Assembly: GCF_000709345.1 (NCBI RefSeq)
Contig: NZ_KL448323.1
Coordinates: 954,242-1,018,241, forward strand
DNA: 64,000 nucleotides
Direction of reading: 5' to 3'
Source: Polaromonas glacialis
GTDB lineage: Bacteria; Pseudomonadota; Gammaproteobacteria; Burkholderiales; Burkholderiaceae_C
Shown in pieces: positions 1-64,000 of this stretch. The stretch's first letter is position 1, and each line of letters starts with the position of its first letter. The position numbers and the translations under genes were made by a program. The notes beneath the pieces were generated by a model. It was not told the origin of the DNA. It ran no database searches and saw only the letters and a list, made by a program, of their open reading frames with translations.

Positions 1-54
1 TGCAATAAGCGAAAGAGGCCGTTTTTATCAATAATTTACAACGTCGTGGCACGT

Positions 55-786
55 TTACAGCACCTTGCTCAGGAAGCGGCGCGTCCGGTCTTGCTGCGGC
101 GTGTCGAAAATTGCCGCTGGCGTTCCCTCCTCAACGATCACGCCTTCATCGATGAACACCACCCGGTCGGCCACCTGGCGGGCAAAGCCCATTTCATGCG
201 TCACCACCACCATCGTCATGCCTTCCTCGGCCAGGGCCTGCATGACCGCCAGCACTTCACCGACCATCTCGGGGTCCAGCGCGGACGTGGGCTCGTCGAA
301 CAGCATGATGCGCGGCTGCATCGCCAGCGCCCGGGCAATCGCCACCCGCTGCTGCTGACCGCCGGACAACTGGCTGGGGTAGGCATTGATCTTCTCCAGC
401 AGCCCGACTTTTTCCAGCAGCTCGCAGGCGCGAACCCGCGCCTGGGCATGCGTCAGGCCGCGAACCTTGGACGGCGCCAGGGTGATGTTTTCCAGCACGG
501 TCTTGTGCGGGAACAGGTTGAAGCGCTGAAACACCATGCCGATTTCGGAACGCAGCGCATCGACATCGGTCTTGGGTTCATGCACCGACACGCCATGCAC
601 CAGCACCTCGCCGCCCGAGGCATCCTCCAGGCCATTGAGGCAGCGAAGAAACGTACTTTTGCCCGAGCCCGACGGGCCGATCACGCACACCACCTCGGTC
701 GCCTTGATGGCGCAGTCAATGCCGCGCAATACGGCCAGTTTGCCAAACAGCTTGGTCAACCCCTTAACGCGAATCACCTCGTCCAT
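55..786 (-). CDS. Polar amino-acid ABC transporter ATP-binding subunit (GlnQ/HisP type)
   Basis: This 243-residue protein is the cytoplasmic ATPase that powers import of a polar amino acid or related solute. Visible motifs are Walker [10 protein letters not shown] at about residues 37-45, the Q-loop glutamine near 87, the signature LSGGQQQ at 140-146, Walker B IMLFDEPT at about 160-167 and the switch histidine in VTHE near 197. Length and motif spacing are normal for the family. A GGAGG box sits six bases before the ATG. Its start overlaps the permease gene by 23 bp, so the two are translated together. No periplasmic binding protein is present nearby, so the substrate cannot be assigned. Confidence 0.93.
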
Positions 787-1531
787 AACGTGCCTCCAGT
801 CGTTTCACGCCATAGGCCAGGCCCAGCGTCAGTACCCAATACATGAGCGAAATCGTGAGATACGGTTCCCAGTAGCGCGAATAGGCGCCCGCCACGGTAC
901 GCGCCGCATAGGCCAGCTCGGCCAGGCCAATGGCCGAGATCAGCGAGGAGTCCTTGAGCAGCGAAATCGCGTTGTTGCCCAACGGCGGCAGCATCCGGCG
1001 AAAAGCCTGCGGCAGCACGATGTGGTACATCGTCCGGGGAAACGACATGCCCAGCGAACGCGAAGCCTCGACCTGGCCCTTGTCAATCGACTGGATGCCG
1101 GCGCGGAAAATCTCGGAAATGTAGGCACCCGAATTGAGCGTGAGTGCGACCACGCCGGACAGGAAGGCGCCATAGTTCTGCTTCAGGTCGCGTGCCGATT
1201 CGCCAGCAATGAGCAGGCCGTCCGTCGGATTGATGAACAGCGGCAGCAAGGCAAAGTGGATCAGCAAGATCTGCACGAACAGCGGCGTGCCCCGGAAGAA
1301 GCTGACATACACCGCCGCCGGCCACTGCAGCAGGTATTTGCACAATTGCCTGGCCGGTGCATGGCGCGCTTCGGCCACGCGCGCCAGGCCAACGGCCAGG
1401 CCCAGCGCAGTGCCCTGCACGATGCAGATCAGCGTGACGGCAATGGTCATTTGCAGACCGCGCCAGAACAGGCCGGCGTATTGGGAAATGATGTCGGCGC
1501 GAAACCAGCCGAACCAGAGAACTTGCTCCAT
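764..1531 (-). CDS. Polar amino-acid ABC transporter permease (HisM/GlnP type)
   Basis: This 255-residue inner-membrane permease belongs to the HisMQ/GlnP group. It has an N-terminal hydrophobic segment (about residues 20-45), further helices around 75-95 and 120-140, and a cytoplasmic EAA loop reading [20 protein letters not shown] near residues 155-175, which is the contact site for the ATPase. It is the first gene of a two-gene minus-strand unit and its 3' end overlaps the ATPase start. The usual second permease and binding protein are not in the window upstream, where an opposite-strand gene lies. Confidence 0.9.
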
Positions 1532-1921
1532 GGCTAATCTGGCCGGTGTTCAGCGAACGCGCAGCACGTGTGCCGCGATGTCTGTGCCATTCCTGCGTTC
1601 CACCCGCAAGTGCTTGCCAGGTGCCATCCAGGGGTTGCCGGCAACAGCCGAAATTCTGTACGAAAGGTTCATGATGGGCTTGAATGGGTAAAAGTAAAAG
1701 TTGGCGGGCAGTGGGCGATGCGCGAAATCACGGCATTCGCTGAAAATTCCGCAAGCCATGTTAACGCGTGCAAGCGCCATGCCAGGCCATGAATCCGGTT
1801 GCCGTTCGCCGCCATCTCGTTCATGATGCGGAATAGTTTTATTCCAGCCTTGACGCTGGAACGTGTCCAGGTGTCGGCAACCCGCTGACCAGGCACAGAG
1901 CGCAACCCAGGGGAAGTTATC
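1532..1921. other. Intergenic region between divergent genes
   Basis: This 390-base stretch separates the minus-strand permease from the plus-strand DUF2726-like gene and must hold both promoters. Short open frames on both strands lack coding character and a ribosome-binding site. I see no RNA gene, hairpin terminator or repeat in it. Confidence 0.5.
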
Positions 1922-2572
1922 TTGAGTGAATGGCCAGTCATTTTGTCGGTTGTGAGTTTGCTGGTCGGGATGCTGTCGGGCGCCGGGCTATGGGCCGTTT
2001 GGCTGGACAGGCGAAAGGCCGGCAACAAGCTGGCTTTTCCGTTGCCGGGCTTGTGGCCTTTGAGGGGCAGACCGATTGTCAGCAGCCAGGAACAGGAAAT
2101 ATGGCATTCACTGAAAGACGGTTTTCATGACCATGCGGTCATGGTGAAAGTCCCCATCCTGCGCTTCACCCAATTGCACGAACCGTCAATGTCGAAGTTG
2201 GCAAGCAATGCCGCCACCCAGAATGACTGGTGGCTTAAAAGCGAGCAATGGCTGGAAATGCTCGGCGGGCTTTACGCGACCTTCACCATCTGCACCCTGA
2301 ACGGCAAGGTCGTCGGTTGCGTGGATGTGCTCGGCAAGCACGAAGGCAGCAAGGCCAGCAGCGAACTGAAAGAGGCAATACTGCGCGATTGCGGCATTAC
2401 CTACATCGTGACAAGTGCTTTCAACCTGCCCGACGCCAGCACGCTGCGTGAATTGTTTCTGGGAGAACTGCCCGACGAGCCTGTCGATCAGCAGGAAACC
2501 CGTGGCGGCGACAGCGATTTTCATACCGACATGGCTGCCTTTGCCAGCCAACAGGGCAAACTGGTTGGCTGA
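1922..2572 (+). CDS. DUF2726-like membrane-anchored protein
   Basis: This 216-residue protein starts at a TTG preceded by a GGGGAA box. Residues about 5-27 form one hydrophobic segment followed by basic residues, consistent with an N-terminal membrane anchor and a cytoplasmic body. The body has the layout of DUF2726 proteins: a segment like EQEIWHSLKDGF, a central strand region ending GKVVGCVDVLGK, then a K-E-A-I-L segment and GITYIVTSAF, resembling the last strand of the nuclease-like core of that family. The match was judged by eye and is moderate. It is convergent with msbA. No function is assigned. Confidence 0.6.
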   Translation: MSEWPVILSVVSLLVGMLSGAGLWAVWLDRRKAGNKLAFPLPGLWPLRGRPIVSSQEQEIWHSLKDGFHDHAVMVKVPILRFTQLHEPSMSKLASNAATQNDWWLKSEQWLEMLGGLYATFTICTLNGKVVGCVDVLGKHEGSKASSELKEAILRDCGITYIVTSAFNLPDASTLRELFLGELPDEPVDQQETRGGDSDFHTDMAAFASQQGKLVG

Positions 2573-2644
2573 TCTGGCCCGGATTGCACTCCTGGCGGCT
2601 GCGGGTTTCAGACTTCAATGCGCCATCGGCCACGCTGGAACCAT

Positions 2645-4414
2645 TCACGAGGATTGAAAACCCAGCCGGTAAAGATGGGCAAAAGCACCATTCATGGCCA
2701 GCAATTTTTTGTGCGTGCCCGACTCGATGATCCGCCCTGCGTCCATCATGATGATGCGGTCAGCATTCTGGATGGTTGACAGGCGGTGCGCAATGACCAG
2801 CGAGGTACGCCCCGTGGTCAGCCGCCGGATGGCTTCCTGCACGGCAATTTCCGATTCGGTGTCCAGTGCCGAGGTGGCTTCATCAAGAATCAGAATCGGC
2901 GCGTCCTTGTAGAGCGCGCGCGCAATGGCCAGCCGCTGGCGCTGGCCTCCTGACAACTGCATTGCATTGTGGCCCAGGACAGTGTTCAGGCCTTCGGGTA
3001 GTCCGGCCAGCAAGGACGCCAGGTTGGCGGCTTCGAGGCAGTCCCTGACCCGGGCCGCATCGACCGGCTGCCCCAGGGCCACGTTGTCGGCAATGCTGCT
3101 GTTGAGCATCACCACATGCTGGCTGACCATCGCAAACTGCGAGCGCAGGCACGCCAGGTCCCAACTGCGAATCTCCTCGCCGTCCAAGGTGATGCGGCCC
3201 TCCGTCATTTCGATAAAACGGGGCAGCAGGTTCACCAGAGTGGTCTTGCCGGAACCTGAAGCCCCGACGATGGCAAGCGTTTCTCCGGCAGCAATTGACA
3301 GACTGAATCCCTGAAGCACAGGCACCGCATCGGCCTTGTAGGCAACGCCGACACCTGAAAATTCAATGTCGCCAACGGCCCTTGTCTTGACAAAATGGCC
3401 GCTGGTTTCGTCAGGGGTCAATTCCATGAGGTCCAGGCCGCGCTCGACAGCCGCAAGCCCACGGGTGATGGGGGTGGCGGCGTCCGACAGGCTTTTGATG
3501 GGGGCGATCAGCAGCAGCATGGCGGTGACAAACGCCACGAAACCGCCCACTGTCGTCGTGTTTTCGGCGCTTTGCATCAGCGCAATCGAAATCACGGCCG
3601 AAAGCGCCATGGCGGCAAGCACCTGGGTGATGGCACTCATGCCGGCATAGGCCGCAGTTGATTTCATCGACAGGCCGCGCAGCGAATGGCTCAGATTGTC
3701 AAACCGCGTGGCCTGGGACGCCTGGGCGCCATGCAGGCGAACATCTCGGTGCGCCATGACATTTTCTTCCACCACATAGGCCAGGCTGTCGGTGGCTGTC
3801 TGACTCTCTTTGGTCAGGCGATACAGGCGTTTGGACAGGACCTGAATGACCAGGGCTACCGCTGGAAACAGAAAACCGACGATCAGCGTGAGTTTCCAGT
3901 TCAGGTAGACCAGGTAGCTGATGAGCGCCAGCAGCGTAAGCACGTCCCGTGCCAGCCGCATGACCGCATTGATCAGCGCTGACGAGCCATTGAACACTTC
4001 ATACACGACCGTGTTGGCAATCATGCTGGAGCTTTGGTCGGAAAACAGGCTTAGCCGGGCGCTGAGCAGTTTGCCAAACATGGCTTTGCGCAGTTCGAGC
4101 AAACCATCGTTGGTTACTTTTGCCAATGCAAACTGCGCCAGAAATCCCGACAGTCCCCGGATGATGAACAGCAGCATCAGCGTGACGGGTACCAGCCAGA
4201 GATTCAGGTCATCCTGCTGGAAGCCCCGATCCAGCAAGGGTTTGAGCAAGGCGGGCACAAAAGGCTCGGTCGCCGAGGCGACGATGGTGGAGCCAATGGC
4301 CAGCGCCCAACCTGCCTGCGAGCCGCTGAAATAGGGCCACACGCGCGCCAGCCTGCGCAACAGTGTTTGTTTTTGGGGTGAAGCCACGATTTTTTTTGGA
4401 GGGGGCTTGGTCAC
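2645..4414 (-). CDS. msbA: Lipid A export ATP-binding/permease protein MsbA
   Basis: This 589-residue half-transporter flips lipid A-core across the inner membrane. The N-terminal half (about residues 35-330) has six predicted membrane segments. The C-terminal nucleotide-binding domain shows Walker A GASGSGKTT near residue 385, signature LSGGQRQR near 487, Walker B ILILDEATSALD near 507 and the switch histidine in IAHRLSTI near 542. The product is full length. Its start overlaps the stop of the upstream O-antigen ligase-like gene by 4 bp, so both lie in one lipopolysaccharide operon. A generic lipid exporter is the alternative, but the neighbours favour MsbA. Confidence 0.92.
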   Translation of the reverse strand: MTKPPPKKIVASPQKQTLLRRLARVWPYFSGSQAGWALAIGSTIVASATEPFVPALLKPLLDRGFQQDDLNLWLVPVTLMLLFIIRGLSGFLAQFALAKVTNDGLLELRKAMFGKLLSARLSLFSDQSSSMIANTVVYEVFNGSSALINAVMRLARDVLTLLALISYLVYLNWKLTLIVGFLFPAVALVIQVLSKRLYRLTKESQTATDSLAYVVEENVMAHRDVRLHGAQASQATRFDNLSHSLRGLSMKSTAAYAGMSAITQVLAAMALSAVISIALMQSAENTTTVGGFVAFVTAMLLLIAPIKSLSDAATPITRGLAAVERGLDLMELTPDETSGHFVKTRAVGDIEFSGVGVAYKADAVPVLQGFSLSIAAGETLAIVGASGSGKTTLVNLLPRFIEMTEGRITLDGEEIRSWDLACLRSQFAMVSQHVVMLNSSIADNVALGQPVDAARVRDCLEAANLASLLAGLPEGLNTVLGHNAMQLSGGQRQRLAIARALYKDAPILILDEATSALDTESEIAVQEAIRRLTTGRTSLVIAHRLSTIQNADRIIMMDAGRIIESGTHKKLLAMNGAFAHLYRLGFQSS

Positions 4415-5667
4415 GCAGGCTGCTTGTAAGAAGGGTGGGCATTAGGCTCAGGCAGGCTTTGACGACCCAGGGCCAGCAGCAAGCCGATCAGGATGCAAAA
4501 AAAATCTCCTATCTGCGCATCGTAGACAGAAGAGTTGAAAAGGCAGGCGACCGCCAATGCAAGGAGGGTTGATTGTGCTGCGCGCGCATATGGCGTCGCC
4601 ATCTTCAGCGTGTCTCGCCACATGGAAAAAAGCAAGGCTGCAAAAAGAAGAATGCCTGGAATCCCGAGTTGTACGCCCCACAGAAGGAATTCCTGATGCG
4701 GGTTGCCGTTGCCGGCAATATCGATGTGAGCAGGATCTTTTTCACGTTGCAGCCGGTTGAACTGGGTGCTCCAGCTTCCTACGCCTGACCCTGCCACCGG
4801 ATGTTCGCCGATGGCTTGTAGCGCCGTGTTCCACAAGTCAAGCCTTATTCCGGATGATGTATTGGCCTTGTGCTGGGCAGAGTAGGCGGACACTTCTGTT
4901 TGAACTAGGGTCAGCCTGTCCCGAACCTTGCTGGATGCAAAAAACAAGCCGACGGCAAGCAGGAATGGCAGCAAGACAACAAGGGATCGGTATTTTTTTG
5001 GCAGCTCCCACATGATGGCAATCGATATGAGCACAATCGAAATCACATGGGCGCTGCGGCCCATCAGAACAAAAAAGACGTTGGCGAGCGCCAAAACCGC
5101 AACAAAAATCGCCAGTTCTCGGCCGAACCGCCCGGGAACGAGTTCGCGAAAATGCCAGCACAGTGCCGCAAAGACCGAACTTATGATGCCCTGGTCAAGA
5201 TAGCTTGAAAAGACTGCGTATTGGGTCAATGCCATCTGGGAAGTGGCCCAAGGCACCGGCAGGTGCGCGAACAGCATCCAGGAACTTGCCAGCAGGAATG
5301 TTTGTGCCGCGGCAAACGCGCCCAGGGCATAAATTGCCTCGCGCCGGTCGCGGATGGTAATCAGCAAAAGAACCACCATCAGCAGTTTGCCGTACTTGAC
5401 CAGCGAGCCTAGAGCATCATCTTGCGGCGCCACGGTCCATAAAAGACTGAATGCAAATGCAGCCAGGGCAATCATGACTGCAGTCGGAGTGCTCATGCCC
5501 TTTAACAGCTGGTCTGACGTTGGAGCACGTCTTGCAAAAAGCACGACGGTTGCTCCAAGAATTACCAGCAAAAGCTTCGAAATGCTGATGAGAACCATCG
5601 ACAATCCGACGGAAGCTGCTGCCAGGCAAATGACTGCAAGCCGGAAATTGATCGTGTTTTTTAACAA
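4411..5667 (-). CDS. O-antigen ligase / Wzy_C-family polytopic membrane protein
   Basis: This 418-residue protein is almost entirely hydrophobic, with about ten to twelve predicted membrane helices. A large periplasmic loop (about residues 245-325) carries the family pattern GSGVGSWSTQF followed by a polar stretch and NPHQEFLLWGVQLG, the conserved H-x-E region of Wzy_C proteins. Such proteins join O-antigen to lipid A-core (WaaL) or polymerise O-units (Wzy). The 4-bp overlap with msbA and the divergent core glycosyltransferases favour ligase, but sequence alone does not separate the two roles. Confidence 0.82.
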   Translation of the reverse strand: MLKNTINFRLAVICLAAASVGLSMVLISISKLLLVILGATVVLFARRAPTSDQLLKGMSTPTAVMIALAAFAFSLLWTVAPQDDALGSLVKYGKLLMVVLLLITIRDRREAIYALGAFAAAQTFLLASSWMLFAHLPVPWATSQMALTQYAVFSSYLDQGIISSVFAALCWHFRELVPGRFGRELAIFVAVLALANVFFVLMGRSAHVISIVLISIAIMWELPKKYRSLVVLLPFLLAVGLFFASSKVRDRLTLVQTEVSAYSAQHKANTSSGIRLDLWNTALQAIGEHPVAGSGVGSWSTQFNRLQREKDPAHIDIAGNGNPHQEFLLWGVQLGIPGILLFAALLFSMWRDTLKMATPYARAAQSTLLALAVACLFNSSVYDAQIGDFFCILIGLLLALGRQSLPEPNAHPSYKQPA

Positions 5668-5821
5668 ATTAGGTTCGGGGCCGAAGGGGATTTGCCCGCA
5701 TTATCGGTGATTCCGTTTGCCTTTCCGCAAAGCGAATTTGGTGGACGGTCTGCTATGCTTTGCACCCATCAGCTGACTGCCCAAGTCCCTGAACTGCCGT
5801 GGAGATGAACTAAAAAGGTAT

Positions 5822-6595
5822 TTGTTGACAAGCTTGTCGGTCATCGTGATTACAAAGAATGAAGCCCATAACATCGAGGCCTGTTTGCGCTCGGTTCACT
5901 TTGCTGATCAGATCGTCGTTCTCGATTCCGGCAGCATGGATGAAACGGTCCAACTAGCCCGAAAACTGGGTGCCGAGGTCATCGTCAACAGCCAATGGCT
6001 GGGATTTGGCGTTCAAAAAAACCGTGCACTGGCACTTGCCAGTTCCGACTGGGTACTGTCCATTGATGCCGACGAGCGCTTGAGCGTCGAACTCCAGGCC
6101 GAAATCCAGGAAGTCCTTGCGCATCCGGTGGCCGATGCCTATTGCTTTCCGAGGCTATCGAGTTATTGCGGCCAATACATTCATCATTCAGGCTGGTACC
6201 CCGACCCTGTCACACGACTCTTCCGGCGTGGTGCCGCCCGGTTTTCAGATGACATCATCCATGAAAAACTTGTCGTCAAAGGGCAAGTCAGCCCGTTGGG
6301 CAACCGCTTGCTGCATGAGAGCTTTCCAGACTTTGAAACGGTCCTGGACAAGGTTGATCGCTATTCGAGTGCCGGCGCCGAGCGCCTGTTGAGCATGGGC
6401 AAGTCGTCGTCATTTCCCAAGGCGCTGGGTCATGGCTTGTGGGCATTCATCCGAACCTATTTTTTGCAGAGGGGATTTCTGGATGGCTGGATGGGCCTTG
6501 CGCTGGCCATCTCCAATGCCGAAGGAACTTATTACAGGTACTTGAAGCTGTGGCTGCTGTTGCTTGATCGGAAGGCATCGTCTCCGTCGTCATGA
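5822..6595 (+). CDS. LPS core glycosyltransferase, GT2 family (WaaE/KdtX-like)
   Basis: This 257-residue cytoplasmic enzyme has a GT-A fold. It begins LSVIVITKNEAHNIEACL, the nucleotide-sugar binding strand, and has the metal-binding D-x-D in LSIDADERLS near residue 85. The overall pattern, including DQIVVLDSGSMDET and the WLGFGVQKNRAL segment, matches the WaaE/KdtX beta-glucosyltransferase group acting on the inner core. The start is a TTG. The stop overlaps the next glycosyltransferase by ATGA. The gene is divergent from msbA and the ligase, so the 150-bp gap at 5668-5821 should hold both promoters. Confidence 0.85.
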   Translation: MLTSLSVIVITKNEAHNIEACLRSVHFADQIVVLDSGSMDETVQLARKLGAEVIVNSQWLGFGVQKNRALALASSDWVLSIDADERLSVELQAEIQEVLAHPVADAYCFPRLSSYCGQYIHHSGWYPDPVTRLFRRGAARFSDDIIHEKLVVKGQVSPLGNRLLHESFPDFETVLDKVDRYSSAGAERLLSMGKSSSFPKALGHGLWAFIRTYFLQRGFLDGWMGLALAISNAEGTYYRYLKLWLLLLDRKASSPSS

Positions 6596-7437
6596 AAATC
6601 AGCTTCATTGTTCTGACCTATAACCGTACAGACGCATTGCTGGCGGTTTTACGCTCCCTGTCCCGGCAGTGCAACCAGCACCATCAGGTCATCATTGCAG
6701 ACGATGGGTCGCGACAGGAACAGGTGCAGATGCTGCTGGAGCGCTGTCCCATGTTTCAATGTCCGGTCCTGCATGTATGGCATCCGGATGTCGGTTTTAC
6801 CATCGCACGCTCCCGAAACCTGGCAGCCAACCATGCCACAGGCGAGTATCTGGTTTTCCTTGACGGCGATTGCATTCCGAATCGTGCCTTTGTGGCACAA
6901 CACGAGCGTATTGCCGAGACCGGCCATTTTGTCAACGGCAGCCGGGTGCTTTTGAACCAGCGCCTGACTACCAACGTGATCAATAAGGCGCTTGATTTGA
7001 CCAGTCAGTCCGCGTATTTCTGGCTGCGTGCAAGGCTGCGCGGAGATTGCAACAAACTATTGCATCTGCTGGGCTGGCCAAGAAATTTATTCCGCGTAAA
7101 AAAGACTTTTGAGTGGCGTGGAATCCGCGGTTGCAACCTTGGCGTATGGAAGAAGGATTTCCTGAATGTCAATGGATTTGACGAGTCGTTTGAAGGCTGG
7201 GGCCACGAAGATGCTGATTTTGTACTGCGGCTTAGCCATCTTGGGATACGAAGGAAAAATGGATTCCTGGCGACCGAGGTCTTTCACCTTTGGCATCCAG
7301 AAAGCAAGCGCGACAGTGAGTCGGCCAATAAAAACCGCGTCATTTCGCGTATGAACACCAATCTAATCTTTGCCGAAAAAGGTTTTCGGGAACTTGACAC
7401 GTCGGCATTCGTCAAATTGACTCAATTACATTCATAA
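6592..7437 (+). CDS. GT2-family glycosyltransferase with galactosyltransferase-like C-terminal domain
   Basis: This 281-residue protein opens with KISFIVLTYNRTDAL, a GT2 nucleotide-binding strand, and has LVFLDGDCIPNR near residue 90 as the metal/sugar site. The C-terminal third contains RGCNLGVWKKDFLNVNGFDE and EGWGHEDADFVLRL, the G-W-G-x-E-D motif of the Glyco_transf_7C acceptor/catalytic domain, then VFHLWHP. That combination is common in surface-polysaccharide and lipopolysaccharide transferases. The donor and acceptor are unknown. It is translationally coupled to the upstream WaaE-like gene and ends 11 bp before tolB, so it appears to share a transcript with the tol genes. Confidence 0.85.
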   Translation: MKISFIVLTYNRTDALLAVLRSLSRQCNQHHQVIIADDGSRQEQVQMLLERCPMFQCPVLHVWHPDVGFTIARSRNLAANHATGEYLVFLDGDCIPNRAFVAQHERIAETGHFVNGSRVLLNQRLTTNVINKALDLTSQSAYFWLRARLRGDCNKLLHLLGWPRNLFRVKKTFEWRGIRGCNLGVWKKDFLNVNGFDESFEGWGHEDADFVLRLSHLGIRRKNGFLATEVFHLWHPESKRDSESANKNRVISRMNTNLIFAEKGFRELDTSAFVKLTQLHS

Positions 7438-7448
7438 GAACCAGATCT

Positions 7449-8738
7449 ATGAGCATTACACCCTCCTTAAACCGCCGAACTGTTTTCGGTCTGTTGGCAG
7501 CAGGCACATTCTTACCATTGCCGGCGTTCGCCCAGTTTCGTGTGGAAGTCTCGGGTGTGGGCACGACCCAGCTGCCAATTGTCATCGCTCCCTTCAGGGG
7601 CGAAGCGCAATCGCCTCAAAAAATTGGCGGCATTGTCAAAGCCGATCTGGAGCGTAGCGGCATGTTTCGCGGCGTTGATGCCGCAGGCGTCGTGGCAGAC
7701 GAGACTACCCGCCCTGATCTGGCAAGCTGGCGCCAAAAGGGCGCCGATGCCATGGTCACTGGCAGCGTTTCACCGCTAGCCGACGGGCGATTTGAAGTTC
7801 GCCTCCGCTTGTGGGATGTCGTTCGCGAGCAGGATCTGGGCGGTCAAAGCTATACCGTCGCTAAATCCGATCTGCGGCTTTCGGCGCATCGTGTTTCTGA
7901 TTTTGTGTATGAAAAACTGACCGGTGAAAAAGGCATCTTTTCAACGCGGATTGCCTATGTGACCAAGTCAGGCCAGCGCTACACGCTATGGGTCGCGGAT
8001 TCCGATGGCGAAAGTGCGCAGTCAGCCCTTGCAAGTCCCGAGCCGATCATTTCCCCGGCCTGGTCGCCCAACGGCGCCCAGCTCGCCTATGTGTCTTTCG
8101 AGTCTCGCAAGCCAGTGATTTACTCTCACGAGGTCGCTACCGGAAGGCGTCGCCTGCTGGCGAACTTTCGCGGCTCCAACAGCGCCCCTGCATGGTCACC
8201 TGACGGCAGCCAGCTGGTCGCCACACTCAGCCAGGCAGGCGGCTCGCAAATTTACGCCTTGGGCCTCAATGGCGGCGACCCCAAGCGCTTGACCCAGACA
8301 TCAAGCATTGACACCGAACCTGCATTTTCTCCCGATGGACGTACGATCTACTTCGTCAGCGACCGGGGTGGCTCTCCGCAGATTTACCGCATGAACCCTG
8401 CCGGCGGCAATGCCGATCGTGTCACGTTTACTGGCAACTACAACATCTCGCCCGCCCTCAGTCCTGACGGTCGATGGATGGCATTTATCTCAAGAATTGG
8501 CGGCGGGTTCAAACTGCATGTCATGGAACTCTCGAGCGGAACGACCACGGCCATCACGGATACCTCCGCAGACGAAAGTCCGAGCTTTGCGCCGAACAGC
8601 CGGTTGATTGTTTATGCAACGCAGCAACAGGGCAAAGAGGCGCTAATGACCACGACGCTTGACGGCAAGATCAAAGCGCGTTTGTCAGGCGCAGGCGGCG
8701 ATATCCGCGAGCCGGACTGGGGACCTTTCCAGCGATAG
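7449..8738 (+). CDS. tolB: Tol-Pal system periplasmic beta-propeller protein TolB
   Basis: TolB is the periplasmic component linking TolA and Pal during outer-membrane constriction. This 429-residue protein has an N-terminal signal sequence (about residues 1-29) ending in PAFA before QFRVEV, then the TolB N-terminal domain, then repeated blades with the recurring SPDG/SPNG and IY or YVS pattern (for example PAWSPNGAQLAYVSF and PAFSPDGRTIYFVSDR). The signal contains paired arginines followed by TVFGLL, a possible Tat-type signal. tolQ, tolR and tolA are absent upstream, where two glycosyltransferases sit instead. pal and cpoB follow directly. Confidence 0.96.
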   Translation: MSITPSLNRRTVFGLLAAGTFLPLPAFAQFRVEVSGVGTTQLPIVIAPFRGEAQSPQKIGGIVKADLERSGMFRGVDAAGVVADETTRPDLASWRQKGADAMVTGSVSPLADGRFEVRLRLWDVVREQDLGGQSYTVAKSDLRLSAHRVSDFVYEKLTGEKGIFSTRIAYVTKSGQRYTLWVADSDGESAQSALASPEPIISPAWSPNGAQLAYVSFESRKPVIYSHEVATGRRRLLANFRGSNSAPAWSPDGSQLVATLSQAGGSQIYALGLNGGDPKRLTQTSSIDTEPAFSPDGRTIYFVSDRGGSPQIYRMNPAGGNADRVTFTGNYNISPALSPDGRWMAFISRIGGGFKLHVMELSSGTTTAITDTSADESPSFAPNSRLIVYATQQQGKEALMTTTLDGKIKARLSGAGGDIREPDWGPFQR

Positions 8739-8778
8739 GCAATAATTCTGGATCTATTTTGTTTAGCAGAGGTAATCA

Positions 8779-9318
8779 ATGAAGCGCTTTTTCTCTTCCA
8801 TCATTTCGTATCTTGTCCTGGCAACCGCACTGGCGGCTTGTGGCTCCAATGTCAAACTGCAGGACGTTCCAGTCGAAGACAGATCCGCCAGTTCGTCGCA
8901 GGCCGATGCGGATGCCGCAGCGGCTGCGGCCAGGGGCGTTGCACCCGTGCAGATTGGCGCTTCGGATTCCTCGGCTGCGGGTCCGGTGAATACTGCGAAG
9001 ATCATTTACTTTGATTTCGACAGTTTTGTGGTCAAGCCTGAATTCCAGAGCGTTATCGAAGCGCACGCAAGATACCTGACCGCCAACAAGTCCCGCCGCA
9101 TGGCTATTGAGGGACATACCGACGAAAGCGGTGGCAGGGAGTACAACCTGGCCTTGGGACAAAAGCGTGCCGAAGCCGTGCGTCGTGCGCTCGGTTTGCT
9201 GGGTGTTACCGATTCTCAGGTTGAAGCGGTCAGTTTCGGCAAGGAAAAGCCTGCTGTTGCCGGATTCGATCAGGAATCAATGGCACGAAATCGCCGTGCT
9301 GAACTCAACTATCGCTAA
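8779..9318 (+). CDS. pal: Peptidoglycan-associated lipoprotein Pal
   Basis: This 179-residue outer-membrane lipoprotein tethers the outer membrane to peptidoglycan. The signal peptide ends in the lipobox LAAC near residue 21, with a linker rich in Ala, Ser and Asp to about residue 70. The OmpA-like domain follows, with IYFDFDSFVVKPEF, the peptidoglycan-binding region EGHTDESGGREYNLALGQKR and the terminal MARNRRAELNY, which carries the conserved basic residues. Length is typical. It lies 40 bp after tolB. Confidence 0.96.
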   Translation: MKRFFSSIISYLVLATALAACGSNVKLQDVPVEDRSASSSQADADAAAAAARGVAPVQIGASDSSAAGPVNTAKIIYFDFDSFVVKPEFQSVIEAHARYLTANKSRRMAIEGHTDESGGREYNLALGQKRAEAVRRALGLLGVTDSQVEAVSFGKEKPAVAGFDQESMARNRRAELNYR

Positions 9319-9324
9319 TCAGGC

Positions 9325-10095
9325 GTGCTGAAAGTGAAGATACCCAAGGTTTTTTGTGCGGTCGCGGCCTGCATGCTGGCATTTAATGTCAGTGCGGCCT
9401 TGTTTGAAGATGATGACGCCCGCAGGGCCATTCTTGATTTGCGGCAAAAAGTTGAAGCGTCACAACTTCGCACTACCGAAGAGCTTCGAAGAGGCAATGA
9501 AGAAAATGCGCAACTTCGACGCAGTTTGCTCGACCTGTCTAATCAAATCGAATCCCTGCGTAGCGAAATGGCTGTGTTGCGTGGGCAGAATGAACAGTTG
9601 ACGCGTGGCGTTGCCGATGTTCAGCGCTCGCAAAAAGACGTAGCCCAAGGCGTGGAAGAGCGTCTGCGAAAGGTCGAGCTTGGAAAGGTATCTTTGGATG
9701 GGCGGGATTTTGAGGCAGAACCTGCTGAAAAGCAGGAATTTGAAGCTGCCCTCGCCAATCTTCGGAAAGGTGATTTTGCCGCTGCGCAAGTGGCTTATAC
9801 GGCGTTCATTAAGCGTTATCCGCAAAGCGGCTACAAGTCCTCGTCCTTGTTCTGGCTGGCCAATGCGCAGTATGCCTTGCGTGACTACAAATCGGCAGCA
9901 GGAAACTTTCGCATGCTGGCAACTTCCGACCCTCAGCACCCCCGCGCACCTGAATCTCTCTTGTCAACGGCCAACTGCCTGGTCGAACTCAAAGATACAA
10001 AGGCTGCACGTAAAACCCTGGAGGAGCTTATTACTTCCTACCCACAGTCCGAGGCTGCATCTGCTGCCAAGGAGCGTCTTGTGAAGCTCAAGTAG
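9325..10095 (+). CDS. cpoB: Cell division coordinator CpoB (YbgF)
   Basis: This 256-residue periplasmic protein coordinates peptidoglycan synthesis with outer-membrane constriction through TolA and PBP1B. A signal peptide (about residues 1-25, ending VSAALF) is followed by a coiled-coil region rich in Arg, Glu, Gln and Leu (about 30-110), which is the trimerisation segment. A C-terminal TPR domain (about 130-256) contains repeated A-x-Y-x-F-I-K-R-Y-P-Q-S-type helices. The start is GTG, six bases after the pal stop. Position after tolB-pal is the conserved arrangement. Confidence 0.93.
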   Translation: MLKVKIPKVFCAVAACMLAFNVSAALFEDDDARRAILDLRQKVEASQLRTTEELRRGNEENAQLRRSLLDLSNQIESLRSEMAVLRGQNEQLTRGVADVQRSQKDVAQGVEERLRKVELGKVSLDGRDFEAEPAEKQEFEAALANLRKGDFAAAQVAYTAFIKRYPQSGYKSSSLFWLANAQYALRDYKSAAGNFRMLATSDPQHPRAPESLLSTANCLVELKDTKAARKTLEELITSYPQSEAASAAKERLVKLK

Positions 10096-10168
10096 CAGTT
10101 CAAATTTTCTGGAGACCGAATAACCTTATTTCGGTTACAGCGGGGCCTATGAGAAGTTACAAAAAAAG

Positions 10169-11008
10169 ATGAATGAGCACGACTTGATTGCCATAGACCT
10201 TGAGCGCCGATTTGGAGGGCTTGCACGTCTGTATGGGGTAGCTGGCGCTGCGCGTATCCGGACGGCACACGTTATCGTCGTGGGCCTGGGCGGTGTCGGT
10301 TCGTGGGCAGCCGAGGCGTTGGCACGAAGCGGTGTGGCCCGTCTGACATTGATTGACCTGGATCATATTGCCGAGTCCAACATCAATCGACAGATTCATG
10401 CACTCGATACCACCTTGGGACAGTCCAAGGTGCAAGCCATGCGGGAACGTATTGCGCATATCAATCCGGCGTGCCGGGTTGACTGCATCGAGGAATTTGT
10501 CGACGCGGAAAACTGGCCTGAGCTGGTTTCTTTTGATCTCCAGGCCAATGGCAGCAACACGGCTTTTATTGACGCCTGCGACCAAGTAAAGGCCAAAACT
10601 GCGCTGGCGGCGTGGGCCCTGAAGAATAAAGTCAGTTTTATCAGCGTCGGGGCGGCCGGGGGAAAGCGGCTTGCCCACCAAGTGGACATTGAAGACCTGT
10701 CGGCAGTAACACACGACCCATTGCTTGCGCAAATTCGTTCCCGCTTGCGTAAGGGTTACGAGGCTGCCCGTACCGGCAAGATGAATGTGATGTGCGTGTT
10801 CAGTCGCGAACCAATTACGAAACCTTTAGTTGCTCTAGGTGCCTCGGAACTTTCCAGTCACATTGCAGGAAACGAAAGTTTGTCTGCGCCGTTGTCAGCA
10901 CAATCTGATGGAAGCTTGAATTGTCATGGATACGGCTCCGTAGTCACCATCACATCAACTTTTGGAATGTGTGCTGCCGGTTGGGTACTCAACAAAATTG
11001 CGGGTTAA
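10169..11008 (+). CDS. tcdA: tRNA threonylcarbamoyladenosine dehydratase TcdA (CsdL)
   Basis: TcdA is an E1-like ATP-dependent enzyme that cyclises t6A to ct6A at position 37 of ANN-decoding tRNAs. The 279-residue protein has the ThiF/MoeB nucleotide site VVGLGGVGSWAAEALARSG near residues 37-55, the acidic strand LTLIDLDHIAESNINRQ and the downstream segment FISVGAAGGKR. No CxxC zinc pairs are obvious, which fits TcdA rather than ThiF. It is the last protein gene before the two tRNA-Lys genes, themselves t6A-modified substrates, although a functional reason for that adjacency is only speculation. Confidence 0.93.
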   Translation: MNEHDLIAIDLERRFGGLARLYGVAGAARIRTAHVIVVGLGGVGSWAAEALARSGVARLTLIDLDHIAESNINRQIHALDTTLGQSKVQAMRERIAHINPACRVDCIEEFVDAENWPELVSFDLQANGSNTAFIDACDQVKAKTALAAWALKNKVSFISVGAAGGKRLAHQVDIEDLSAVTHDPLLAQIRSRLRKGYEAARTGKMNVMCVFSREPITKPLVALGASELSSHIAGNESLSAPLSAQSDGSLNCHGYGSVVTITSTFGMCAAGWVLNKIAG

Positions 11009-11038
11009 TTTAAAAAAGGCTTTAAAGAACGTTATAAT
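11009..11038 (+). promoter_or_regulatory. Probable sigma-70 promoter for the tRNA-Lys pair
   Basis: A perfect -10 box TATAAT lies at 11033-11038. A TTTAAA at 11009-11014, 18 bases upstream, can serve as the -35 box. The first tRNA starts 47 bases further on. The assignment is by pattern only. Confidence 0.6.
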
Positions 11039-11084
11039 TTGAGGCTGTGCTGTAAACAAACAGCACTACCAAGATGAAAATCTT

Positions 11085-11160
11085 GGGACGTTAGCTCAGT
11101 TGGTAGAGCAGCGGACTTTTAATCCGTTTGTCGTGGGTTCGACCCCCGCACGTCCCACCA
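11085..11160 (+). tRNA. tRNA-Lys (anticodon TTT)
   Basis: This is a 76-base cloverleaf with encoded CCA. The acceptor stem pairs GGGACGT with ACGTCCC, the D arm reads TAGCTCAGTTGGTAGAGCA and the T arm contains GGTTCGACC. The anticodon loop is CTTTTAA with TTT at 11118-11120, decoding AAA and AAG lysine codons. It is followed nine bases later by a second tRNA-Lys. Confidence 0.97.
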
Positions 11161-11169
11161 AAAAATTTC

Positions 11170-11245
11170 GGGTTCTTAGCTCAGCTGGTAGAGCAGCGGA
11201 CTCTTAATCCGTAGGTCGCGAGTTCGAATCTCGCAGAACCCACCA
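11170..11245 (+). tRNA. tRNA-Lys (anticodon CTT)
   Basis: This is a 76-base cloverleaf with encoded CCA. The acceptor stem pairs GGGTTCT with AGAACCC, the T arm contains AGTTCGAATCT and the anticodon loop is CTCTTAA with CTT at 11203-11205, decoding AAG. It is co-transcribed with the preceding tRNA-Lys(TTT). Confidence 0.97.
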
Positions 11246-11266
11246 GCTAGCCATTATGGGATATAG

Positions 11267-11300
11267 AAAGCCTGCTATTTTAATGATAGCGGGCTTTTTT
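11267..11300 (+). terminator. Rho-independent terminator of the tRNA operon
   Basis: A 12-bp stem (AAAGCCTGCTAT with ATAGCGGGCTTT, one G-T pair) closes a 7-base loop and runs into six T residues. It starts 22 bases after the second tRNA. Confidence 0.88.
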
Positions 11301-11500
11301 CATTTCTGAGATGCTGACATTCTGGTGACGGTTTGCTGCTTTATGGACCTGTTTTGAATTGTTCACCCCTGCTCGTTTCGATACTGTCACCGCCAACTGT
11401 CACCAAATTCTGAGCCGATTGCTGCCCTCGATATTGACGGGTACGGTTTTTTGCGCTGGTGGCTTCCACCAGCAGAACCAGAGCCTTTCATTCCTAATTC
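11301..11500. other. Non-coding stretch between tRNA operon and IS element
   Basis: These 200 bases hold no recognisable gene. A perfect 8-bp hairpin with a 3-base loop lies at 11455-11473 but has no T-run on its downstream side in either direction. A short minus-strand open frame (about 34 codons, 11387-11491) begins three bases inside the IS target duplication. I cannot say what it is. Confidence 0.4.
11493..11500. repeat. Left 8-bp target-site duplication of the IS66-family element
   Basis: CCTAATTC lies immediately before the left inverted repeat and is repeated exactly at 13002-13009, directly after the right end. Eight-base duplications are the rule for IS66-family elements. Confidence 0.93.
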
Positions 11501-11514
11501 GTGACTGTTCAGCC
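11501..11514 (+). repeat. Left terminal inverted repeat of the IS
   Basis: GTGACTGTTCAGCC is the exact reverse complement of the right end at 12988-13001. Confidence 0.93.
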
Positions 11515-11557
11515 CTCCTGAATTGCAGCCCAAGGGGTTTATGTCAAACTTGAAGCC

Positions 11558-12988
11558 GTGCAAGAACCAGACGCTACTGCCGACCTGACGCTCCAGGCCA
11601 TGAACGAGAAAGCCCAAGCGCTGCAAGGGCAAGTGCAGGCGCTCACGAGCGAAGTCGAAAGACTGCGTTTGCGCATCAAGGAGCTCGAAGGCCAGGCATC
11701 GAAGAACAGCAAGAACTCGAGCAAGCCGCCATCTTCGGACGGCTTGAAAAAGACGACCTCGCTGCGCGTGGCCTCGGGCAGGAAGCCGGGCGGTCAGGCC
11801 GGGCACGCGGGCAAGACGTTGGAGCAAACAGACAGGCCAGACATCGTCATCCGGCATGCGCTGCCCGAGCGCTGCGATGCCTGCCAGGCGACGCTGTCCA
11901 ATAGTGATGCGCAAGTTCACCGGCGCGGCCAGGTGTTTGACATCCCGGCCGTGCGTTTTGAGGTGGTGGAGTTCCAGACGCTGCAACTGCGCTGCCCGTG
12001 CGGCAAGCTCCACGAGAACGAGTTTGCGCCCGAAGTGTGTGAAGTCGCGCAATACGGCCCGAACGTGCGGGCGCTGGCGGTGCACCTGACGCAGGGCCAG
12101 TTGCTGCCTTTCGCGCGGGCGGGCGAACTCATCAAGGACCTGTATGGACTGGACATCTCGCCGGCCACGCTGGTGCAGTGGGTGCACGAGGCCGCGCAGG
12201 CGCTGGTGCCCACGGTGCAGGCCATCGTGCAAAGCGTGCAGGCCGCAGCGGTGGTGCATGTCGATGAATCGGGCCTGCGCGTAGCGTCTTGCCTGCAGTG
12301 GCTGCATACGGCCGCCACGGCCACCCACACTTGGTACGGCGTGCATCCCAAGCGGGGCATGCAAGCAATAGCCGACCATGGGGTGCTGCCCAACTACGCG
12401 GGCACGCTGGTGCACGACTGCTGGGCGCCCTACTGGAGCCTGGAGTGCGCGCACTCGCTGTGCGGCGCACACTTACTGCGCGAGCTGATTTATCAAAAAG
12501 AGACCACTGCGCAAGCGTGGCCCCAGGGCCTTATCGAGTTGTTGCTGGCCGCTGACCAAGCCTGCAAGGCGGCGCGTCAGACCGATACGGCACTACAGGC
12601 TGTGCAGGTCGAGGTCTTTGCCAGCCAATACCGCGCCTTGGTGCAGGAAGGCCAGGCGCAAAACCTGCCAGCGGCCAAGGCGCTAGGACAACGTGGCCGG
12701 GCCAAGCAGTCAGGTGCCTTCAACCTGCTGCGCCGGCTGTTGGAGCGAGAGCAGGAGGTACTGCGCTTCATGCGCGATTTGGGTGTGCCCTTTACCAACA
12801 ACCTGGCCGAGCGCGCCATTCGCATGCCAAAGGTCAAGCAGAGAATTTCAGGCTGCTTTCGTACCTTGCCGGGCGCGCAGAATTTCTGCACCATCCGCTC
12901 CTATCTGGACACCGCGCGCAAGCAAGGCTTTGGCATGCTTCACGCCATGCGCGCCGTCTTCTCGGGACAGGCCCTGGCGCTCGCGTAG
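11558..12988 (+). CDS. IS66-family transposase (TnpC type)
   Basis: This 476-residue DDE transposase starts at a GTG. The N-terminus has a leucine-zipper-like coiled coil (about residues 15-48) followed by SKNSKNSSKPPSSDGLKK, the IS66 signature, and GGQAGHAG. A zinc-finger-like CDAC...CPCG pair follows (about residues 106-148). Catalytic acidic residues are visible in VHVDESGLR, LVHDCWAPYW and TNNLAERAIRMPK. The stop codon shares one base with the right inverted repeat. Length is close to the usual 480-520 residues and there is no frameshift, so it is probably active. Confidence 0.95.
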   Translation: MQEPDATADLTLQAMNEKAQALQGQVQALTSEVERLRLRIKELEGQASKNSKNSSKPPSSDGLKKTTSLRVASGRKPGGQAGHAGKTLEQTDRPDIVIRHALPERCDACQATLSNSDAQVHRRGQVFDIPAVRFEVVEFQTLQLRCPCGKLHENEFAPEVCEVAQYGPNVRALAVHLTQGQLLPFARAGELIKDLYGLDISPATLVQWVHEAAQALVPTVQAIVQSVQAAAVVHVDESGLRVASCLQWLHTAATATHTWYGVHPKRGMQAIADHGVLPNYAGTLVHDCWAPYWSLECAHSLCGAHLLRELIYQKETTAQAWPQGLIELLLAADQACKAARQTDTALQAVQVEVFASQYRALVQEGQAQNLPAAKALGQRGRAKQSGAFNLLRRLLEREQEVLRFMRDLGVPFTNNLAERAIRMPKVKQRISGCFRTLPGAQNFCTIRSYLDTARKQGFGMLHAMRAVFSGQALALA

Positions 12989-13001
12989 GCTGAACAGTCA
13001 C
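12988..13001 (-). repeat. Right terminal inverted repeat of the IS
   Basis: GGCTGAACAGTCAC is the exact reverse complement of the left end. Its first base is the last base of the transposase stop codon. Confidence 0.93.
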
Positions 13002-13009
13002 CCTAATTC
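13002..13009. repeat. Right 8-bp target-site duplication of the IS66-family element
   Basis: CCTAATTC directly after the right inverted repeat matches 11493-11500 exactly. Confidence 0.93.
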
Positions 13010-13143
13010 TTTAAAAATTTAGAGTGATTTCGCTGTTTTTTAGCATCGCGTCTTTGAATAGGCATCAATGCGATGGCCAATGTGGCAATCCTGTCGTGCC
13101 ACACAGTTGCTACACATGGCATCTTCACTCTTGAGCTATGCAA

Positions 13144-13442
13144 ATGCACATCAAAAAACGGGGCCTACGCGCGATGCTCTACCGCTCGGCCTGGATTAAA
13201 AAGGGGCCGAGGGCAACACCCACGGCTTTTCTCGGCAAACATTTGTCGCCAGCCCTGCTGTCGATTCGCAGTCGCTGTCCGAAAAGATGTCTGCATTGAT
13301 GTCATCCGAGGAAGCACGATATGTTGAGAAAAACTTGCTCGTGCCGGCGCGCCTTGCCGCCGAGGCATGCCGTGCACAAGCCGAGAACGAACGGCGTGAC
13401 CCCGTCAGGGATGAACCAAGTGAACGTCCCATATCGGTATGA
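13144..13442 (+). pseudogene. Frameshifted small gene of unknown function (about 99 residues if repaired)
   Basis: From the ATG at 13144 one frame reads MHIKKRGLRAMLYRSAWIKKG up to about 13206. One base then appears to be missing in the run AAAAAGGGGCC. In the next frame a continuous 78-codon stretch follows from 13206 to the TGA at 13440-13442. It includes GNTHGFSRQTFVASPAVDSQ and EEARYVEKNLLVPARLAAEA and looks like a soluble, helix-rich charged protein. Adding one G to the GGGG run would join both parts into one ORF ending just before a hairpin terminator. I do not recognise the family. It may be a real pseudogene or a homopolymer sequencing error. The surrounding gap 13010-13609 has nothing else but the terminator. 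Confidence 0.5.
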
Positions 13443-13462
13443 ACGCCCTATGAAATAGCAAA

Positions 13463-13505
13463 GCCCCTCGTGCTCCGTCAGACGAGCACGAGGCGCTTGA
13501 TTTTT
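13463..13505 (+). terminator. Hairpin terminator downstream of the frameshifted gene
   Basis: CCTCGTGCTC pairs with GAGCACGAGG (10 bp, extendable past a one-base bulge), followed by GCGCTTGA and five T residues. It lies about 20 bases after the stop of the frameshifted gene, supporting that the latter was a real transcription unit. Confidence 0.7.
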
Positions 13506-13609
13506 CTACCGCTGGAATTTCAGCCTGACATAAAAAAAGCCGCCTTGCGCATACAGCGCACGCATCTATTAAAAACGAAGCACCTGAAGCCAGGCGTGGC
13601 CGGTCAGGC

Positions 13610-14221
13610 TCAGCGAATCGAGGCAGCGTCGCCGTAGGAAGCGGCGACCGGCATCGGATTGACCGACTCGGCCGCATTGCTGATGACGCGCCGTGCGCCG
13701 TTGAAGCGGTTCTGCCAGTAGCTGCCGCCCATGCTTTCCACTCTGACTTCGGCGCCTGCCCTAGGGGCATGAATGAACTTGCCGTTGCCGACATAGATGC
13801 CGACATGGCTGAAGGCGCGGCGCATGGTATTGAAAAACACCAGGTCACCGGGTTGCAGGTCGGTCTGGTCTATTTTCTGCGTGGCTGCCGCCTGCTGCTC
13901 GGCCTTGCGCGGCAGCAGCAATCCAATGCTTTGCTGGTACACCGAAACCACAAAACCGCTGCAGTCAAACCCGGTGTCGGCATCGGTCCCTCCCCATTTA
14001 TAGGGAACCCCGAGAAAGCCCATGGCATTGACGACCAGCTCGGACGCTTTTTGGCCGACGTTTTGGCGAACATGGTCAATTTTGGTCAGAAGGCCCCGAT
14101 CGGCGAGCAGCCTGTCGATCTCGTCGCTGGAGCTGGCGGGGGTTGCGTGGGCGCTAAAGGTGCAAAGTGCAGCAAGAGCCAGGACAAGTGCAGGGGGAAT
14201 AATTCGCATCGCGCCGAGCAT
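13610..14221 (-). CDS. NlpC/P60-family cell-wall hydrolase (C40 peptidase)
   Basis: This 203-residue protein has a signal peptide (about residues 1-26, ending SAHA) and an NlpC/P60 domain. The catalytic cysteine is in TGFDCSGFVV near residue 90, the histidine in FSHVGIYVGNGKFIHAPR near 139, and GVPYKWGG precedes the cysteine as in known members. Such enzymes cut stem peptides of peptidoglycan in the periplasm, usually between D-iGlu and diaminopimelate. An ATG four codons downstream is an alternative start. The gene stands alone between the small pseudogene and a divergent dehydrogenase. Confidence 0.9.
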   Translation of the reverse strand: MLGAMRIIPPALVLALAALCTFSAHATPASSSDEIDRLLADRGLLTKIDHVRQNVGQKASELVVNAMGFLGVPYKWGGTDADTGFDCSGFVVSVYQQSIGLLLPRKAEQQAAATQKIDQTDLQPGDLVFFNTMRRAFSHVGIYVGNGKFIHAPRAGAEVRVESMGGSYWQNRFNGARRVISNAAESVNPMPVAASYGDAASIR

Positions 14222-14479
14222 ACTTGACGAATTAGTCCTACGTCAATAAAAATTGCTAGCCCATTTTCTTTTCCTGCAGTTAAATTTTCTTGTATTTTAT
14301 TGAAAAAGTCGTTTCTATGTTTGTGAGGTGTTGGTTTTTTGAAAGCAGCCGCATGGCGAAGGCACTGTGCAGCATCGACCCGGTCCCTGAGTCGATCCCT
14401 GTTTCAGCCTGCCGTGTCTTGAACTATCTCCTTCTGGCAACATCACAAAGCCACCTTCATCAATTCAAGGAACCAAAAC

Positions 14480-15652
14480 ATGCTTTCAGTCCTGAGCTTG
14501 CGGGTGCTTCCTGCTGTCATTGCCATCGCTTCAAGCCTGCTGGCGTCTGGGGCGCAGGCACAGGAAGTCCGCGCCGACATCGTGGCATCGGGGCTGCAAA
14601 ACCCATGGGCGCTGGCCTTCCTGCCTGACGGGCGCTTTTTGGTCACCGAACGTGCCGGTCCCCTGCGCTTGCTGTCTGCCGATGGCAGGGCGTCAGCCAC
14701 CGTGGCCGGTCTGCCCGAAATCGCGGCGGGCGGGCAGGGCGGCCTGCTCGACGTGGTGACGGACAGTGACTTTGCCCGCAACCGCACGCTGTATTTCTGT
14801 TATTCGGAGCCTGCCGCCACCGGCCGGGCCAACAGCACGGCCCTGGCCAGCGCCAGCCTGAGCGCTGACGGCGCGCGGCTGGAAAACCTCAAGGTGCTTT
14901 TCAGCCAGAAACCGAAATTTGCCAGCTCGGCCCACTTCGGCTGCCGCATCGTTGAAAGCCGCGCGCCTGGCGCGAATGGCCGGCCCGACGGCAAGCTGTT
15001 CCTGACGCTGGGTGACCGTTTTTCACGCAAGGAAGATGCGCAAAAACTCGACAACCATCACGGCAAGATCGTGCGCATCAACAAGGATGGCTCGGTGCCC
15101 GCCGACAATCCCTTTGCCGGCAAGGCGGGCGCATTGCCCGAAATCTGGAGCTATGGCCACCGCAATGCCCAGGGCGCCACGCTCGCGCCCGATGGCACGT
15201 TCTGGATGCATGAGCACGGGCCGCAGGGTGGCGACGAAATCAACCTGCCCCGGCCGGGCGCCAACTACGGCTGGCCGGACATCACCTATGGCGAGAACTA
15301 CGGCGGCGGCAAGATCGGTGAAGGCCTGAGCCGCAAGACCGGAATGGAGCAGCCGCTGCATTACTGGGTTCCGTCGATCGCGCCGTCCGGCATGACCTTT
15401 TTGACCAGCGAGCGTTATGGCAAGGCCTGGCAGGGCAACCTGTTTGTGGGGTCGCTGAAGTTTTCCTACCTGGACCGGATTGAACTCTCGGCGCCATTCA
15501 GCGGCCAGGTGGTTCGCGAGCACAAGCTGCTGGGCGATGTCGGCGAGCGCATCCGCGATGTGCGGCAAGGCCCCGATGGCCTGCTGTATGTGCTGACCGA
15601 CAGCAGCAACGGCAAGCTCATCCGGCTGCTGCCCGAACAGCCCGGCAAGTGA
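14480..15652 (+). CDS. PQQ-dependent soluble aldose sugar dehydrogenase (YliI/Asd type)
   Basis: This 390-residue periplasmic enzyme oxidises aldoses at C1 with pyrroloquinoline quinone. A signal peptide spans about residues 1-27 (ending GAQA before QEVRAD). Propeller motifs include LQNPWALAFLPDGRFLVTER, the metal/PQQ region LGDRFSRKEDAQ...HHGKIVRI, and YGHRNAQGATLAPDG with MHEHGPQGGDE, which holds the conserved catalytic histidine. Length is typical for the soluble Asd group. An AAGGAA box lies upstream of the ATG. It is monocistronic as far as can be seen. The natural sugar is not predictable. Confidence 0.92.
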   Translation: MLSVLSLRVLPAVIAIASSLLASGAQAQEVRADIVASGLQNPWALAFLPDGRFLVTERAGPLRLLSADGRASATVAGLPEIAAGGQGGLLDVVTDSDFARNRTLYFCYSEPAATGRANSTALASASLSADGARLENLKVLFSQKPKFASSAHFGCRIVESRAPGANGRPDGKLFLTLGDRFSRKEDAQKLDNHHGKIVRINKDGSVPADNPFAGKAGALPEIWSYGHRNAQGATLAPDGTFWMHEHGPQGGDEINLPRPGANYGWPDITYGENYGGGKIGEGLSRKTGMEQPLHYWVPSIAPSGMTFLTSERYGKAWQGNLFVGSLKFSYLDRIELSAPFSGQVVREHKLLGDVGERIRDVRQGPDGLLYVLTDSSNGKLIRLLPEQPGK

Positions 15653-15753
15653 AAGCAGCGCGCCATCAAGGCTGTTTGCCAGCAGCACGCCGGTGACGCT
15701 TCCCGAAGGCATTTCGCGGTTTCGCCAAACAAACGCACCGTTATCATGCAGGC

Positions 15754-16557
15754 ATGACTTCAACCACGCCCTGGCACAGCCGCCTGACCCAGACGGGTCA
15801 GTCTGTCCGGCAGTGGTTTGTCGAATGGTGGCAGCTGGTGCATCTGGGCGCCGTGATCCTGGTGCTGGCCCTTTCGCCTTCCAGCTACAGCCGCGAAAAC
15901 CGGGTGGTGCTGGGGCGCCATGTCTACACCAGCACGGCGCCCGTGCTGCTGGGGTTTTCGCTGCTGTGTGCGCTGGTGACGGTGGTGCTCACGCGCATTG
16001 TGATGGTGACCGCGCTGAGTTATGGCTTGTCCCAATATGCGTTGCAGCTGGTGATTCGTGTGCTGGTGCTGGAGCTGATCCCCCTGACGGCCGCGCTGTT
16101 CGTTGCCCTGCGCTGCACGATTCCCGATGGCGCCGAACTCACCGCCCTGCAGGCCAGTGGCGAACTCGACAACATGCGCAGGCAGGGCGTGGAGCCGATA
16201 CGCCGCGAAGTGCTGCCGCGCGTGGTGGCGGGCATGTTTGCCGGCATCACGCTGGCCGCGCTGAGCTGCGTGGTGGCGCTGGTCGTGGCCTATGTCGCGG
16301 TGTACGGATTTGCCGTGTCAGGGCTGGCCGGCTATACCCGGCTGTTCGGCCAGGTGTTCACGCCAGCCGTCACGCTGATCTTTGTGCTGAAAACCGTATT
16401 TTTTTGCCTGGCCGTTTCGCTGATTCCGATGGCTTCGGCCCTGTACGGCATGCGCGGCGCCAGTATCCGCTCCAGTGCCGAGATGCGCGGACTGGTTCGC
16501 ATGTTTGCCGTGCTGCTGCTGGTTGAAGTGGCTTCGCTGGTTGGCAACTATTACTGA
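15754..16557 (+). CDS. MlaE-family ABC permease (lipid/MCE transport)
   Basis: This 267-residue inner-membrane protein has about five hydrophobic segments (residues 30-45, 70-90, 105-125, 165-195, 215-240) and the MlaE/YrbE organisation, including the cytoplasmic helix ALQASGELDNMRRQGVEPIR followed by EVLPRVVAGMF. It should form the transmembrane dimer beneath an MCE hexamer. The MCE gene follows 18 bp later. An MlaF-type ATPase, normally adjacent, is not found in the locus. Confidence 0.88.
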   Translation: MTSTTPWHSRLTQTGQSVRQWFVEWWQLVHLGAVILVLALSPSSYSRENRVVLGRHVYTSTAPVLLGFSLLCALVTVVLTRIVMVTALSYGLSQYALQLVIRVLVLELIPLTAALFVALRCTIPDGAELTALQASGELDNMRRQGVEPIRREVLPRVVAGMFAGITLAALSCVVALVVAYVAVYGFAVSGLAGYTRLFGQVFTPAVTLIFVLKTVFFCLAVSLIPMASALYGMRGASIRSSAEMRGLVRMFAVLLLVEVASLVGNYY

Positions 16558-16575
16558 GCTTGAGACACACTTTCC

Positions 16576-17604
16576 ATGAGCAGTCCACCTCCCGATTCGT
16601 CCCCGCCGCTGCTGCCGCCTGTCGGCCATGGCCCGGCGCAGCTTGAGCGCCTGCCGGACAGCAGCGCGCCTGACAACACGGCCAGCCTGGAGTTCAAGGC
16701 CAGGTTGCTGCTGCTGTTCATGCTGCTGCTGGTCTGCGGCTCGGCGCTGTATGTGCTCTATGCACGCGGCGCGTTTGAAAGCACACAGCGCCTGGTGCTG
16801 ATGGCCGATGATTCCGAAGGCGTCGTGGTCGGCATGGACATGACCTTTGCCGGCTTTCCAATTGGCCGGGTGCGCCGCATCGAACTGGCCGAGGACGGCA
16901 AGGCGCGCATCCTGGTCGATGTGGCCCAGAAGGACGCCCACTGGCTGCGTAGCAGCAGCGTTTTCACGCTCGTCAAGGGCATTGTGGGCGGCCCCAACAT
17001 TCGCGCCTACACCGGGCTGCTGAACGATCCGCCCCTGCCCGAAGATGCGGTGCGCACCGTTCTGCAGGGCGATGCCAGCGCGGAAATCCCCAAGGTCATT
17101 TCCGCTGCCAAGGATTTGATCGACAACCTGGGCAGCCTGACGGGCAGCAGCGGCTCGGTGGGCGCCAGCCTGGCCAACCTGCAGGTCCTGACCGGACGGC
17201 TCAACGGACCGGGCGGCGCACTGACGGTACTGCTCGGCAGCGAAGCGGAGGCCAAAAAATTCTCTGCCACGCTGGACCGCACCAATGCCCTGCTGGCCCG
17301 GCTCGACGGCATCGCCGCCAAGACCGACACCCAGGTGTTTGGCGACAAGGGCGTTCTGCCCGAAACCCGCGCCACCGTCGTGCAGCTCAATGCCATGCTG
17401 GGCGAGGCGCGCACCAGCCTTCAAAAGGTCGATGCCATTTTGGTCGATGCCCAGGCCATCGCGTCGAATGCCAAAGACGCCACGAACGACCTGGGCGCCT
17501 TGCGCGGCGACGTGGAGGCCAGCCTGCGCAAAGTCGAAGGCCTGGTCAGCGAGATCAACCGCAAATGGCCGTTTGCCCGCGATGCGGAAATGAAGCTGCC
17601 GTGA
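16576..17604 (+). CDS. MCE/MlaD-domain lipid-binding protein
   Basis: This 342-residue protein has a proline-rich cytoplasmic N-terminus, one membrane anchor at about residues 40-60 and an MCE domain at about 70-150, with the typical SEGVVVGMDMTFAGFPIGRVRRIEL. The remaining periplasmic part is helical and rich in Ala and Thr, as in MlaD-like proteins that form a hexameric channel. Together with the permease it should move lipids between inner and outer membranes. Its stop codon overlaps the GTG start of the following lipoprotein gene. Confidence 0.9.
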   Translation: MSSPPPDSSPPLLPPVGHGPAQLERLPDSSAPDNTASLEFKARLLLLFMLLLVCGSALYVLYARGAFESTQRLVLMADDSEGVVVGMDMTFAGFPIGRVRRIELAEDGKARILVDVAQKDAHWLRSSSVFTLVKGIVGGPNIRAYTGLLNDPPLPEDAVRTVLQGDASAEIPKVISAAKDLIDNLGSLTGSSGSVGASLANLQVLTGRLNGPGGALTVLLGSEAEAKKFSATLDRTNALLARLDGIAAKTDTQVFGDKGVLPETRATVVQLNAMLGEARTSLQKVDAILVDAQAIASNAKDATNDLGALRGDVEASLRKVEGLVSEINRKWPFARDAEMKLP

Positions 17605-18299
17605 AAAATACCCTTCTTTTATCGATGAAACCCGTTTTTCTGGCGGCCGCCTTGTGTGGCCTGGCATCCTGCGGCAGCAACCCGAGGCCACCGGACTGGC
17701 AGGTGGAAGCGAAAAGCGCCATGGAGCGTTCCGTTGCCGCCTACCTGGAAGGCAACCGCCGCGTGGAAGCCGCCGAACTGGCGCGGGCGCGCAGCCAGCT
17801 GTCGCGCACCGGCCGGCCCGACCTGCTGGCCACCGCCGAACTGCTGCATTGCGCCAGCCGCGTGGCCAGCCTGGTGTTCGAGCCGTGCGCGGATTTTGAG
17901 CCGCTGCGGGCCGACGCGACCCTTTCCCAGCGCGCCTATGCCGACTACCTGGCGGGCCGGGCGCAGGCTGAAACCATGGCCCTGCTGCCGCCAGCCCAGC
18001 GCGCCGCGGCGGCCGGTAATGCCGGCGCGCTCCAGGGCATTGCCGATCCACTGTCGCAACTTCTGGCGGCGGGCGTGCTGCTGCAGACCGGCCGCGCCAG
18101 TCCGGCCGTGCTGGCGCTGGCGGTTGACACCGCTTCCGCCCAGGGCTGGCGGCGTCCGTTGCTGGCCTGGCTGGGGGTGCAGCTCCAGCGGGCAGAGCAG
18201 GGCGGCGATGCGCAAGAGGCGGCCCGCCTGCGCCGGCGCATCGCCATCGCGCAGGGTACCGATGCGGCCGTGAAAGAATTCAGGAAGGACGAAAAATGA
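17601..18299 (+). CDS. Putative lipoprotein of unknown function in the MCE locus
   Basis: The GTG at 17601 overlaps the MCE stop (GTGA). An in-frame ATG at 17625 is an alternative start. The product (about 232 residues) has a lipoprotein signal ending in LASC followed by GSNPRPPDW. The rest is helical, rich in Ala, Arg and Leu, with tetratricopeptide-like spacing (for example RVEAAELARARSQLSRTGRPDLL and repeated A-x-x-L-x-x-A patterns), but no family is recognised. It does not resemble the PqiC/DUF330 auxiliary lipoproteins of other MCE systems. It could be the outer-membrane partner of the transporter; that is inference from position. Confidence 0.72.
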   Translation: MKNTLLLSMKPVFLAAALCGLASCGSNPRPPDWQVEAKSAMERSVAAYLEGNRRVEAAELARARSQLSRTGRPDLLATAELLHCASRVASLVFEPCADFEPLRADATLSQRAYADYLAGRAQAETMALLPPAQRAAAAGNAGALQGIADPLSQLLAAGVLLQTGRASPAVLALAVDTASAQGWRRPLLAWLGVQLQRAEQGGDAQEAARLRRRIAIAQGTDAAVKEFRKDEK

Positions 18300-18598
18300 G
18301 CTACACCCTCAAACTCTATGCCTTCGAGGACGCCAGCCCGCAGCAGCTTGCGGCCGCCGAACAGCGCTTCCGCAAGGCCCTGGACGCGTCGCTGGGCGAT
18401 GCCAGCCTGGTCGCGCCGGTGCATGCGGCGTATCGCCGGATAGTGGCGACCTACGGCGAACACCCGTCGCAAGAAGTCCTGTCGCCCGAAGAGTTGGAAA
18501 TCTTCAGCCAGTGGCAGGCGGCCGAAGCCGCCGCCTTGACCGCAGCCCTGGGGCCGAACCGCTACATGGGTGATGCGCAGTTTGAAATAGGCGCCTGA
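18296..18598 (+). CDS. Small conserved protein of unknown function, paralogue of 39039-39368
   Basis: This 100-residue soluble acidic protein starts with ATG overlapping the stop of the lipoprotein gene by 4 bp. It shares a scattered but ordered pattern with the protein at 39039-39368: YTLK near the start, AAEQRFRKALDA, a LV-x-P stretch, LSPEEL, W-x-x-A-E and a final GDAQFEI. No catalytic motif, signal peptide or membrane segment is present. Its function is unknown. Confidence 0.72.
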   Translation: MSYTLKLYAFEDASPQQLAAAEQRFRKALDASLGDASLVAPVHAAYRRIVATYGEHPSQEVLSPEELEIFSQWQAAEAAALTAALGPNRYMGDAQFEIGA

Positions 18599-18615
18599 CC
18601 CGGCTGGAAATATTT

Positions 18616-18684
18616 TTAGCATCAAATAGGCCTCTTTCGCACATCCATCATGCGTAAGCAGCTATGAATTAAGTAGCAAAATTG
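18616..18684 (-). repeat. Dispersed palindromic repeat, copy a
   Basis: On the minus strand this copy reads TTTTGCTACTTAATTCATAG, then CTGCTTACGCAT, a short spacer and a second inverted GTGCGAAAGAGGCCTATTT arm. It closely matches 27234-27301. It lies between the small protein gene and the next gene. The rest of the 18599-18873 gap has no feature I can name. Confidence 0.75.
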
Positions 18685-18873
18685 ACCTGGTGCCTTGAAC
18701 GCCTGGCCACAATGCGTGTTGTTCTTGAAGTTCCGGATCAGCCAGAAGCTTCTCATTGATGGGGTGGATTTTTTGCTGGGACTGTTTGGCGGTCTTCTGG
18801 TTATCCGATGTCAGCGCCATTGGCTTTCAGGCCGACAGTAAAATCCGCATCCCATCCCGAATCCCTTTTGTAG

Positions 18874-19440
18874 ATGCCCTCTTGCGGCATGATTTTTGAC
18901 CTGAGTGACTGCGCCTTGACTGATCCCCACCCCACCCCGCCCGCATCCGACGACGAATCTTCTTCACCCGACCTTGTCAAAATCCAGCAGCCGCGCCTGT
19001 GGAGCGGCGACGGCTGGACCGCCAGGGTCATCAAGAACGAAGACGACGACGGCTGGGCCGTGGCCATGACCAAGGACGGCGCGTCCGAGCCCGCGCTGGT
19101 CGGTCCCTGGACCATGGGCCGCGACAAGAAAAATCCCAAGCCGCTCGATGTCAACGCCTTCAACACCCTCGTCAAGACCGCCTCAGAGTTCGTGCGCCGG
19201 CAGGAGCAGCAACTGCACGCCGCGCTGCACCAGCGCATCACGGTGACGGCCCACGCTGCGCGCATCACCGTGTCGCTCGACATCGTTCCCGATGAGGACC
19301 ATCCCTATGCGCTGCTGAGCGCCCACGATGAAACCGGCGAACTGCTGGCCGAAGTGCGGGTGGCTACTTCGTTCAAGCTGAACCGCGCCAGCGCGGTGTC
19401 CTGGGCGGAAGGCGGCTTTGGCAAGCCGGCCGGGCGATGA
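18874..19440 (+). CDS. Conserved protein of unknown function coupled to an Hsp70
   Basis: This protein of up to 188 residues has no signal peptide or membrane segment. Starts at 18889 (ATG) or 18916 (TTG, preceded by GAGTGA) are equally possible because no strong ribosome-binding site precedes 18874. The N-terminus is polar and proline-rich. The body has DLVKIQQPRLWSGDGWTARV, EDDDGWAVAMTKDG and a basic helix VKTASEFVRRQEQQL. Its stop overlaps the Hsp70 start by ATGA, implying coupled translation and possibly a co-chaperone or client role, which is inference only. I do not recognise the family. Confidence 0.7.
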   Translation: MPSCGMIFDLSDCALTDPHPTPPASDDESSSPDLVKIQQPRLWSGDGWTARVIKNEDDDGWAVAMTKDGASEPALVGPWTMGRDKKNPKPLDVNAFNTLVKTASEFVRRQEQQLHAALHQRITVTAHAARITVSLDIVPDEDHPYALLSAHDETGELLAEVRVATSFKLNRASAVSWAEGGFGKPAGR

Positions 19441-20714
19441 GCGCCACGCTGGAGCCGACGGCGCCCGCAGCCGCCTGCGGCATTGACTTTGGCACCTCCA
19501 ACTCGACCGCCGGCTGGAGCCGACCGGGCCAGCGCGCCTTGCTGGCGCTGGAGGACGGCAAGCTGACGCTGCCTTCGGTGATCTTTTTCCATGCCGAGGA
19601 CGCGCATGTCAGCTATGGCCGCGCTGCGCTGGCCGATTACCTCGAAGGCCATGAAGGCCGGATGATGCGGTCGCTGAAAAGCCTGCTCGGCACGTCGATG
19701 ATGGACGAGCACACCGAGGTGGCGGGCCGCGCCGTGCCGTTCCGTGCGCTGCTGGCGCAGTTCATCGGCGAACTCAAGCGCCGCGCCGAAGGGGCAGCGG
19801 GGCAGGAGTTCACCCGCGCGGTGCTGGGCCGGCCGGTGTTTTTTGTCGATGACGACGCGGCCGCCGACCAGCGCGCGCAGGACACGCTCGAAGACATTGC
19901 CCGCCGGGCCGGCCTGCACGACATTGCCTTTCAGTACGAGCCGATTGCGGCCGCGTTTGACTACGAGTCGCAGATCGCGCGCGAGGAACTGGTGCTGGTG
20001 GTGGACATTGGCGGCGGCACGTCCGACTTCACCCTGATCCGCGTCGGTCCCGAGCGGGCGAAGCGTGCCGAAAGGCGCGATGACATCCTGGCGACCAGCG
20101 GCGTACACATTGGTGGCACCGATTTCGACAAGGCCCTGAGCCTGGCCAGCATGATGCCGATGCTGGGGCTGGGCAGCCTGCTCAAAAGCGGGCGCGAAAT
20201 GCCGTCAAGCCACTATTTCAACCTGGCGACCTGGCACACCATCAACCTGGCGTACACCAAAAAAGCCTGGGCGCAAATAACCGAACTGCACAGGGATGCG
20301 GCGGACCGGCCCAAAATGGAACGGCTGAAAAGCCTGGTCCGTGAACGCGCCGGCCACTGGCTGGCGCTGCAGGTCGAAGACGCCAAGATTGCCCTGTCGA
20401 ATGCCGATGCGGCGCGAATCGACATCGGGCGAATTGCTGCCGGTGAAACCGTGACCCTGCACCGGGTCGAACTGGACCAGTCGATTGACGGGCTGGTGAA
20501 CGCTGTCGAGCAGACGGTTGCCCGGCTGCTGGTCGATGCGGGCATCACCGCTGCCGGGATCGACACGGTGTTTTTCACCGGCGGCTCCAGCGGCGTTCCC
20601 TTGCTGCGCGAGCGGGTGCTGGCGCTGACGCCGCAGGCCCGGTGCGTCGAAGGCGACCTGTTCGGCAGCATCGGCGCCGGCCTGGCGCTCGATGCGCAGC
20701 GAAAGTTTGCCTGA
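19437..20714 (+). CDS. Short Hsp70-family protein (YegD-like, no substrate-binding domain)
   Basis: This 425-residue protein covers the actin-like ATPase domain of Hsp70 and little else. Phosphate-1 is CGIDFGTSNSTAGW near residues 14-27, phosphate-2 is LVVDIGGGTSDFTLI near 186-200, and the adenosine motif is FFTGGSSGVPLLRERV near 380-395. About 200 residues of a normal DnaK, including the peptide-binding domain, are absent, as in YegD. The role of such proteins is not established. It is translationally coupled to the preceding unknown gene and convergent with a peroxiredoxin gene only nine bases away. Confidence 0.88.
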   Translation: MSATLEPTAPAAACGIDFGTSNSTAGWSRPGQRALLALEDGKLTLPSVIFFHAEDAHVSYGRAALADYLEGHEGRMMRSLKSLLGTSMMDEHTEVAGRAVPFRALLAQFIGELKRRAEGAAGQEFTRAVLGRPVFFVDDDAAADQRAQDTLEDIARRAGLHDIAFQYEPIAAAFDYESQIAREELVLVVDIGGGTSDFTLIRVGPERAKRAERRDDILATSGVHIGGTDFDKALSLASMMPMLGLGSLLKSGREMPSSHYFNLATWHTINLAYTKKAWAQITELHRDAADRPKMERLKSLVRERAGHWLALQVEDAKIALSNADAARIDIGRIAAGETVTLHRVELDQSIDGLVNAVEQTVARLLVDAGITAAGIDTVFFTGGSSGVPLLRERVLALTPQARCVEGDLFGSIGAGLALDAQRKFA

Positions 20715-20723
20715 ACGTCCGGA

Positions 20724-21464
20724 TTACTGGCCGCGCTTGGCCAGCCAAGCTTCCAGTTCTTCGGAGCCGCCGATTTTCTGGCCACCGCAAAACACCTGGG
20801 GCGCGGTGCCAGCGCCGGAAACGGCGTACAGGCTGCGCGAGGTGATGCCGTGGCCCAGCGAGATTTCCTCGAAGCGCAGGCCGGCTTCCTGCAGCAGGGA
20901 CTTGGTTTTGGCGCAAAACGGGCAGCCGGGCTTGGTGAACACCGTGATCGGCTCGGGCGCCTTGGCGCCGGGGGCGATGTAGTTCAGCATGGTGTCGGCG
21001 TCCGACACTTCAAACGGGTCGCCTTCCTTTTCCGGCTCGATGAACATTTTGTCGATGATGCCGTTCTTGACCAGCATCGAATAACGCCATGAGCGTTTGC
21101 CAAAACCCAGGCTGCTCTTGTCCACCAGCATGCCCATGCCTTCGGTGAATTCGCCATTGCCGTCGGGAATCAGCGTGAGGTTTTCCGCTTCCTGCGCCTG
21201 GCCCCATTCGTTCATCACAAAGGCGTCGTTGACCGACATACACACCACCTCATCGACGCCATGCGCCTTGAGCGTGTTGGCCAGTTCGTTGTAGCGCGGC
21301 AGATGGGTGGACGAACAGGTCGGCGTGTAGGCGCCTGGCAAGGAAAAGACCACCACTGTTTTTCCGTCGAACAGATCGGCACTGGAAACATCAACCCATT
21401 TGTCGTTCTGGCGAGTCTTGAAGGTGGCTTGGGGGACGTTTTGTCCTTCTTTGTTGGGCAGCAT
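20724..21464 (-). CDS. Peroxiredoxin-glutaredoxin hybrid (Prx5/Grx fusion)
   Basis: This 246-residue fusion reduces peroxides with glutathione without a separate glutaredoxin. The N-terminal Prx5 domain (about residues 1-160) has the peroxidatic site [20 protein letters not shown]. The C-terminal glutaredoxin domain (about 172-246) has [14 protein letters not shown] with the CPFC redox pair and [14 protein letters not shown] for glutathione binding. The start at 21464 is chosen because AAGGA precedes it by five bases. An in-frame upstream extension lacks such a site. The fusion is known from Haemophilus and others. Confidence 0.93.
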
Positions 21465-21661
21465 GGGGGTCCTTGGTTGAAAGGTAAAAATACAGGAAGG
21501 AATTGAGCTTGCCAGTGTGCCATGCAAATTCTCCGGTCAACTCTTGTTAAGGTTTTTACAGTCCCATCCATGCGTGCCCGGCGTAAACGCCTTCACAATT
21601 TGCGCTCGTGGAAACCCTCGGGTTACCGGCCTTTCAAATATTTCTTGAACAGGGAATTGCA

Positions 21662-22144
21662 ATGAACACGAAAGCAAAAGACAGCACCGCCAGGCGTGGT
21701 GCCTCAAGCGATCCGCCCAATTTTCTTTCCGAACTGGGCCGCCACCAGCTTGCCCTGGCGGTAGATGGCACCACGGCCCTGTGCCGCGGCAGTCAAGCCC
21801 TGCGAAAAATCCAGCAGGATGCAGCGCATGAAGCTTCGGTTTTTCATGAAGAGACGGCCCAAAGGCTTTTTGTATCCTGCCAGCCCACCGAACTCATGGC
21901 GATCCAGTCCGAAATCCTGCGTTTCACGATGCAGAGCGCCGGCAGATACTGGCAGCAAATTGCCGCAAGCGCGATGCAGACACAGGTGGAAATGATCAAA
22001 AGCGTGACGCACGTTCTGGAGCGCGAAAAAGAGACGGGGACAAAGTCACCGATGGAGGTTCTTCAGTCCGTCATGCCGCCCCTGGCGAGCAGCTTCTTTC
22101 CCATGACAGCCCACGTCCCGGAAGGGCAGCCGCTGCATTCCTGA
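21662..22144 (+). CDS. Phasin-family protein
   Basis: This 160-residue protein is almost wholly helical and lacks membrane segments, with LGRHQLALAVDGTTALCRGSQ, then QPTELMAIQSEILRFTMQSA and WQQIAASAMQTQVEMIKS, matching the phasin_2 pattern of polyhydroxyalkanoate granule-surface proteins. The ATG at 21662 is chosen because AGGGA lies eight bases before it; an upstream in-frame start at 21608 has none. No PHA synthase is nearby. A granule role is inferred from family resemblance. Confidence 0.75.
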   Translation: MNTKAKDSTARRGASSDPPNFLSELGRHQLALAVDGTTALCRGSQALRKIQQDAAHEASVFHEETAQRLFVSCQPTELMAIQSEILRFTMQSAGRYWQQIAASAMQTQVEMIKSVTHVLEREKETGTKSPMEVLQSVMPPLASSFFPMTAHVPEGQPLHS

Positions 22145-22298
22145 CATTCCAGCCAGCGGCCCGCTGCCTGCCTGCGGCGGCACAGCCGGAAGTTTCAGGC
22201 AGTGTTTCTGCGGGCTGTTCCCTGCGTTGCGGTCGCCCGAGCCTTGCGCTTTTGCATGAGAAAATAGCCGCCCCATCACCTCATGCAGCGGAGCCCGG

Positions 22299-22769
22299 AT
22301 GAATTTTGCGACTGACCTTGCGACCGTGACACACGGCATACAACTGGCCGTCGCCCCGGTTTTTCTGCTGACCGCCGTTTCCGGAATGATCAGCGCCGTG
22401 GCAGGGCGCCTGGCCCGCATCATCGACCGGGCCCGGTTTCTCGAAGGCCGGCTCGAAATCGGCGTTGCGGAAGAAACCCGAGCCGCCAGGATCTATGACG
22501 AGTTGCGCCGTCTCAGGCACCGGGGCTGGCTCGTCAATGGCTGCCTGGCCTTGCTGACGTTTTGCGCCATCTTGATCGGCACCACCATCATCCTGCTGTT
22601 CCTGGGTGAAACCAGCGAGTTGCCGATTTTCAAGATCGCCACCGTGTGCTTTCTGGCCGGCGTGGTGTGTTTTTTATCGGCCCTGGTGTGCTTTCTGGCC
22701 GAAACGCTGCTGGCGACGCATCTGCTGAAGTTTGCGCAATGGCCAGCGCCCGCCACAAAGCGTAAATAG
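22299..22769 (+). CDS. DUF2721-family membrane protein
   Basis: This 156-residue protein has three hydrophobic segments (about residues 14-36, 78-100 and 110-138), a basic helix RLARIIDRARFLEGRL after the first, and DELRRLRHRGWLVNGCLALL leading into the second, the arrangement of DUF2721. Function is unknown for the family. It stands alone and is convergent with the Bug receptor gene. Confidence 0.85.
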   Translation: MNFATDLATVTHGIQLAVAPVFLLTAVSGMISAVAGRLARIIDRARFLEGRLEIGVAEETRAARIYDELRRLRHRGWLVNGCLALLTFCAILIGTTIILLFLGETSELPIFKIATVCFLAGVVCFLSALVCFLAETLLATHLLKFAQWPAPATKRK

Positions 22770-22855
22770 GTTCATTCCTTGCGCTGGGGTCAATAGAACG
22801 GTTCGCGCTGCCGCCATTGCCATGGCGTTGCCAGCGCCGCATCCTTTTCGCCGGC

Positions 22856-23839
22856 TCAGGGCGTCTTGATGCCGGCGGTCTTGATCACCCGGGTCCAGCG
22901 CGCTTCCTCGGTCTTGACGAACTCGGTGTAGTGCTTCGAGCCTTGCACCGGCACCACGAAGCCCTGCGACTCCAGCCGCTGCTTGATGGCCGGGGAGGTC
23001 ATGGCCTGGACCATCGCGGCCTCCAGCTTGTCCACGATGGACTGGGGAACGCCCTTGGGAGCGGACATGCCCGACCACGACAGCGCCTCAAATCCCTTGT
23101 AGCCCGACTCGGCCACGGTCGGCACGTCGGGGTACAGCGCATTGCGCTGGGCGCTGGAGACGGCCAGCGGGCGCAGCTTGCCGGCCTTGACATGCTGCAG
23201 CGCCACGTCCTGGTTGATGAACATCAGCTTGATCGTGCCGCCCAGGATGTCGGTCATCATCGGGCCGCCGCCACGGTAGGGAATGCCCAGCATGAAGATG
23301 CCGGCGGTCTGCTTGAACTGCTCCATCGCCATGTGGCCCGACGCCGCCGGGGTGTAGCCGTAGTCGAGCTTGCCGGGGTTGGCCTTGGCGTAATCGACCA
23401 GTTCCTTGAGCGTCTTGAACGGCGTGCTCGGATGCACCACCAGCACGTTGGGGCCGGAGTGGACCTGCGTGATGTGGATGAAATCCAGGTTCGAATCGTA
23501 CTTGGGCAAGGGCTCCAGCCCGTGGGCCACGGCGCTTTGGCCGACGCCGGTCTGGATCAGGGTGTAGCCGTCGGGCGCGGCCTTGGCGCCGCGCTCGGTG
23601 CCGATGACGCCGCCGGCGCCGCCGATGTTCTCGACGATGAAGGGCTGCTTGAGGATCTTGCCCAGCTCCTCGGCGATCATGCGGCCCATCACGTCGCTGG
23701 TGCCGCCGGCCGGAAAGGGCACGATGATCTTGACCGGCTTGTTCGGATAGTCGGACTGGGCCAGGGCCGCACCGCTGGATGCTATGAAACCAATAGCTGC
23801 ACACGCAAGAGTGGCAAGCGCAAAGCGACGATTTGACAT
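22856..23839 (-). CDS. Bug-family tripartite tricarboxylate transporter substrate-binding protein
   Basis: This 327-residue periplasmic receptor has a signal peptide ending AALA before QSDYPNKPVKIIVPFPAGGTSDVMGR, the Bug signature, and VENIGGAGGVIG, the ligand-loop motif. Family members bind carboxylates and feed TctAB or act as sensors. No TctA/TctB membrane genes are adjacent. Position directly after an RraA-like gene and a sugar-acid dehydratase suggests the ligand is the substrate or a relative of that pathway, such as a sugar acid; this is inference. Confidence 0.92.
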   Translation of the reverse strand: MSNRRFALATLACAAIGFIASSGAALAQSDYPNKPVKIIVPFPAGGTSDVMGRMIAEELGKILKQPFIVENIGGAGGVIGTERGAKAAPDGYTLIQTGVGQSAVAHGLEPLPKYDSNLDFIHITQVHSGPNVLVVHPSTPFKTLKELVDYAKANPGKLDYGYTPAASGHMAMEQFKQTAGIFMLGIPYRGGGPMMTDILGGTIKLMFINQDVALQHVKAGKLRPLAVSSAQRNALYPDVPTVAESGYKGFEALSWSGMSAPKGVPQSIVDKLEAAMVQAMTSPAIKQRLESQGFVVPVQGSKHYTEFVKTEEARWTRVIKTAGIKTP

Positions 23840-23893
23840 AAATTTATCTCCTGGGGTGGTGAGGGAAAGATTGAAACTTCGGCGTGCGCTTGC

Positions 23894-24610
23894 TCAGCGG
23901 TTTTTAGCCTGTCGCCAGGCGGCGAAGTCGTCCCTGGACTGCTGCTGGGTCGGCGGGTACAGGCCGATGATGGGCCGGCCCTTGAGGACTTCGTCAAGCA
24001 CGAAGTCCTCGAAGGCGGTCATTTCCACCGCCTCGTCGGCAATCTCATCGGCCATGTGCGCCGGAATCACAAACACGCCTTCCTGGTCGCCCACGATCAC
24101 GTCGCCCGGAAACACCGCCACATCGCCGCAGCCAATCGGCACGTTGATGTCCAGCGCCTGGTGCAGCGTCAGGTTGGTCGGCGCCGACGGGCGCTGGTGG
24201 TAGCTGGGGAAGGGCAGCACGGCGAGTTCCGGCGAATCGCGGAAACCGCCGTCGGTGACGATGCCGGCGGCGCCGCGCACCATCAGGCGCGAGATCAGGA
24301 TGGAGCCGGCCGACGCGGCGCGCGCGTCCTTGCGGCTGTCGATCACCATCACGGCGCCTTCGGGGCACTGCTCGACGGCGACGCGCTGCGGATGTTTCGG
24401 GTCCTGGAACACGCTGATCGGGTTCAGGTCTTCGCGCGCCGGAATGTAGCGCAGGGTGAAGGCCTCGCCGACCATGGTCGGCAGGCTGGTATTGAGCGGA
24501 TGCACGTCCTGGATGAACTGGTTGCGCAGGCCGCGCTTGAACAGGGCGGTGCACAGCGTGGCGGTGCTGACGGTCTTGAGCTTGTCTCGGGTCGCGGGGT
24601 TGAGTGCCAT
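23894..24610 (-). CDS. RraA-like protein (HMG/CHA aldolase-RraA superfamily)
   Basis: This 238-residue cytoplasmic protein has the RraA-type core: VSTATLCTALFKRG, GEAFTLRY, VMVIDSRKDARAASAGSILISRLMVRGAAGIVTDGGFRDS and GCGDVAVFPGDVIVGDQEGVFVIP. The G-G-x-R-D and D-x-x-G-V motifs match the metal/substrate site of the aldolase branch of the superfamily rather than only the RNase E inhibitor. It sits 15 bp after a sugar-acid dehydratase gene, so a catabolic lyase or decarboxylase role is more likely than RNA control. Confidence 0.85.
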   Translation of the reverse strand: MALNPATRDKLKTVSTATLCTALFKRGLRNQFIQDVHPLNTSLPTMVGEAFTLRYIPAREDLNPISVFQDPKHPQRVAVEQCPEGAVMVIDSRKDARAASAGSILISRLMVRGAAGIVTDGGFRDSPELAVLPFPSYHQRPSAPTNLTLHQALDINVPIGCGDVAVFPGDVIVGDQEGVFVIPAHMADEIADEAVEMTAFEDFVLDEVLKGRPIIGLYPPTQQQSRDDFAAWRQAKNR

Positions 24611-24625
24611 GAATGTCTTTCGCTT

Positions 24626-26365
24626 TCAGTAAATGTCGGGTTCGCCGATGGGCGCGCCGAACGAGGTTTCAAGAAAATCAAAATCGCAGCCGGTGTCGGC
24701 CTGCTGGATATGTCTAGCGCTCATCCAGCCGTAGCCGCGCTCGAAGCGTGGCGGCGGCGGCGTCCAGGCGGCGCGGCGCCGGGCCAGTTCGTCGTCGGTG
24801 ACTTCAAGGTGGATGCGCCGCGCCGGCACATCGACGGTGATCAGGTCGCCGGTTTTCACCAGCGCCAGCGGGCCGCCGATATAGGCCTCGGGCGCGACGT
24901 GCAGGATGCAGGCGCCGTAGCTGGTGCCGCTCATGCGCGCGTCCGAGATGCGCAGCATGTCCTTGACACCCTGCTTGACCAGCTTGAGCGGGATCGGCAG
25001 CATGCCCCACTCGGGCATGCCGGGGCCGCCCTGCGGGCCGGCGTTGCGCAAAATCATGATGTGGTCGGCGGTCACGTCGAGGTTCTCGTCGTCGACGGCG
25101 GCTTTCAGCGACGGGTAGTCGTCGAATACCAGCGCCGGGCCGGTGTGCTGGAAGAACTGCGGCGCGCAGGCGCTGGGCTTGATCACGCAGCCACCCGGCG
25201 CCAGGTTGCCGCGCAGCACGGCCAGCGCGCCTTCGGCATAGATCGGGTTGCTCAGGGGCCGGATCACGTCGTGGTTGTAGACCTCGGCGCCGACCAGGTT
25301 GTCGCCCAGCGGCTTGCCGGTGACGGTCAGCGCATCGAGCTGGAGGTGGTCCTTGAGCACGCTCATCATGCCGAGCATGCCGCCGGCGTAATAAAAATCT
25401 TCCATCAGATAGGTGTCGCCGCTGGGCCGGATGTTGGCAATCACCGGCACCTTGCGGCTGGCGGCGTCGAAGTCGTCCAGGCCGATGGCGCAGTGTTCGC
25501 CGGCGCGGCGCGACATGGCGACCAGGTGGATGATGGCGTTGGTCGAGCAGCCCATGGCCATGGCCACGGTGATGGCGTTCTCGAACGAGGCGCGCGACAG
25601 CATCCTGGCCGGGGTCAGGTCTTCCCAGACCATGCCGACGATGCGGCGGCCGCATTCGGTGGCCATGCGGATATGGTTGGAATCCACTGCCGGAATCGAC
25701 GAGGCGCCGGGCAGGCTCAAGCCAATCGCTTCGGCAATGCCGGTCATGGTGCTGGCCGTTCCCATGGTCATGCAGTGGCCGTGGCTGCGGGCTATGCCGC
25801 CCTCGACTTCGAGCCATTGCGCCTTGTTGATCTTGCCGGCGCGGCGTTCGTCCCAGTATTTCCAGGTGTCCGAGCCCGAGCCCAGCACTTTGCCCTTGAC
25901 GTTGCCGCGCAGCATGGGGCCGGCGGGCATGTAGATGAAGGGCACGCCGGCGCTCAGCGCGCCCAGCACCAGCCCCGGCGTGGTCTTGTCGCAGCCGCCC
26001 ATCAGCACCGCGCCGTCAATCGGGTGGCTGCGCAGCAGTTCCTCGACGTCCATCGCCAGCATGTTGCGGTAGAGCATGGTGGTCGGCTTGACCAGCGATT
26101 CGGACAGCGACAGCGCGGGCAGCTCCAGCGGAAAGCCGCCGGCCTGCAGCACGCCGCGTTTCACGTCTTCGACGCGCTGCTTGAAGTGGCCGTGGCAGGT
26201 GCCGATGTCGCTCCAGGTGTTCAGGATGGCAATGACCGGCTTGCCTTCCCAGTCCTCGGGGCCGTAGCCCAGCTGCATCACGCGCGAGCGGTGGCCGAAG
26301 GAGCGCACGTCGTCGGGGGCGAACCAGCGCGCGCTGCGCAGTTCTTTATAGGTTTTCTGGGTCAT
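24626..26365 (-). CDS. IlvD/Edd-family sugar-acid dehydratase (L-arabinonate dehydratase-like)
   Basis: This 579-residue iron-sulfur dehydratase removes water from an aldonic acid to give a 2-keto-3-deoxy acid. Cluster and metal ligands are visible in VLMGGCDKTTPG near residue 124, SHGHCMTMGTAST near 197 and GCSTNAI near 270. The C-terminal SDARMSGTSYG is the conserved active-site loop of the family. Long similarity by eye is to L-arabinonate dehydratases rather than IlvD proper. It is the first gene of a minus-strand unit with the RraA-like and Bug genes, opposite a GntR regulator that probably controls it. Confidence 0.9.
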   Translation of the reverse strand: MTQKTYKELRSARWFAPDDVRSFGHRSRVMQLGYGPEDWEGKPVIAILNTWSDIGTCHGHFKQRVEDVKRGVLQAGGFPLELPALSLSESLVKPTTMLYRNMLAMDVEELLRSHPIDGAVLMGGCDKTTPGLVLGALSAGVPFIYMPAGPMLRGNVKGKVLGSGSDTWKYWDERRAGKINKAQWLEVEGGIARSHGHCMTMGTASTMTGIAEAIGLSLPGASSIPAVDSNHIRMATECGRRIVGMVWEDLTPARMLSRASFENAITVAMAMGCSTNAIIHLVAMSRRAGEHCAIGLDDFDAASRKVPVIANIRPSGDTYLMEDFYYAGGMLGMMSVLKDHLQLDALTVTGKPLGDNLVGAEVYNHDVIRPLSNPIYAEGALAVLRGNLAPGGCVIKPSACAPQFFQHTGPALVFDDYPSLKAAVDDENLDVTADHIMILRNAGPQGGPGMPEWGMLPIPLKLVKQGVKDMLRISDARMSGTSYGACILHVAPEAYIGGPLALVKTGDLITVDVPARRIHLEVTDDELARRRAAWTPPPPRFERGYGWMSARHIQQADTGCDFDFLETSFGAPIGEPDIY

Positions 26366-26404
26366 GGAAAGGTCTTCAGGTTCGAAATATTGGAAAAATT
26401 AAAG

Positions 26405-26420
26405 CACTAATATATTAGTG
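26405..26420. promoter_or_regulatory. Probable GntR operator (perfect 16-bp palindrome)
   Basis: CACTAATATATTAGTG is a perfect palindrome lying 40 bases upstream of the dehydratase start and 52 bases before the GntR gene. FCD-type GntR dimers bind such short A/T-centred inverted repeats. The position allows control of both divergent promoters. Confidence 0.68.
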
Positions 26421-26471
26421 TGTCAATGCTATGATTTACCCTAGGCACGACCCCTTCACCATAAAGACCGC

Positions 26472-27176
26472 ATGAATGCCCTAGCGAAAGTTGCCCCGCT
26501 CAAACTGGACCGCACCCGCCAGTCGGCACCCCAGGTGTTCGAGGCTTTGCGTGCGCTGATCGTGTCGTTCCAGCTGGAACCCGGGACGGTGTTGCAGCGC
26601 GCCGAGCTGGCAGACCATTTCGGCATCAGCCAGACGCCGATTCGCGATGCCCTGCTGCGGCTGGGCGAAGAGCAGCTGGTGGATATTTTTCCACAACATG
26701 CCACGGTGGTCAGCCGCATCGACCTGTCGGCGGCGCTGCAGTCGCATTTCCTGCGGCGTTCGATCGAACTTGAAATACTGCAGGTGTTGTGCGGCTTGCC
26801 GGACCCGGAACATGGCGAACTGGTGCGGCGCCTGCATGCAAACCTGGCGGTGCAGGAGGCGGCGCTTCAGCCGCTCGATGTGGCCAGGCTCGCCCTGGCT
26901 GACCAGGCCTTTCACCAGGAAATGTACGAAGCCGCGAAGGTCCGGCCGCTGTGGAGCCTGGTGCAAAAGCAAAGCGGCCATATCGACCGCCTGCGTCGCC
27001 TGAACCTGCCCGACGAAGGCAAGCCCCAGTCCATCGTGCGCGACCACCGCGCCATCCTTGACGCCGTCGCTCGCAAGGACGCTCCGGCCGCAGAGCAGGC
27101 CTTGCGCCAGCACCTGTCCGGAACATTGGCCTTTGTCGATGACATCAAGCGGCGTTTTCCGGAGTGGATCGTTTAG
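26472..27176 (+). CDS. GntR-family transcriptional regulator, FCD subfamily
   Basis: This 234-residue DNA-binding protein has a winged helix at about residues 15-80, with LADHFGISQTPIRDALLRLGEEQLV as the recognition region and a following wing. The helical FCD ligand domain (about 90-225) carries DQAFHQEMYEAA and VRDHRAILDAVARKDAPAAEQALRQHL, the usual metal-binding D and H positions. It is divergent from the sugar-acid operon and most likely responds to that substrate. Confidence 0.92.
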   Translation: MNALAKVAPLKLDRTRQSAPQVFEALRALIVSFQLEPGTVLQRAELADHFGISQTPIRDALLRLGEEQLVDIFPQHATVVSRIDLSAALQSHFLRRSIELEILQVLCGLPDPEHGELVRRLHANLAVQEAALQPLDVARLALADQAFHQEMYEAAKVRPLWSLVQKQSGHIDRLRRLNLPDEGKPQSIVRDHRAILDAVARKDAPAAEQALRQHLSGTLAFVDDIKRRFPEWIV

Positions 27177-27233
27177 CCTGCGTCATCAGCGCTGGATGGC
27201 GCCTGGCCCTTTCGTTTTGACATGCAAGCGAAT

Positions 27234-27301
27234 TTTTGTATTAAATAACCTATTTGCGCATAACCGGTAAGCGCAAGCAGCTATAAATTAAGTAGCAAAA
27301 A
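27234..27301 (-). repeat. Dispersed palindromic repeat, copy b
   Basis: On the minus strand it reads TTTTGCTACTTAATTTATAG, CTGCTTGCGC, an 8-base spacer, then ATGCGCAAATAGG. The inner TTGCGC/GCGCAA arms form a palindrome. It is the best-preserved copy in the window and lies in the 153-base gap after the GntR gene. Confidence 0.8.
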
Positions 27302-27329
27302 CTGACAGGTGTTGTGGTTCAGCATGGCA

Positions 27330-28439
27330 TCAGAGCGCGCCCCGTTGCCGCAGGTATTCGGCAAACAGCGGATCGTCAATCGTCGTACCGCCTGCGTTTT
27401 TTGACAGCAGGCCACTGCGTTTGAGCTTTTCGATGGACGACCTGACCTTGGAGATCGTCGGCTTCGCGCCGGGGATTGCCGCCAGCGCCTGCAGCGTGGA
27501 CTGGCTCAGCGGCGCCTGATCCCTGGCAATCACCGCCAGCACGCCCTGGTCAAACGCATCGACCGAATTGAGCAGTGCCCGCCAGATTGCCACCTGGTGG
27601 TCGCTGGCCATGTAGTTGTCGATGCCGCGCTGGACATCGGTCAGGCCTTCGGCCGACATCGCCTTCACCACATCGCGCATCAGCGCCGGCTTGCAGCCGA
27701 TTTTTTCGAATCCGCTGCGCAGCCCGTCCATCGCCAGCGTCTTGCCCGGATGCACGGCGGCGAAATGCACTGCCAGCATTTGCAGGAATTCATCGCCCAG
27801 AAAGGGAAAGTCGATGATCTGCGCAAACTGGTACATCGGCGCGCCAGCGGTGTTCATGAGCCGGGACAGCCCTTCCTGCGACGAGCCGGTGAAGACAGCG
27901 CAGACCTCTGCCCGGCGCTTGTGCAGCACGGCCCGCAAGGACGCGATCAGCGATACGCCGCCCTGCGCCTCGCCCAGGGTTTGCACCTCGTCGAGCATCA
28001 GCAGGACCTGGCCTTTGTGCTGGCCGGCCAGGCGCGTGACCAGCGCATCGAGCCGCAGGGCGGACTGCTCCGGCAAGGCGCGGCGCTGCGGTTCATCCCC
28101 CAGGTCGATGCTGGCGCCGAGGACGCCTATCTTTTTCACCGGGGTTTTGGCCAGCTTGCCGATGGAACTGGCCGGCACCCGCGCATCGTCCAAAGCCTCT
28201 TCAAGCGCGTGGTTCACCGCTTCCAGCGGGGCCGTCTTGTGCAGCCACAGGTCGGCATAGACCGGCAGCATGCCGGCCTTGTGCGCTTGCGGCGCCAGGT
28301 CGTGGTCCAGAAAGAAGGTTTTGCCGACGCGCCGGGGCGCAAACAGCGCCAGCGGCCGGCCGGGCTGGGCGCCTAGCAGCGCCAGATAAGCCTGCGCCAG
28401 TGCGGGCCGCCGGACTTCAAGGTCATCGAAGGTTTTCAT
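27330..28439 (-). CDS. AAA-type ATPase of unknown function
   Basis: This 369-residue cytoplasmic protein has Walker A APRRVGKTFF near residues 33-42, Walker B VLLMLDEVQTL near 160-170 and a sensor-like AVFTGSSQEGLSRLM near 196-210. A C-terminal winged-helix-like segment includes TISKVRSSIEKLKRSGLL. The layout resembles STAND/archaeal-type ATPases that handle DNA or signalling, but no partner is visible. It starts at the ATG at 28439; an open frame continuing further upstream overlaps the pyrophosphatase gene and is rejected. Confidence 0.8.
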   Translation of the reverse strand: MKTFDDLEVRRPALAQAYLALLGAQPGRPLALFAPRRVGKTFFLDHDLAPQAHKAGMLPVYADLWLHKTAPLEAVNHALEEALDDARVPASSIGKLAKTPVKKIGVLGASIDLGDEPQRRALPEQSALRLDALVTRLAGQHKGQVLLMLDEVQTLGEAQGGVSLIASLRAVLHKRRAEVCAVFTGSSQEGLSRLMNTAGAPMYQFAQIIDFPFLGDEFLQMLAVHFAAVHPGKTLAMDGLRSGFEKIGCKPALMRDVVKAMSAEGLTDVQRGIDNYMASDHQVAIWRALLNSVDAFDQGVLAVIARDQAPLSQSTLQALAAIPGAKPTISKVRSSIEKLKRSGLLSKNAGGTTIDDPLFAEYLRQRGAL

Positions 28440-28517
28440 GAATCCATTGTTGTTGATTGCCGTAAAAATCGCAATTGCTGATTTTTTGGCATTCAATCGC
28501 AATGCTTGCCGGCCATG

Positions 28518-28538
28518 AAAAAACCCGCCGAAGCGGGT
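28518..28538 (-). terminator. Terminator downstream of hppA
   Basis: On the minus strand ACCCGC and GCGGGT form a stem around TTCG and are followed by six T residues. It lies 45 bases beyond the hppA stop and separates it from the ATPase gene. Confidence 0.82.
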
Positions 28539-28582
28539 CGGGCTAGCGGCCGTTTGACCAATCGGTCTGCCGTGACGCAGCC

Positions 28583-30823
<2,241 letters not shown>

Positions 30824-31122
30824 AAATACCTCCGACGTTATTTTTTTGCCTTGATGGGTGCCACGCAAGCGGACCCCCGCTGCGTTGCTTCCTCGTGGCT
30901 CGCGTGCAAGGCGATCGGACGATTGGCCAACTCAGGGAAATTAAACGCGAAAACAGGCGCCGTTGGCAACCCGTAAGGTGGCCTTCAGTAAAATGAAAGG
31001 CAAAACCGCCCGGTCGATGCGGCTGACAGCGCCCGCGCCTTCAGCCCGTTGCCGGCAATCCGTCAGAAACGGCACGGCATCCGTTTCTTTTCTTCATTGT
31101 TTTCATCAACTTCAAAGCGACC

Positions 31123-31665
31123 ATGTCCCTAGATAAAGTTACACCCGGCAAAAACGCTCCAGACTCGTTCAACGTGATCATCGAAATCCCGATGAATTCC
31201 GACCCGGTGAAGTACGAGGTGGACAAGGAGTCCGGTGCGATTTTCGTCGACCGCTTCATGAGCACCGCGATGCACTACCCCTGCAACTATGGCTATGTGC
31301 CCCAGACTTTGAGCGGCGACGGCGACCCGGTCGATGTGCTGGTGATCACGCCGGTGCCGCTGATTTCCGGCGTGGTGGTGACCTGTCGCGTGATCGGCAT
31401 CCTGAAGATGACCGACGAAGCCGGCGAAGACGGCAAGGTGCTGGCCGTGCCCATCGACAAGAAATGCTCGCTCTACAGCCACTGGCAAAAGCCCGAGGAC
31501 ATGAACCCGCTGCGCCTGAAAACCATTGCCCATTTCTTCGAGCACTACAAGGACCTGGAAGAAGGCAAATGGGTCAAGATTGCAGGCTGGGAAGGCCCTG
31601 ACGCCGCGAAGCAGGAAATCGCCGACGGCATCGCCAACTACGCCAAGGAACAGCAGGGCAAGTGA
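31123..31665 (+). CDS. ppa: Soluble inorganic pyrophosphatase
   Basis: This 180-residue type I pyrophosphatase hydrolyses cytosolic pyrophosphate. Active-site residues are visible in [16 protein letters not shown], the signature [11 protein letters not shown] near residue 63 and [10 protein letters not shown] near 105. Length matches the hexameric bacterial enzyme. It is divergent from the membrane pyrophosphatase across a gap of about 300 bases that contains no other gene, so the two competing uses of pyrophosphate share one control region. Confidence 0.95.
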
Positions 31666-31683
31666 TTTTTTCCATTGATTCAA

Positions 31684-31745
31684 AATTTTTATGTGCTTTG
31701 CGCATGTCCCATGTGCATAGTTTGCTATAAAAATAATAGTATTCA
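31684..31745 (+). repeat. Dispersed palindromic repeat, copy c (diverged)
   Basis: The stretch has ATTTTTATGTGCTTTGCGCA, a spacer and GTGCATAGTTTGCTAT followed by AT-rich sequence, the same half-site order as the clearer copies but more diverged. It lies between ppa and its terminator. Confidence 0.5.
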
Positions 31746-31765
31746 ATAAAATCGCTGTTGCACGC

Positions 31766-31800
31766 AAAAGCGCCTCCAGTTCAGTCTGGAGGCGCTTTTT
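31766..31800. terminator. Bidirectional terminator after ppa
   Basis: AAAAGCGCCTCCAG pairs with CTGGAGGCGCTTTTT, giving a 13-bp stem with a 6-base loop, a T-run on the plus strand and an A-run on the other side. Confidence 0.92.
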
Positions 31801-31953
31801 GCCTGTTGGCAGGAGTGACAGCGTCCGGGGTCTGGCCATTTTTGCCGGCCCGGACAAATAATTTCGCATGTGATGCGGCACCAGCCTGAAACGCTTTTAT
31901 GTCAGCATCCGACGGTATTATCAAATTCCATTTATCCAGACTGGTTCATCAGC

Positions 31954-34900
31954 ATGGCAGACCCGCGTGACGCTTCCCCGGACCCTGAAAACATCGACGC
32001 CTTGACCAAAAGCACGCTCAATTTTCCCGTGGTGGGCATCGGTGCATCGGCCGGCGGCCTGCAGGCCCTGATGCACTTTTTCGAGCAGATGCCCGCTGCC
32101 AATGGCATGGCCTTTGTTGTCATTCTTCATCTGTCACCCGAGCATGAAAGCAATGTGGCTGAAATACTTCAGCGGGTGGCCAGCATGCCGGTGGTCCAGG
32201 TCAACGAGTTGACCGCCATCGAAGCCAACCATGTGTACGTGATACCGCCCACGCACGACCTCGAAATGAACGACGGGCACCTGCAACTGTCCAGCCATTC
32301 GCGTGTCCGGGGCGCGCACCTGGCCATCGACCTGTTCTTCCGCACTTTGGCCCAGGTTCACCAGGAAAGGGCGATTGCCGTCGTGATGTCCGGTACCGGC
32401 AACGACGGCGCCGCCGGGCTGGCGCGGGTCAAGGAGGAGGGCGGCGTGACTTTCGTGCAGCAACCTGCAGATGCCGAATATGACAGCATGCCCAAAGCCG
32501 CTATCGCCACCGGCATGGTCGATTTCATCGCGACGGCGGCCGAGATGCCGAAGCGACTGAAGGAACTCTGGGCCAATGCCTCCCGCATCAGCCTGCCCCA
32601 GAAAAACGGCTCGTCGCTACGGGTCAAGGTTCCCGACAGCGATGAGGCGGTGCTGCTTGCCGAGGATGCCCTGCGCGACATCATGTCGGCGCTGCGCATC
32701 CACTCCAGGAATGATTTTCGGCAGTACAAGCGGGCCACCGTCCTGCGCCGCATCGAGCGCCGGCTCCAGGTCAATGGCGTGCCGGACCTGCCGGCCTATC
32801 GGGATTTCCTGCGCGTGCATCCTGAAGAGGTCAAGCTGCTGCTTCAGGACATGCTGATCAGTGTCACGAATTTCTTTCGCGACCCGGCTGCTTTCGAGGC
32901 GCTTGAACGCGATGTGCTGCCTGTCCTGCTGGCCCATCGGTCACCGGACGAGCCGGTGCGGGTCTGGGTGGCGGGCTGCGCCACGGGGGAAGAAGCCTAT
33001 TCGGTGGCCATCTTGCTCAGGGAACAGATGGAGCTGCACCACTGCACGTCCGATCTGCAGATTTTTGCCACCGACATCGATGAGCGCGCGGTCAACTTCG
33101 GCCGCAACGCACTGTATCCGGCATCCATCGCCACCGATGTGTCGCCTGCCAGGCTGAAGAGGTTTTTCACCCAGGAAAAAGAGCAGTTCAGGGTGGTCAA
33201 GCAGCTGCGTGAAAAGGTTCTGTTCGCCAACCACAATGTGCTGCGCGATCCGCCTTTTTCCCGCATCGACCTGATTTGCTGCCGCAACCTGCTGATCTAC
33301 CTGGACAAGTCGGCCCAGTCCAATGTCCTGGGAACCTTTCGCTTTGCGCTCAAGCCTGAAGGATTCCTGTTTTTGGGCAGTTCGGAGTCGGTCGAGGCAG
33401 CGCACAAGCTTTTCACCGTGTTTGACAAAAAGAGCCGCTTCTTCAAGGCCAACCCGAATGGCAGTTCCATCCGCCATCTGCTGCTCGCCAAGGACCCGCC
33501 CAGCGATCGCCTGGTGTTCAACCCGCGCGGGCCCGACCGGCGTGCGCCCAAGCCGGCTTCGTTCGCGGAACTGCACCACAAGCTGATTGACCAGGTCGTC
33601 CTGCCCAGCGTGTTGATCGACGGCAACCAAAACATCCTGCACCTGTCCGAGAATGTCGGCAAATTCTTGCTGCCAGGCAGCGGCACGCCTTCCGTCAACC
33701 TGCTGGACAACATGCAGTCCGAATTGCGCACCGAATTGCGCACGGCACTCTACCAGGCAACGCATACGGGCAAGCAGGTCAAGACCCATGCCATTGCTGT
33801 CCGGCGCGGTGACAGCAAGAGCATGGTGGAAATGACGGTTCGTTTCTTCGGGGAAGCGGGAAGCGAATCGGCGCTCTCGCTGGTGATGTTCGAGGAGGTG
33901 CCTGAAAAACTGCTTGGTCCGGTGGCCGAAAGTGTCGGTCAGGCGCACCAGCTGCTGATCAACCAGATGGAAATCGAAATCAGGCAGCTCAAGGAAGATT
34001 TGCGGGAAATCATCGAACAGACGGAGATATCGACCGAAGAACTCAAGGCATCTAATGAAGAGCAGCAGGCCGTCAATGAGGAACTCCGCTCGGCCACCGA
34101 GGAGCTGGAAACCAGCAAGGAAGAACTGCAGTCGATCAACGAAGAGCTGACCACCGTCAACTTTGAATTGAAGGTCAAGGTCGATGAGACCAGCATGATG
34201 AACGACGACCTGCAAAACCTGATCGCATCGACGGACATTGCCACGATATTCGTTGACCGGAGCCTGTACATCAAGCGCTTTACCCCGCAGGCCACCCGCA
34301 TCTTCAACCTCATCGAGTCCGACATCGACCGGCCCTTGATGGACATCACCCACAAGCTCGACTATCAATCGCTGGCGGACGATGCTGCCGGAATGCTCAA
34401 GACGCTGAACCCGATCGAGCACCCTGTCAGCAGCAGCGACGGCACACACTACCTGGCCCGCCTTCGTCCCTACCGCACGACCGACGACCACATCGATGGC
34501 GTGGTGCTGACGTTTGTCGATGTCACCGAATTGCGCAAGGCCCAGGAAAAACTGCGCGCCGGCGAGGAACGGCTTCGCATTGCCGCTGAAACCACCAAGG
34601 ACTATGCGATTTTGACCATTGATGAGGAGGGCACCATCACCAGCTGGAACGTCGGTGCCCAGCGGATTTTTGGCTATGCGCCGCAAGAGATCGTGGGTCA
34701 GCCGTTTTACGCCATCTTCACCCCCGAAGACCGCGCCTCCGGGGCGCCTGAAGAAGAGCTGCGTGGCGCGCGCGAGGAAGGCCGCAGCGTGGACGAGCGC
34801 TGGCACCTGCGCAAGGACGGCAGCACCTTTTTTTGCAGCGGCGCGGTCACCCGGCTGGAAGGCAAGGCCGGTGGCTATGCCAAGATTGCCCGGGACATGA

Positions 34901-36075
34901 CCGAAAGCCGATCGCAGCAGGTGAGCCGCGACGAGTTGCTGGCCATGGAAAAGCAGGCCAACGAACTCAAGGACCAGTTTCTGGCCGTGATGTCGCATGA
35001 ACTCAAGCACCCGCTGAACCTGATCCAGGTCAACACCGAATTGCTGCTGAGCCATCCCGAGGTGCGCGCGCTTCCCGAGGTGGCGCGGGCCGGCGAAACC
35101 ATTCGCAGCGCCGTGGTCAGCCAGACCAAGATCATCGACGACCTGCTGGACCTGTCGCGCGCGCGTACCGGCAAGCTGACGCTGCGGCTGGCGCCGGTCG
35201 ACCTGGCTGAAATGGCCACATCGATTGCAGCTGCCGCGCGCGAGGCCGCCAGCAAGAAAAACCTGACGCTGAACTACGAATGCAGCGAGAAGGAACTCGT
35301 GGCCCTGTGCGACCGCGTCCGCACCGAGCAGGTCCTGTGGAACCTGATCAACAACGCCATCAAGTTCACGCCCGATGGGGGAACCATCACAGTGCGGCTT
35401 GGACGCGACGGGACCTTTTCCACCGTCAGCGTGATCGACACCGGCCAGGGCATCGACACGGCGTTCCTGCCGCACATCTTCGGCATGTTTGTCCAGGCGC
35501 CCGATCAAAAAATCTACAACACCAACACCGGCCTGGGCGTGGGCCTGACGCTGGTGCGCGACCTGACCGTGGCCCAGGGCGGCAGGGTGCTGGCCGATTC
35601 GGAGGGCATCGGCAAGGGCACCTGCTTCACCATCTGGCTGCCGCTGGCGCAAACCAGGGTGCAGGATAAAAAACCTGGCATGCCGGTCGGAAACCTCAAG
35701 GGGCTGAGGATTCTGGCGGTCGATGACATGATCGACCTGCTGGAGCCTTTCTCGGCGCTGCTGCGCCTGGAGGGGGCCGAGGTGGACATGGCCACCAGCG
35801 GCCAGCAGGCGCTGGAAATGCTGGAGAAAAACAGCTACGACCTGCTGATCTCGGACCTGGGCATGCCCTACATGGACGGCTACGAGCTGATCCGCAAGAT
35901 ACGCAAGCGCCCCGACTGGCGCAACCTCAAGGCGATTGCGCTCAGCGGCTATGGCCGGCAGGTGGACACCGTGCGGGCCTTGCAGAGCGGCTTCAATGCC
36001 CACCTGTCAAAACCTGCCACGGTCGCGCATATCTGCCAGAGCATTGCGCAGCTGGTTCCCAGCAGCCAGGTGTGA
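31954..36075 (+). CDS. Giant CheB/CheR/PAS/histidine-kinase/receiver hybrid
   Basis: The product has about 1373 residues from the ATG at 31954; an in-frame GTG at 31870 is possible and neither start has a clear ribosome-binding site. Domains in order: CheB methylesterase (about 20-205; GIGASAGG, HLSPEHES, SGTGNDGAAG carry the Ser-His-Asp triad); CheR methyltransferase (about 220-490; GCATGEEAYS binds SAM, FFRDPAAF, CCRNLLIYL); a coiled coil (about 675-750); two PAS-like domains (about 755-975); a HisKA dimer helix with VMSHELKHPLNLI; HATPase with NLINNAIKF; and a C-terminal receiver (about 1245-1370; VDDMIDLL, DLLISDLGMPYMDGYE). It is a cytosolic sensory hub, signal unknown. Confidence 0.92.
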   Translation: MADPRDASPDPENIDALTKSTLNFPVVGIGASAGGLQALMHFFEQMPAANGMAFVVILHLSPEHESNVAEILQRVASMPVVQVNELTAIEANHVYVIPPTHDLEMNDGHLQLSSHSRVRGAHLAIDLFFRTLAQVHQERAIAVVMSGTGNDGAAGLARVKEEGGVTFVQQPADAEYDSMPKAAIATGMVDFIATAAEMPKRLKELWANASRISLPQKNGSSLRVKVPDSDEAVLLAEDALRDIMSALRIHSRNDFRQYKRATVLRRIERRLQVNGVPDLPAYRDFLRVHPEEVKLLLQDMLISVTNFFRDPAAFEALERDVLPVLLAHRSPDEPVRVWVAGCATGEEAYSVAILLREQMELHHCTSDLQIFATDIDERAVNFGRNALYPASIATDVSPARLKRFFTQEKEQFRVVKQLREKVLFANHNVLRDPPFSRIDLICCRNLLIYLDKSAQSNVLGTFRFALKPEGFLFLGSSESVEAAHKLFTVFDKKSRFFKANPNGSSIRHLLLAKDPPSDRLVFNPRGPDRRAPKPASFAELHHKLIDQVVLPSVLIDGNQNILHLSENVGKFLLPGSGTPSVNLLDNMQSELRTELRTALYQATHTGKQVKTHAIAVRRGDSKSMVEMTVRFFGEAGSESALSLVMFEEVPEKLLGPVAESVGQAHQLLINQMEIEIRQLKEDLREIIEQTEISTEELKASNEEQQAVNEELRSATEELETSKEELQSINEELTTVNFELKVKVDETSMMNDDLQNLIASTDIATIFVDRSLYIKRFTPQATRIFNLIESDIDRPLMDITHKLDYQSLADDAAGMLKTLNPIEHPVSSSDGTHYLARLRPYRTTDDHIDGVVLTFVDVTELRKAQEKLRAGEERLRIAAETTKDYAILTIDEEGTITSWNVGAQRIFGYAPQEIVGQPFYAIFTPEDRASGAPEEELRGAREEGRSVDERWHLRKDGSTFFCSGAVTRLEGKAGGYAKIARDMTESRSQQVSRDELLAMEKQANELKDQFLAVMSHELKHPLNLIQVNTELLLSHPEVRALPEVARAGETIRSAVVSQTKIIDDLLDLSRARTGKLTLRLAPVDLAEMATSIAAAAREAASKKNLTLNYECSEKELVALCDRVRTEQVLWNLINNAIKFTPDGGTITVRLGRDGTFSTVSVIDTGQGIDTAFLPHIFGMFVQAPDQKIYNTNTGLGVGLTLVRDLTVAQGGRVLADSEGIGKGTCFTIWLPLAQTRVQDKKPGMPVGNLKGLRILAVDDMIDLLEPFSALLRLEGAEVDMATSGQQALEMLEKNSYDLLISDLGMPYMDGYELIRKIRKRPDWRNLKAIALSGYGRQVDTVRALQSGFNAHLSKPATVAHICQSIAQLVPSSQV

Positions 36076-36274
36076 TGCTTGCCGCCCGGCCTGGCTGCTC
36101 AACCGCTGGTTGTAAAAGCACGGAATGCGTAGCTGCTGGTTACAAATTCCCTGGCTTCAACGGGCCGGGGCGTAGTTTGTTTTGATACAAACAGTCCAGC
36201 AGATTTTTCAGGAAACTTGCCCCGCTAGCCCCCTGCTTTCAACACCATGCCTTGGGTACACACGTCAACAGGAC

Positions 36275-36383
36275 GTTATTCCATTTCCAGATCAAACCGA
36301 TATGTCGTTGCTTCGCCTTGCCGTGCTACAGCACTGTTTGCGGCTTCGCGCCTAATCCCGGATTGATCTGGAAACGGAATTAC
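36275..36383. repeat. MITE-like inverted-repeat element, about 109 bp
   Basis: A 21-bp arm at 36275-36295 pairs with 36363-36383 (19 of 21 matches, both containing TTTCCAGATCAA or its complement). The interior includes TCGTTGCTTCGCCTTGCCGT and TTTGCGGCTTCGCGCC. It carries no gene. I have the impression that similar blocks are repeated in Comamonadaceae genomes, but could not check. The rest of the gap 36076-36422 contains only a weak partial resemblance to the other repeat family near 36105-36150. Confidence 0.6.
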
Positions 36384-36422
36384 ACAAGAAAGCCAACCCA
36401 TTTCTCGTGAAGAGCAGCAAAT

Positions 36423-37130
36423 ATGACCATCCAGGAAACCCCTCAAGCCTCAATGGCGTCCGCCTTGCCCGCCGAGGTCTCCGCCCAGCAGATCGAGGCA
36501 GCGCGCTATGCGGTCCTCAGGCGGCTGGCGCCTGCCTTGCGGCACCACATGGTTCGGCCGCTGCAGCCCATCGGGCTGATCTACGGCGTCATGCACCACA
36601 AGCTTTCAGCCGCCCAGCCCGATTTGCGGTCGGTGCGCGATGAGGCCGACAAGATCAATGAATTCGCCAAGGCCGCGCTTGACGAATGCATGGACATGGG
36701 CACCTGGCTGGCACCCGAGCCGGGCGTCGTGACCGATGTCGAGTCCGGCGTGCGGGAGTGCGTCGGCCTGATGGCCACCATGCTGCATTTTTGTGGTTTT
36801 CGCCTGGTCAACGAGGTCGAGGAACTGTCGGCCCAGGTTCTGCGCGATCCTCTGCGCATGGTGCTGGGCGCTGCCTTGTTTGCGTTGACCGACGCCATGG
36901 ACGAGCCCGCCACGGTGACGATCCAGGCCCAGGCCAGCCCGGCGGCAGTCACGCTTACGCTGCAGGCCGAGCCGATTGGCGAGGGCCAGCTGGACCGTTA
37001 TGACGATGGCTACCGAAAACTGGTGTGGGCCGATGTGCAGGCGCTGGCGCTGGCAGAGCATGTCGACCTGTCCCGGCAAGGCCGCCAGGTCACCTTGCGC
37101 TTTGCCGTCGAGCCGGCGCGCGTGGATTAA
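36423..37130 (+). CDS. Histidine-kinase-like protein of unknown function
   Basis: This 235-residue cytosolic protein begins with a helical segment ALRHHMVRPLQPIGLIYGVM that resembles the dimerisation/phosphoacceptor helix of histidine kinases, with a pair of histidines followed by a proline five residues later. The C-terminal half (about 120-235) has alternating strands like a degenerate HATPase domain, without recognisable N, G1 or G2 boxes. Position after the giant CheB/CheR kinase suggests a phosphotransfer or scaffold partner. This is inference; the family was not identified. Confidence 0.65.
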   Translation: MTIQETPQASMASALPAEVSAQQIEAARYAVLRRLAPALRHHMVRPLQPIGLIYGVMHHKLSAAQPDLRSVRDEADKINEFAKAALDECMDMGTWLAPEPGVVTDVESGVRECVGLMATMLHFCGFRLVNEVEELSAQVLRDPLRMVLGAALFALTDAMDEPATVTIQAQASPAAVTLTLQAEPIGEGQLDRYDDGYRKLVWADVQALALAEHVDLSRQGRQVTLRFAVEPARVD

Positions 37131-37172
37131 AGCCCTGCAACAACGGCGGCTTGTTCCTGGCTGAACACCGAA

Positions 37173-38030
37173 TCAGCCAGGCCGGGACGGGTAGGGGTAG
37201 ATCAGGCCCTGGATGCGGCCGCGCGTTTCACGCATGAAAGGCGTCCATTGCCCCTCGGGCTGGGCCAGCCGGTCGGCAATCGCCCACCAGGCGCTGGGGT
37301 TGAAACCGAGTCCGACATGGCTGGCCAGGACTTCGATGTTTTCAGTCTGCGGGTTTTCGCTTCCCGGCGACTGGACGCTGCCCTGCCAGGCGACCACGCC
37401 GTCGGTGCGCGAATAAATGCTGGTGGTCGGCACGGGCGGCGCCTTTGGCAGGTTGTAGCTTTCGCTTTCCCGCTCGATGCTGCGGCCGCTGGCCAGCTCG
37501 TACAGCCGCCAGGCGTTGGTCGATTTGTGCGAACCCGCAAACGGCGTTCCCAGCGTGATGACGCCGCGCACCATCTGCGGCACTTCCTTGGCCAGTTCGC
37601 GCGCATAAATGCCGCCCAGGCTCCAGCCCAGCAGGCTGACCTTGCGGCCGGTGCTTTCAAACGTGCGCACCAGCTGGTCCCGGGCTTCATCCATGACGCC
37701 AGGGCGCGGGCCGAAATTGAATCCCTGGTCCCAGCCGCAGGCCGAATGGTTGAGCAGCTGAAGGTAGCGGCGCAGCGGCGCGGTCGAGATGTCATTGGCC
37801 GTGAGCCCGGGAAACACCACCACCGGATGGCTGTCGCCCCTGGGGGCGCGATTGAGCAGCGGCCAGGCCGGGAGCAGCGCGCTGAATTCCCAAATGGCGC
37901 GCACTTCAAGTGCCAGCAACCAGGCACTGGGTGGCACGTCATGCAGCGCTGCCTCGGGCTCTGAAAAGGGCGCTTTGGCAGGCCGGGCGGGCCGGCTTTG
38001 CGCAGGCGGCGGATTGAATGGTTTTGCCAT
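37173..38030 (-). CDS. Alpha/beta hydrolase (lipase-like)
   Basis: This 285-residue protein has the nucleophile elbow LLGWSLGGIYA (G-x-S-x-G) near residue 135, preceded by VVVFPGLTAND as the oxyanion-hole strand. Candidate acid and histidine residues follow in YSRTDGVV and LASHVGLGFNP. The pattern matches small PGAP1/lipase-type hydrolases. No signal peptide is obvious. The ATG at 38030 is chosen because upstream sequence is low in coding character; its ribosome-binding site is weak. Substrate unknown. Confidence 0.82.
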   Translation of the reverse strand: MAKPFNPPPAQSRPARPAKAPFSEPEAALHDVPPSAWLLALEVRAIWEFSALLPAWPLLNRAPRGDSHPVVVFPGLTANDISTAPLRRYLQLLNHSACGWDQGFNFGPRPGVMDEARDQLVRTFESTGRKVSLLGWSLGGIYARELAKEVPQMVRGVITLGTPFAGSHKSTNAWRLYELASGRSIERESESYNLPKAPPVPTTSIYSRTDGVVAWQGSVQSPGSENPQTENIEVLASHVGLGFNPSAWWAIADRLAQPEGQWTPFMRETRGRIQGLIYPYPSRPG

Positions 38031-38163
38031 GGCGTGGAAAGGTCTGGAAAGGTTGCCGCGTGGAGCACAAATCCACACAGTATCGGTTTGGCCGGCGCGA
38101 TTGAACAGGGGGGAGCCCTCTAACCGGGCCGCTGCCTTCAGCGCCTGCGGGTTTGCCGCCCGG

Positions 38164-38964
38164 CTAGCCGCATTCGCCGAGCAGGCCCTGAACGCCATCG
38201 TTCAGGCCGGCAACCGGCGTCGCCTTGGCCAGTGCCATCCACACGCCCAGCGGCAGGTTTTGCCGTGAGCGCCGGGGCGCCGCCCGGGCCACCGCCAGGC
38301 GGCCGTTTTCAAGCTGCATCACGCCGCATTCGGCGGGAATCTCATCGGCCGCGCCTATCGGCCGGCCTTTGGCGTCGCAGCCCAGCACATACCAGCATTC
38401 GCCGCCCAGGTCGAGGTAGGCGCTGCGCTTCTCAAGCCGGCGCAGGTCGCCGAGCAGGTCGGAGCGCTTGACCTTGATCTCGTGGACGATGGGGTCCACA
38501 TAAGTCTCGACCGTGGTGTTGCGGATCGAAAACACGTCGGGCCGCACCATGCACCACCGGGCCTTTTCGCCTTCCGTGGCCGGTGGCAATTGCGCGCGCA
38601 GGCTCAGGGCGCGCCAGGCGATGCGGCCGGCGCGCACCATTTCGCAGGCCACGCGTTCCACCAGCGCTTCATGCGCCGACAGCGCCGCCCGGTTGACCGC
38701 CAGCGTCGCCGCCAGCCAGGCAATGCCCGCATCGCTCACGCGCAGGGTTTGGTGGCCCGCCGCGCTGGCGACGCGCTCCAGCATGCCACCGGCCAGCAGT
38801 TCGACCTCGACCATGTCCTGGCAGGGCCAGCCGGCCGAGCGGTAAATCTCGCGCAACCGCCGGGCGTGGGTGCGGCCGAGCGCGATGGCGGGTGCCATCG
38901 CCGTGGCGGCAAGCGGCTCGGCCAGGGATGGTGAAGCGTGATCGGGGCTGGACGGGAGATTCAT
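38164..38964 (-). CDS. Predicted MmcB-like PD-(D/E)XK nuclease with N-terminal helical domain
   Basis: This protein of about 266 residues starts at the ATG at 38964; a start at 39000 is possible. Residues about 25-130 are helical and winged-helix-like. The C-terminal part has RPDVFSI, then HEIKVKRSDLLGDLRRLEKR and YLDLGGECWYVLG, ending PAECGVMQLENGRLAVARAAPRR. The D...E-I-K pattern with a following basic helix is the PD-(D/E)XK nuclease core, and the order of motifs resembles MmcB (DUF1052) proteins of DNA repair. Family placement is by eye. It is transcribed toward the lipase-like gene. Confidence 0.62.
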   Translation of the reverse strand: MNLPSSPDHASPSLAEPLAATAMAPAIALGRTHARRLREIYRSAGWPCQDMVEVELLAGGMLERVASAAGHQTLRVSDAGIAWLAATLAVNRAALSAHEALVERVACEMVRAGRIAWRALSLRAQLPPATEGEKARWCMVRPDVFSIRNTTVETYVDPIVHEIKVKRSDLLGDLRRLEKRSAYLDLGGECWYVLGCDAKGRPIGAADEIPAECGVMQLENGRLAVARAAPRRSRQNLPLGVWMALAKATPVAGLNDGVQGLLGECG

Positions 38965-38970
38965 GGTCAA

Positions 38971-39025
38971 AAAAGCCTTTTGCGCAATCAGCGCGGGCAT
39001 CAGCAGCTATCAATAAAGAAGCATC
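38971..39025 (-). repeat. Dispersed palindromic repeat, copy d
   Basis: On the minus strand it reads ATGCTTCTTTATTGATAGCT, GCTGATGCCCGCGC, then TGATTGCGCAAAAGGC. It lies directly before the predicted nuclease gene, so it is part of its leader, and between it and the small paralogue gene. Confidence 0.72.
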
Positions 39026-39038
39026 GAAGCTTCGGTGT

Positions 39039-39368
39039 TCAGAGGCTGATTTCAAACCGTGCGTCGCCCGTGTCGCGGTTCAGCGGCTTCAGCGCGGTCA
39101 TGATGGCCCGGTCCTCGGCATTTTCCCAGAGCGCGATCACTTCGCGTTCGGCAGCATGGTCGGCATCGGCCAGTTCCTCGGGCGCCAGCTGGCTGGTGAG
39201 CGACCGCGCCAGCATGCAGGCCTGCAGTGTCGGCACGACCAGGTCGCGGCCGCCGACGCCGGCTTCCAGCGCCATGCGAAACCGCAGTTCGGCGGCGCTG
39301 CGCTCGGCGGCGCTCAGGCCGGTGGCGTCAACCATCTTGACGGTGTAGGGGGCAGTCTTTTCGCTCAT
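39039..39368 (-). CDS. Small conserved protein of unknown function, paralogue of 18296-18598
   Basis: This 109-residue soluble acidic protein shares an ordered set of residues with the protein at 18296-18598: a YTVK start, AELRFRMALEA, a LV-x-P stretch, LAPEEL, W-x-x-A-E, and a final GDARFEI. Its ATG overlaps the stop of the FemAB-like gene by 4 bp, so the two are translationally coupled. No signal peptide, membrane segment or catalytic motif is seen. Confidence 0.75.
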   Translation of the reverse strand: MSEKTAPYTVKMVDATGLSAAERSAAELRFRMALEAGVGGRDLVVPTLQACMLARSLTSQLAPEELADADHAAEREVIALWENAEDRAIMTALKPLNRDTGDARFEISL

Positions 39369-40801
39369 GAGGGGATTGTCGGGTGTGTTGTGGGTTGAAG
39401 GGCGGGCGCCTTGAAGGGGCTGCGCCGCTCCAGGTCTTCAAGGTAGTTGTCGATGCCCGCGCCTTCGCGCTCCAGGAAACGCTCGACTGCGTCGGCAAAG
39501 GAAGGGTGCGCGAGCCAGTGCGCGCTGGTGGTCTTGACCGGCAGCAGGGCTCTGGCCATCTTGTGCTCGCCCTGGGCGCCGCCTTCAAAACTTTGGAAGC
39601 CATGCGCAATGCACCATTCGATGGGCTGGTAATAGCACGCCTCGAAATGCAGGCAGTCCACCCGCGCCAGCGCGCCCCAGTAGCGCCCATAAGCTGTCAG
39701 GCCCTGGAATGGCGGATTCGCTGAGCTTTCTGGCTGCGCAGGATGATTTTCGGCATCAATATGGCCATTTGCGCAATCAGGACGTGCGCTGACAGCTATC
39801 AAACTGCTAGCAATGGCGGTTCCCTCATGCTCGGCCACGAACAGCAGCCAGTTCTCCGGCATGGTGCTTTCCATGCGATGAAAGAAGTCGCGGCTCAGGT
39901 AAGGGGCATTGCCGTGCTCCAGGTAGGTGCGCTCATAGCAGCGGAAGAAAAAATCCCAGTCGGCGCTTGAAATCTGCGGTCCCAGCGACCAGCGAAAGGA
40001 GATGCCGGCGTCCCGCACCTTGCGGCGTTCCTGGCGGATTTTCTTGCGCTTTTCCTGGCTCAGTGTCATCAGGAAGTCGTCGAAGTCCTTGAACAAGCCA
40101 GTCCTATCAAGAGGCAGCGCAGTACGCGCAGCGACAGGCGTGGAGGCGGCAGTTCCCTGCGCGTCAGGGCCGCGGAACCGGCTTTGCCGGGCCGCAGGCG
40201 CAGCGGCCCCCCCGGGGGGCAGCGAACCACGCGCAGCGGGGAGCGTGGGGGCACTATTTGTCCAGTGAAACTGCACGGTGTGGCGCAGCATCAGGCCGGC
40301 TTCCTCGCAGGCAGCCACGTCCTCATCGGCGGCAAACAGCAGGTGCAATGAAGACAGTTTTTCCTCGTCGCACCAGGCCACGAGCGCCTGCATCAGCAGC
40401 GAACGCTCGGCCGCATTGCGCGCCAGCAGTCGCGCGCCGGGCACGGGCGTGAAAGGCACGGCGACCAGCGCCTTGGGGTAGTAGTCCAGGCCGTTTTGCG
40501 CATAGGCGTTGGCCCAGGCCCAGTCAAAGACGTACTCGCCGTAGGAATGCGCCTTGAGGTACAGCGGGCAAGCCCCGGCCAGCGTGTCGCCGTTCCAGAG
40601 GGTGACGAAGCGCGGCGTCCAGCCGGTCTTTGGCGTGGCGCTGCCGCTGGCGTGCAGCGCGGCCAGGTACTCGTGGCGCATGAAGGGGTTTACGGTGGCG
40701 TCCGGGTCTTGCGCGGCCAGCAGGGCATTCCACTGGCCGGCATTCACGGCCAGCGGCGAATCCAGGATGCGGATGACATAATCGTTTGACTTGTTTTTCA
40801 C
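39365..40801 (-). CDS. FemAB/GNAT-like protein (PF04339 family) with in-frame repeat inserts
   Basis: This 478-residue protein belongs to the PF04339 group of GNAT-fold acyltransferase-like proteins. Typical segments are NPFMRHEYLAALHASGSA, FDWAWANAYA, FLMTLSQEKRKKIRQERRKV, FEACYYQPIEWCIAHGFQSFEGGAQGEHKMARAL. It is longer than the usual 380-400 residues because of two disordered inserts: about 53 residues rich in Ala, Pro, Arg and Gly encoded at 40100-40258, and about 20-30 residues encoded around 39735-39813. Both coincide with repeat DNA. The GTG at 40801 is preferred because the longer start at 40846 would overlap nadE. Substrate unknown. Confidence 0.82.
   Translation of the reverse strand: MKNKSNDYVIRILDSPLAVNAGQWNALLAAQDPDATVNPFMRHEYLAALHASGSATPKTGWTPRFVTLWNGDTLAGACPLYLKAHSYGEYVFDWAWANAYAQNGLDYYPKALVAVPFTPVPGARLLARNAAERSLLMQALVAWCDEEKLSSLHLLFAADEDVAACEEAGLMLRHTVQFHWTNSAPTLPAARGSLPPGGAAAPAARQSRFRGPDAQGTAASTPVAARTALPLDRTGLFKDFDDFLMTLSQEKRKKIRQERRKVRDAGISFRWSLGPQISSADWDFFFRCYERTYLEHGNAPYLSRDFFHRMESTMPENWLLFVAEHEGTAIASSLIAVSARPDCANGHIDAENHPAQPESSANPPFQGLTAYGRYWGALARVDCLHFEACYYQPIEWCIAHGFQSFEGGAQGEHKMARALLPVKTTSAHWLAHPSFADAVERFLEREGAGIDNYLEDLERRSPFKAPALQPTTHPTIPS
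39755..39813 (-). repeat. Dispersed palindromic repeat, copy e (inside a coding sequence)
   Basis: On the minus strand it reads ATTGCTAGCAGTTTGATAGC, TGTCAGCGCACG, TCCTGATTGCGCAAATGGC, matching copy d closely. It is read in-frame as IASSLIAVSARPDCANGHID within the FemAB-like protein. The exact borders are uncertain because some of these residues could be native. Confidence 0.6.
40114..40252 (-). repeat. GC-rich in-frame repeat element with flanking 34-bp imperfect direct repeats
   Basis: Blocks at 40114-40147 and 40219-40252 are similar 34-bp direct repeats (shared GCAGCG, CGCGCAGCG and GCGTGG). Between them lies CCGCGGAACCGGCTTTGCCG and a C7G6 palindrome. The whole is open in the host gene frame. 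It interrupts a region that is usually short in this protein family, as far as I can recall. Confidence 0.6.
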
Positions 40802-40839
40802 TTGTTTCTTGGCGTTTTTTTCAGGGTTCGATTTTTCAC

Positions 40840-42952
<2,113 letters not shown>

Positions 42953-42958
42953 GCCGGC

Positions 42959-43570
42959 TCAGATCTGGTCCAGCCGCACCGTCGGCAAGGCGGTGCCGGC
43001 TGCCTGCACCAGTTCGGCCATCAACAATTCCGCATCGCTGCCGGTGCGGATCAGCCCCATCTGCCATTCATTCATGAAGCCGCTGCTGACCGCTGAATTC
43101 AGGAACGTGAGCAGGCTGTCGTAGAAGCCGCCCAGGTTGAGCAGGCCCACCGGCTTGTCGTGGTAGCCGAGCTGGCGCCAGGTCCAGACCTCAAAGAATT
43201 CTTCAAGCGTGCCGATGCCGCCGGGCAATGCCAGAAATGCGTCGGCATGCTCGGCCATGATGCGCTTGCGCTCATGCATGTTTTCCACGACATGCAGTTC
43301 GGTGCAGCCGGTGTGCGCCCATTCCTTTTCGACCAGCGCCTTCGGAATCACGCCAATGACCCGGGCGCCTGCCGCCAGCGCTGCGTCGGCCAGGATGCCC
43401 ATCAGGCCGTTGTGGCCGCCGCCATATACCAGCTGGCCGCCATGCCGGCCAATCCAGCTGCCGACCTCGCGCGCCAGCGCGGCAAATTCGGGGCTGTTGC
43501 CGGGGCGCGAGCCGCAATATACGCACAAGGAAAAAGTAGGTTTGTTCATACTGCCAGTTTCAAGGTTCAT
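42959..43570 (-). CDS. LOG-family protein (TIGR00730; cytokinin riboside phosphohydrolase-like)
   Basis: This protein of about 203 residues has a Rossmann-type fold with the LOG signature PGGIGTLEEFFE and the upstream GGHNGLMGILADAAL. LOG enzymes split nucleoside 5'-monophosphates. The ATG at 43568-43570 overlaps the dgkA stop (ATGA), supporting that start; homology begins seven codons later at an ATG at 43549. It is convergent with glnB, six bases apart. The physiological substrate in bacteria is often unclear. Confidence 0.88.
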   Translation of the reverse strand: MNLETGSMNKPTFSLCVYCGSRPGNSPEFAALAREVGSWIGRHGGQLVYGGGHNGLMGILADAALAAGARVIGVIPKALVEKEWAHTGCTELHVVENMHERKRIMAEHADAFLALPGGIGTLEEFFEVWTWRQLGYHDKPVGLLNLGGFYDSLLTFLNSAVSSGFMNEWQMGLIRTGSDAELLMAELVQAAGTALPTVRLDQI

Positions 43571-43971
43571 GCGCCAAGCCTGTCGGCCAGCGCCAGCGTC
43601 CAGGTGACTGCGCAAAGCAGCAGGCTGAGCAGAACCGCAGCGCTGCCCATGTCCTTGGCGCGTTTGGAAAGTTCATGCCATTCTGGCCCGATGCGGTCGA
43701 TGGCCGCCTCGATGCCGGTGTTGAGCAATTCGACAATCAGCACCAGCATGACGGTTCCTGCCAGCAGGACTGTTTCCATCCAGTTGCGTCCCAGCCAGAA
43801 CGCAGCCGGCACCAGCACCAGCGAGGCCAGCGCCTCCTGCCGGAAAGCCGTTTCGTTCCACCCGGCGCGCAGGCCGGCCAGGGAGAAGCCGGCCGCATGC
43901 CACATGCGGCTCAGGCCACGGCGGTTTTTCTGGGCATTGGCGGGTGAGGAAAACGGAACTTGTTCAGGCAT
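43567..43971 (-). CDS. dgkA: Diacylglycerol kinase
   Basis: This small inner-membrane enzyme (about 134 residues) phosphorylates diacylglycerol, recycling it from lipopolysaccharide and membrane-derived oligosaccharide synthesis. It has an amphipathic N-terminus WHAAGFSLAGLRAGWNETAFRQE, a central helix with the catalytic motif IVELLNTGIEAAIDRIG and AKDMGSAAVLLSLL at the third helix. Several Met codons (43971 to 44001) are possible starts; 43971 matches the usual family length best. Confidence 0.9.
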   Translation of the reverse strand: MPEQVPFSSPANAQKNRRGLSRMWHAAGFSLAGLRAGWNETAFRQEALASLVLVPAAFWLGRNWMETVLLAGTVMLVLIVELLNTGIEAAIDRIGPEWHELSKRAKDMGSAAVLLSLLLCAVTWTLALADRLGA

Positions 43972-44008
43972 GAACATCATTCTCGCGGCGCAGCATGACA
44001 AAGCGCTT

Positions 44009-44551
44009 TCAGGATGGACTTGAAACCGTTGCCTTGGCGGATGCCGTGCGTTTCGCCTTGGGCGGGGTGATCAAGGTGATCAACCGGGTGCCGGCCCAGG
44101 CGTCGTGCCAAAACTGTTGCTGCGGATGAAAGCGCGCCAGAATCGCCCAGATGGCCACCCAGCCCATCGTCAGAACGGCGCCTTTTGCAGCCGACAGCTC
44201 CAGCATCCAGCTTGCGGCCAAGGGCGGCAGAAACCACATCCAGCTGAGCACATAGCGGAGCAGGGCGCGTTGCTGGGTGATCGGCTGGCCATTCACATCG
44301 ACGACGCGGATATGCCAGGTTTTCATGGCGAGTGTCTGGCCCTTGGCCCAGAACCAGACAAAGTAGACGGCAAAAACCACGAACACGAAAGCCTGCAGCC
44401 CATGCCGGTTGTCCAGTGCATTGCGCGTCTGGCTCAGGGTGCTGAACAGGTAGCCGGCAATGAACACCACGCCGAACATGAGCATGCCTTCGTACATCCA
44501 GCAGGCCATGCGCCTTGGAATCGACGGTATTTGAATATCTTTAGCAATCAA
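44009..44551 (-). CDS. RDD-family membrane protein
   Basis: This 180-residue protein has the RDD pattern: an N-terminal R-R near a first hydrophobic helix (RRMACWMYEGMLMFGVVFIAGYLF), a second helix around 50-70 and WHIRVVDVNGQPITQQRALLRY, then a third helix. Its C-terminus is basic. The start is TTG (44551); an ATG at 44509 is a shorter alternative. The gene lies downstream of the sigma-factor operon on the same strand with an 84-bp gap. Function unknown. Confidence 0.82.
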   Translation of the reverse strand: MIAKDIQIPSIPRRMACWMYEGMLMFGVVFIAGYLFSTLSQTRNALDNRHGLQAFVFVVFAVYFVWFWAKGQTLAMKTWHIRVVDVNGQPITQQRALLRYVLSWMWFLPPLAASWMLELSAAKGAVLTMGWVAIWAILARFHPQQQFWHDAWAGTRLITLITPPKAKRTASAKATVSSPS

Positions 44552-44635
44552 TTGAACAACTCATGGTGGATGGCTGGCACGAAGCCGCTGAACCGATTTG
44601 GAGGCAGGGCCGGCAAGCATTGCCAGGCCGGTTCC

Positions 44636-45364
44636 TTATCGCTGCGGTACAGCGTCGAATGCTGGCGCAGGCGTCGCTGCGGGAACTGGGACTGGCGCTG
44701 CTGGCGAAGGAGTGATTTTAGGCGCAGGCTTGAAAGCCTGGCTGCTGGCGGGCTGCGCGGGAACCGTTGCAAGTTTTTGCGGCGCCACGGGCTTGACGGC
44801 GGTGGCCGCGCCGCTTGGCTTGGGGCTGGCCGTGGCGGCCAACTTTTGTTTTTCTTCAGGACTCAAGGCCTGGTAGGCCTCCCATTTGGATTTTTTTTCT
44901 TCTGGCGTCAGTTGCCGGGACAACTCCAGCGTCTTGCCGAAATTCAGCCGTGCCTGGGCGCGCTGCTGCGGACTGAGCGCTACCCATTCATTCATGCGGC
45001 TGTTCAGCGTGGCCTGGGCCTGGGGCGTGAGCGCGCCGTAGTTTTTCGAAATCTCCAGCCACTTGCGTTTTTGCTGCTCGCTCATGCCGGTGTTCCAGCT
45101 TGACGCCAGTGGTGCCAGGGCCTGCTGCTGGGATGGCGTCAATTGGGACCAGGCCGGACCGGAGGTCGGGGGCTTGCCCAATGCTGGTGCGCTGGCTGGT
45201 GTCGAGGGTCGCTCAATCTGTGACGAAGCGGCGGGTGGCCAGGCCAGCAGGATGGCAACCGTCAGGCCCAGCAGGGCTGAACGCATAGGGACTATCGCTC
45301 GGTGCGTCATGGGCCCGTCAAAAATGCCGCAGGACATCGCCAGTGAAAAATTGGTCAGCGTCAT
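44636..45364 (-). CDS. DUF3106-family periplasmic protein
   Basis: This protein of up to 242 residues has an N-terminal hydrophobic stretch near residues 28-46 serving as a signal or anchor. The central DUF3106 part carries repeated WSQLTPSQQQALAPLASSWN, LTPQAQATLNSRMNEWVALSPQQR and LTPEEKKSKWEAYQALSPEEK units, a pattern reminiscent of extracytoplasmic stress sensors such as CpxP/ZraP. The C-terminal third is Ala/Pro-rich and low in complexity. Its start overlaps the DUF3619 stop by ATGA. A role in envelope stress is inference from context. Confidence 0.82.
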   Translation of the reverse strand: MTLTNFSLAMSCGIFDGPMTHRAIVPMRSALLGLTVAILLAWPPAASSQIERPSTPASAPALGKPPTSGPAWSQLTPSQQQALAPLASSWNTGMSEQQKRKWLEISKNYGALTPQAQATLNSRMNEWVALSPQQRAQARLNFGKTLELSRQLTPEEKKSKWEAYQALSPEEKQKLAATASPKPSGAATAVKPVAPQKLATVPAQPASSQAFKPAPKITPSPAAPVPVPAATPAPAFDAVPQR

Positions 45365-45807
45365 TGGGGGCTGGCAAGCTGGCGTCCAGTTTGAAGGAAC
45401 TGGACAAAACCCGGGTCTGCAAATGCGGCCGGTGGCAAGTCATCGGTCAGCAGCGCAGCATCCACCTCGGCCAGTTCCTGGGTCCGGTTGTCACTTTGAA
45501 ACGAATTGATGGCCAGCAGGCCCGCGACCAGTGCAATCAAGGGCAGTACCGAGCCAATCCGGTTCCACCAGCTGAAGCCCTCGCCGGACCCCCAGGTCAG
45601 CGCCGCGCTGCCGCCTGACTGAACCACCCCGCCGGCAGTCTGGGTATGGGGAATCTTGCGCTGGGAAACCGCCTGAACGCGGGCCGACCGCAGCCGTTCG
45701 GAGATGTCATGAGGTAGCTCGGCCGTGCCGGCTGACAGGTAGGAGGCGGTTCTGAGTCCAAACCTGTCCTGCAGGATGGCCGATTTTTTCTGGAGCGAAA
45801 TTTTCAT
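45361..45807 (-). CDS. DUF3619-family membrane protein (candidate anti-sigma factor)
   Basis: This 148-residue protein has a cytoplasmic N-terminal part (SAILQDRFGLRTASYLSAGT and HDISERLRSARVQAVSQ), one membrane helix at about 85-105 (IGSVLPLIALVAGLLAINSF) and a short acidic periplasmic tail. It overlaps the sigma-factor gene by ATGA, the position where anti-sigma factors usually sit. Function in the family is unassigned; the anti-sigma suggestion rests on topology and position. The start at 45807 is used because a longer frame would overlap the sigma gene heavily. Confidence 0.82.
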   Translation of the reverse strand: MKISLQKKSAILQDRFGLRTASYLSAGTAELPHDISERLRSARVQAVSQRKIPHTQTAGGVVQSGGSAALTWGSGEGFSWWNRIGSVLPLIALVAGLLAINSFQSDNRTQELAEVDAALLTDDLPPAAFADPGFVQFLQTGRQLASPQ

Positions 45808-46370
45808 AGTTTTATTCCTTTGGCGCTCAGCGCTTTGCTGAGGGCGTGAACTGCACGGGAACAGTGTGTCTTGACGCTGCCTTCCGAGCAACCCATGGCG
45901 GCGGCCGTTTCAGCCACATCCATTTCCTCCCAGTAACGCATCAGAAAGGCTTCCCGTTGACGGTCTGGCAACTCCTGAATCTGGACTTCGATCGCATGCA
46001 AAATCTGAGCCCGTTCGGTGGCGTCCTGCGCACTTTCTGTGCCTTCAGAGTTGGTCAGGCTCTCCAAAGTTTCCAGAAGATCGAAATCTCCATCATCACC
46101 GGATGCAGAAAATTCACTCATGTTGGAAAAAAGGGCGTTTCGCGTCTTGCGGCGCCGGAACCAGTCCAGCGTCGTGTTTGAAAGGATTCGCTGAAACAGC
46201 ATGGGCAATTCCGCCGCCGGCTTGTCGCCGTAGTGCTGGGCCAGTTTCATCATGCTGTCCTGAACGATGTCAAGCGCGGCTTCTTCGTCTCGGACGTGGT
46301 AGATGCTGCGTTTGAAGGCTCGTTTTTCGACGCTTTTCAAAAAGTCGGAAAGTTCTTGTTCAGTTGCCAA
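45804..46370 (-). CDS. RNA polymerase sigma factor, ECF/RpoE-like
   Basis: This 188-residue protein has region 2 (about residues 12-75; VRDEEAALDIVQDSMMKLAQHY and DWFRRRKTRNA) and region 4 (about 125-185; LPDRQREAFLMRYWEEMDVAETAAAMGCSEGSVKTHCSRAVHALSKAL), separated by an acidic linker. It is a group 4 sigma factor. The start is TTG; no in-frame ATG exists upstream before a stop. It begins a four-gene minus-strand unit with DUF3619, DUF3106 and RDD genes. Confidence 0.9.
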   Translation of the reverse strand: MATEQELSDFLKSVEKRAFKRSIYHVRDEEAALDIVQDSMMKLAQHYGDKPAAELPMLFQRILSNTTLDWFRRRKTRNALFSNMSEFSASGDDGDFDLLETLESLTNSEGTESAQDATERAQILHAIEVQIQELPDRQREAFLMRYWEEMDVAETAAAMGCSEGSVKTHCSRAVHALSKALSAKGIKL

Positions 46371-46699
46371 CTGTGTGAGTCCCGGTTGTCCAGCGTTGTC
46401 AGTGTGCTCAGGACTTGATGTGTTGTTGCATGGGCTTCAGGCCGATGCTCAGCTTGAAATTATCGCATTGGGTTTTCGCAAGCCTCAGGTGTGCCGTCTC
46501 CAGTATCGGCGGGTTCAAGACGACAGGCAGGCTGCGCACGGTGTCATAATGCTGCCTGCACATCAAAAGGCAAACGGGTCATGGCTCGGCGGATTATGTT
46601 TCTGCTTATGGTTTTGGCCTCAAGTCTCGACGCGGCTCCACAAGAGCGGGCCAAGAGGCACCCTAGGTATTTCGTTAGAGAAATTCACAAAGGTTCATC
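46371..46699. other. Long leader / divergent control region between sigma-factor gene and ilvB
   Basis: This 329-base gap must contain the promoters of the sigma factor and ilvB. A CATAAT at about 46544-46549 could be a -10 box for ilvB. A plus-strand open frame at 46581 begins with hydrophobic codons but runs past the ilvB start, and no terminator hairpin is present, so I do not call an attenuator. AAAGG lies seven bases before the ilvB start. Confidence 0.4.
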
Positions 46700-48478
46700 A
46701 TGGAAATCAATAAAGCGGAAATCGCTTCCGCAGCAGCGGCATCTGTCCCCACAAATTCTCAAGACCTGCGGGGCGCTGAAATCCTCGTCAAGTCGCTTCA
46801 GGCCGAAGGTGTCAAGTACATCTGGGGTTATCCGGGCGGCGCTGTTCTTCATATTTACGACGCTTTCTACAAGCAGGACTCGATTCAGCATGTGCTGGTG
46901 CGCCACGAACAGGCCGCAGTGCATGCCGCCGATGGCTATGCCCGCGCCACCGGCGATGTGGGCGTGGCCCTGGTCACCTCAGGCCCTGGCCTGACCAATG
47001 CCGTGACCGGAATTGCGACCGCCTACATGGACAGCATTCCGATGGTCATCATCAGCGGCCAGGTGCCGACGGCCGCCATCGGCCTGGATGCCTTCCAGGA
47101 ATGCGACACCGTGGGCATCACACGGCCCATCGTCAAGCACAATTTCCTGGTGAAGGATGTGCGGGACATGGCTGCCACCATGAAAAAGGCTTTCCATATC
47201 GCCCGCACCGGCCGGCCCGGTCCGGTGGTGGTCGATGTGCCCAAGGACGTCTCTTTCAACAAGACCCTGTACACCGGTTACCCCAAGAGCGTCGAGATGC
47301 GGTCTTACAACCCGGTTCGCAAAGGTCATGCCGGCCAGATACGCAAGGCGCTGCACCTGCTGATGGCGGCCAAGCGGCCCTATATCTATACCGGCGGCGG
47401 CGTGCTGCTCAGCAATGCATCTCAGGAACTGCGCACCCTGGTGGACATGCTGGGCTATCCCTGCACCAACACGCTGATGGGTTTGGGCGCCTATCCGGCC
47501 AGCGACCGAAAATTCCTCGGCATGCTGGGCATGCACGGGACGCTCGAAGCCAACAATGCCATGCAGAATTGCGATGTACTGCTGGCCGTCGGCGCGCGTT
47601 TTGACGACCGCGTGATCGGCAACCCCAAGCATTTCGCCCAGAACGAACGCAAGATCATTCACATCGACATCGATCCTTCGAGCATTTCGAAGCGTGTCAA
47701 GGTGGACATTCCCATCGTCGGCGATGTCAAGGATGTGCTGACCGAACTGATCGCCATGATCCGCGAGTCGGGCCTCAAGCCCGACTCCGATGCGCTGGGC
47801 GGCTGGTGGAGCACGATTGACGAGTGGCGCAGCCGCGACTGCATGAAATACAGCCTGGGCTCGGGCGACGTGATCAAGCCGCAGTATGTGGTCGAGACGC
47901 TCTGGAACATGACCAAGGACGCCGATACCTACATCACGTCCGATGTGGGCCAGCACCAGATGTGGGCCGCGCAATACTACAAGTTCGACGAGCCGCGCCG
48001 CTGGATCAATTCCGGCGGTCTAGGCACCATGGGCGTCGGCATTCCCTACGCCATGGGCATCAAACTCGCCAAGCCGGATTCGGAAGTGTTCTGCATCACC
48101 GGTGAAGGCTCGGTGCAAATGTGCATCCAGGAGCTTTCGACCTGCCTGCAGTACAACACGCCGATCAAGATCGTTTCGCTCAACAACCGCTACCTCGGCA
48201 TGGTGCGCCAGTGGCAGGAAATCGAATACGCCGGCCGCTACAGCAGCAGCTACATGGACGCGCTGCCCAATTTCGTCAAACTCGCCGAAGCCTATGGCCA
48301 CGTCGGCATGCTGATTGAAAAACCGCAAGACGTGGAACCGGCGCTGCGCGAGGCGCGCAAGCTCAAGGACCGCACGGTGTTCATGGACTTCCGCACCGAT
48401 CCGACGGAAAACGTGTTCCCGATGGTCAAGGCCGGCAAGGGCATCACGGAAATGCTGCTCGGGTCTGAAGACCTCTGA
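46700..48478 (+). CDS. ilvB: Acetolactate synthase large subunit
   Basis: This 592-residue thiamine-diphosphate enzyme catalyses the first committed step of valine, leucine and isoleucine synthesis. Motifs: GYPGGAVLHIYDAF with the N-terminal FAD/ThDP contacts, the catalytic Glu in LVRHEQAAVHAADGYARA, PGPVVVDVPKD, and the ThDP-metal motif GEGSVQMCIQELSTCLQYNTPIKIVSLNN near residue 470. The ilvH regulatory subunit follows 107 bp later and ilvC after it. Confidence 0.96.
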   Translation: MEINKAEIASAAAASVPTNSQDLRGAEILVKSLQAEGVKYIWGYPGGAVLHIYDAFYKQDSIQHVLVRHEQAAVHAADGYARATGDVGVALVTSGPGLTNAVTGIATAYMDSIPMVIISGQVPTAAIGLDAFQECDTVGITRPIVKHNFLVKDVRDMAATMKKAFHIARTGRPGPVVVDVPKDVSFNKTLYTGYPKSVEMRSYNPVRKGHAGQIRKALHLLMAAKRPYIYTGGGVLLSNASQELRTLVDMLGYPCTNTLMGLGAYPASDRKFLGMLGMHGTLEANNAMQNCDVLLAVGARFDDRVIGNPKHFAQNERKIIHIDIDPSSISKRVKVDIPIVGDVKDVLTELIAMIRESGLKPDSDALGGWWSTIDEWRSRDCMKYSLGSGDVIKPQYVVETLWNMTKDADTYITSDVGQHQMWAAQYYKFDEPRRWINSGGLGTMGVGIPYAMGIKLAKPDSEVFCITGEGSVQMCIQELSTCLQYNTPIKIVSLNNRYLGMVRQWQEIEYAGRYSSSYMDALPNFVKLAEAYGHVGMLIEKPQDVEPALREARKLKDRTVFMDFRTDPTENVFPMVKAGKGITEMLLGSEDL

Positions 48479-48585
48479 ACGCATCGCCCTTTTAATTATT
48501 CACCCCGTCAACTGACGAATCTATTGCCTGCCAAGCCTGCGCATTACCGTGCGCAGGGGAGGGCAGCGAAAAGAGGAATCTTCTT

Positions 48586-49077
48586 ATGAAACACATCATC
48601 GCAGTTTTGCTGGAAAACGAGCCGGGCGCTCTTTCCCGCGTCGTCGGCCTGTTTTCGGCGCGTGGCTACAACATCGAGAGCCTGACCGTCGCGCCGACCG
48701 AAGACCCGACCCTGTCGCGAATGACCATCCAGACCTCGGGATCGGACGACGTGATCGAGCAGATCACCAAGCACCTGAACCGCCTGATTGAAGTCGTCAA
48801 GGTCGTGGACCTGACCGAAGGCTCGTACACCGAGCGCGAACTCATGATGGTCAAGGTGCGCGCCGTCGGCAAGGAGCGCGAGGAGATGAAGCGCATGGCT
48901 GATATATTTCGCGGTCGGATTATTGATGTGACCGAGAAAAGTTACACGATTGAACTGACGGGCGACCAGACCAAGAACGATGCGTTCCTGGAGGCCATCG
49001 ACCGCAGCGCCATTCTGGAGACGGTGCGAACCGGTTCGAGCGGCATTGGCCGTGGCGAGCGAATTCTGAGGGTCTGA
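48586..49077 (+). CDS. ilvH: Acetolactate synthase small (regulatory) subunit
   Basis: This 163-residue protein regulates the large subunit and confers valine feedback. The ACT domain (about residues 3-78) begins KHIIAVLLENEPGALSRVVGLFSARGYNIESL, the valine-binding glycine-rich turn. The C-terminal domain contains LMMVKVRAVGKEREEMKRMADIF and ends with RTGSSGIGRGERIL, as usual. It lies between ilvB and ilvC. Confidence 0.96.
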   Translation: MKHIIAVLLENEPGALSRVVGLFSARGYNIESLTVAPTEDPTLSRMTIQTSGSDDVIEQITKHLNRLIEVVKVVDLTEGSYTERELMMVKVRAVGKEREEMKRMADIFRGRIIDVTEKSYTIELTGDQTKNDAFLEAIDRSAILETVRTGSSGIGRGERILRV

Positions 49078-49133
49078 TATTGCCGGAATCCGGGTATCGG
49101 ATCTGGCAGTTTATTTTTTTGCTGATTATTTAG

Positions 49134-50159
<1,026 letters not shown>

Positions 50160-50185
50160 TCTTTTCAGCTACGACGGTTTTGCTA

Positions 50186-50216
50186 AAGCCGCGCAAAGTC
50201 CTTGCGCGGCTTTTTC
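50186..50216 (+). terminator. Rho-independent terminator after ilvC
   Basis: GCCGCGCAA pairs with TTGCGCGGC around AGTCC, followed by five T residues. It separates ilvBHC from pssA. Confidence 0.93.
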
Positions 50217-50341
50217 AATGGTGCTGACAAAAATTGCTGCGATTCAAAAACGTGACTTTATCCTTGCCAGTCTGTACCGGTATGCTGGGCCCGCCTTGTT
50301 CACAAGGCAATCTCTTGTGTGGGGAACTAACTCGCTGCACT

Positions 50342-50372
50342 ATGAATTCAATAGCTATTTGCGCGCTCCAGT
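50342..50372 (+). repeat. Dispersed palindromic repeat, copy h (partial)
   Basis: TGAATTCAATAGCTATTTGC, then GCGCTCCAGTCG resembles the first half of the repeat family. It lies about 20 bases before the pssA ribosome-binding site GAGGAG. Confidence 0.45.
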
Positions 50373-50393
50373 CGTGCCTGAGGAGTACTTTTT

Positions 50394-51206
50394 ATGCATG
50401 ATGGCGAGGAAAACCTGAAAACCGGCACAGAAGTTGTACCGCGCAAGCGGCGCAAAGGCATCTACATATTGCCTAATCTGTTCACCCTCGCTGCGCTGTT
50501 CGGCGGGTTTTACGCCATCGTCATGGCGATGAACGGGCGCTTCGACCAGGCCGCCATTGGCGTATTTTGTGCCATGGTGCTCGACAGCCTCGATGGCCGG
50601 GTCGCACGCCTGACCAATACCCAGAGCGCTTTTGGCGAGCAAATGGATTCGCTGTCGGACATGGTGTCGTTTGGCGCAGCGCCTGCCTTGATCGCTTATA
50701 TCTGGGCACTGACCAGCCTGGGTCGCTGGGGCTGGATTGGCGCTTTTGTTTATTGCGCCTGCGCAGCCTTGCGCCTTGCGCGGTTCAATGTCAACACGGC
50801 CGTGGTTGACAAGCGGTTTTTTCAGGGTTTGCCGTCCCCTGCCGCCGCCGCGCTGGTGGCGGGTTATATCTGGCTGATGAACGACCTGGGAATCAAGGGC
50901 CTGGAGGTGCGCTGGGTTACCTTTGGACTGATGCTGTATGCCGGCCTGACCATGGTCACCAACGTGCCTTTTTATAGCTTCAAGGATGTCCAGATGAAGC
51001 GCAGCGTCCCCTTCGTCGTCATTGTGCTGATCGCACTCGGCATTGCCATCATCAATATTGATCCGCCGACGGTCATTTTCGGCCTGTTCGTGATTTATGG
51101 ACTGTCGGGTTACGTGCTGTACGGCTGGCGCAAGGCCAAGGGTCAGCAGACGAGTGTGATTTCAACCTCTACTGACGAGCCTGACGAACGTGGGCTGCAC
51201 AAATGA
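50394..51206 (+). CDS. pssA: CDP-diacylglycerol-serine O-phosphatidyltransferase
   Basis: This 270-residue membrane enzyme makes phosphatidylserine, the precursor of phosphatidylethanolamine. The CDP-alcohol phosphotransferase motif DSLDGRVARLTNTQSAFGEQ, with D-G-x2-A-R-x8-G-x3-D-x3-D spacing completed by MDSLSD, lies near residue 60. About seven hydrophobic helices follow. It is the type II (Bacillus-like) enzyme. A GAGGAG box precedes the ATG. Its place between ilvC and leuA is usual in related bacteria; a psd gene is not present here. Confidence 0.93.
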   Translation: MHDGEENLKTGTEVVPRKRRKGIYILPNLFTLAALFGGFYAIVMAMNGRFDQAAIGVFCAMVLDSLDGRVARLTNTQSAFGEQMDSLSDMVSFGAAPALIAYIWALTSLGRWGWIGAFVYCACAALRLARFNVNTAVVDKRFFQGLPSPAAAALVAGYIWLMNDLGIKGLEVRWVTFGLMLYAGLTMVTNVPFYSFKDVQMKRSVPFVVIVLIALGIAIINIDPPTVIFGLFVIYGLSGYVLYGWRKAKGQQTSVISTSTDEPDERGLHK

Positions 51207-51225
51207 ATTGTGGTACATTGACCGG

Positions 51226-51279
51226 ATGAAAAAAATTTCGCTAGCACTACTGCTATCTGCCAACGGGCGGAGACGGTAG
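51226..51279 (+). CDS. leuL: leu operon leader peptide (17 residues)
   Basis: The peptide reads MKKISLALLLSANGRRR. Four of five consecutive codons after Ser are leucine, and three of those are CTA, a rare codon in this GC-rich genome, at 51241-51255. The peptide begins 20 bases after the pssA stop and ends 22 bases before a strong terminator hairpin. Leu codons, an early stop and the following alternative hairpins are the standard pattern of ribosome-mediated attenuation. It is too short for normal gene finding. Confidence 0.88.
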   Translation: MKKISLALLLSANGRRR

Positions 51280-51338
51280 CGCACGCGTACACCTGATTTC
51301 CACGGCCCGTTTGCACCAGCAACGGGCCGTTTTTTTTG
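51262..51338 (+). promoter_or_regulatory. Leucine attenuator: antiterminator and terminator hairpins
   Basis: Segment 2, AACGGGC at 51262-51268 inside the leader peptide, can pair with segment 3, GCCCGTT at 51305-51311. Segment 3 can instead pair within ACGGCCCGTT (51302-51311) with segment 4, AACGGGCCGT (51321-51330). The two pairings are mutually exclusive. A ribosome stalled at the Leu codons would leave segment 2 free to form the antiterminator; a ribosome reaching the stop at 51277 would cover it and let the terminator form. Confidence 0.85.
51302..51338 (+). terminator. Attenuator terminator before leuA
   Basis: A perfect 10-bp stem (ACGGCCCGTT with AACGGGCCGT) with a 9-base loop is followed by eight T residues, 131 bases before the leuA start. 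Confidence 0.92.
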
Positions 51339-51468
51339 GTTGCTGGTTTTTATTAATGAAAAACGCATTGCAACTGAAACCTGCAGACAACTGACTCCAG
51401 ATAACCGTCCTCAGCCCTGCTGCATTTTTGCAGTTTGTGCAAACCCCATCCAAACCGAGAAACTTCCC

Positions 51469-53007
51469 ATGACTGACAAACTCATTATTTTCGACACCAC
51501 CTTGCGCGACGGCGAGCAGTCCCCTGGTGCTTCCATGACACGTGACGAAAAACTGCGCATTGCCCGGCAACTGGAGCGGCTGAAGGTCGATGTGATCGAG
51601 GCCGGTTTTGCCGCCAGTTCAAATGGCGACTTTGAATGTGTCAAGGCGATTGCAGAATCCATCAAGGATTCCACCATCTGCTCGCTGGCGCGCGCCAATG
51701 ACCGCGACATTTCGCGGGCCGCAGAAGCGCTGAAGCCGGCCAACTCAGGACGCTTGCATCTTTTTCTGGCGACCAGTGCGCTGCACATGGAAAAAAAGCT
51801 GCGCATGACGCCCGACCAGGTGTTTGAGCAGGCCAGGCTTTCCGTGCGTTTTGCCCGTAACCTCATGGCCGACATCGAGTTCAGCCCCGAAGACGGCTAC
51901 CGCTCCGACCCCGACTTCCTGTGCCGCGTCATCGAGGCGGTCATCAACGAAGGCGCGACCACCATCAATGTTCCCGATACCGTGGGCTATGCGATTCCCG
52001 AGCTCTACGGCAACTTCATCAAGAACCTGCGCGAACGCATCCCCAACAGCGACAAGGCGGTCTGGTCGGTTCACTGCCACAACGATCTGGGCATGGCCGT
52101 TGCCAATTCACTCGCAGGCGTGAAGATCGGTGGCGCCCGGCAGGTGGAATGCACCATCAATGGCCTGGGCGAACGCGCAGGCAATTGCTCGCTTGAAGAA
52201 GTGGTGATGGCCGTAAAAACACGCAAGGACTACTTTGGACTCGAACTTGGCATCGACACGCAGCAGATACTGGCGGCCAGCCGCCTGGTGAGCCAGACGA
52301 CAGGTTTTGTGGTGCAGCCCAACAAGGCCGTCGTGGGCGCCAACGCTTTTGCCCATGCGTCGGGCATTCACCAGGATGGTGTGCTCAAGGCGCGCGACAC
52401 CTACGAGATCATGCGCGCCGAAGACGTGGGCTGGTCGGCCAACAAGATCGTGCTGGGCAAGTTGAGCGGACGAAATGCCTTCAAGCAGCGCCTTCAGGAA
52501 CTCGGCGTGGCGATGGAAAGCGAAACCGACATCAACAATGCATTCATCAAGTTCAAGGATCTTGCCGACCGCAAGAGCGAAATTTTTGACGAGGATATTC
52601 TTGCCTTGGTCAGCGATGAGAGCGTCACCCATAGCAATGAGCAGTACGGTTTTGTATCCTTGTCCCAGCACAGCGAAACCGGCGAGCGACCCCAGGCTTG
52701 CGTGGTTTTCACGGTCGCCGGAAAAGAGGTCAAAGGCCAGTCCGATGGAAATGGGCCTGTGGATGCATCGCTCAAGGCGATTGAGACGCATGTCAAAAGC
52801 GGCGCTGAAATGGTGCTTTATTCGGTGAATGCCATCAGCGGCTCGACCGAAAGCCAGGGTGAAGTGACCGTGCGCTTGCAAAACAGCGGGCGTGTCGTGA
52901 ATGGGGTAGGGTCCGATCCCGATATCGTGGTGGCGTCGGCCAAAGCTTATTTAAGCGCTTTGAACAAACTTCAAAGTAAAGCCGACAGGGTTGCCGCGCA
53001 GGGATAA
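51469..53007 (+). CDS. leuA: 2-isopropylmalate synthase
   Basis: This 512-residue enzyme condenses acetyl-CoA and 2-ketoisovalerate, the first step of leucine synthesis. The N-terminal TIM barrel carries the signatures [17 protein letters not shown] and [14 protein letters not shown] with metal-binding His residues, and [12 protein letters not shown]. The C-terminal regulatory domain (about residues 390-512) binds leucine for feedback inhibition. The ATG at 51469 is used because homology begins there; the in-frame extension to 51340 overlaps the attenuator. Expression is likely controlled by the upstream leader. Confidence 0.96.
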
Positions 53008-53107
53008 TGGCTCTTTGTCTGAGCAATACCTTTTAGATTCAATGGCTTAGGTCGGGTCTGCGGGGTAAGCAAAGGCATGAAGCCAGACATTCTGGTAGTT
53101 ATTTAAG

Positions 53108-53143
53108 AAAGTCACGCAAGCTCCTGATATTGCGTGACTTTTT
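53108..53143 (+). terminator. Rho-independent terminator after leuA
   Basis: AAGTCACGCAA pairs with TTGCGTGACTT around a 10-base loop and is followed by a T-run, 100 bases after the leuA stop. It also lies just before pbpG. Confidence 0.9.
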
Positions 53144-53201
53144 CTATTTCTATACACTTCAACCTCTTTCTTTATCGCAACCCAAACAGGCAATATTTAC
53201 C

Positions 53202-54290
53202 ATGTCGAAACAGCTTTTGAGTCGCGCACTAAAAATCGTGGGATTCTTTGCTTTGTCGTTTGCGCTGGTAGCACCGACTGCCCAAGCAGCGCCGGCAAAA
53301 TCGTCGTCCAAGCGAGCAATTGTCAAGAAGCCCCATGTCGAAAAATCAACAGCGTCGAAAAAAGTAGCATCCGTTCGCAAGAACGTACGCTTTGAAACCA
53401 GCGCCAAGCTAGCCCGTGCCAAGCGGCCTTCCCTTATTCAGGCACTGATTCCAGCCATTCCTTCGTTTGGCCAGATGGCTGGCCTGCACAGCGCGATCGA
53501 TCCGCTGGACCTGAAATCCAGCGTGGCCCTGGTGATTGACCAGGACACGCGTGAAGTGCTGTTCAGCAAGAATGAACATGCGGTGCTTCCGATTGCGTCC
53601 CTGACCAAGTTGATGACCGGCGTGATCATCAGCGGAGCCAGGCTTCCGATGGACGAAATGATCACCGTGACGCAGGATGACGTTGACACTGAAAAGCACA
53701 GCCGCTCGCGGCTCAGCGTCGGCACCACGCTGTCCCGTGGGGAAATGCTGCACCTGGCGCTGATGTCGAGCGAAAACCGGGCCGCCCACGCCCTGGGCCG
53801 CACCTATCCCGGCGGCATGGCCACTTTTGTCAGCCTGATGAATGCCAAGGCAAAAATGCTGGGCATGCATGACACCAGCTATGCCGAACCGACGGGTCTT
53901 TCCAGCCGCAACCAGTCCAGCGCGCAAGACCTGGCTGCACTGGTCAGTGCCGCCCATGGCGACCCGGTGCTGCGCGAATTGTCCACATCCCCGGGTTATC
54001 AGGTGGCGGTCGGCAGCCGAACCCTTCAGTTCAACAACACCAACCGGCTGGTAAAAAACCCGGATTGGGACATTGGCCTGCAGAAAACAGGCTTCATCAA
54101 CGAAGCCGGCCAGTGCCTGGTCATGCAGACCAAAATTGCCGGCCGCAAACTGATAATGGTGTTTCTGGATTCTGCTGGCAAGCTGAGCCGCCTGGGCGAC
54201 GCGGAGCGCGTGCGGCGCTGGGTCGAAACCAATCCGGTGGCAGACCAGAAGGTCAAGCTCAGCGCTACTGACAAGCAGATCAACGGTTGA
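53202..54290 (+). CDS. pbpG: D-alanyl-D-alanine endopeptidase (penicillin-binding protein 7 type)
   Basis: This 362-residue S11-family protein cuts peptide cross-links of peptidoglycan. A signal peptide (about residues 1-30, ending AQAA) is followed by a Lys/Ser-rich linker. Active-site motifs are SLTKLMTG (S-x-x-K) near 143, SSEN (S-x-N) near 200 and KTGF (K-T-G) near 303. It starts at the ATG at 53202; an in-frame upstream start would pass through the leuA terminator. It stands alone between two terminators. Confidence 0.92.
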   Translation: MSKQLLSRALKIVGFFALSFALVAPTAQAAPAKSSSKRAIVKKPHVEKSTASKKVASVRKNVRFETSAKLARAKRPSLIQALIPAIPSFGQMAGLHSAIDPLDLKSSVALVIDQDTREVLFSKNEHAVLPIASLTKLMTGVIISGARLPMDEMITVTQDDVDTEKHSRSRLSVGTTLSRGEMLHLALMSSENRAAHALGRTYPGGMATFVSLMNAKAKMLGMHDTSYAEPTGLSSRNQSSAQDLAALVSAAHGDPVLRELSTSPGYQVAVGSRTLQFNNTNRLVKNPDWDIGLQKTGFINEAGQCLVMQTKIAGRKLIMVFLDSAGKLSRLGDAERVRRWVETNPVADQKVKLSATDKQING

Positions 54291-54321
54291 TTGCCATCGG
54301 CAGGAAATTTTGAAATACGAT

Positions 54322-54365
54322 TGCCGGGTGCAGGTTTTGTAAAAAACCGCACCCGGCATTTTATT
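54322..54365. terminator. Terminator between convergent pbpG and iclR-type genes
   Basis: TGCCGGGTGC pairs with GCACCCGGCA, with an inner GGTTTT/AAAACC extension, followed by TTTTATTTTA. Confidence 0.88.
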
Positions 54366-54369
54366 TTAT

Positions 54370-54424
54370 GGTGCTATGGTATCTATAGCTTGAGATGCTT
54401 GCACAGCGTGCGTGAAAGCCAGTT
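54370..54424 (+). repeat. Dispersed palindromic repeat, copy g
   Basis: GGTGCTATGGTATCTATAGC, TTGAGATGCTTGCACAGC, then GTGCGTGAAAGCC shows the same half-site order as copies a and b. It fills the space between the pbpG terminator and the stop of the IclR-type regulator. Confidence 0.55.
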
Positions 54425-55204
54425 TTACCTTGAAATGTAGCCCAGCGCCGTCGAAATTTCGTTGGCTGTGGCCTGCAGTTTGGGCAGCCAGCTTTCATCG
54501 AGCCGGTCGGCTGGCGCTGAAATTGACAAGCCTGCCACCAGCTTGTTCTGGTCGTCATAAATGCCGGCAGCCATGCAGCGAACGCCCAGTTCCAATTCTT
54601 CGTTGTCCCGCGCGAATCCATACTGGCGGGCTTTCGACAACTCGCGTTCCAGTACGGCCAGGTCGGTGATGCTGTTGCGCGTTTGCCCGGGCAAACCCGT
54701 TCGGGTCGCGTAGGCGCGCAGGCGCTGCGGGTCGTCGGAGGCCAGGAACAGCTTGCCGACCGACGTCAGGTGCAGTGGTGCCCGGCCGCCTATGGTGCGT
54801 ACCACCTGCATGCCCGAGCGTTCGCCGTAGGTGCGCTCGACATACAGGATCTCGTCGCCCTGGCGCATGCTCAGGTTGACGGGTTGCTGCGTCAGTTTGT
54901 GCAGTTCGCGCATGGGAAGAATGGCTGCTTCACGGACATTGAGGCGCGCCTTGACCAGGTTGCCAAGTTCGAGCAGCCGCATGCCCAGGCGGTAGTTTCC
55001 AGCTGCCGGCCGTTCCACGAAACGGCCCGAGGCCAGGTCATTCAAAATGCGGTGCGCCGTCGAGGGGTGCAGACCGGATTCCTCGCTGATTTCCTTGAGG
55101 GAAACTGCTTCTTCACGGTTGGCCAGGATGTCCAGCAAGGTAAAGATGCGCTCGATCACCTGGACGGTCGGTTTGACGGGAAGTTCACTATCGGGTTTTG
55201 TCAT
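54425..55204 (-). CDS. IclR-family transcriptional regulator
   Basis: This 259-residue regulator has a winged helix at about residues 10-75, with SLKEISEESGLHPSTAHRILNDL as the recognition segment. The C-terminal effector domain (about 90-250) has LHLTSVGKLFLAS and GFARDNEELELGVRCMAAGIYD, the conserved IclR pattern. No catabolic genes are next to it, so target and effector are unknown. It lies downstream of the bpt gene with a 93-bp gap and is probably transcribed separately. Confidence 0.92.
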   Translation of the reverse strand: MTKPDSELPVKPTVQVIERIFTLLDILANREEAVSLKEISEESGLHPSTAHRILNDLASGRFVERPAAGNYRLGMRLLELGNLVKARLNVREAAILPMRELHKLTQQPVNLSMRQGDEILYVERTYGERSGMQVVRTIGGRAPLHLTSVGKLFLASDDPQRLRAYATRTGLPGQTRNSITDLAVLERELSKARQYGFARDNEELELGVRCMAAGIYDDQNKLVAGLSISAPADRLDESWLPKLQATANEISTALGYISR

Positions 55205-55297
55205 GTGCAGGCTTTCTGCTGCAAATTTTACCTTGTGAAATTTACTTGTGCATTGCTGAATCTGGACCCGGCTCCACTGCTGAGCGGAGCGGCGAGC

Positions 55298-56056
55298 CTA
55301 CCCGGGACCGGCGCTGATCGTTCGCGAGTCAATCCAACTGCCGTCCCGCAGTATCTCGTTGGGCCTGAAGCCGAGCTTGTAATTCATCTTGGGGCTTTGG
55401 GCGATCCAGTAGCCCAGGTAGACGAAGGGCAGGCCGAGTTGCCGGGCCTGCTCGATCTGCCACAGCACGCCGTAGTTTCCGTAGCCCGCGCCAGCCTCCG
55501 GCTCATAGAACGTATAGACCGCTGAAATACCGTCTTCCAGCACATCCAGAATCGAAACCATCTTCAGCGCGCCGGATTCTCCGTTGGGTAAGGACTCGCG
55601 AAACTCCACCAGCCTTGAATTGACGCGGCTTTGCAGCAGGAACTGGGTGTACTGATCGATGCTGTCGTGGTCCATGCCACCACCAGCATGGCGGCTGTTC
55701 TGGTAGCGCAGGTACAACTGGTAGTGTTCCGGCAGAAAACACAGTTTGAGGCTGCTGGCCTTGAGGGCCTGGTGCCGCTTCCATGCGCGCCGCTGGCTGC
55801 GGTCTGGCACGAAGGTGTTGACCGGCACGCGCAGCGGCACGCAGGCCTGGCATCCGTCGCAGTAGGGCCGGTAGGTGAACATGCCGCTGCGCCGGAAACC
55901 CTGGGTGAGCAGTTCTGAATAAGCGTCGTTGTGGATCAGGTGGCTGGGGGTTGCGACCTGCGAACGCGCCTGCCGGCCCGGCAGGTAACTGCAAGGGTAG
56001 GGCGCGGTGGCGTAGAACTGCAGGGTGTGCAGCGGCAGGTCTTTGAGGTGCGTCAC
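55298..56056 (-). CDS. bpt: Aspartate/glutamate leucyltransferase (bacterial ATE homologue)
   Basis: This 252-residue enzyme adds leucine from Leu-tRNA to proteins beginning with Asp or Glu, marking them for ClpAP. The N-terminal cysteine-rich part has [14 protein letters not shown] and [20 protein letters not shown], the ATE_N cysteines. The C-terminal part includes [20 protein letters not shown] and [18 protein letters not shown], with the GNAT-like core. It overlaps the upstream aat gene by ATGA, giving a two-gene N-degron operon. Confidence 0.93.
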
Positions 56057-56850
56057 GGTGTTGCGGGCAAGGAGGTTGCCGTAGCCTTCAGGATTTGCTG
56101 CCAGTATAGGGAATCAAAATGCCATGCGGGCGCGTTTGCATTCACGTTGCGGCGCAGGTGATGGGCAAACGCCGCGCGGCTGATTTCGGCTGCGCCGAGT
56201 GACGCAAGATGGCCGGTGTTCTGCTGGCAGTCAATCATTGTGATGCCCGCAGTGCGGCAAAACGCCACCAGTGCGGCCAGCGCGATCTTGGACGCATCGG
56301 TCTGGTGCGCGAACATCGACTCGCCAAAGACCATGGTGCCCAGGTTGACGCAGTACAGACCGCCGGCCAGTTCTCCGTTGATCCAGGTTTCCACGCTGTG
56401 GGCGTGGCCTGCATGGTGCAGTTCGGCATAAGCCTGCTCCATTTCCGAAACAATCCAGGTGCCGGACTGGCCGATCCTCGGTTTGCTGGCGCAGGCGCCG
56501 ATGACGCGCTCGAAGGCGCTGTCAAACCTGATTTCGCACCGGGCATCATTGATGAAATGAACAATGCGCTTGCGCAGCGACCGGTGCAGCCTGAAGTCGG
56601 CGGTTCGCAGCACCATACGCGGATCGGGACTCCACCAGAGCACGGGCTGCCCCAGGCTGAACCAGGGAAAAATGCCGTTTGAATAAGCCCGGAGCAAGGT
56701 GGGTGCATCGAGAGTTTCGCCGGCCGCCAGCAGGCCGGGCGCCGGGTCGGCCGTGCTCCAGGCATTTTCCAGCGGTGGAAAAGCCTGACCGGCCGCAAGC
56801 AATGGCAGCGGTGGCAAGGCGGCTTGAGAAGTTTCCTTCAGCAAAGGCAT
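56053..56850 (-). CDS. aat: Leucyl/phenylalanyl-tRNA-protein transferase
   Basis: This 265-residue enzyme attaches Leu or Phe from aminoacyl-tRNA to N-terminal Lys or Arg. Typical segments are [66 protein letters not shown] and [20 protein letters not shown]. The N-terminus is about 20 residues longer than in E. coli. It is the first gene of the aat-bpt pair. Confidence 0.95.
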
Positions 56851-56900
56851 GAGTTGCTTTGTTCCAAAACGGTCGCAGGCAGTCTGAAAATCAATTTTGA

Positions 56901-56952
56901 ACGCTATGAATTAAATAGCTGCTTGCGCACGTTCCATATGCGCAAAGGCCTT
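56901..56952 (+). repeat. Dispersed palindromic repeat, copy f
   Basis: ACGCTATGAATTAAATAGCT, GCTTGCGCACG, TTCCATATGCGCAAAGGCC shows both arms of the family, including the inner TTGCGC and GCGCAA inverted pair. Its last bases overlap the 3' end of upp by two bases. Confidence 0.75.
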
Positions 56953-57580
56953 ACTTGGTTCCAAAAATACGGTCGCCGGCATCGCCCAGGCCCGGCAGGA
57001 TGTAGCCATGCTCGTTGAGCTGCCGGTCGATTGCTGCGGTGTAGATCGCCACGTCGGGATGCGCCTTTTGCAGTGCTGCAACGCCTTCCGGGCAGGTCAG
57101 CAGGCAGACAAACTTGATCGATTTGGGTTTGAGCTGCTTGAGCCGGTCCACCGCCGCGATGGCCGAGTTGCCGGTGGCCAGCATCGGGTCAACGATGACG
57201 ATGTCGCGCTCTTCCATTTCCTGCGGCATCTTGAAGTAATACTCGACCGGGGCCAGCGTTTGCGGGTCGCGGTACAGGCCGATGTGGCCGACGCGCGCGC
57301 CGGGAACGACGTTCAGGAAACCATCGAGAAAACCGTTGCCGGCGCGCAGGATGGACACCAGGACGAGCTTCTTGCCATCGATGATCTTGCTGGTCATGGT
57401 TTCCAGCGGCGTTTCCACTTCAAGGTCCTGAAGCGGCATGTCGCGGGTGACTTCATAGGCCATCAGGTTGCTCAGCTCGCTGAGCAGGGTGCGAAAAGTG
57501 CTGGTCGAAGCATTCTTGCGGCGCATCAGCGTCAGCTTGTGCTGCACCAGCGGATGGTCGATCAGGTGGACATTGCTCAT
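56951..57580 (-). CDS. upp: Uracil phosphoribosyltransferase
   Basis: This 209-residue salvage enzyme forms UMP from uracil and PRPP. It shows [18 protein letters not shown], the PRPP-binding motif [18 protein letters not shown] near residues 131-148, [13 protein letters not shown] and the C-terminal uracil-binding segment [17 protein letters not shown]. The length equals the E. coli enzyme. Confidence 0.96.
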
Positions 57581-57618
57581 GGATATATAGGCTTTCTTGT
57601 GGGGATTCGAGGTGAGGT

Positions 57619-59133
57619 TCAGCGTTTTTTGCCGCCAAACAGGCTGCCCAGTACACCACGGATGATCTCGCGGCCCACGGTAGAGCCCATGGTGCGGACG
57701 GCGGACTTGGCCATGCTTTGCGCCAGGCCGTCGTATTTGGCGCCGCGCGGCCCGGTGGTGCCGAACAGCATGTCGTTCAGGCCGCCCAGCATGCCGCCCG
57801 AAGCCGATTGTCCAGCCGCGCCGCCGTTGGGCAATGCGGCGGCCGGGGCTGCGGCGCCCGCACGCTGCTGGAGCATTTCATAGGCCGATGCGCGGTCGAT
57901 TTCCTTTTCATAGACGCCGGCCACCAGCGAATCCTGCAGGAGTTGCTGGCGTTGCTGCGCAGAGATCGGGCCCAGCTGGCTGCCGGGCGGCAGCACAAAG
58001 ACGCGCTCGGTCACGCTGGGCCGGCCCTTGGTGTCAAGGAAACTCACCAGCGCTTCGCCCACTGCCAGTTCGGTGATGGCGGCTTCAATGTCCAGACCCG
58101 GCTTTTGACGCATCGTCTGGGCCGTGGCCTTGACGGCTTTCTGGTCGCGTGGGGTGTAGGCGCGCAGGGCGTGCTGCACCCGGTTGCCCAGCTGCGCCAG
58201 CACCGAATCGGGAATGTCCAGCGGGTTTTGCGTCACGAAATAAACGCCCACACCCTTGGAGCGCACCAGCCGCACCACCAGTTCGATGCGCTCGACCAGC
58301 GCCTTGGGCGCATCGGTGAACAGCAAGTGGGCTTCGTCAAAGAAAAACACCAGCTTGGGCTTGTCCGGGTCGCCGATTTCGGGTAATTGTTCGAACAGTT
58401 CGGACAGCATCCACAGCAGGAAGGTCGCGTAAAGCCGGGGCGAATGCATCAGCTTGTCGGCTGCCAGGATGTTGATGACACCATGCCCGGCGCTGTCGGT
58501 CTGCATGAAGTCGCTGATGTTGAGCATCGGCTCGCCAAAGAATTTGTCGCCGCCCTGGGTTTCGATCTGCATCAGTCCGCGCTGGATGGCGCCCACGCTG
58601 GCCGCGCTGACATTGCCGTATTGCGTGGTGAACTGGCTGGCGTTGTCTCCCACGTGCTGCAGCATGGCGCGCAGGTCCTTGAGGTCAAGCAGCAGCAGGC
58701 CGTTGTCGTCGGCGATCTTGAAGACCAGGTTCAGGACGCCGGCCTGCGTTTCATTCAGGTTGAGCATGCGGCCCAGCAGCAGCGGCCCCATGTCGGACAC
58801 GGTGGCACGAACCGGGTGGCCCTGCTCGCCAAACACATCCCACAGCGTGGCCGGGCAGGCCCGCGGTTCGGGCATCCCCAAGCCGCGCTCCTTAAGAATG
58901 CCGGCCAGTTTTTCACCCACGACGCCGGCCTGGCTGATGCCGGTCAGGTCGCCTTTTACATCGGCCATGAAAACCGGCACGCCGATCCTGGAAAAGCTTT
59001 CAGCCAGGGTTTGCAGCGTGACGGTTTTGCCGGTTCCCGTGGCGCCGGTGATCAAGCCGTGCCGGTTCGCCAGCGCCGGCAGAAGCTCGCATTGCGTCAC
59101 GGAATTTTTACCAATAAGGAGTGGCTCGGCCAT
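57619..59133 (-). CDS. HerA-like ATPase, DUF853 family (YjgR-type)
   Basis: This 504-residue cytosolic ATPase has Walker [16 protein letters not shown] near residues 30-44 and Walker [13 protein letters not shown] near 258-269. The HerA-like tail contains [29 protein letters not shown] short Ala/Gly-rich stretch near 430-455 precedes the C-terminus. Function in bacteria is not established. It is divergent from yebC across a 93-bp gap. Confidence 0.88.
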
Positions 59134-59226
59134 GATGTGGAGGTCCTGATGTAACTTGCCTGAGCCAAGGCCAGGCGAAAAGTAAAATGGGATCTGTAGA
59201 TTAAATCAATTGCTAAAGGATTTTCC

Positions 59227-59952
59227 GTGGCTGGTCATAGTAAATGGGCGAATATTCAACACCGCAAGGGTCGCCAGGACGACAAACGCGGCAAGGTCTG
59301 GACGCGGGTGATCCGCGAAATCATGGTGGCGGCGCGCCTGGGCGGCGGCGACCTGGCGACCAATCCGCGCCTGCGCCTGGCCGTTGAAAAGGCCAAGGCA
59401 GCCAATCTGGCGGCAGATACGGTCAAGCGCAACATCGACAAGGCCACGGGCAACCTGGAAGGCGTCCACTACGAAGAAGTCCGCTACGAAGGCTATGGCA
59501 TCGGCGGCGCGGCCATTTTGGTGGACTGCATGACCGACAACAAGGTCCGCACTGTCGCTGAAGTCCGCCATGCGTTTTCCAAGCACGGCGGCAACATGGG
59601 CACCGAAGGCTCGGTCGTGTTTCAGTTCAAGCACTGCGGCCAGCTGATTTTTGCGCCGGGCACAAATGAAGACCGGGTCATGGAAATCGCGCTGGAGGCC
59701 GGAGCCGACGATGTGATTGCGCATGATGACGGCGCCATTGAAGTGCTGACGCTCTATACCGCGCTGGAAACCGTCAAGAACGCCCTGGAGGCCGCCGGCT
59801 TGACGCCGGAACTGGCCGAAGTCACCATGCGCGCCGACAACACCATCGAACTGAGCGGCGACGATGCCCAGAAAATGCAAAAGCTGCTCGATGTGCTGGA
59901 AGACATGGACGACACGCAGGAAGTCTTTCACAATGCCGAGTTTTCCGAATAA
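59227..59952 (+). CDS. YebC/PmpR-family protein
   Basis: This 241-residue protein begins [20 protein letters not shown], the invariant YebC start, and has three domains typical of the family. It has been described as a DNA-binding regulator and as a factor easing ribosome stalling at polyproline, depending on the paralogue. The start is GTG with AAGGA seven bases before it. purD follows 39 bp later. Confidence 0.93.
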
Positions 59953-59991
59953 GACATCCTTTGCAAACACAACAACAATGAAAGCCCCGGC

Positions 59992-61284
59992 ATGAAAGTC
60001 TTAGTGGTAGGCGGCGGCGGCCGTGAACATGCGCTGGCCTGGAAACTGGCCCAGTCGCCCAAGGTGCAGGCGGTTTATGTGGCACCGGGAAATGGCGGAA
60101 CCGCCCTGGATTCCCGGCTTGAGAACATAAATATCACGGACCCGCAAGCCCTGCGGGCCTGGGCAGCTAATGAAAAGATAGCGTTGACGGTGGTCGGCCC
60201 GGAGCAGCCATTGGCCGCCGGCATCGTCGATGAATTTCGCAAGCACGGCCTGCGGGTATTTGGCCCGACCAAGGCGGCGGCGCAGCTGGAAAGCTCCAAG
60301 GCCTTTTCCAAGGCGTTCATGAAGCGCCACCATATTCCGACGGCGGACTATGAAACCTTCAACGACGCAGCGGCCGCGCATGCGTATGTCGATGAAAAGG
60401 GCGCCCCTATCGTGGTCAAGGCTGATGGCTTGGCCGCAGGCAAGGGCGTGGTCGTCGCCATGACCCTGCACGAGGCGCACGAAGCCATTGAATTCATGCT
60501 GGCCCCCGAGCCGGAATTCAACCCGCTGGGCGTGACGCACAACGAGGGCGGCGCGCGCGTCGTGATCGAGGAATTCCTGCAGGGCGAGGAAGCCAGCTTC
60601 ATTGTCATGTGCGATGGCAAGAACGTCGCTGTTTTGGCCACCAGCCAGGACCACAAGCGGCTGCTCGACGGCGACCAGGGTCCCAACACGGGTGGCATGG
60701 GCGCTTATTCGCCAGCTCCGGTGGTCACGCCCGATGTGCATGCCCGGGCGATGCGCGAGATCATCCTGCCCACCATCAAGGGCATGGAAAAGGACGGCAT
60801 TCCGTTCACCGGTTTTTTATACGCCGGCCTGATGATCGATGCGCAGGGCAAGCCCAAGACGCTGGAATTCAACTGTCGCATGGGCGACCCGGAAACCCAG
60901 CCCATCATGATGCGGCTGAAAACCGATCTGTTCGATGTGATGATGGCGGCTACCTCGGGCGCCCTCGACAAGGTGGAAATGGAATGGGACCGTCGTCCGG
61001 CGCTTGGCGTGGTGATGGCCGCGCACGGTTATCCGCTGCATCCGCGCAAGGGCGATGTCATCCACGGCTTGCCCCCGGCCAGTGACGACGCCATGGTGTT
61101 TCATGCGGGTACGCAACGCCAGGACGGCGCCACGGTCACTTCCGGCGGCCGCGTGCTGTGCGTAACGGCGCTCGGCGGCACGGTCAAGGCGGCGCAGCAG
61201 CGCGCCTACGAAGTCGCCCGGGGAATTGATTTCGATGGCGCGCAATTTCGCAAGGACATTGGCTACCGGGCGATCAAGTCCTGA
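59992..61284 (+). CDS. purD: Phosphoribosylamine-glycine ligase
   Basis: This 430-residue ATP-grasp enzyme performs the second step of purine synthesis, joining phosphoribosylamine and glycine. It has KVLVVGGGGREHALAWKLAQ, the ATP-grasp segment PIVVKADGLAAGKGVVVA near residues 138-155 and the C-terminal NCRMGDPETQPIMMRL signature near 290. Length is normal. hemF follows after nine bases, so they are probably co-transcribed. Confidence 0.96.
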   Translation: MKVLVVGGGGREHALAWKLAQSPKVQAVYVAPGNGGTALDSRLENINITDPQALRAWAANEKIALTVVGPEQPLAAGIVDEFRKHGLRVFGPTKAAAQLESSKAFSKAFMKRHHIPTADYETFNDAAAAHAYVDEKGAPIVVKADGLAAGKGVVVAMTLHEAHEAIEFMLAPEPEFNPLGVTHNEGGARVVIEEFLQGEEASFIVMCDGKNVAVLATSQDHKRLLDGDQGPNTGGMGAYSPAPVVTPDVHARAMREIILPTIKGMEKDGIPFTGFLYAGLMIDAQGKPKTLEFNCRMGDPETQPIMMRLKTDLFDVMMAATSGALDKVEMEWDRRPALGVVMAAHGYPLHPRKGDVIHGLPPASDDAMVFHAGTQRQDGATVTSGGRVLCVTALGGTVKAAQQRAYEVARGIDFDGAQFRKDIGYRAIKS

Positions 61285-61293
61285 AGGCCGGAC

Positions 61294-62217
61294 ATGTCAA
61301 GCATCGACCTTTCAACCGTCCGCACCTTTTTGCTGGGTTTGCAAGAGCGCATTACCTGTGCGATTGCCCAGGTGGATGGCCAGCCCTTCGTGGCCGACCA
61401 TTGGCAAAAGGAACCCGGTGAAACGCTGCAGGGCAATGGCATCACCAAAATCCTGGAAGGCGGCCGGGTGTTTGAGCGGGCAGGCTGCGGCTTTTCCCAT
61501 GTGCGCGGCCCCAGGCTGCCGCCCTCTGCAACCCAGCACCGGCCCGAACTGGCTGGCGCACCGTTTGAGGCCATGGGTGTTTCCCTGGTGTTTCATCCGC
61601 GCAATCCCTATGTGCCGACGGTGCACATGAATGTCCGGATGCTTGCGGCAACGCCGCTTGGCGAAGACGCCGAACCGGTTTGCTGGTTTGGCGGCGGCAT
61701 GGACCTGACGCCTTTTTACGGCTTTGACGAAGACGCCGTGCATTTCCATCAGGTGTGCAAGGACGCACTGGCGCCATTTGGCGACGACAAATACCCACGC
61801 TTCAAGCAGTGGTGCGATGAGTATTTCTACCTCAAGCACCGGCAGGAGCAGCGCGGCATCGGTGGCGTGTTTTTCGATGACTTTCAGGAGCTTGGGCTGG
61901 CGCAGAGCTTTGCGATGATGCAAGGCGTTGGCGATTCCTTCCTGCAGGCGTATCTGCCGATTGTCGAACGCCGCAAGGACATCCCCTTTGGCCAGCGTGA
62001 GCGCGATTTCCAGTTGTACCGTCGGGGCCGCTATGTGGAGTTCAACCTGGTCTGGGACCGGGGCACCCATTTCGGCCTGCAGTCGGGCGGACGGACCGAA
62101 TCGATCCTGATGTCCATGCCGCCGCTGGCAAGCTGGTCCTACCAGCGGCCAAATGAAGCCGGATCGCCTGAAGAACGCCTGTATACAGAGTTTCTTGCCA
62201 GGCGGGACTGGGTTTGA
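61294..62217 (+). CDS. hemF: Oxygen-dependent coproporphyrinogen-III oxidase
   Basis: This 307-residue enzyme decarboxylates coproporphyrinogen III to protoporphyrinogen IX using oxygen. Signature segments are [16 protein letters not shown] with the conserved His, [27 protein letters not shown] and [19 protein letters not shown]. The stop codon overlaps the TTG start of nadD. Confidence 0.96.
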
Positions 62218-62846
62218 GTACTAACGCTAGCGGCCAGCCCCGACGCATCGGCGTGTTTGGTGGTGCGTTTGACCCGCCGCACAACGCCCATGTCGCAATG
62301 GCCAGGGCAGCACTGGCGCAGTTCGCTCTTGATGTGCTGCACGTCATCCCGACCGGCCAGGCATGGCACAAGGCCAGGGCGCTCAGCGCCCCCGAACACC
62401 GGCTGGCCATGGCCCGGCTGGCGTTCGGCAGCATTGATGGCGTCATCGTGGACACGCGCGAATTGCAGCGCACGGGCCCTACCTTTACCATTGATACCTT
62501 GAAGGCCTTGCAAGCCGAGAATCCCGGGTGCCAGCTCTACCTGTTCATAGGCGCAGACCAGTTCGCCACCTTTGCCCAATGGCATCAATGGAGGCAGATT
62601 CTTGAAATCGCTATAATTTGTATAGCTGATCGTACAGAATCCGCGCTGACTCAAATCCAGTTTGACGTTTATGCGCCGCACCATCACCGGTTTTTCGTTC
62701 TCAAGTTGCCCCTGATGCCGGTCAGCGCCACCCAGATTCGCCAGATGATGGCTTCGGGCGCGACCACCGCCGAAGAAGCCAGGAAATTGGTTCCCGAAGC
62801 GGTTGCACGTTATATTTCGCTGTATCAACTGTACGGCCCCGGTTAA
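62214..62846 (+). CDS. nadD: Nicotinate-nucleotide adenylyltransferase
   Basis: This 210-residue enzyme adenylates nicotinate mononucleotide in NAD+ synthesis, upstream of the NadE step. The nucleotidyltransferase signature [20 protein letters not shown] lies near residues 13-32 (H-x-x-H), and MPVSATQIR near the C-terminus is the second ATP motif. The start TTG overlaps the hemF stop. The stretch [20 protein letters not shown] near residue 135 is encoded by DNA resembling the dispersed palindromic repeat and sits where homologues usually have a short A-R-P-G loop, as far as I recall. Confidence 0.92.
62610..62663 (+). repeat. Dispersed palindromic repeat, copy i (degenerate, inside nadD)
   Basis: GCTATAATTTGTATAGCTGA, TCGTACAGAATCCGCGCTG, ACTCAAATCCAG parallels copy f (GCTATGAATTAAATAGCTGC) and copy d. 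GCTATA and TATAGC are a perfect inverted pair. It is open in the nadD frame. The resemblance is weaker than for the intergenic copies. Confidence 0.45.
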
Positions 62847-62874
62847 TTTTCACCCTATTGAAGCAAAGCATTGC

Positions 62875-63741
62875 ATGACCCCTATCACTGTCAAAATCTC
62901 AAGCGCCGAGGGCAAAAAAGATGTCCAAAAACTGCAGCGCGCCATCATTGACGGGCTCGAAGATGTCAAGGCGCAAGACATCCAGGTGTTTGATACCGAG
63001 CACATCACGTCGCTGTTCGAGCGCGTGATCGTTGCGTCGGGAACGTCCAACCGCCAGACCAAGGCGCTTGCCGCCAGCGTGCGCGACGCCGTGCGGGATG
63101 CCGGTTTTGCCAAGCCACGCATTGAGGGCGAGGACAACGGCGAGTGGATCATCGTTGACTGCGGCGCGGCGGTCGCGCACATCATGCAGCCGACGATTCG
63201 CCAGTACTACAACCTGGAAGAACTCTGGGGCGACAAGCCCATCAAGCTCAAGCTTGGAGCCCCGGCGCCGCTGCCAAAAGCCGCCAAGGCCGAAGCGAAG
63301 GCAGAAGTCAAGCCTGCCCGGTCACGTGCTGCGGCTGGCGGCAAATCGAAAACTACTCCCAAGCCGTCCAAGGCAGCTAAAAGTCCTAGCGACGAGAACC
63401 TGCCAGACGCCATAACGTTCGCACGAACCGATGACGGCACTTATGTGGGCCGCGTTGGCAAGACGCATGATTGGACGGCCAAGCGCAATGCAACGGCACC
63501 GGCTGCAGAACCTGAAGCCAAGCCGGTCAAGGCACGCAAGCCAGCCGCCAGGGTGGCTTCGGCCGAGTCAAAGCCGGTGGCGACAAAGGCAGCCGTAAAA
63601 AAGGTGGTCGTCAAGACACCGGTTGTGAAAACCCCTGTGGCTAAAAAAGTCGCCGCCCAGCAGGCTGTGGTCAAGACAGCTGCCAAAAAGCCTGCACCCA
63701 GAAAGCCTGCTGCGAAGAAAACCACACCCCGGAGCGAATGA
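62875..63741 (+). CDS. rsfS: Ribosomal silencing factor RsfS with long Lys/Ala/Pro-rich tail
   Basis: RsfS binds ribosomal protein uL14 and blocks subunit joining. The domain occupies about residues 18-118, with [42 protein letters not shown] and [32 protein letters not shown]. The remaining roughly 170 residues are a low-complexity basic tail, including K-A-A-K, K-P-A and V-V-K-T-P repeats like histone H1. Typical RsfS has 105-120 residues. The ATG at 62875 is used because homology begins shortly after it. It is coupled to rlmH by ATGA. Confidence 0.93.
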
Positions 63742-64000
63742 GGCTGACCATCGTAGCCGTCGGCCAGAAGGTGCCCGATTGGGCCCAGACAGCTTACGAC
63801 GACTATGCCAAACGCTTTCCTCCAGAATTGAAGGTTGAGCTAAAGGCCGTCAAGACCGAACCGAGGGGGTCCAAAACGCTGGAAAACCTGCTTGCGGCGG
63901 AGCGCAGCCGCATTGAGGGCGCCATTGCCAGAGGCTGCCGGATCGTGGCACTGGATGAGCGCGGAACGGCCGTGACCACCATGGCGCTGGCGGAGAATCT
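63738..64000 (+). CDS. rlmH: 23S rRNA pseudouridine-1915 N3-methyltransferase RlmH (partial, 3' end beyond window)
   Basis: Eighty-seven codons are present before the window ends. They read [28 protein letters not shown] by segments and continue through KTEPRGSK, the helix [13 protein letters not shown] and [12 protein letters not shown], the RlmH pattern leading to the SAM-binding knot. The start overlaps the rsfS stop (ATGA). The C-terminal half with the GGxxG motif lies outside the window. Confidence 0.93.

Follow-up and report, generated by a model that had tools for sequence, protein, structure and literature searches.

Direct reading of the DNA analysed here, a stretch of 64,000 nucleotides from Polaromonas (Comamonadaceae, Burkholderiales) referred to as the window, finds a 17-codon open reading frame and then a hairpin with a run of eight T between pssA and leuA (Table 1). 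The stop codon of pssA ends at 51206, which leaves 19 bases to the leader ATG and approximately 95 nt to the terminator. The frame, proposed as leuL, starts with the ATG at 51226-51228 and ends with the TAG at 51277-51279, and its product would be MKKISLALLLSANGRRR. Leu is specified by 4 of the 17 codons and by 4 of the 5 codons at 51241-51255, three of these being CTA, and the leader in front of leuA is thus rich in codons for the amino acid of the downstream enzyme. The terminator arms occupy 51302-51311 and 51321-51330 and form an intrinsic terminator 5′ of the gene. A preliminary description of this DNA had reported the 17-codon leader with its Leu and CTA codons, the pairing of AACGGGC with GCCCGTT, the terminator and the eight T, and the sequence agrees with it throughout except that the end given, 51338, lies one base too far. 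It had overlooked the −10 box with the likely leaderless start, the exchange of LeuA class and the fifth segment.

Table 1. Positions of genes and putative regulatory features in the pssA-leuA region of the window.
Feature	Position	Strand	Basis
pssA (CDP-diacylglycerol-serine O-phosphatidyltransferase), upstream neighbour	50394..51206	+	ORF; NCBIfam TIGR00473, 122 bits, cutoff 107
Extended −10 box TGGTACATT	51211..51219	+	Sequence; conserved spacing of TGNT[AT]NNNT; transcription predicted to begin at or beside A51226
Leader ORF MKKISLALLLSANGRRR*, proposed leuL, probably leaderless	51226..51279	+	Sequence; SD-like motif at 1/170 leader starts
Control codons CTA GCA CTA CTG CTA	51241..51255	+	Sequence; CTA bias in family leaders
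Segment 1, 5′ side of the 1:2 protector hairpin	51247..51261	+	Fold; pairing in 102 sequences
Segment 2, AACGGGC, copy of segment 4; the 1:2 partner strand runs on to 51279	51262..51268	+	Sequence; 2:3 core pairing
Segment 3, terminator 5′ arm; GCCCGTT at 51305-51311 is part of the antiterminator	51302..51314	+	Sequence, fold, 3:4 covariation
ACCAGCAAC, terminator loop and start of segment 4, partner of segment 5	51315..51323	+	Complementarity, covariation
Segment 4, terminator 3′ arm	51319..51330	+	Sequence, fold, covariation
U-tract, eight T	51330..51337	+	Sequence; at least 5 T in 8 in 129/173 loci
Segment 5, GTTGCTGGT, 3′ of the U-tract	51339..51347	+	Complementarity to ACCAGCAAC; stem statistics in 172 loci
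leuA, 2-isopropylmalate synthase class I, target gene	51469..53007	+	Above cutoff for NCBIfam NF002087 (899 bits) and TIGR00973 (697 bits)

A search at the DNA level, covering 60 relatives and the genome itself, found the element in 31 of the 36 genomes of the same genus at E<=3e-10, many of the genomes being incomplete, with two matches in G035. The Polaromonas alignment comprised twenty-nine copies including that of the window; L030, which is cut by a contig end, was kept out of the alignments, and the matches in G007 and G013 stood outside the locus set. The covariance model built from these copies spans the leader to the U-tract and includes neither the promoter nor the sequence 3′ of the U-tract. 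At E<=1, with weak matches counted unchecked, it matched 267 of the 299 family genomes, spread over 121 of 133 genera, and gave no match in the other 32. A pattern of the −10 box and leader occurs in 12 genome records of the collection searched; every one of these is Polaromonas, and Polaromonas sp. JS666 (L205) is among them. The 146 loci examined were the 30 best and 116 more matches at E of about 1e-7 or better, and four listed places (in G217, G282, G291 and G321) as well as unlisted weaker matches are not among them. Two loci, L031 and L037, duplicate L001 and L017; they were dropped from the pooled counts for codons, Shine-Dalgarno (SD) motifs, the 4:5 stem and the −10 box in leaders with and without a pssA-like end, and were retained in the 143-locus spacing, LeuA-class and pssA-end counts.

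All 146 strong matches precede a gene for isopropylmalate synthase, 83 of class I and 63 of the distantly related class II, the class being assigned by the nearer of two references, the LeuA of the window for class I and that of L004, which belongs to TIGR00970, for class II. Both classes occur within the genus, the twenty-nine Polaromonas copies standing before class I in 20 cases and before class II in 9, and one genome, G100, has two copies, L048 before a class II gene and L088 before a class I gene. A pssA-like end lies upstream at 80 of 103 class I loci and 56 of 72 class II loci. Because the two classes sit behind the same leader, and often behind the same pssA, one enzyme gene seems to have replaced the other downstream of a retained switch, often at the same chromosomal place, and the RNA switch would thus outlast such a replacement. 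The preliminary description had named conservation in related genomes as a check, and the Leu codons, the terminator, the segment 2 copy and the place before isopropylmalate synthase are indeed kept in the family loci examined. Outside the home family only strong matches of the order search were considered, and all of these were in family f10, where L182 and L184 show the same box, ATG, run of Leu codons and class II gene, the leader having been read by eye. The third f10 match, L183 in G602, lies inside a class II leuA gene and was discarded as false.

In 170 leaders CTA accounts for 410 of 770 Leu codons (53%), compared with 4 of 281 (1.4%) in nine ORFs of the window. The CTA codon is also complementary to the UAG stop, and it was considered whether CTA is kept only to pair with it. 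This was rejected because the CTA share is alike in leaders ending with TAG (0.54), TAA (0.54) and TGA (0.48), so the excess is not mere UAG pairing. CUA as the sensing codon has a precedent, since according to a passage of PMC1183508, citing Carter 1986, replacement of CUA by CUG in the Salmonella leu leader made control less sensitive. The tRNA that reads CUA would then be the chief sensor of the attenuator, a role that the preliminary description had proposed for it and that the CTA share, independent of the stop codon as it is, supports. Three loci (L081, L136 and L176) are without an ATG leader, and in the first two of them GTG was seen by eye in place of ATG at the same position after the −10 box.

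In the window TGGTACATT ends six bases 5′ of the leader ATG. Among the 143 family loci with ATG leaders, the corresponding pattern TGNT[AT]NNNT, recognised as a −10 box through its conservation, has its end 6-9 nt upstream of the leader start in 129 (6 nt in 43, 7 nt in 70, 8 nt in 15 and 9 nt in one) and 10 nt upstream in eight more, a result biased upward somewhat by the leaders with several ATG codons, for which the start was picked by Leu content and −10 spacing. Altogether 137 loci have the box at 6-10 nt and the remaining six of the 143 have none by this pattern, and the chance of finding it 5-9 nt from a random position is 1.07%. No such box was found 5-10 nt before the downstream gene start in any of 173 loci. 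SD-like AGGA, GGAG or GAGG at −16 to −4 showed the opposite distribution, with 1 of 170 leader starts against 110 of 173 downstream gene starts. With normal −10 spacing the RNA of most loci would start at the AUG or at most 2 bases away from it. The box spacing and the scarcity of SD motifs both fit, at the level of motifs, a start at the leader codon itself, and leuL is probably leaderless with its transcript predicted to start at or near the AUG. More than 170 natural loci would in this way tie probable leaderless initiation to a regulatory outcome.

Alternatively, the leader might be translated from longer transcripts, by reinitiation or SD-less initiation, and the box might be a protein-binding site rather than a −10 element. 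The pssA stop is near enough to the leader ATG for reinitiation, and a scan of 50900-51700 for a two-hexamer sigma-70 promoter found none. Over 164 loci, however, most of the variation in the hexamer falls on positions 3 and 5 and very little on positions 2 and 4, as a −10 hexamer would show (positions 1 and 6 are fixed by the pattern), and the spacing of 6-10 nt also speaks against this reading. A DERGLH-like pssA end lies within 250 nt upstream of the leader at 136 of 175 loci, yet of the 39 leaders that lack such an end 36 carry the box at 6-10 nt, much as 127 of the 131 leaders with one do. Translation from longer transcripts is therefore considered very unlikely, and initiation on a leaderless transcript is preferred.

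Downstream of the leader, 51226-51340 (115 nt) folds with −45.7 kcal/mol (z −4.2) and 51290-51340 with z −4.4, in neither case with any of 200 shuffled sequences folding as well. The leader terminator was not listed by a simple terminator scan, probably because of a bulge in the stem. Pairing was assessed in alignment A5, a similarity-thinned set of 102 out of 172 sequences. The 3:4 terminator was paired in 94.1% of cells and had 56 double-change cells compared with 18.5 (sd 2.8) in shuffled alignments, a number reached in 0 of 500, although this and the other covariation tests treat related sequences as independent, which they are not. Polaromonas alone gave no 3:4 covariation, as the stem hardly changes within the genus, and the wider set was needed for this reason. 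The 2:3 core was likewise paired in 94.1% of cells and hardly varies, with four double-change cells against 0.4 in shuffles and eight in a version slid by two columns. For the 1:2 hairpin the CUA:UAG helix was paired in 94.1%, the middle helix in 75.8% and the upper helix in 61.8% of cells, and slid versions gave as many double changes as 1:2 itself. Segment 2 reads ACGGGC in 63 of 102 sequences, and segment 4 reads ACGGGC or GCGGGC in 96. The mutually exclusive antiterminator and terminator, with segment 2 duplicating segment 4 as had been described for the window, are thus kept in the family loci examined.

Folding with the bases under a ribosome masked, which the preliminary description had proposed as a check, was carried out on the assumption that the front edge of the footprint reaches 15 nt beyond the first nucleotide in the P-site codon. 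With a ribosome at the first, second or third Leu codon the RNA ending after segment 3 folds into 2:3, and with the ribosome on the stop codon 3:4 is formed. If the ribosome stopped at the last Leu codon, its footprint would reach into segment 2. When the RNA was taken to end in the U-tract, 3:4 was part of the minimum free energy fold at every stall position tried, and antitermination would therefore have to be kinetic.

Set against this conservation, it is highly improbable that the hairpin is a plain terminator which ends pssA transcription and follows an ORF there by accident. Its distance from the pssA stop would allow it to halt read-through, but a pssA terminator would need no upstream copy of its own 3′ arm, and the Leu codons and the −10 box are conserved together with that copy, the box also in leaders that have no pssA-like end within 250 nt. 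The preliminary description had further suggested that the leader filters read-through from pssA. Such filtering is possible where a pssA-like end precedes the leader, as it does at most loci, but cannot be the main role because 36 of the 39 leaders without this end keep the box.

The fifth segment can pair with the terminator loop and the start of the 3′ arm, and this 4:5 stem excludes the upper part of 3:4 and is compatible with 2:3. Within Polaromonas it had 14 double-change cells compared with 3.0 (sd 1.5) in shuffles, 0 of 500 of which reached this number. A stem of at least 7 bp was found in 136 of 172 loci and one of less than 6 bp in 27, whereas partners swapped between loci gave such a stem of at least 7 bp in 55.8 loci on average (max 66) and shuffled downstream sequence in 14 (max 23); one locus, L161, failed the segment 4 pattern in these counts. 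By a stricter score the numbers were 127 of 172, compared with 44.0 for swapped and 4.5 for shuffled partners. Among the 119 loci with a loop unlike that of the window, a strong 4:5 stem was formed by 77 with their own partner and by 29.1 with a partner of the common type. Variant pairs include ACCAGCAGC/GCTGCTGGT, CCAGCGAC/GTCGCTGG, CCCGCAAC/GTTGCGGG, AAACGCAGC/GCTGCGTTT and ATTCGCAAC/GTTGCGAAT. The stem is present before both class I (74 of 101) and class II (62 of 71) LeuA.

Whether such a stem is usual for terminators in general was assessed at 42 terminator-like sites, drawn from the window and from twelve Polaromonas loci. Eleven of these sites were leuA leader terminators and had 4:5-type scores of 21-23, and of the 31 other sites one reached 18; the strict score was reached by all 11 leader copies and by one of the 31. 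A weaker stem of at least 7 bp was present at 11 of the 31 other sites, several of which represent the terminator that follows leuA, so that 7 bp used as the sole criterion admits a considerable background. In the window that terminator, at 53111-53145, can likewise pair through its loop and 3′ arm with sequence further downstream (GATATTGC with GCAATATT), in a stem that is 6-8 bp in several Polaromonas and may be due to chance.

The 4:5 stem is followed by TTTTTATT in the window, which might make it a second, overlapping terminator that catches polymerases past the first. This is unlikely and was mostly rejected, as at least 5 T in 6 nt follow segment 5 in only 13 of the 136 loci with the stem, so that in most loci 4:5 is no terminator. 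Its loop is also long, and since 4:5 fits with 2:3 a terminator of this kind would cancel antitermination. The 4:5 stem is better regarded as part of the fold of the read-through RNA, in which it may act as a lock, in leuA translation or in the docking of leader RNA. For RNA extending to segment 5, the combination of 2:3 and 4:5 had −35.9 compared with −33.9 for the best 3:4 fold when the ribosome was at the first Leu codon, and the two were about equal at the second (−31.5 and −31.8). The combination was worse than 3:4 at the third Leu codon (−30.1 against −31.7), at the fourth (−23.4 against −30.1), at the stop codon (−12.9 against −23.0) and with no ribosome (−40.1 against −46.7). In a simple kinetic model segment 5 should not alter the choice of termination, because it is made only after the U-tract.

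An action of segment 5 on leuA translation, either in cis with 4:5 shaping the region before the start or in trans through released leader RNA, is possible but on balance doubtful. The distance between segments 4 and 5 varies among loci while the end of segment 5 lies upstream of the start codon by a median of 28 nt at 62 class II loci and 30.5 nt at 74 class I loci, and the covariation suits cis and trans equally. In the window itself, however, 121 nt separate segment 5 from the start codon, and a short untranslated region by itself restricts where segment 5 can be; for the trans form, intramolecular pairing should outcompete. According to the sections of PMC7298713 concerned, the trpL/rnTrpL attenuator RNA of Sinorhizobium meliloti, which arises from transcription attenuation, likewise begins with the AUG of its own leader ORF and acts in trans. 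That system differs from the leuA leader in sensing Trp, and both the released RNA and the peptide are described there with trans roles.

Altogether it is very probable that the leuA element is a ribosome-mediated transcription attenuator which senses charged tRNA-Leu, with a leaderless start and with the 4:5 stem forming in the read-through RNA. The extended −10 box just after the end of pssA would start the transcript at, or approximately 2 bases from, the leuL AUG, so that the ribosome would load on a 5′-terminal AUG without a Shine-Dalgarno sequence. When leucine is plentiful the ribosome would get to the UAG and mask segment 2, 3:4 would form and transcription would terminate in the U-tract. 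When leucine is short a ribosome stalled on the run of CUA and CUG codons would mask segment 1, 2:3 would form ahead of segment 4 and leuA would be transcribed. With the leader untranslated, 1:2 would form and 3:4 would terminate. In the read-through RNA segment 5 would pair with the terminator loop and 3′ arm, making 2:3 with 4:5 the counterpart of 1:2 with 3:4. A more far-reaching reading, offered tentatively and with clearly less confidence than the attenuator itself, is that of a five-segment switch under a leaderless leader peptide, off as 1:2 with 3:4 and on as 2:3 with 4:5, in which segment 5 couples the choice made in transcription to the fate of the leuA mRNA. Segment 5 would then lock the read-through fold and set the region before the leuA start, or else dock leader RNA in trans, and in the case of docking the RNA acting in trans would be that released under plentiful leucine.

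Attenuation at Leu-rich leaders with CUA codons is textbook knowledge (Leu_leader, RF00512). At the gathering score RF00512 matched neither the window nor any of ten family loci, and it was not listed at E<=10 in 50900-51700, the positive control from E. coli giving 145.8 bits. No other Rfam family matched the leuA leader at the gathering score either, and the permissive matches in 50900-51700 to CC0196, suhB, sR39 and sR17 were all below it and were taken as chance. A leucine attenuator without an Rfam match would thus precede isopropylmalate synthase across many genera of one large betaproteobacterial family. Unlike leuL here, the leader ATG of the E. coli and Salmonella type represented by RF00512 is preceded in E. 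coli by an SD-like GGAG. The loop and arm of the E. coli leu terminator form at most a 4-bp stem within 60 nt downstream, which leaves segment 5 without a counterpart there, and a covarying segment 3′ of the U-tract is thus a feature absent from the E. coli leu attenuator.

Leaderless leader peptides are described for leuL, trpL and ilvL in the relevant part of a report on Streptomyces lividans (PMC8079986). There, likewise, short Leu-rich leaderless leaders precede leuA and leuS, and one of these two, apparently the leuA leader, is without a typical intrinsic terminator, the likeness being drawn from that description (PMC8079986). The actinobacterial leuA by contrast carries the LEU pseudoknot element (PMC1262725). 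In Campylobacter, rare Leu codons are mentioned for LeuL in a passage of PMC3847290. Excerpts of an RNA regulon survey name four Rfam amino acid leader motifs (His, Leu, Thr and Trp) and suggest a gamma-proteobacterial origin (PMC3766115), the main text of a broad terminator survey does not mention leuA (PMC2965389), and a study of Burkholderia cenocepacia start sites describes leaderless transcripts in a main text without words beginning with "leu" or "attenuat" (PMC4603805). Among the literature matches listed, to which subscription journals mostly do not belong, no report of a Comamonadaceae leuA attenuator was recognised. Proteobacterial attenuators were reportedly surveyed by Vitreschak et al. 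in 2004, and betaproteobacteria may have been included. The fifth segment is the part least likely to have been described already.

Different, longer Leu-rich leaders were observed at 14 of 52 leuA loci in other families of the Burkholderiales (L219, L222, L224, L225, L226, L230, L233, L234, L247, L250, L252, L255, L256 and L260), where they start 6-10 nt after TATATT or TATAGT, a box spacing with a shuffle chance of 2.4% (mononucleotide). These leaders often end in LLLRxxR (LLLRPAR or similar), and a C-rich stretch follows the leader stop in most of the 14 loci. No hairpin with a T-run was seen in the eight of these leaders read by eye. Together with the mostly C-rich stretch this would fit Rho-dependent attenuation, and the leaders of these other families are perhaps leaderless with attenuation of that kind.

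An ilvH RNA motif (RF02993, 98 bits) was found by the Rfam search of the window at 48514-48581, immediately 5′ of ilvN. Like the leuA leader it is a cis-regulatory element of a branched-chain amino acid gene, and it is a separate element, so that the branched-chain amino acid cluster of the window has two different RNA regulators. In the same cluster an ATG-initiated ORF at 46581-46994 (MARRIMFLLMVLASSL...), whose early codons often specify Ile, Leu and Val, overlaps the start of ilvB in another frame and is a possible candidate for an ilv leader.
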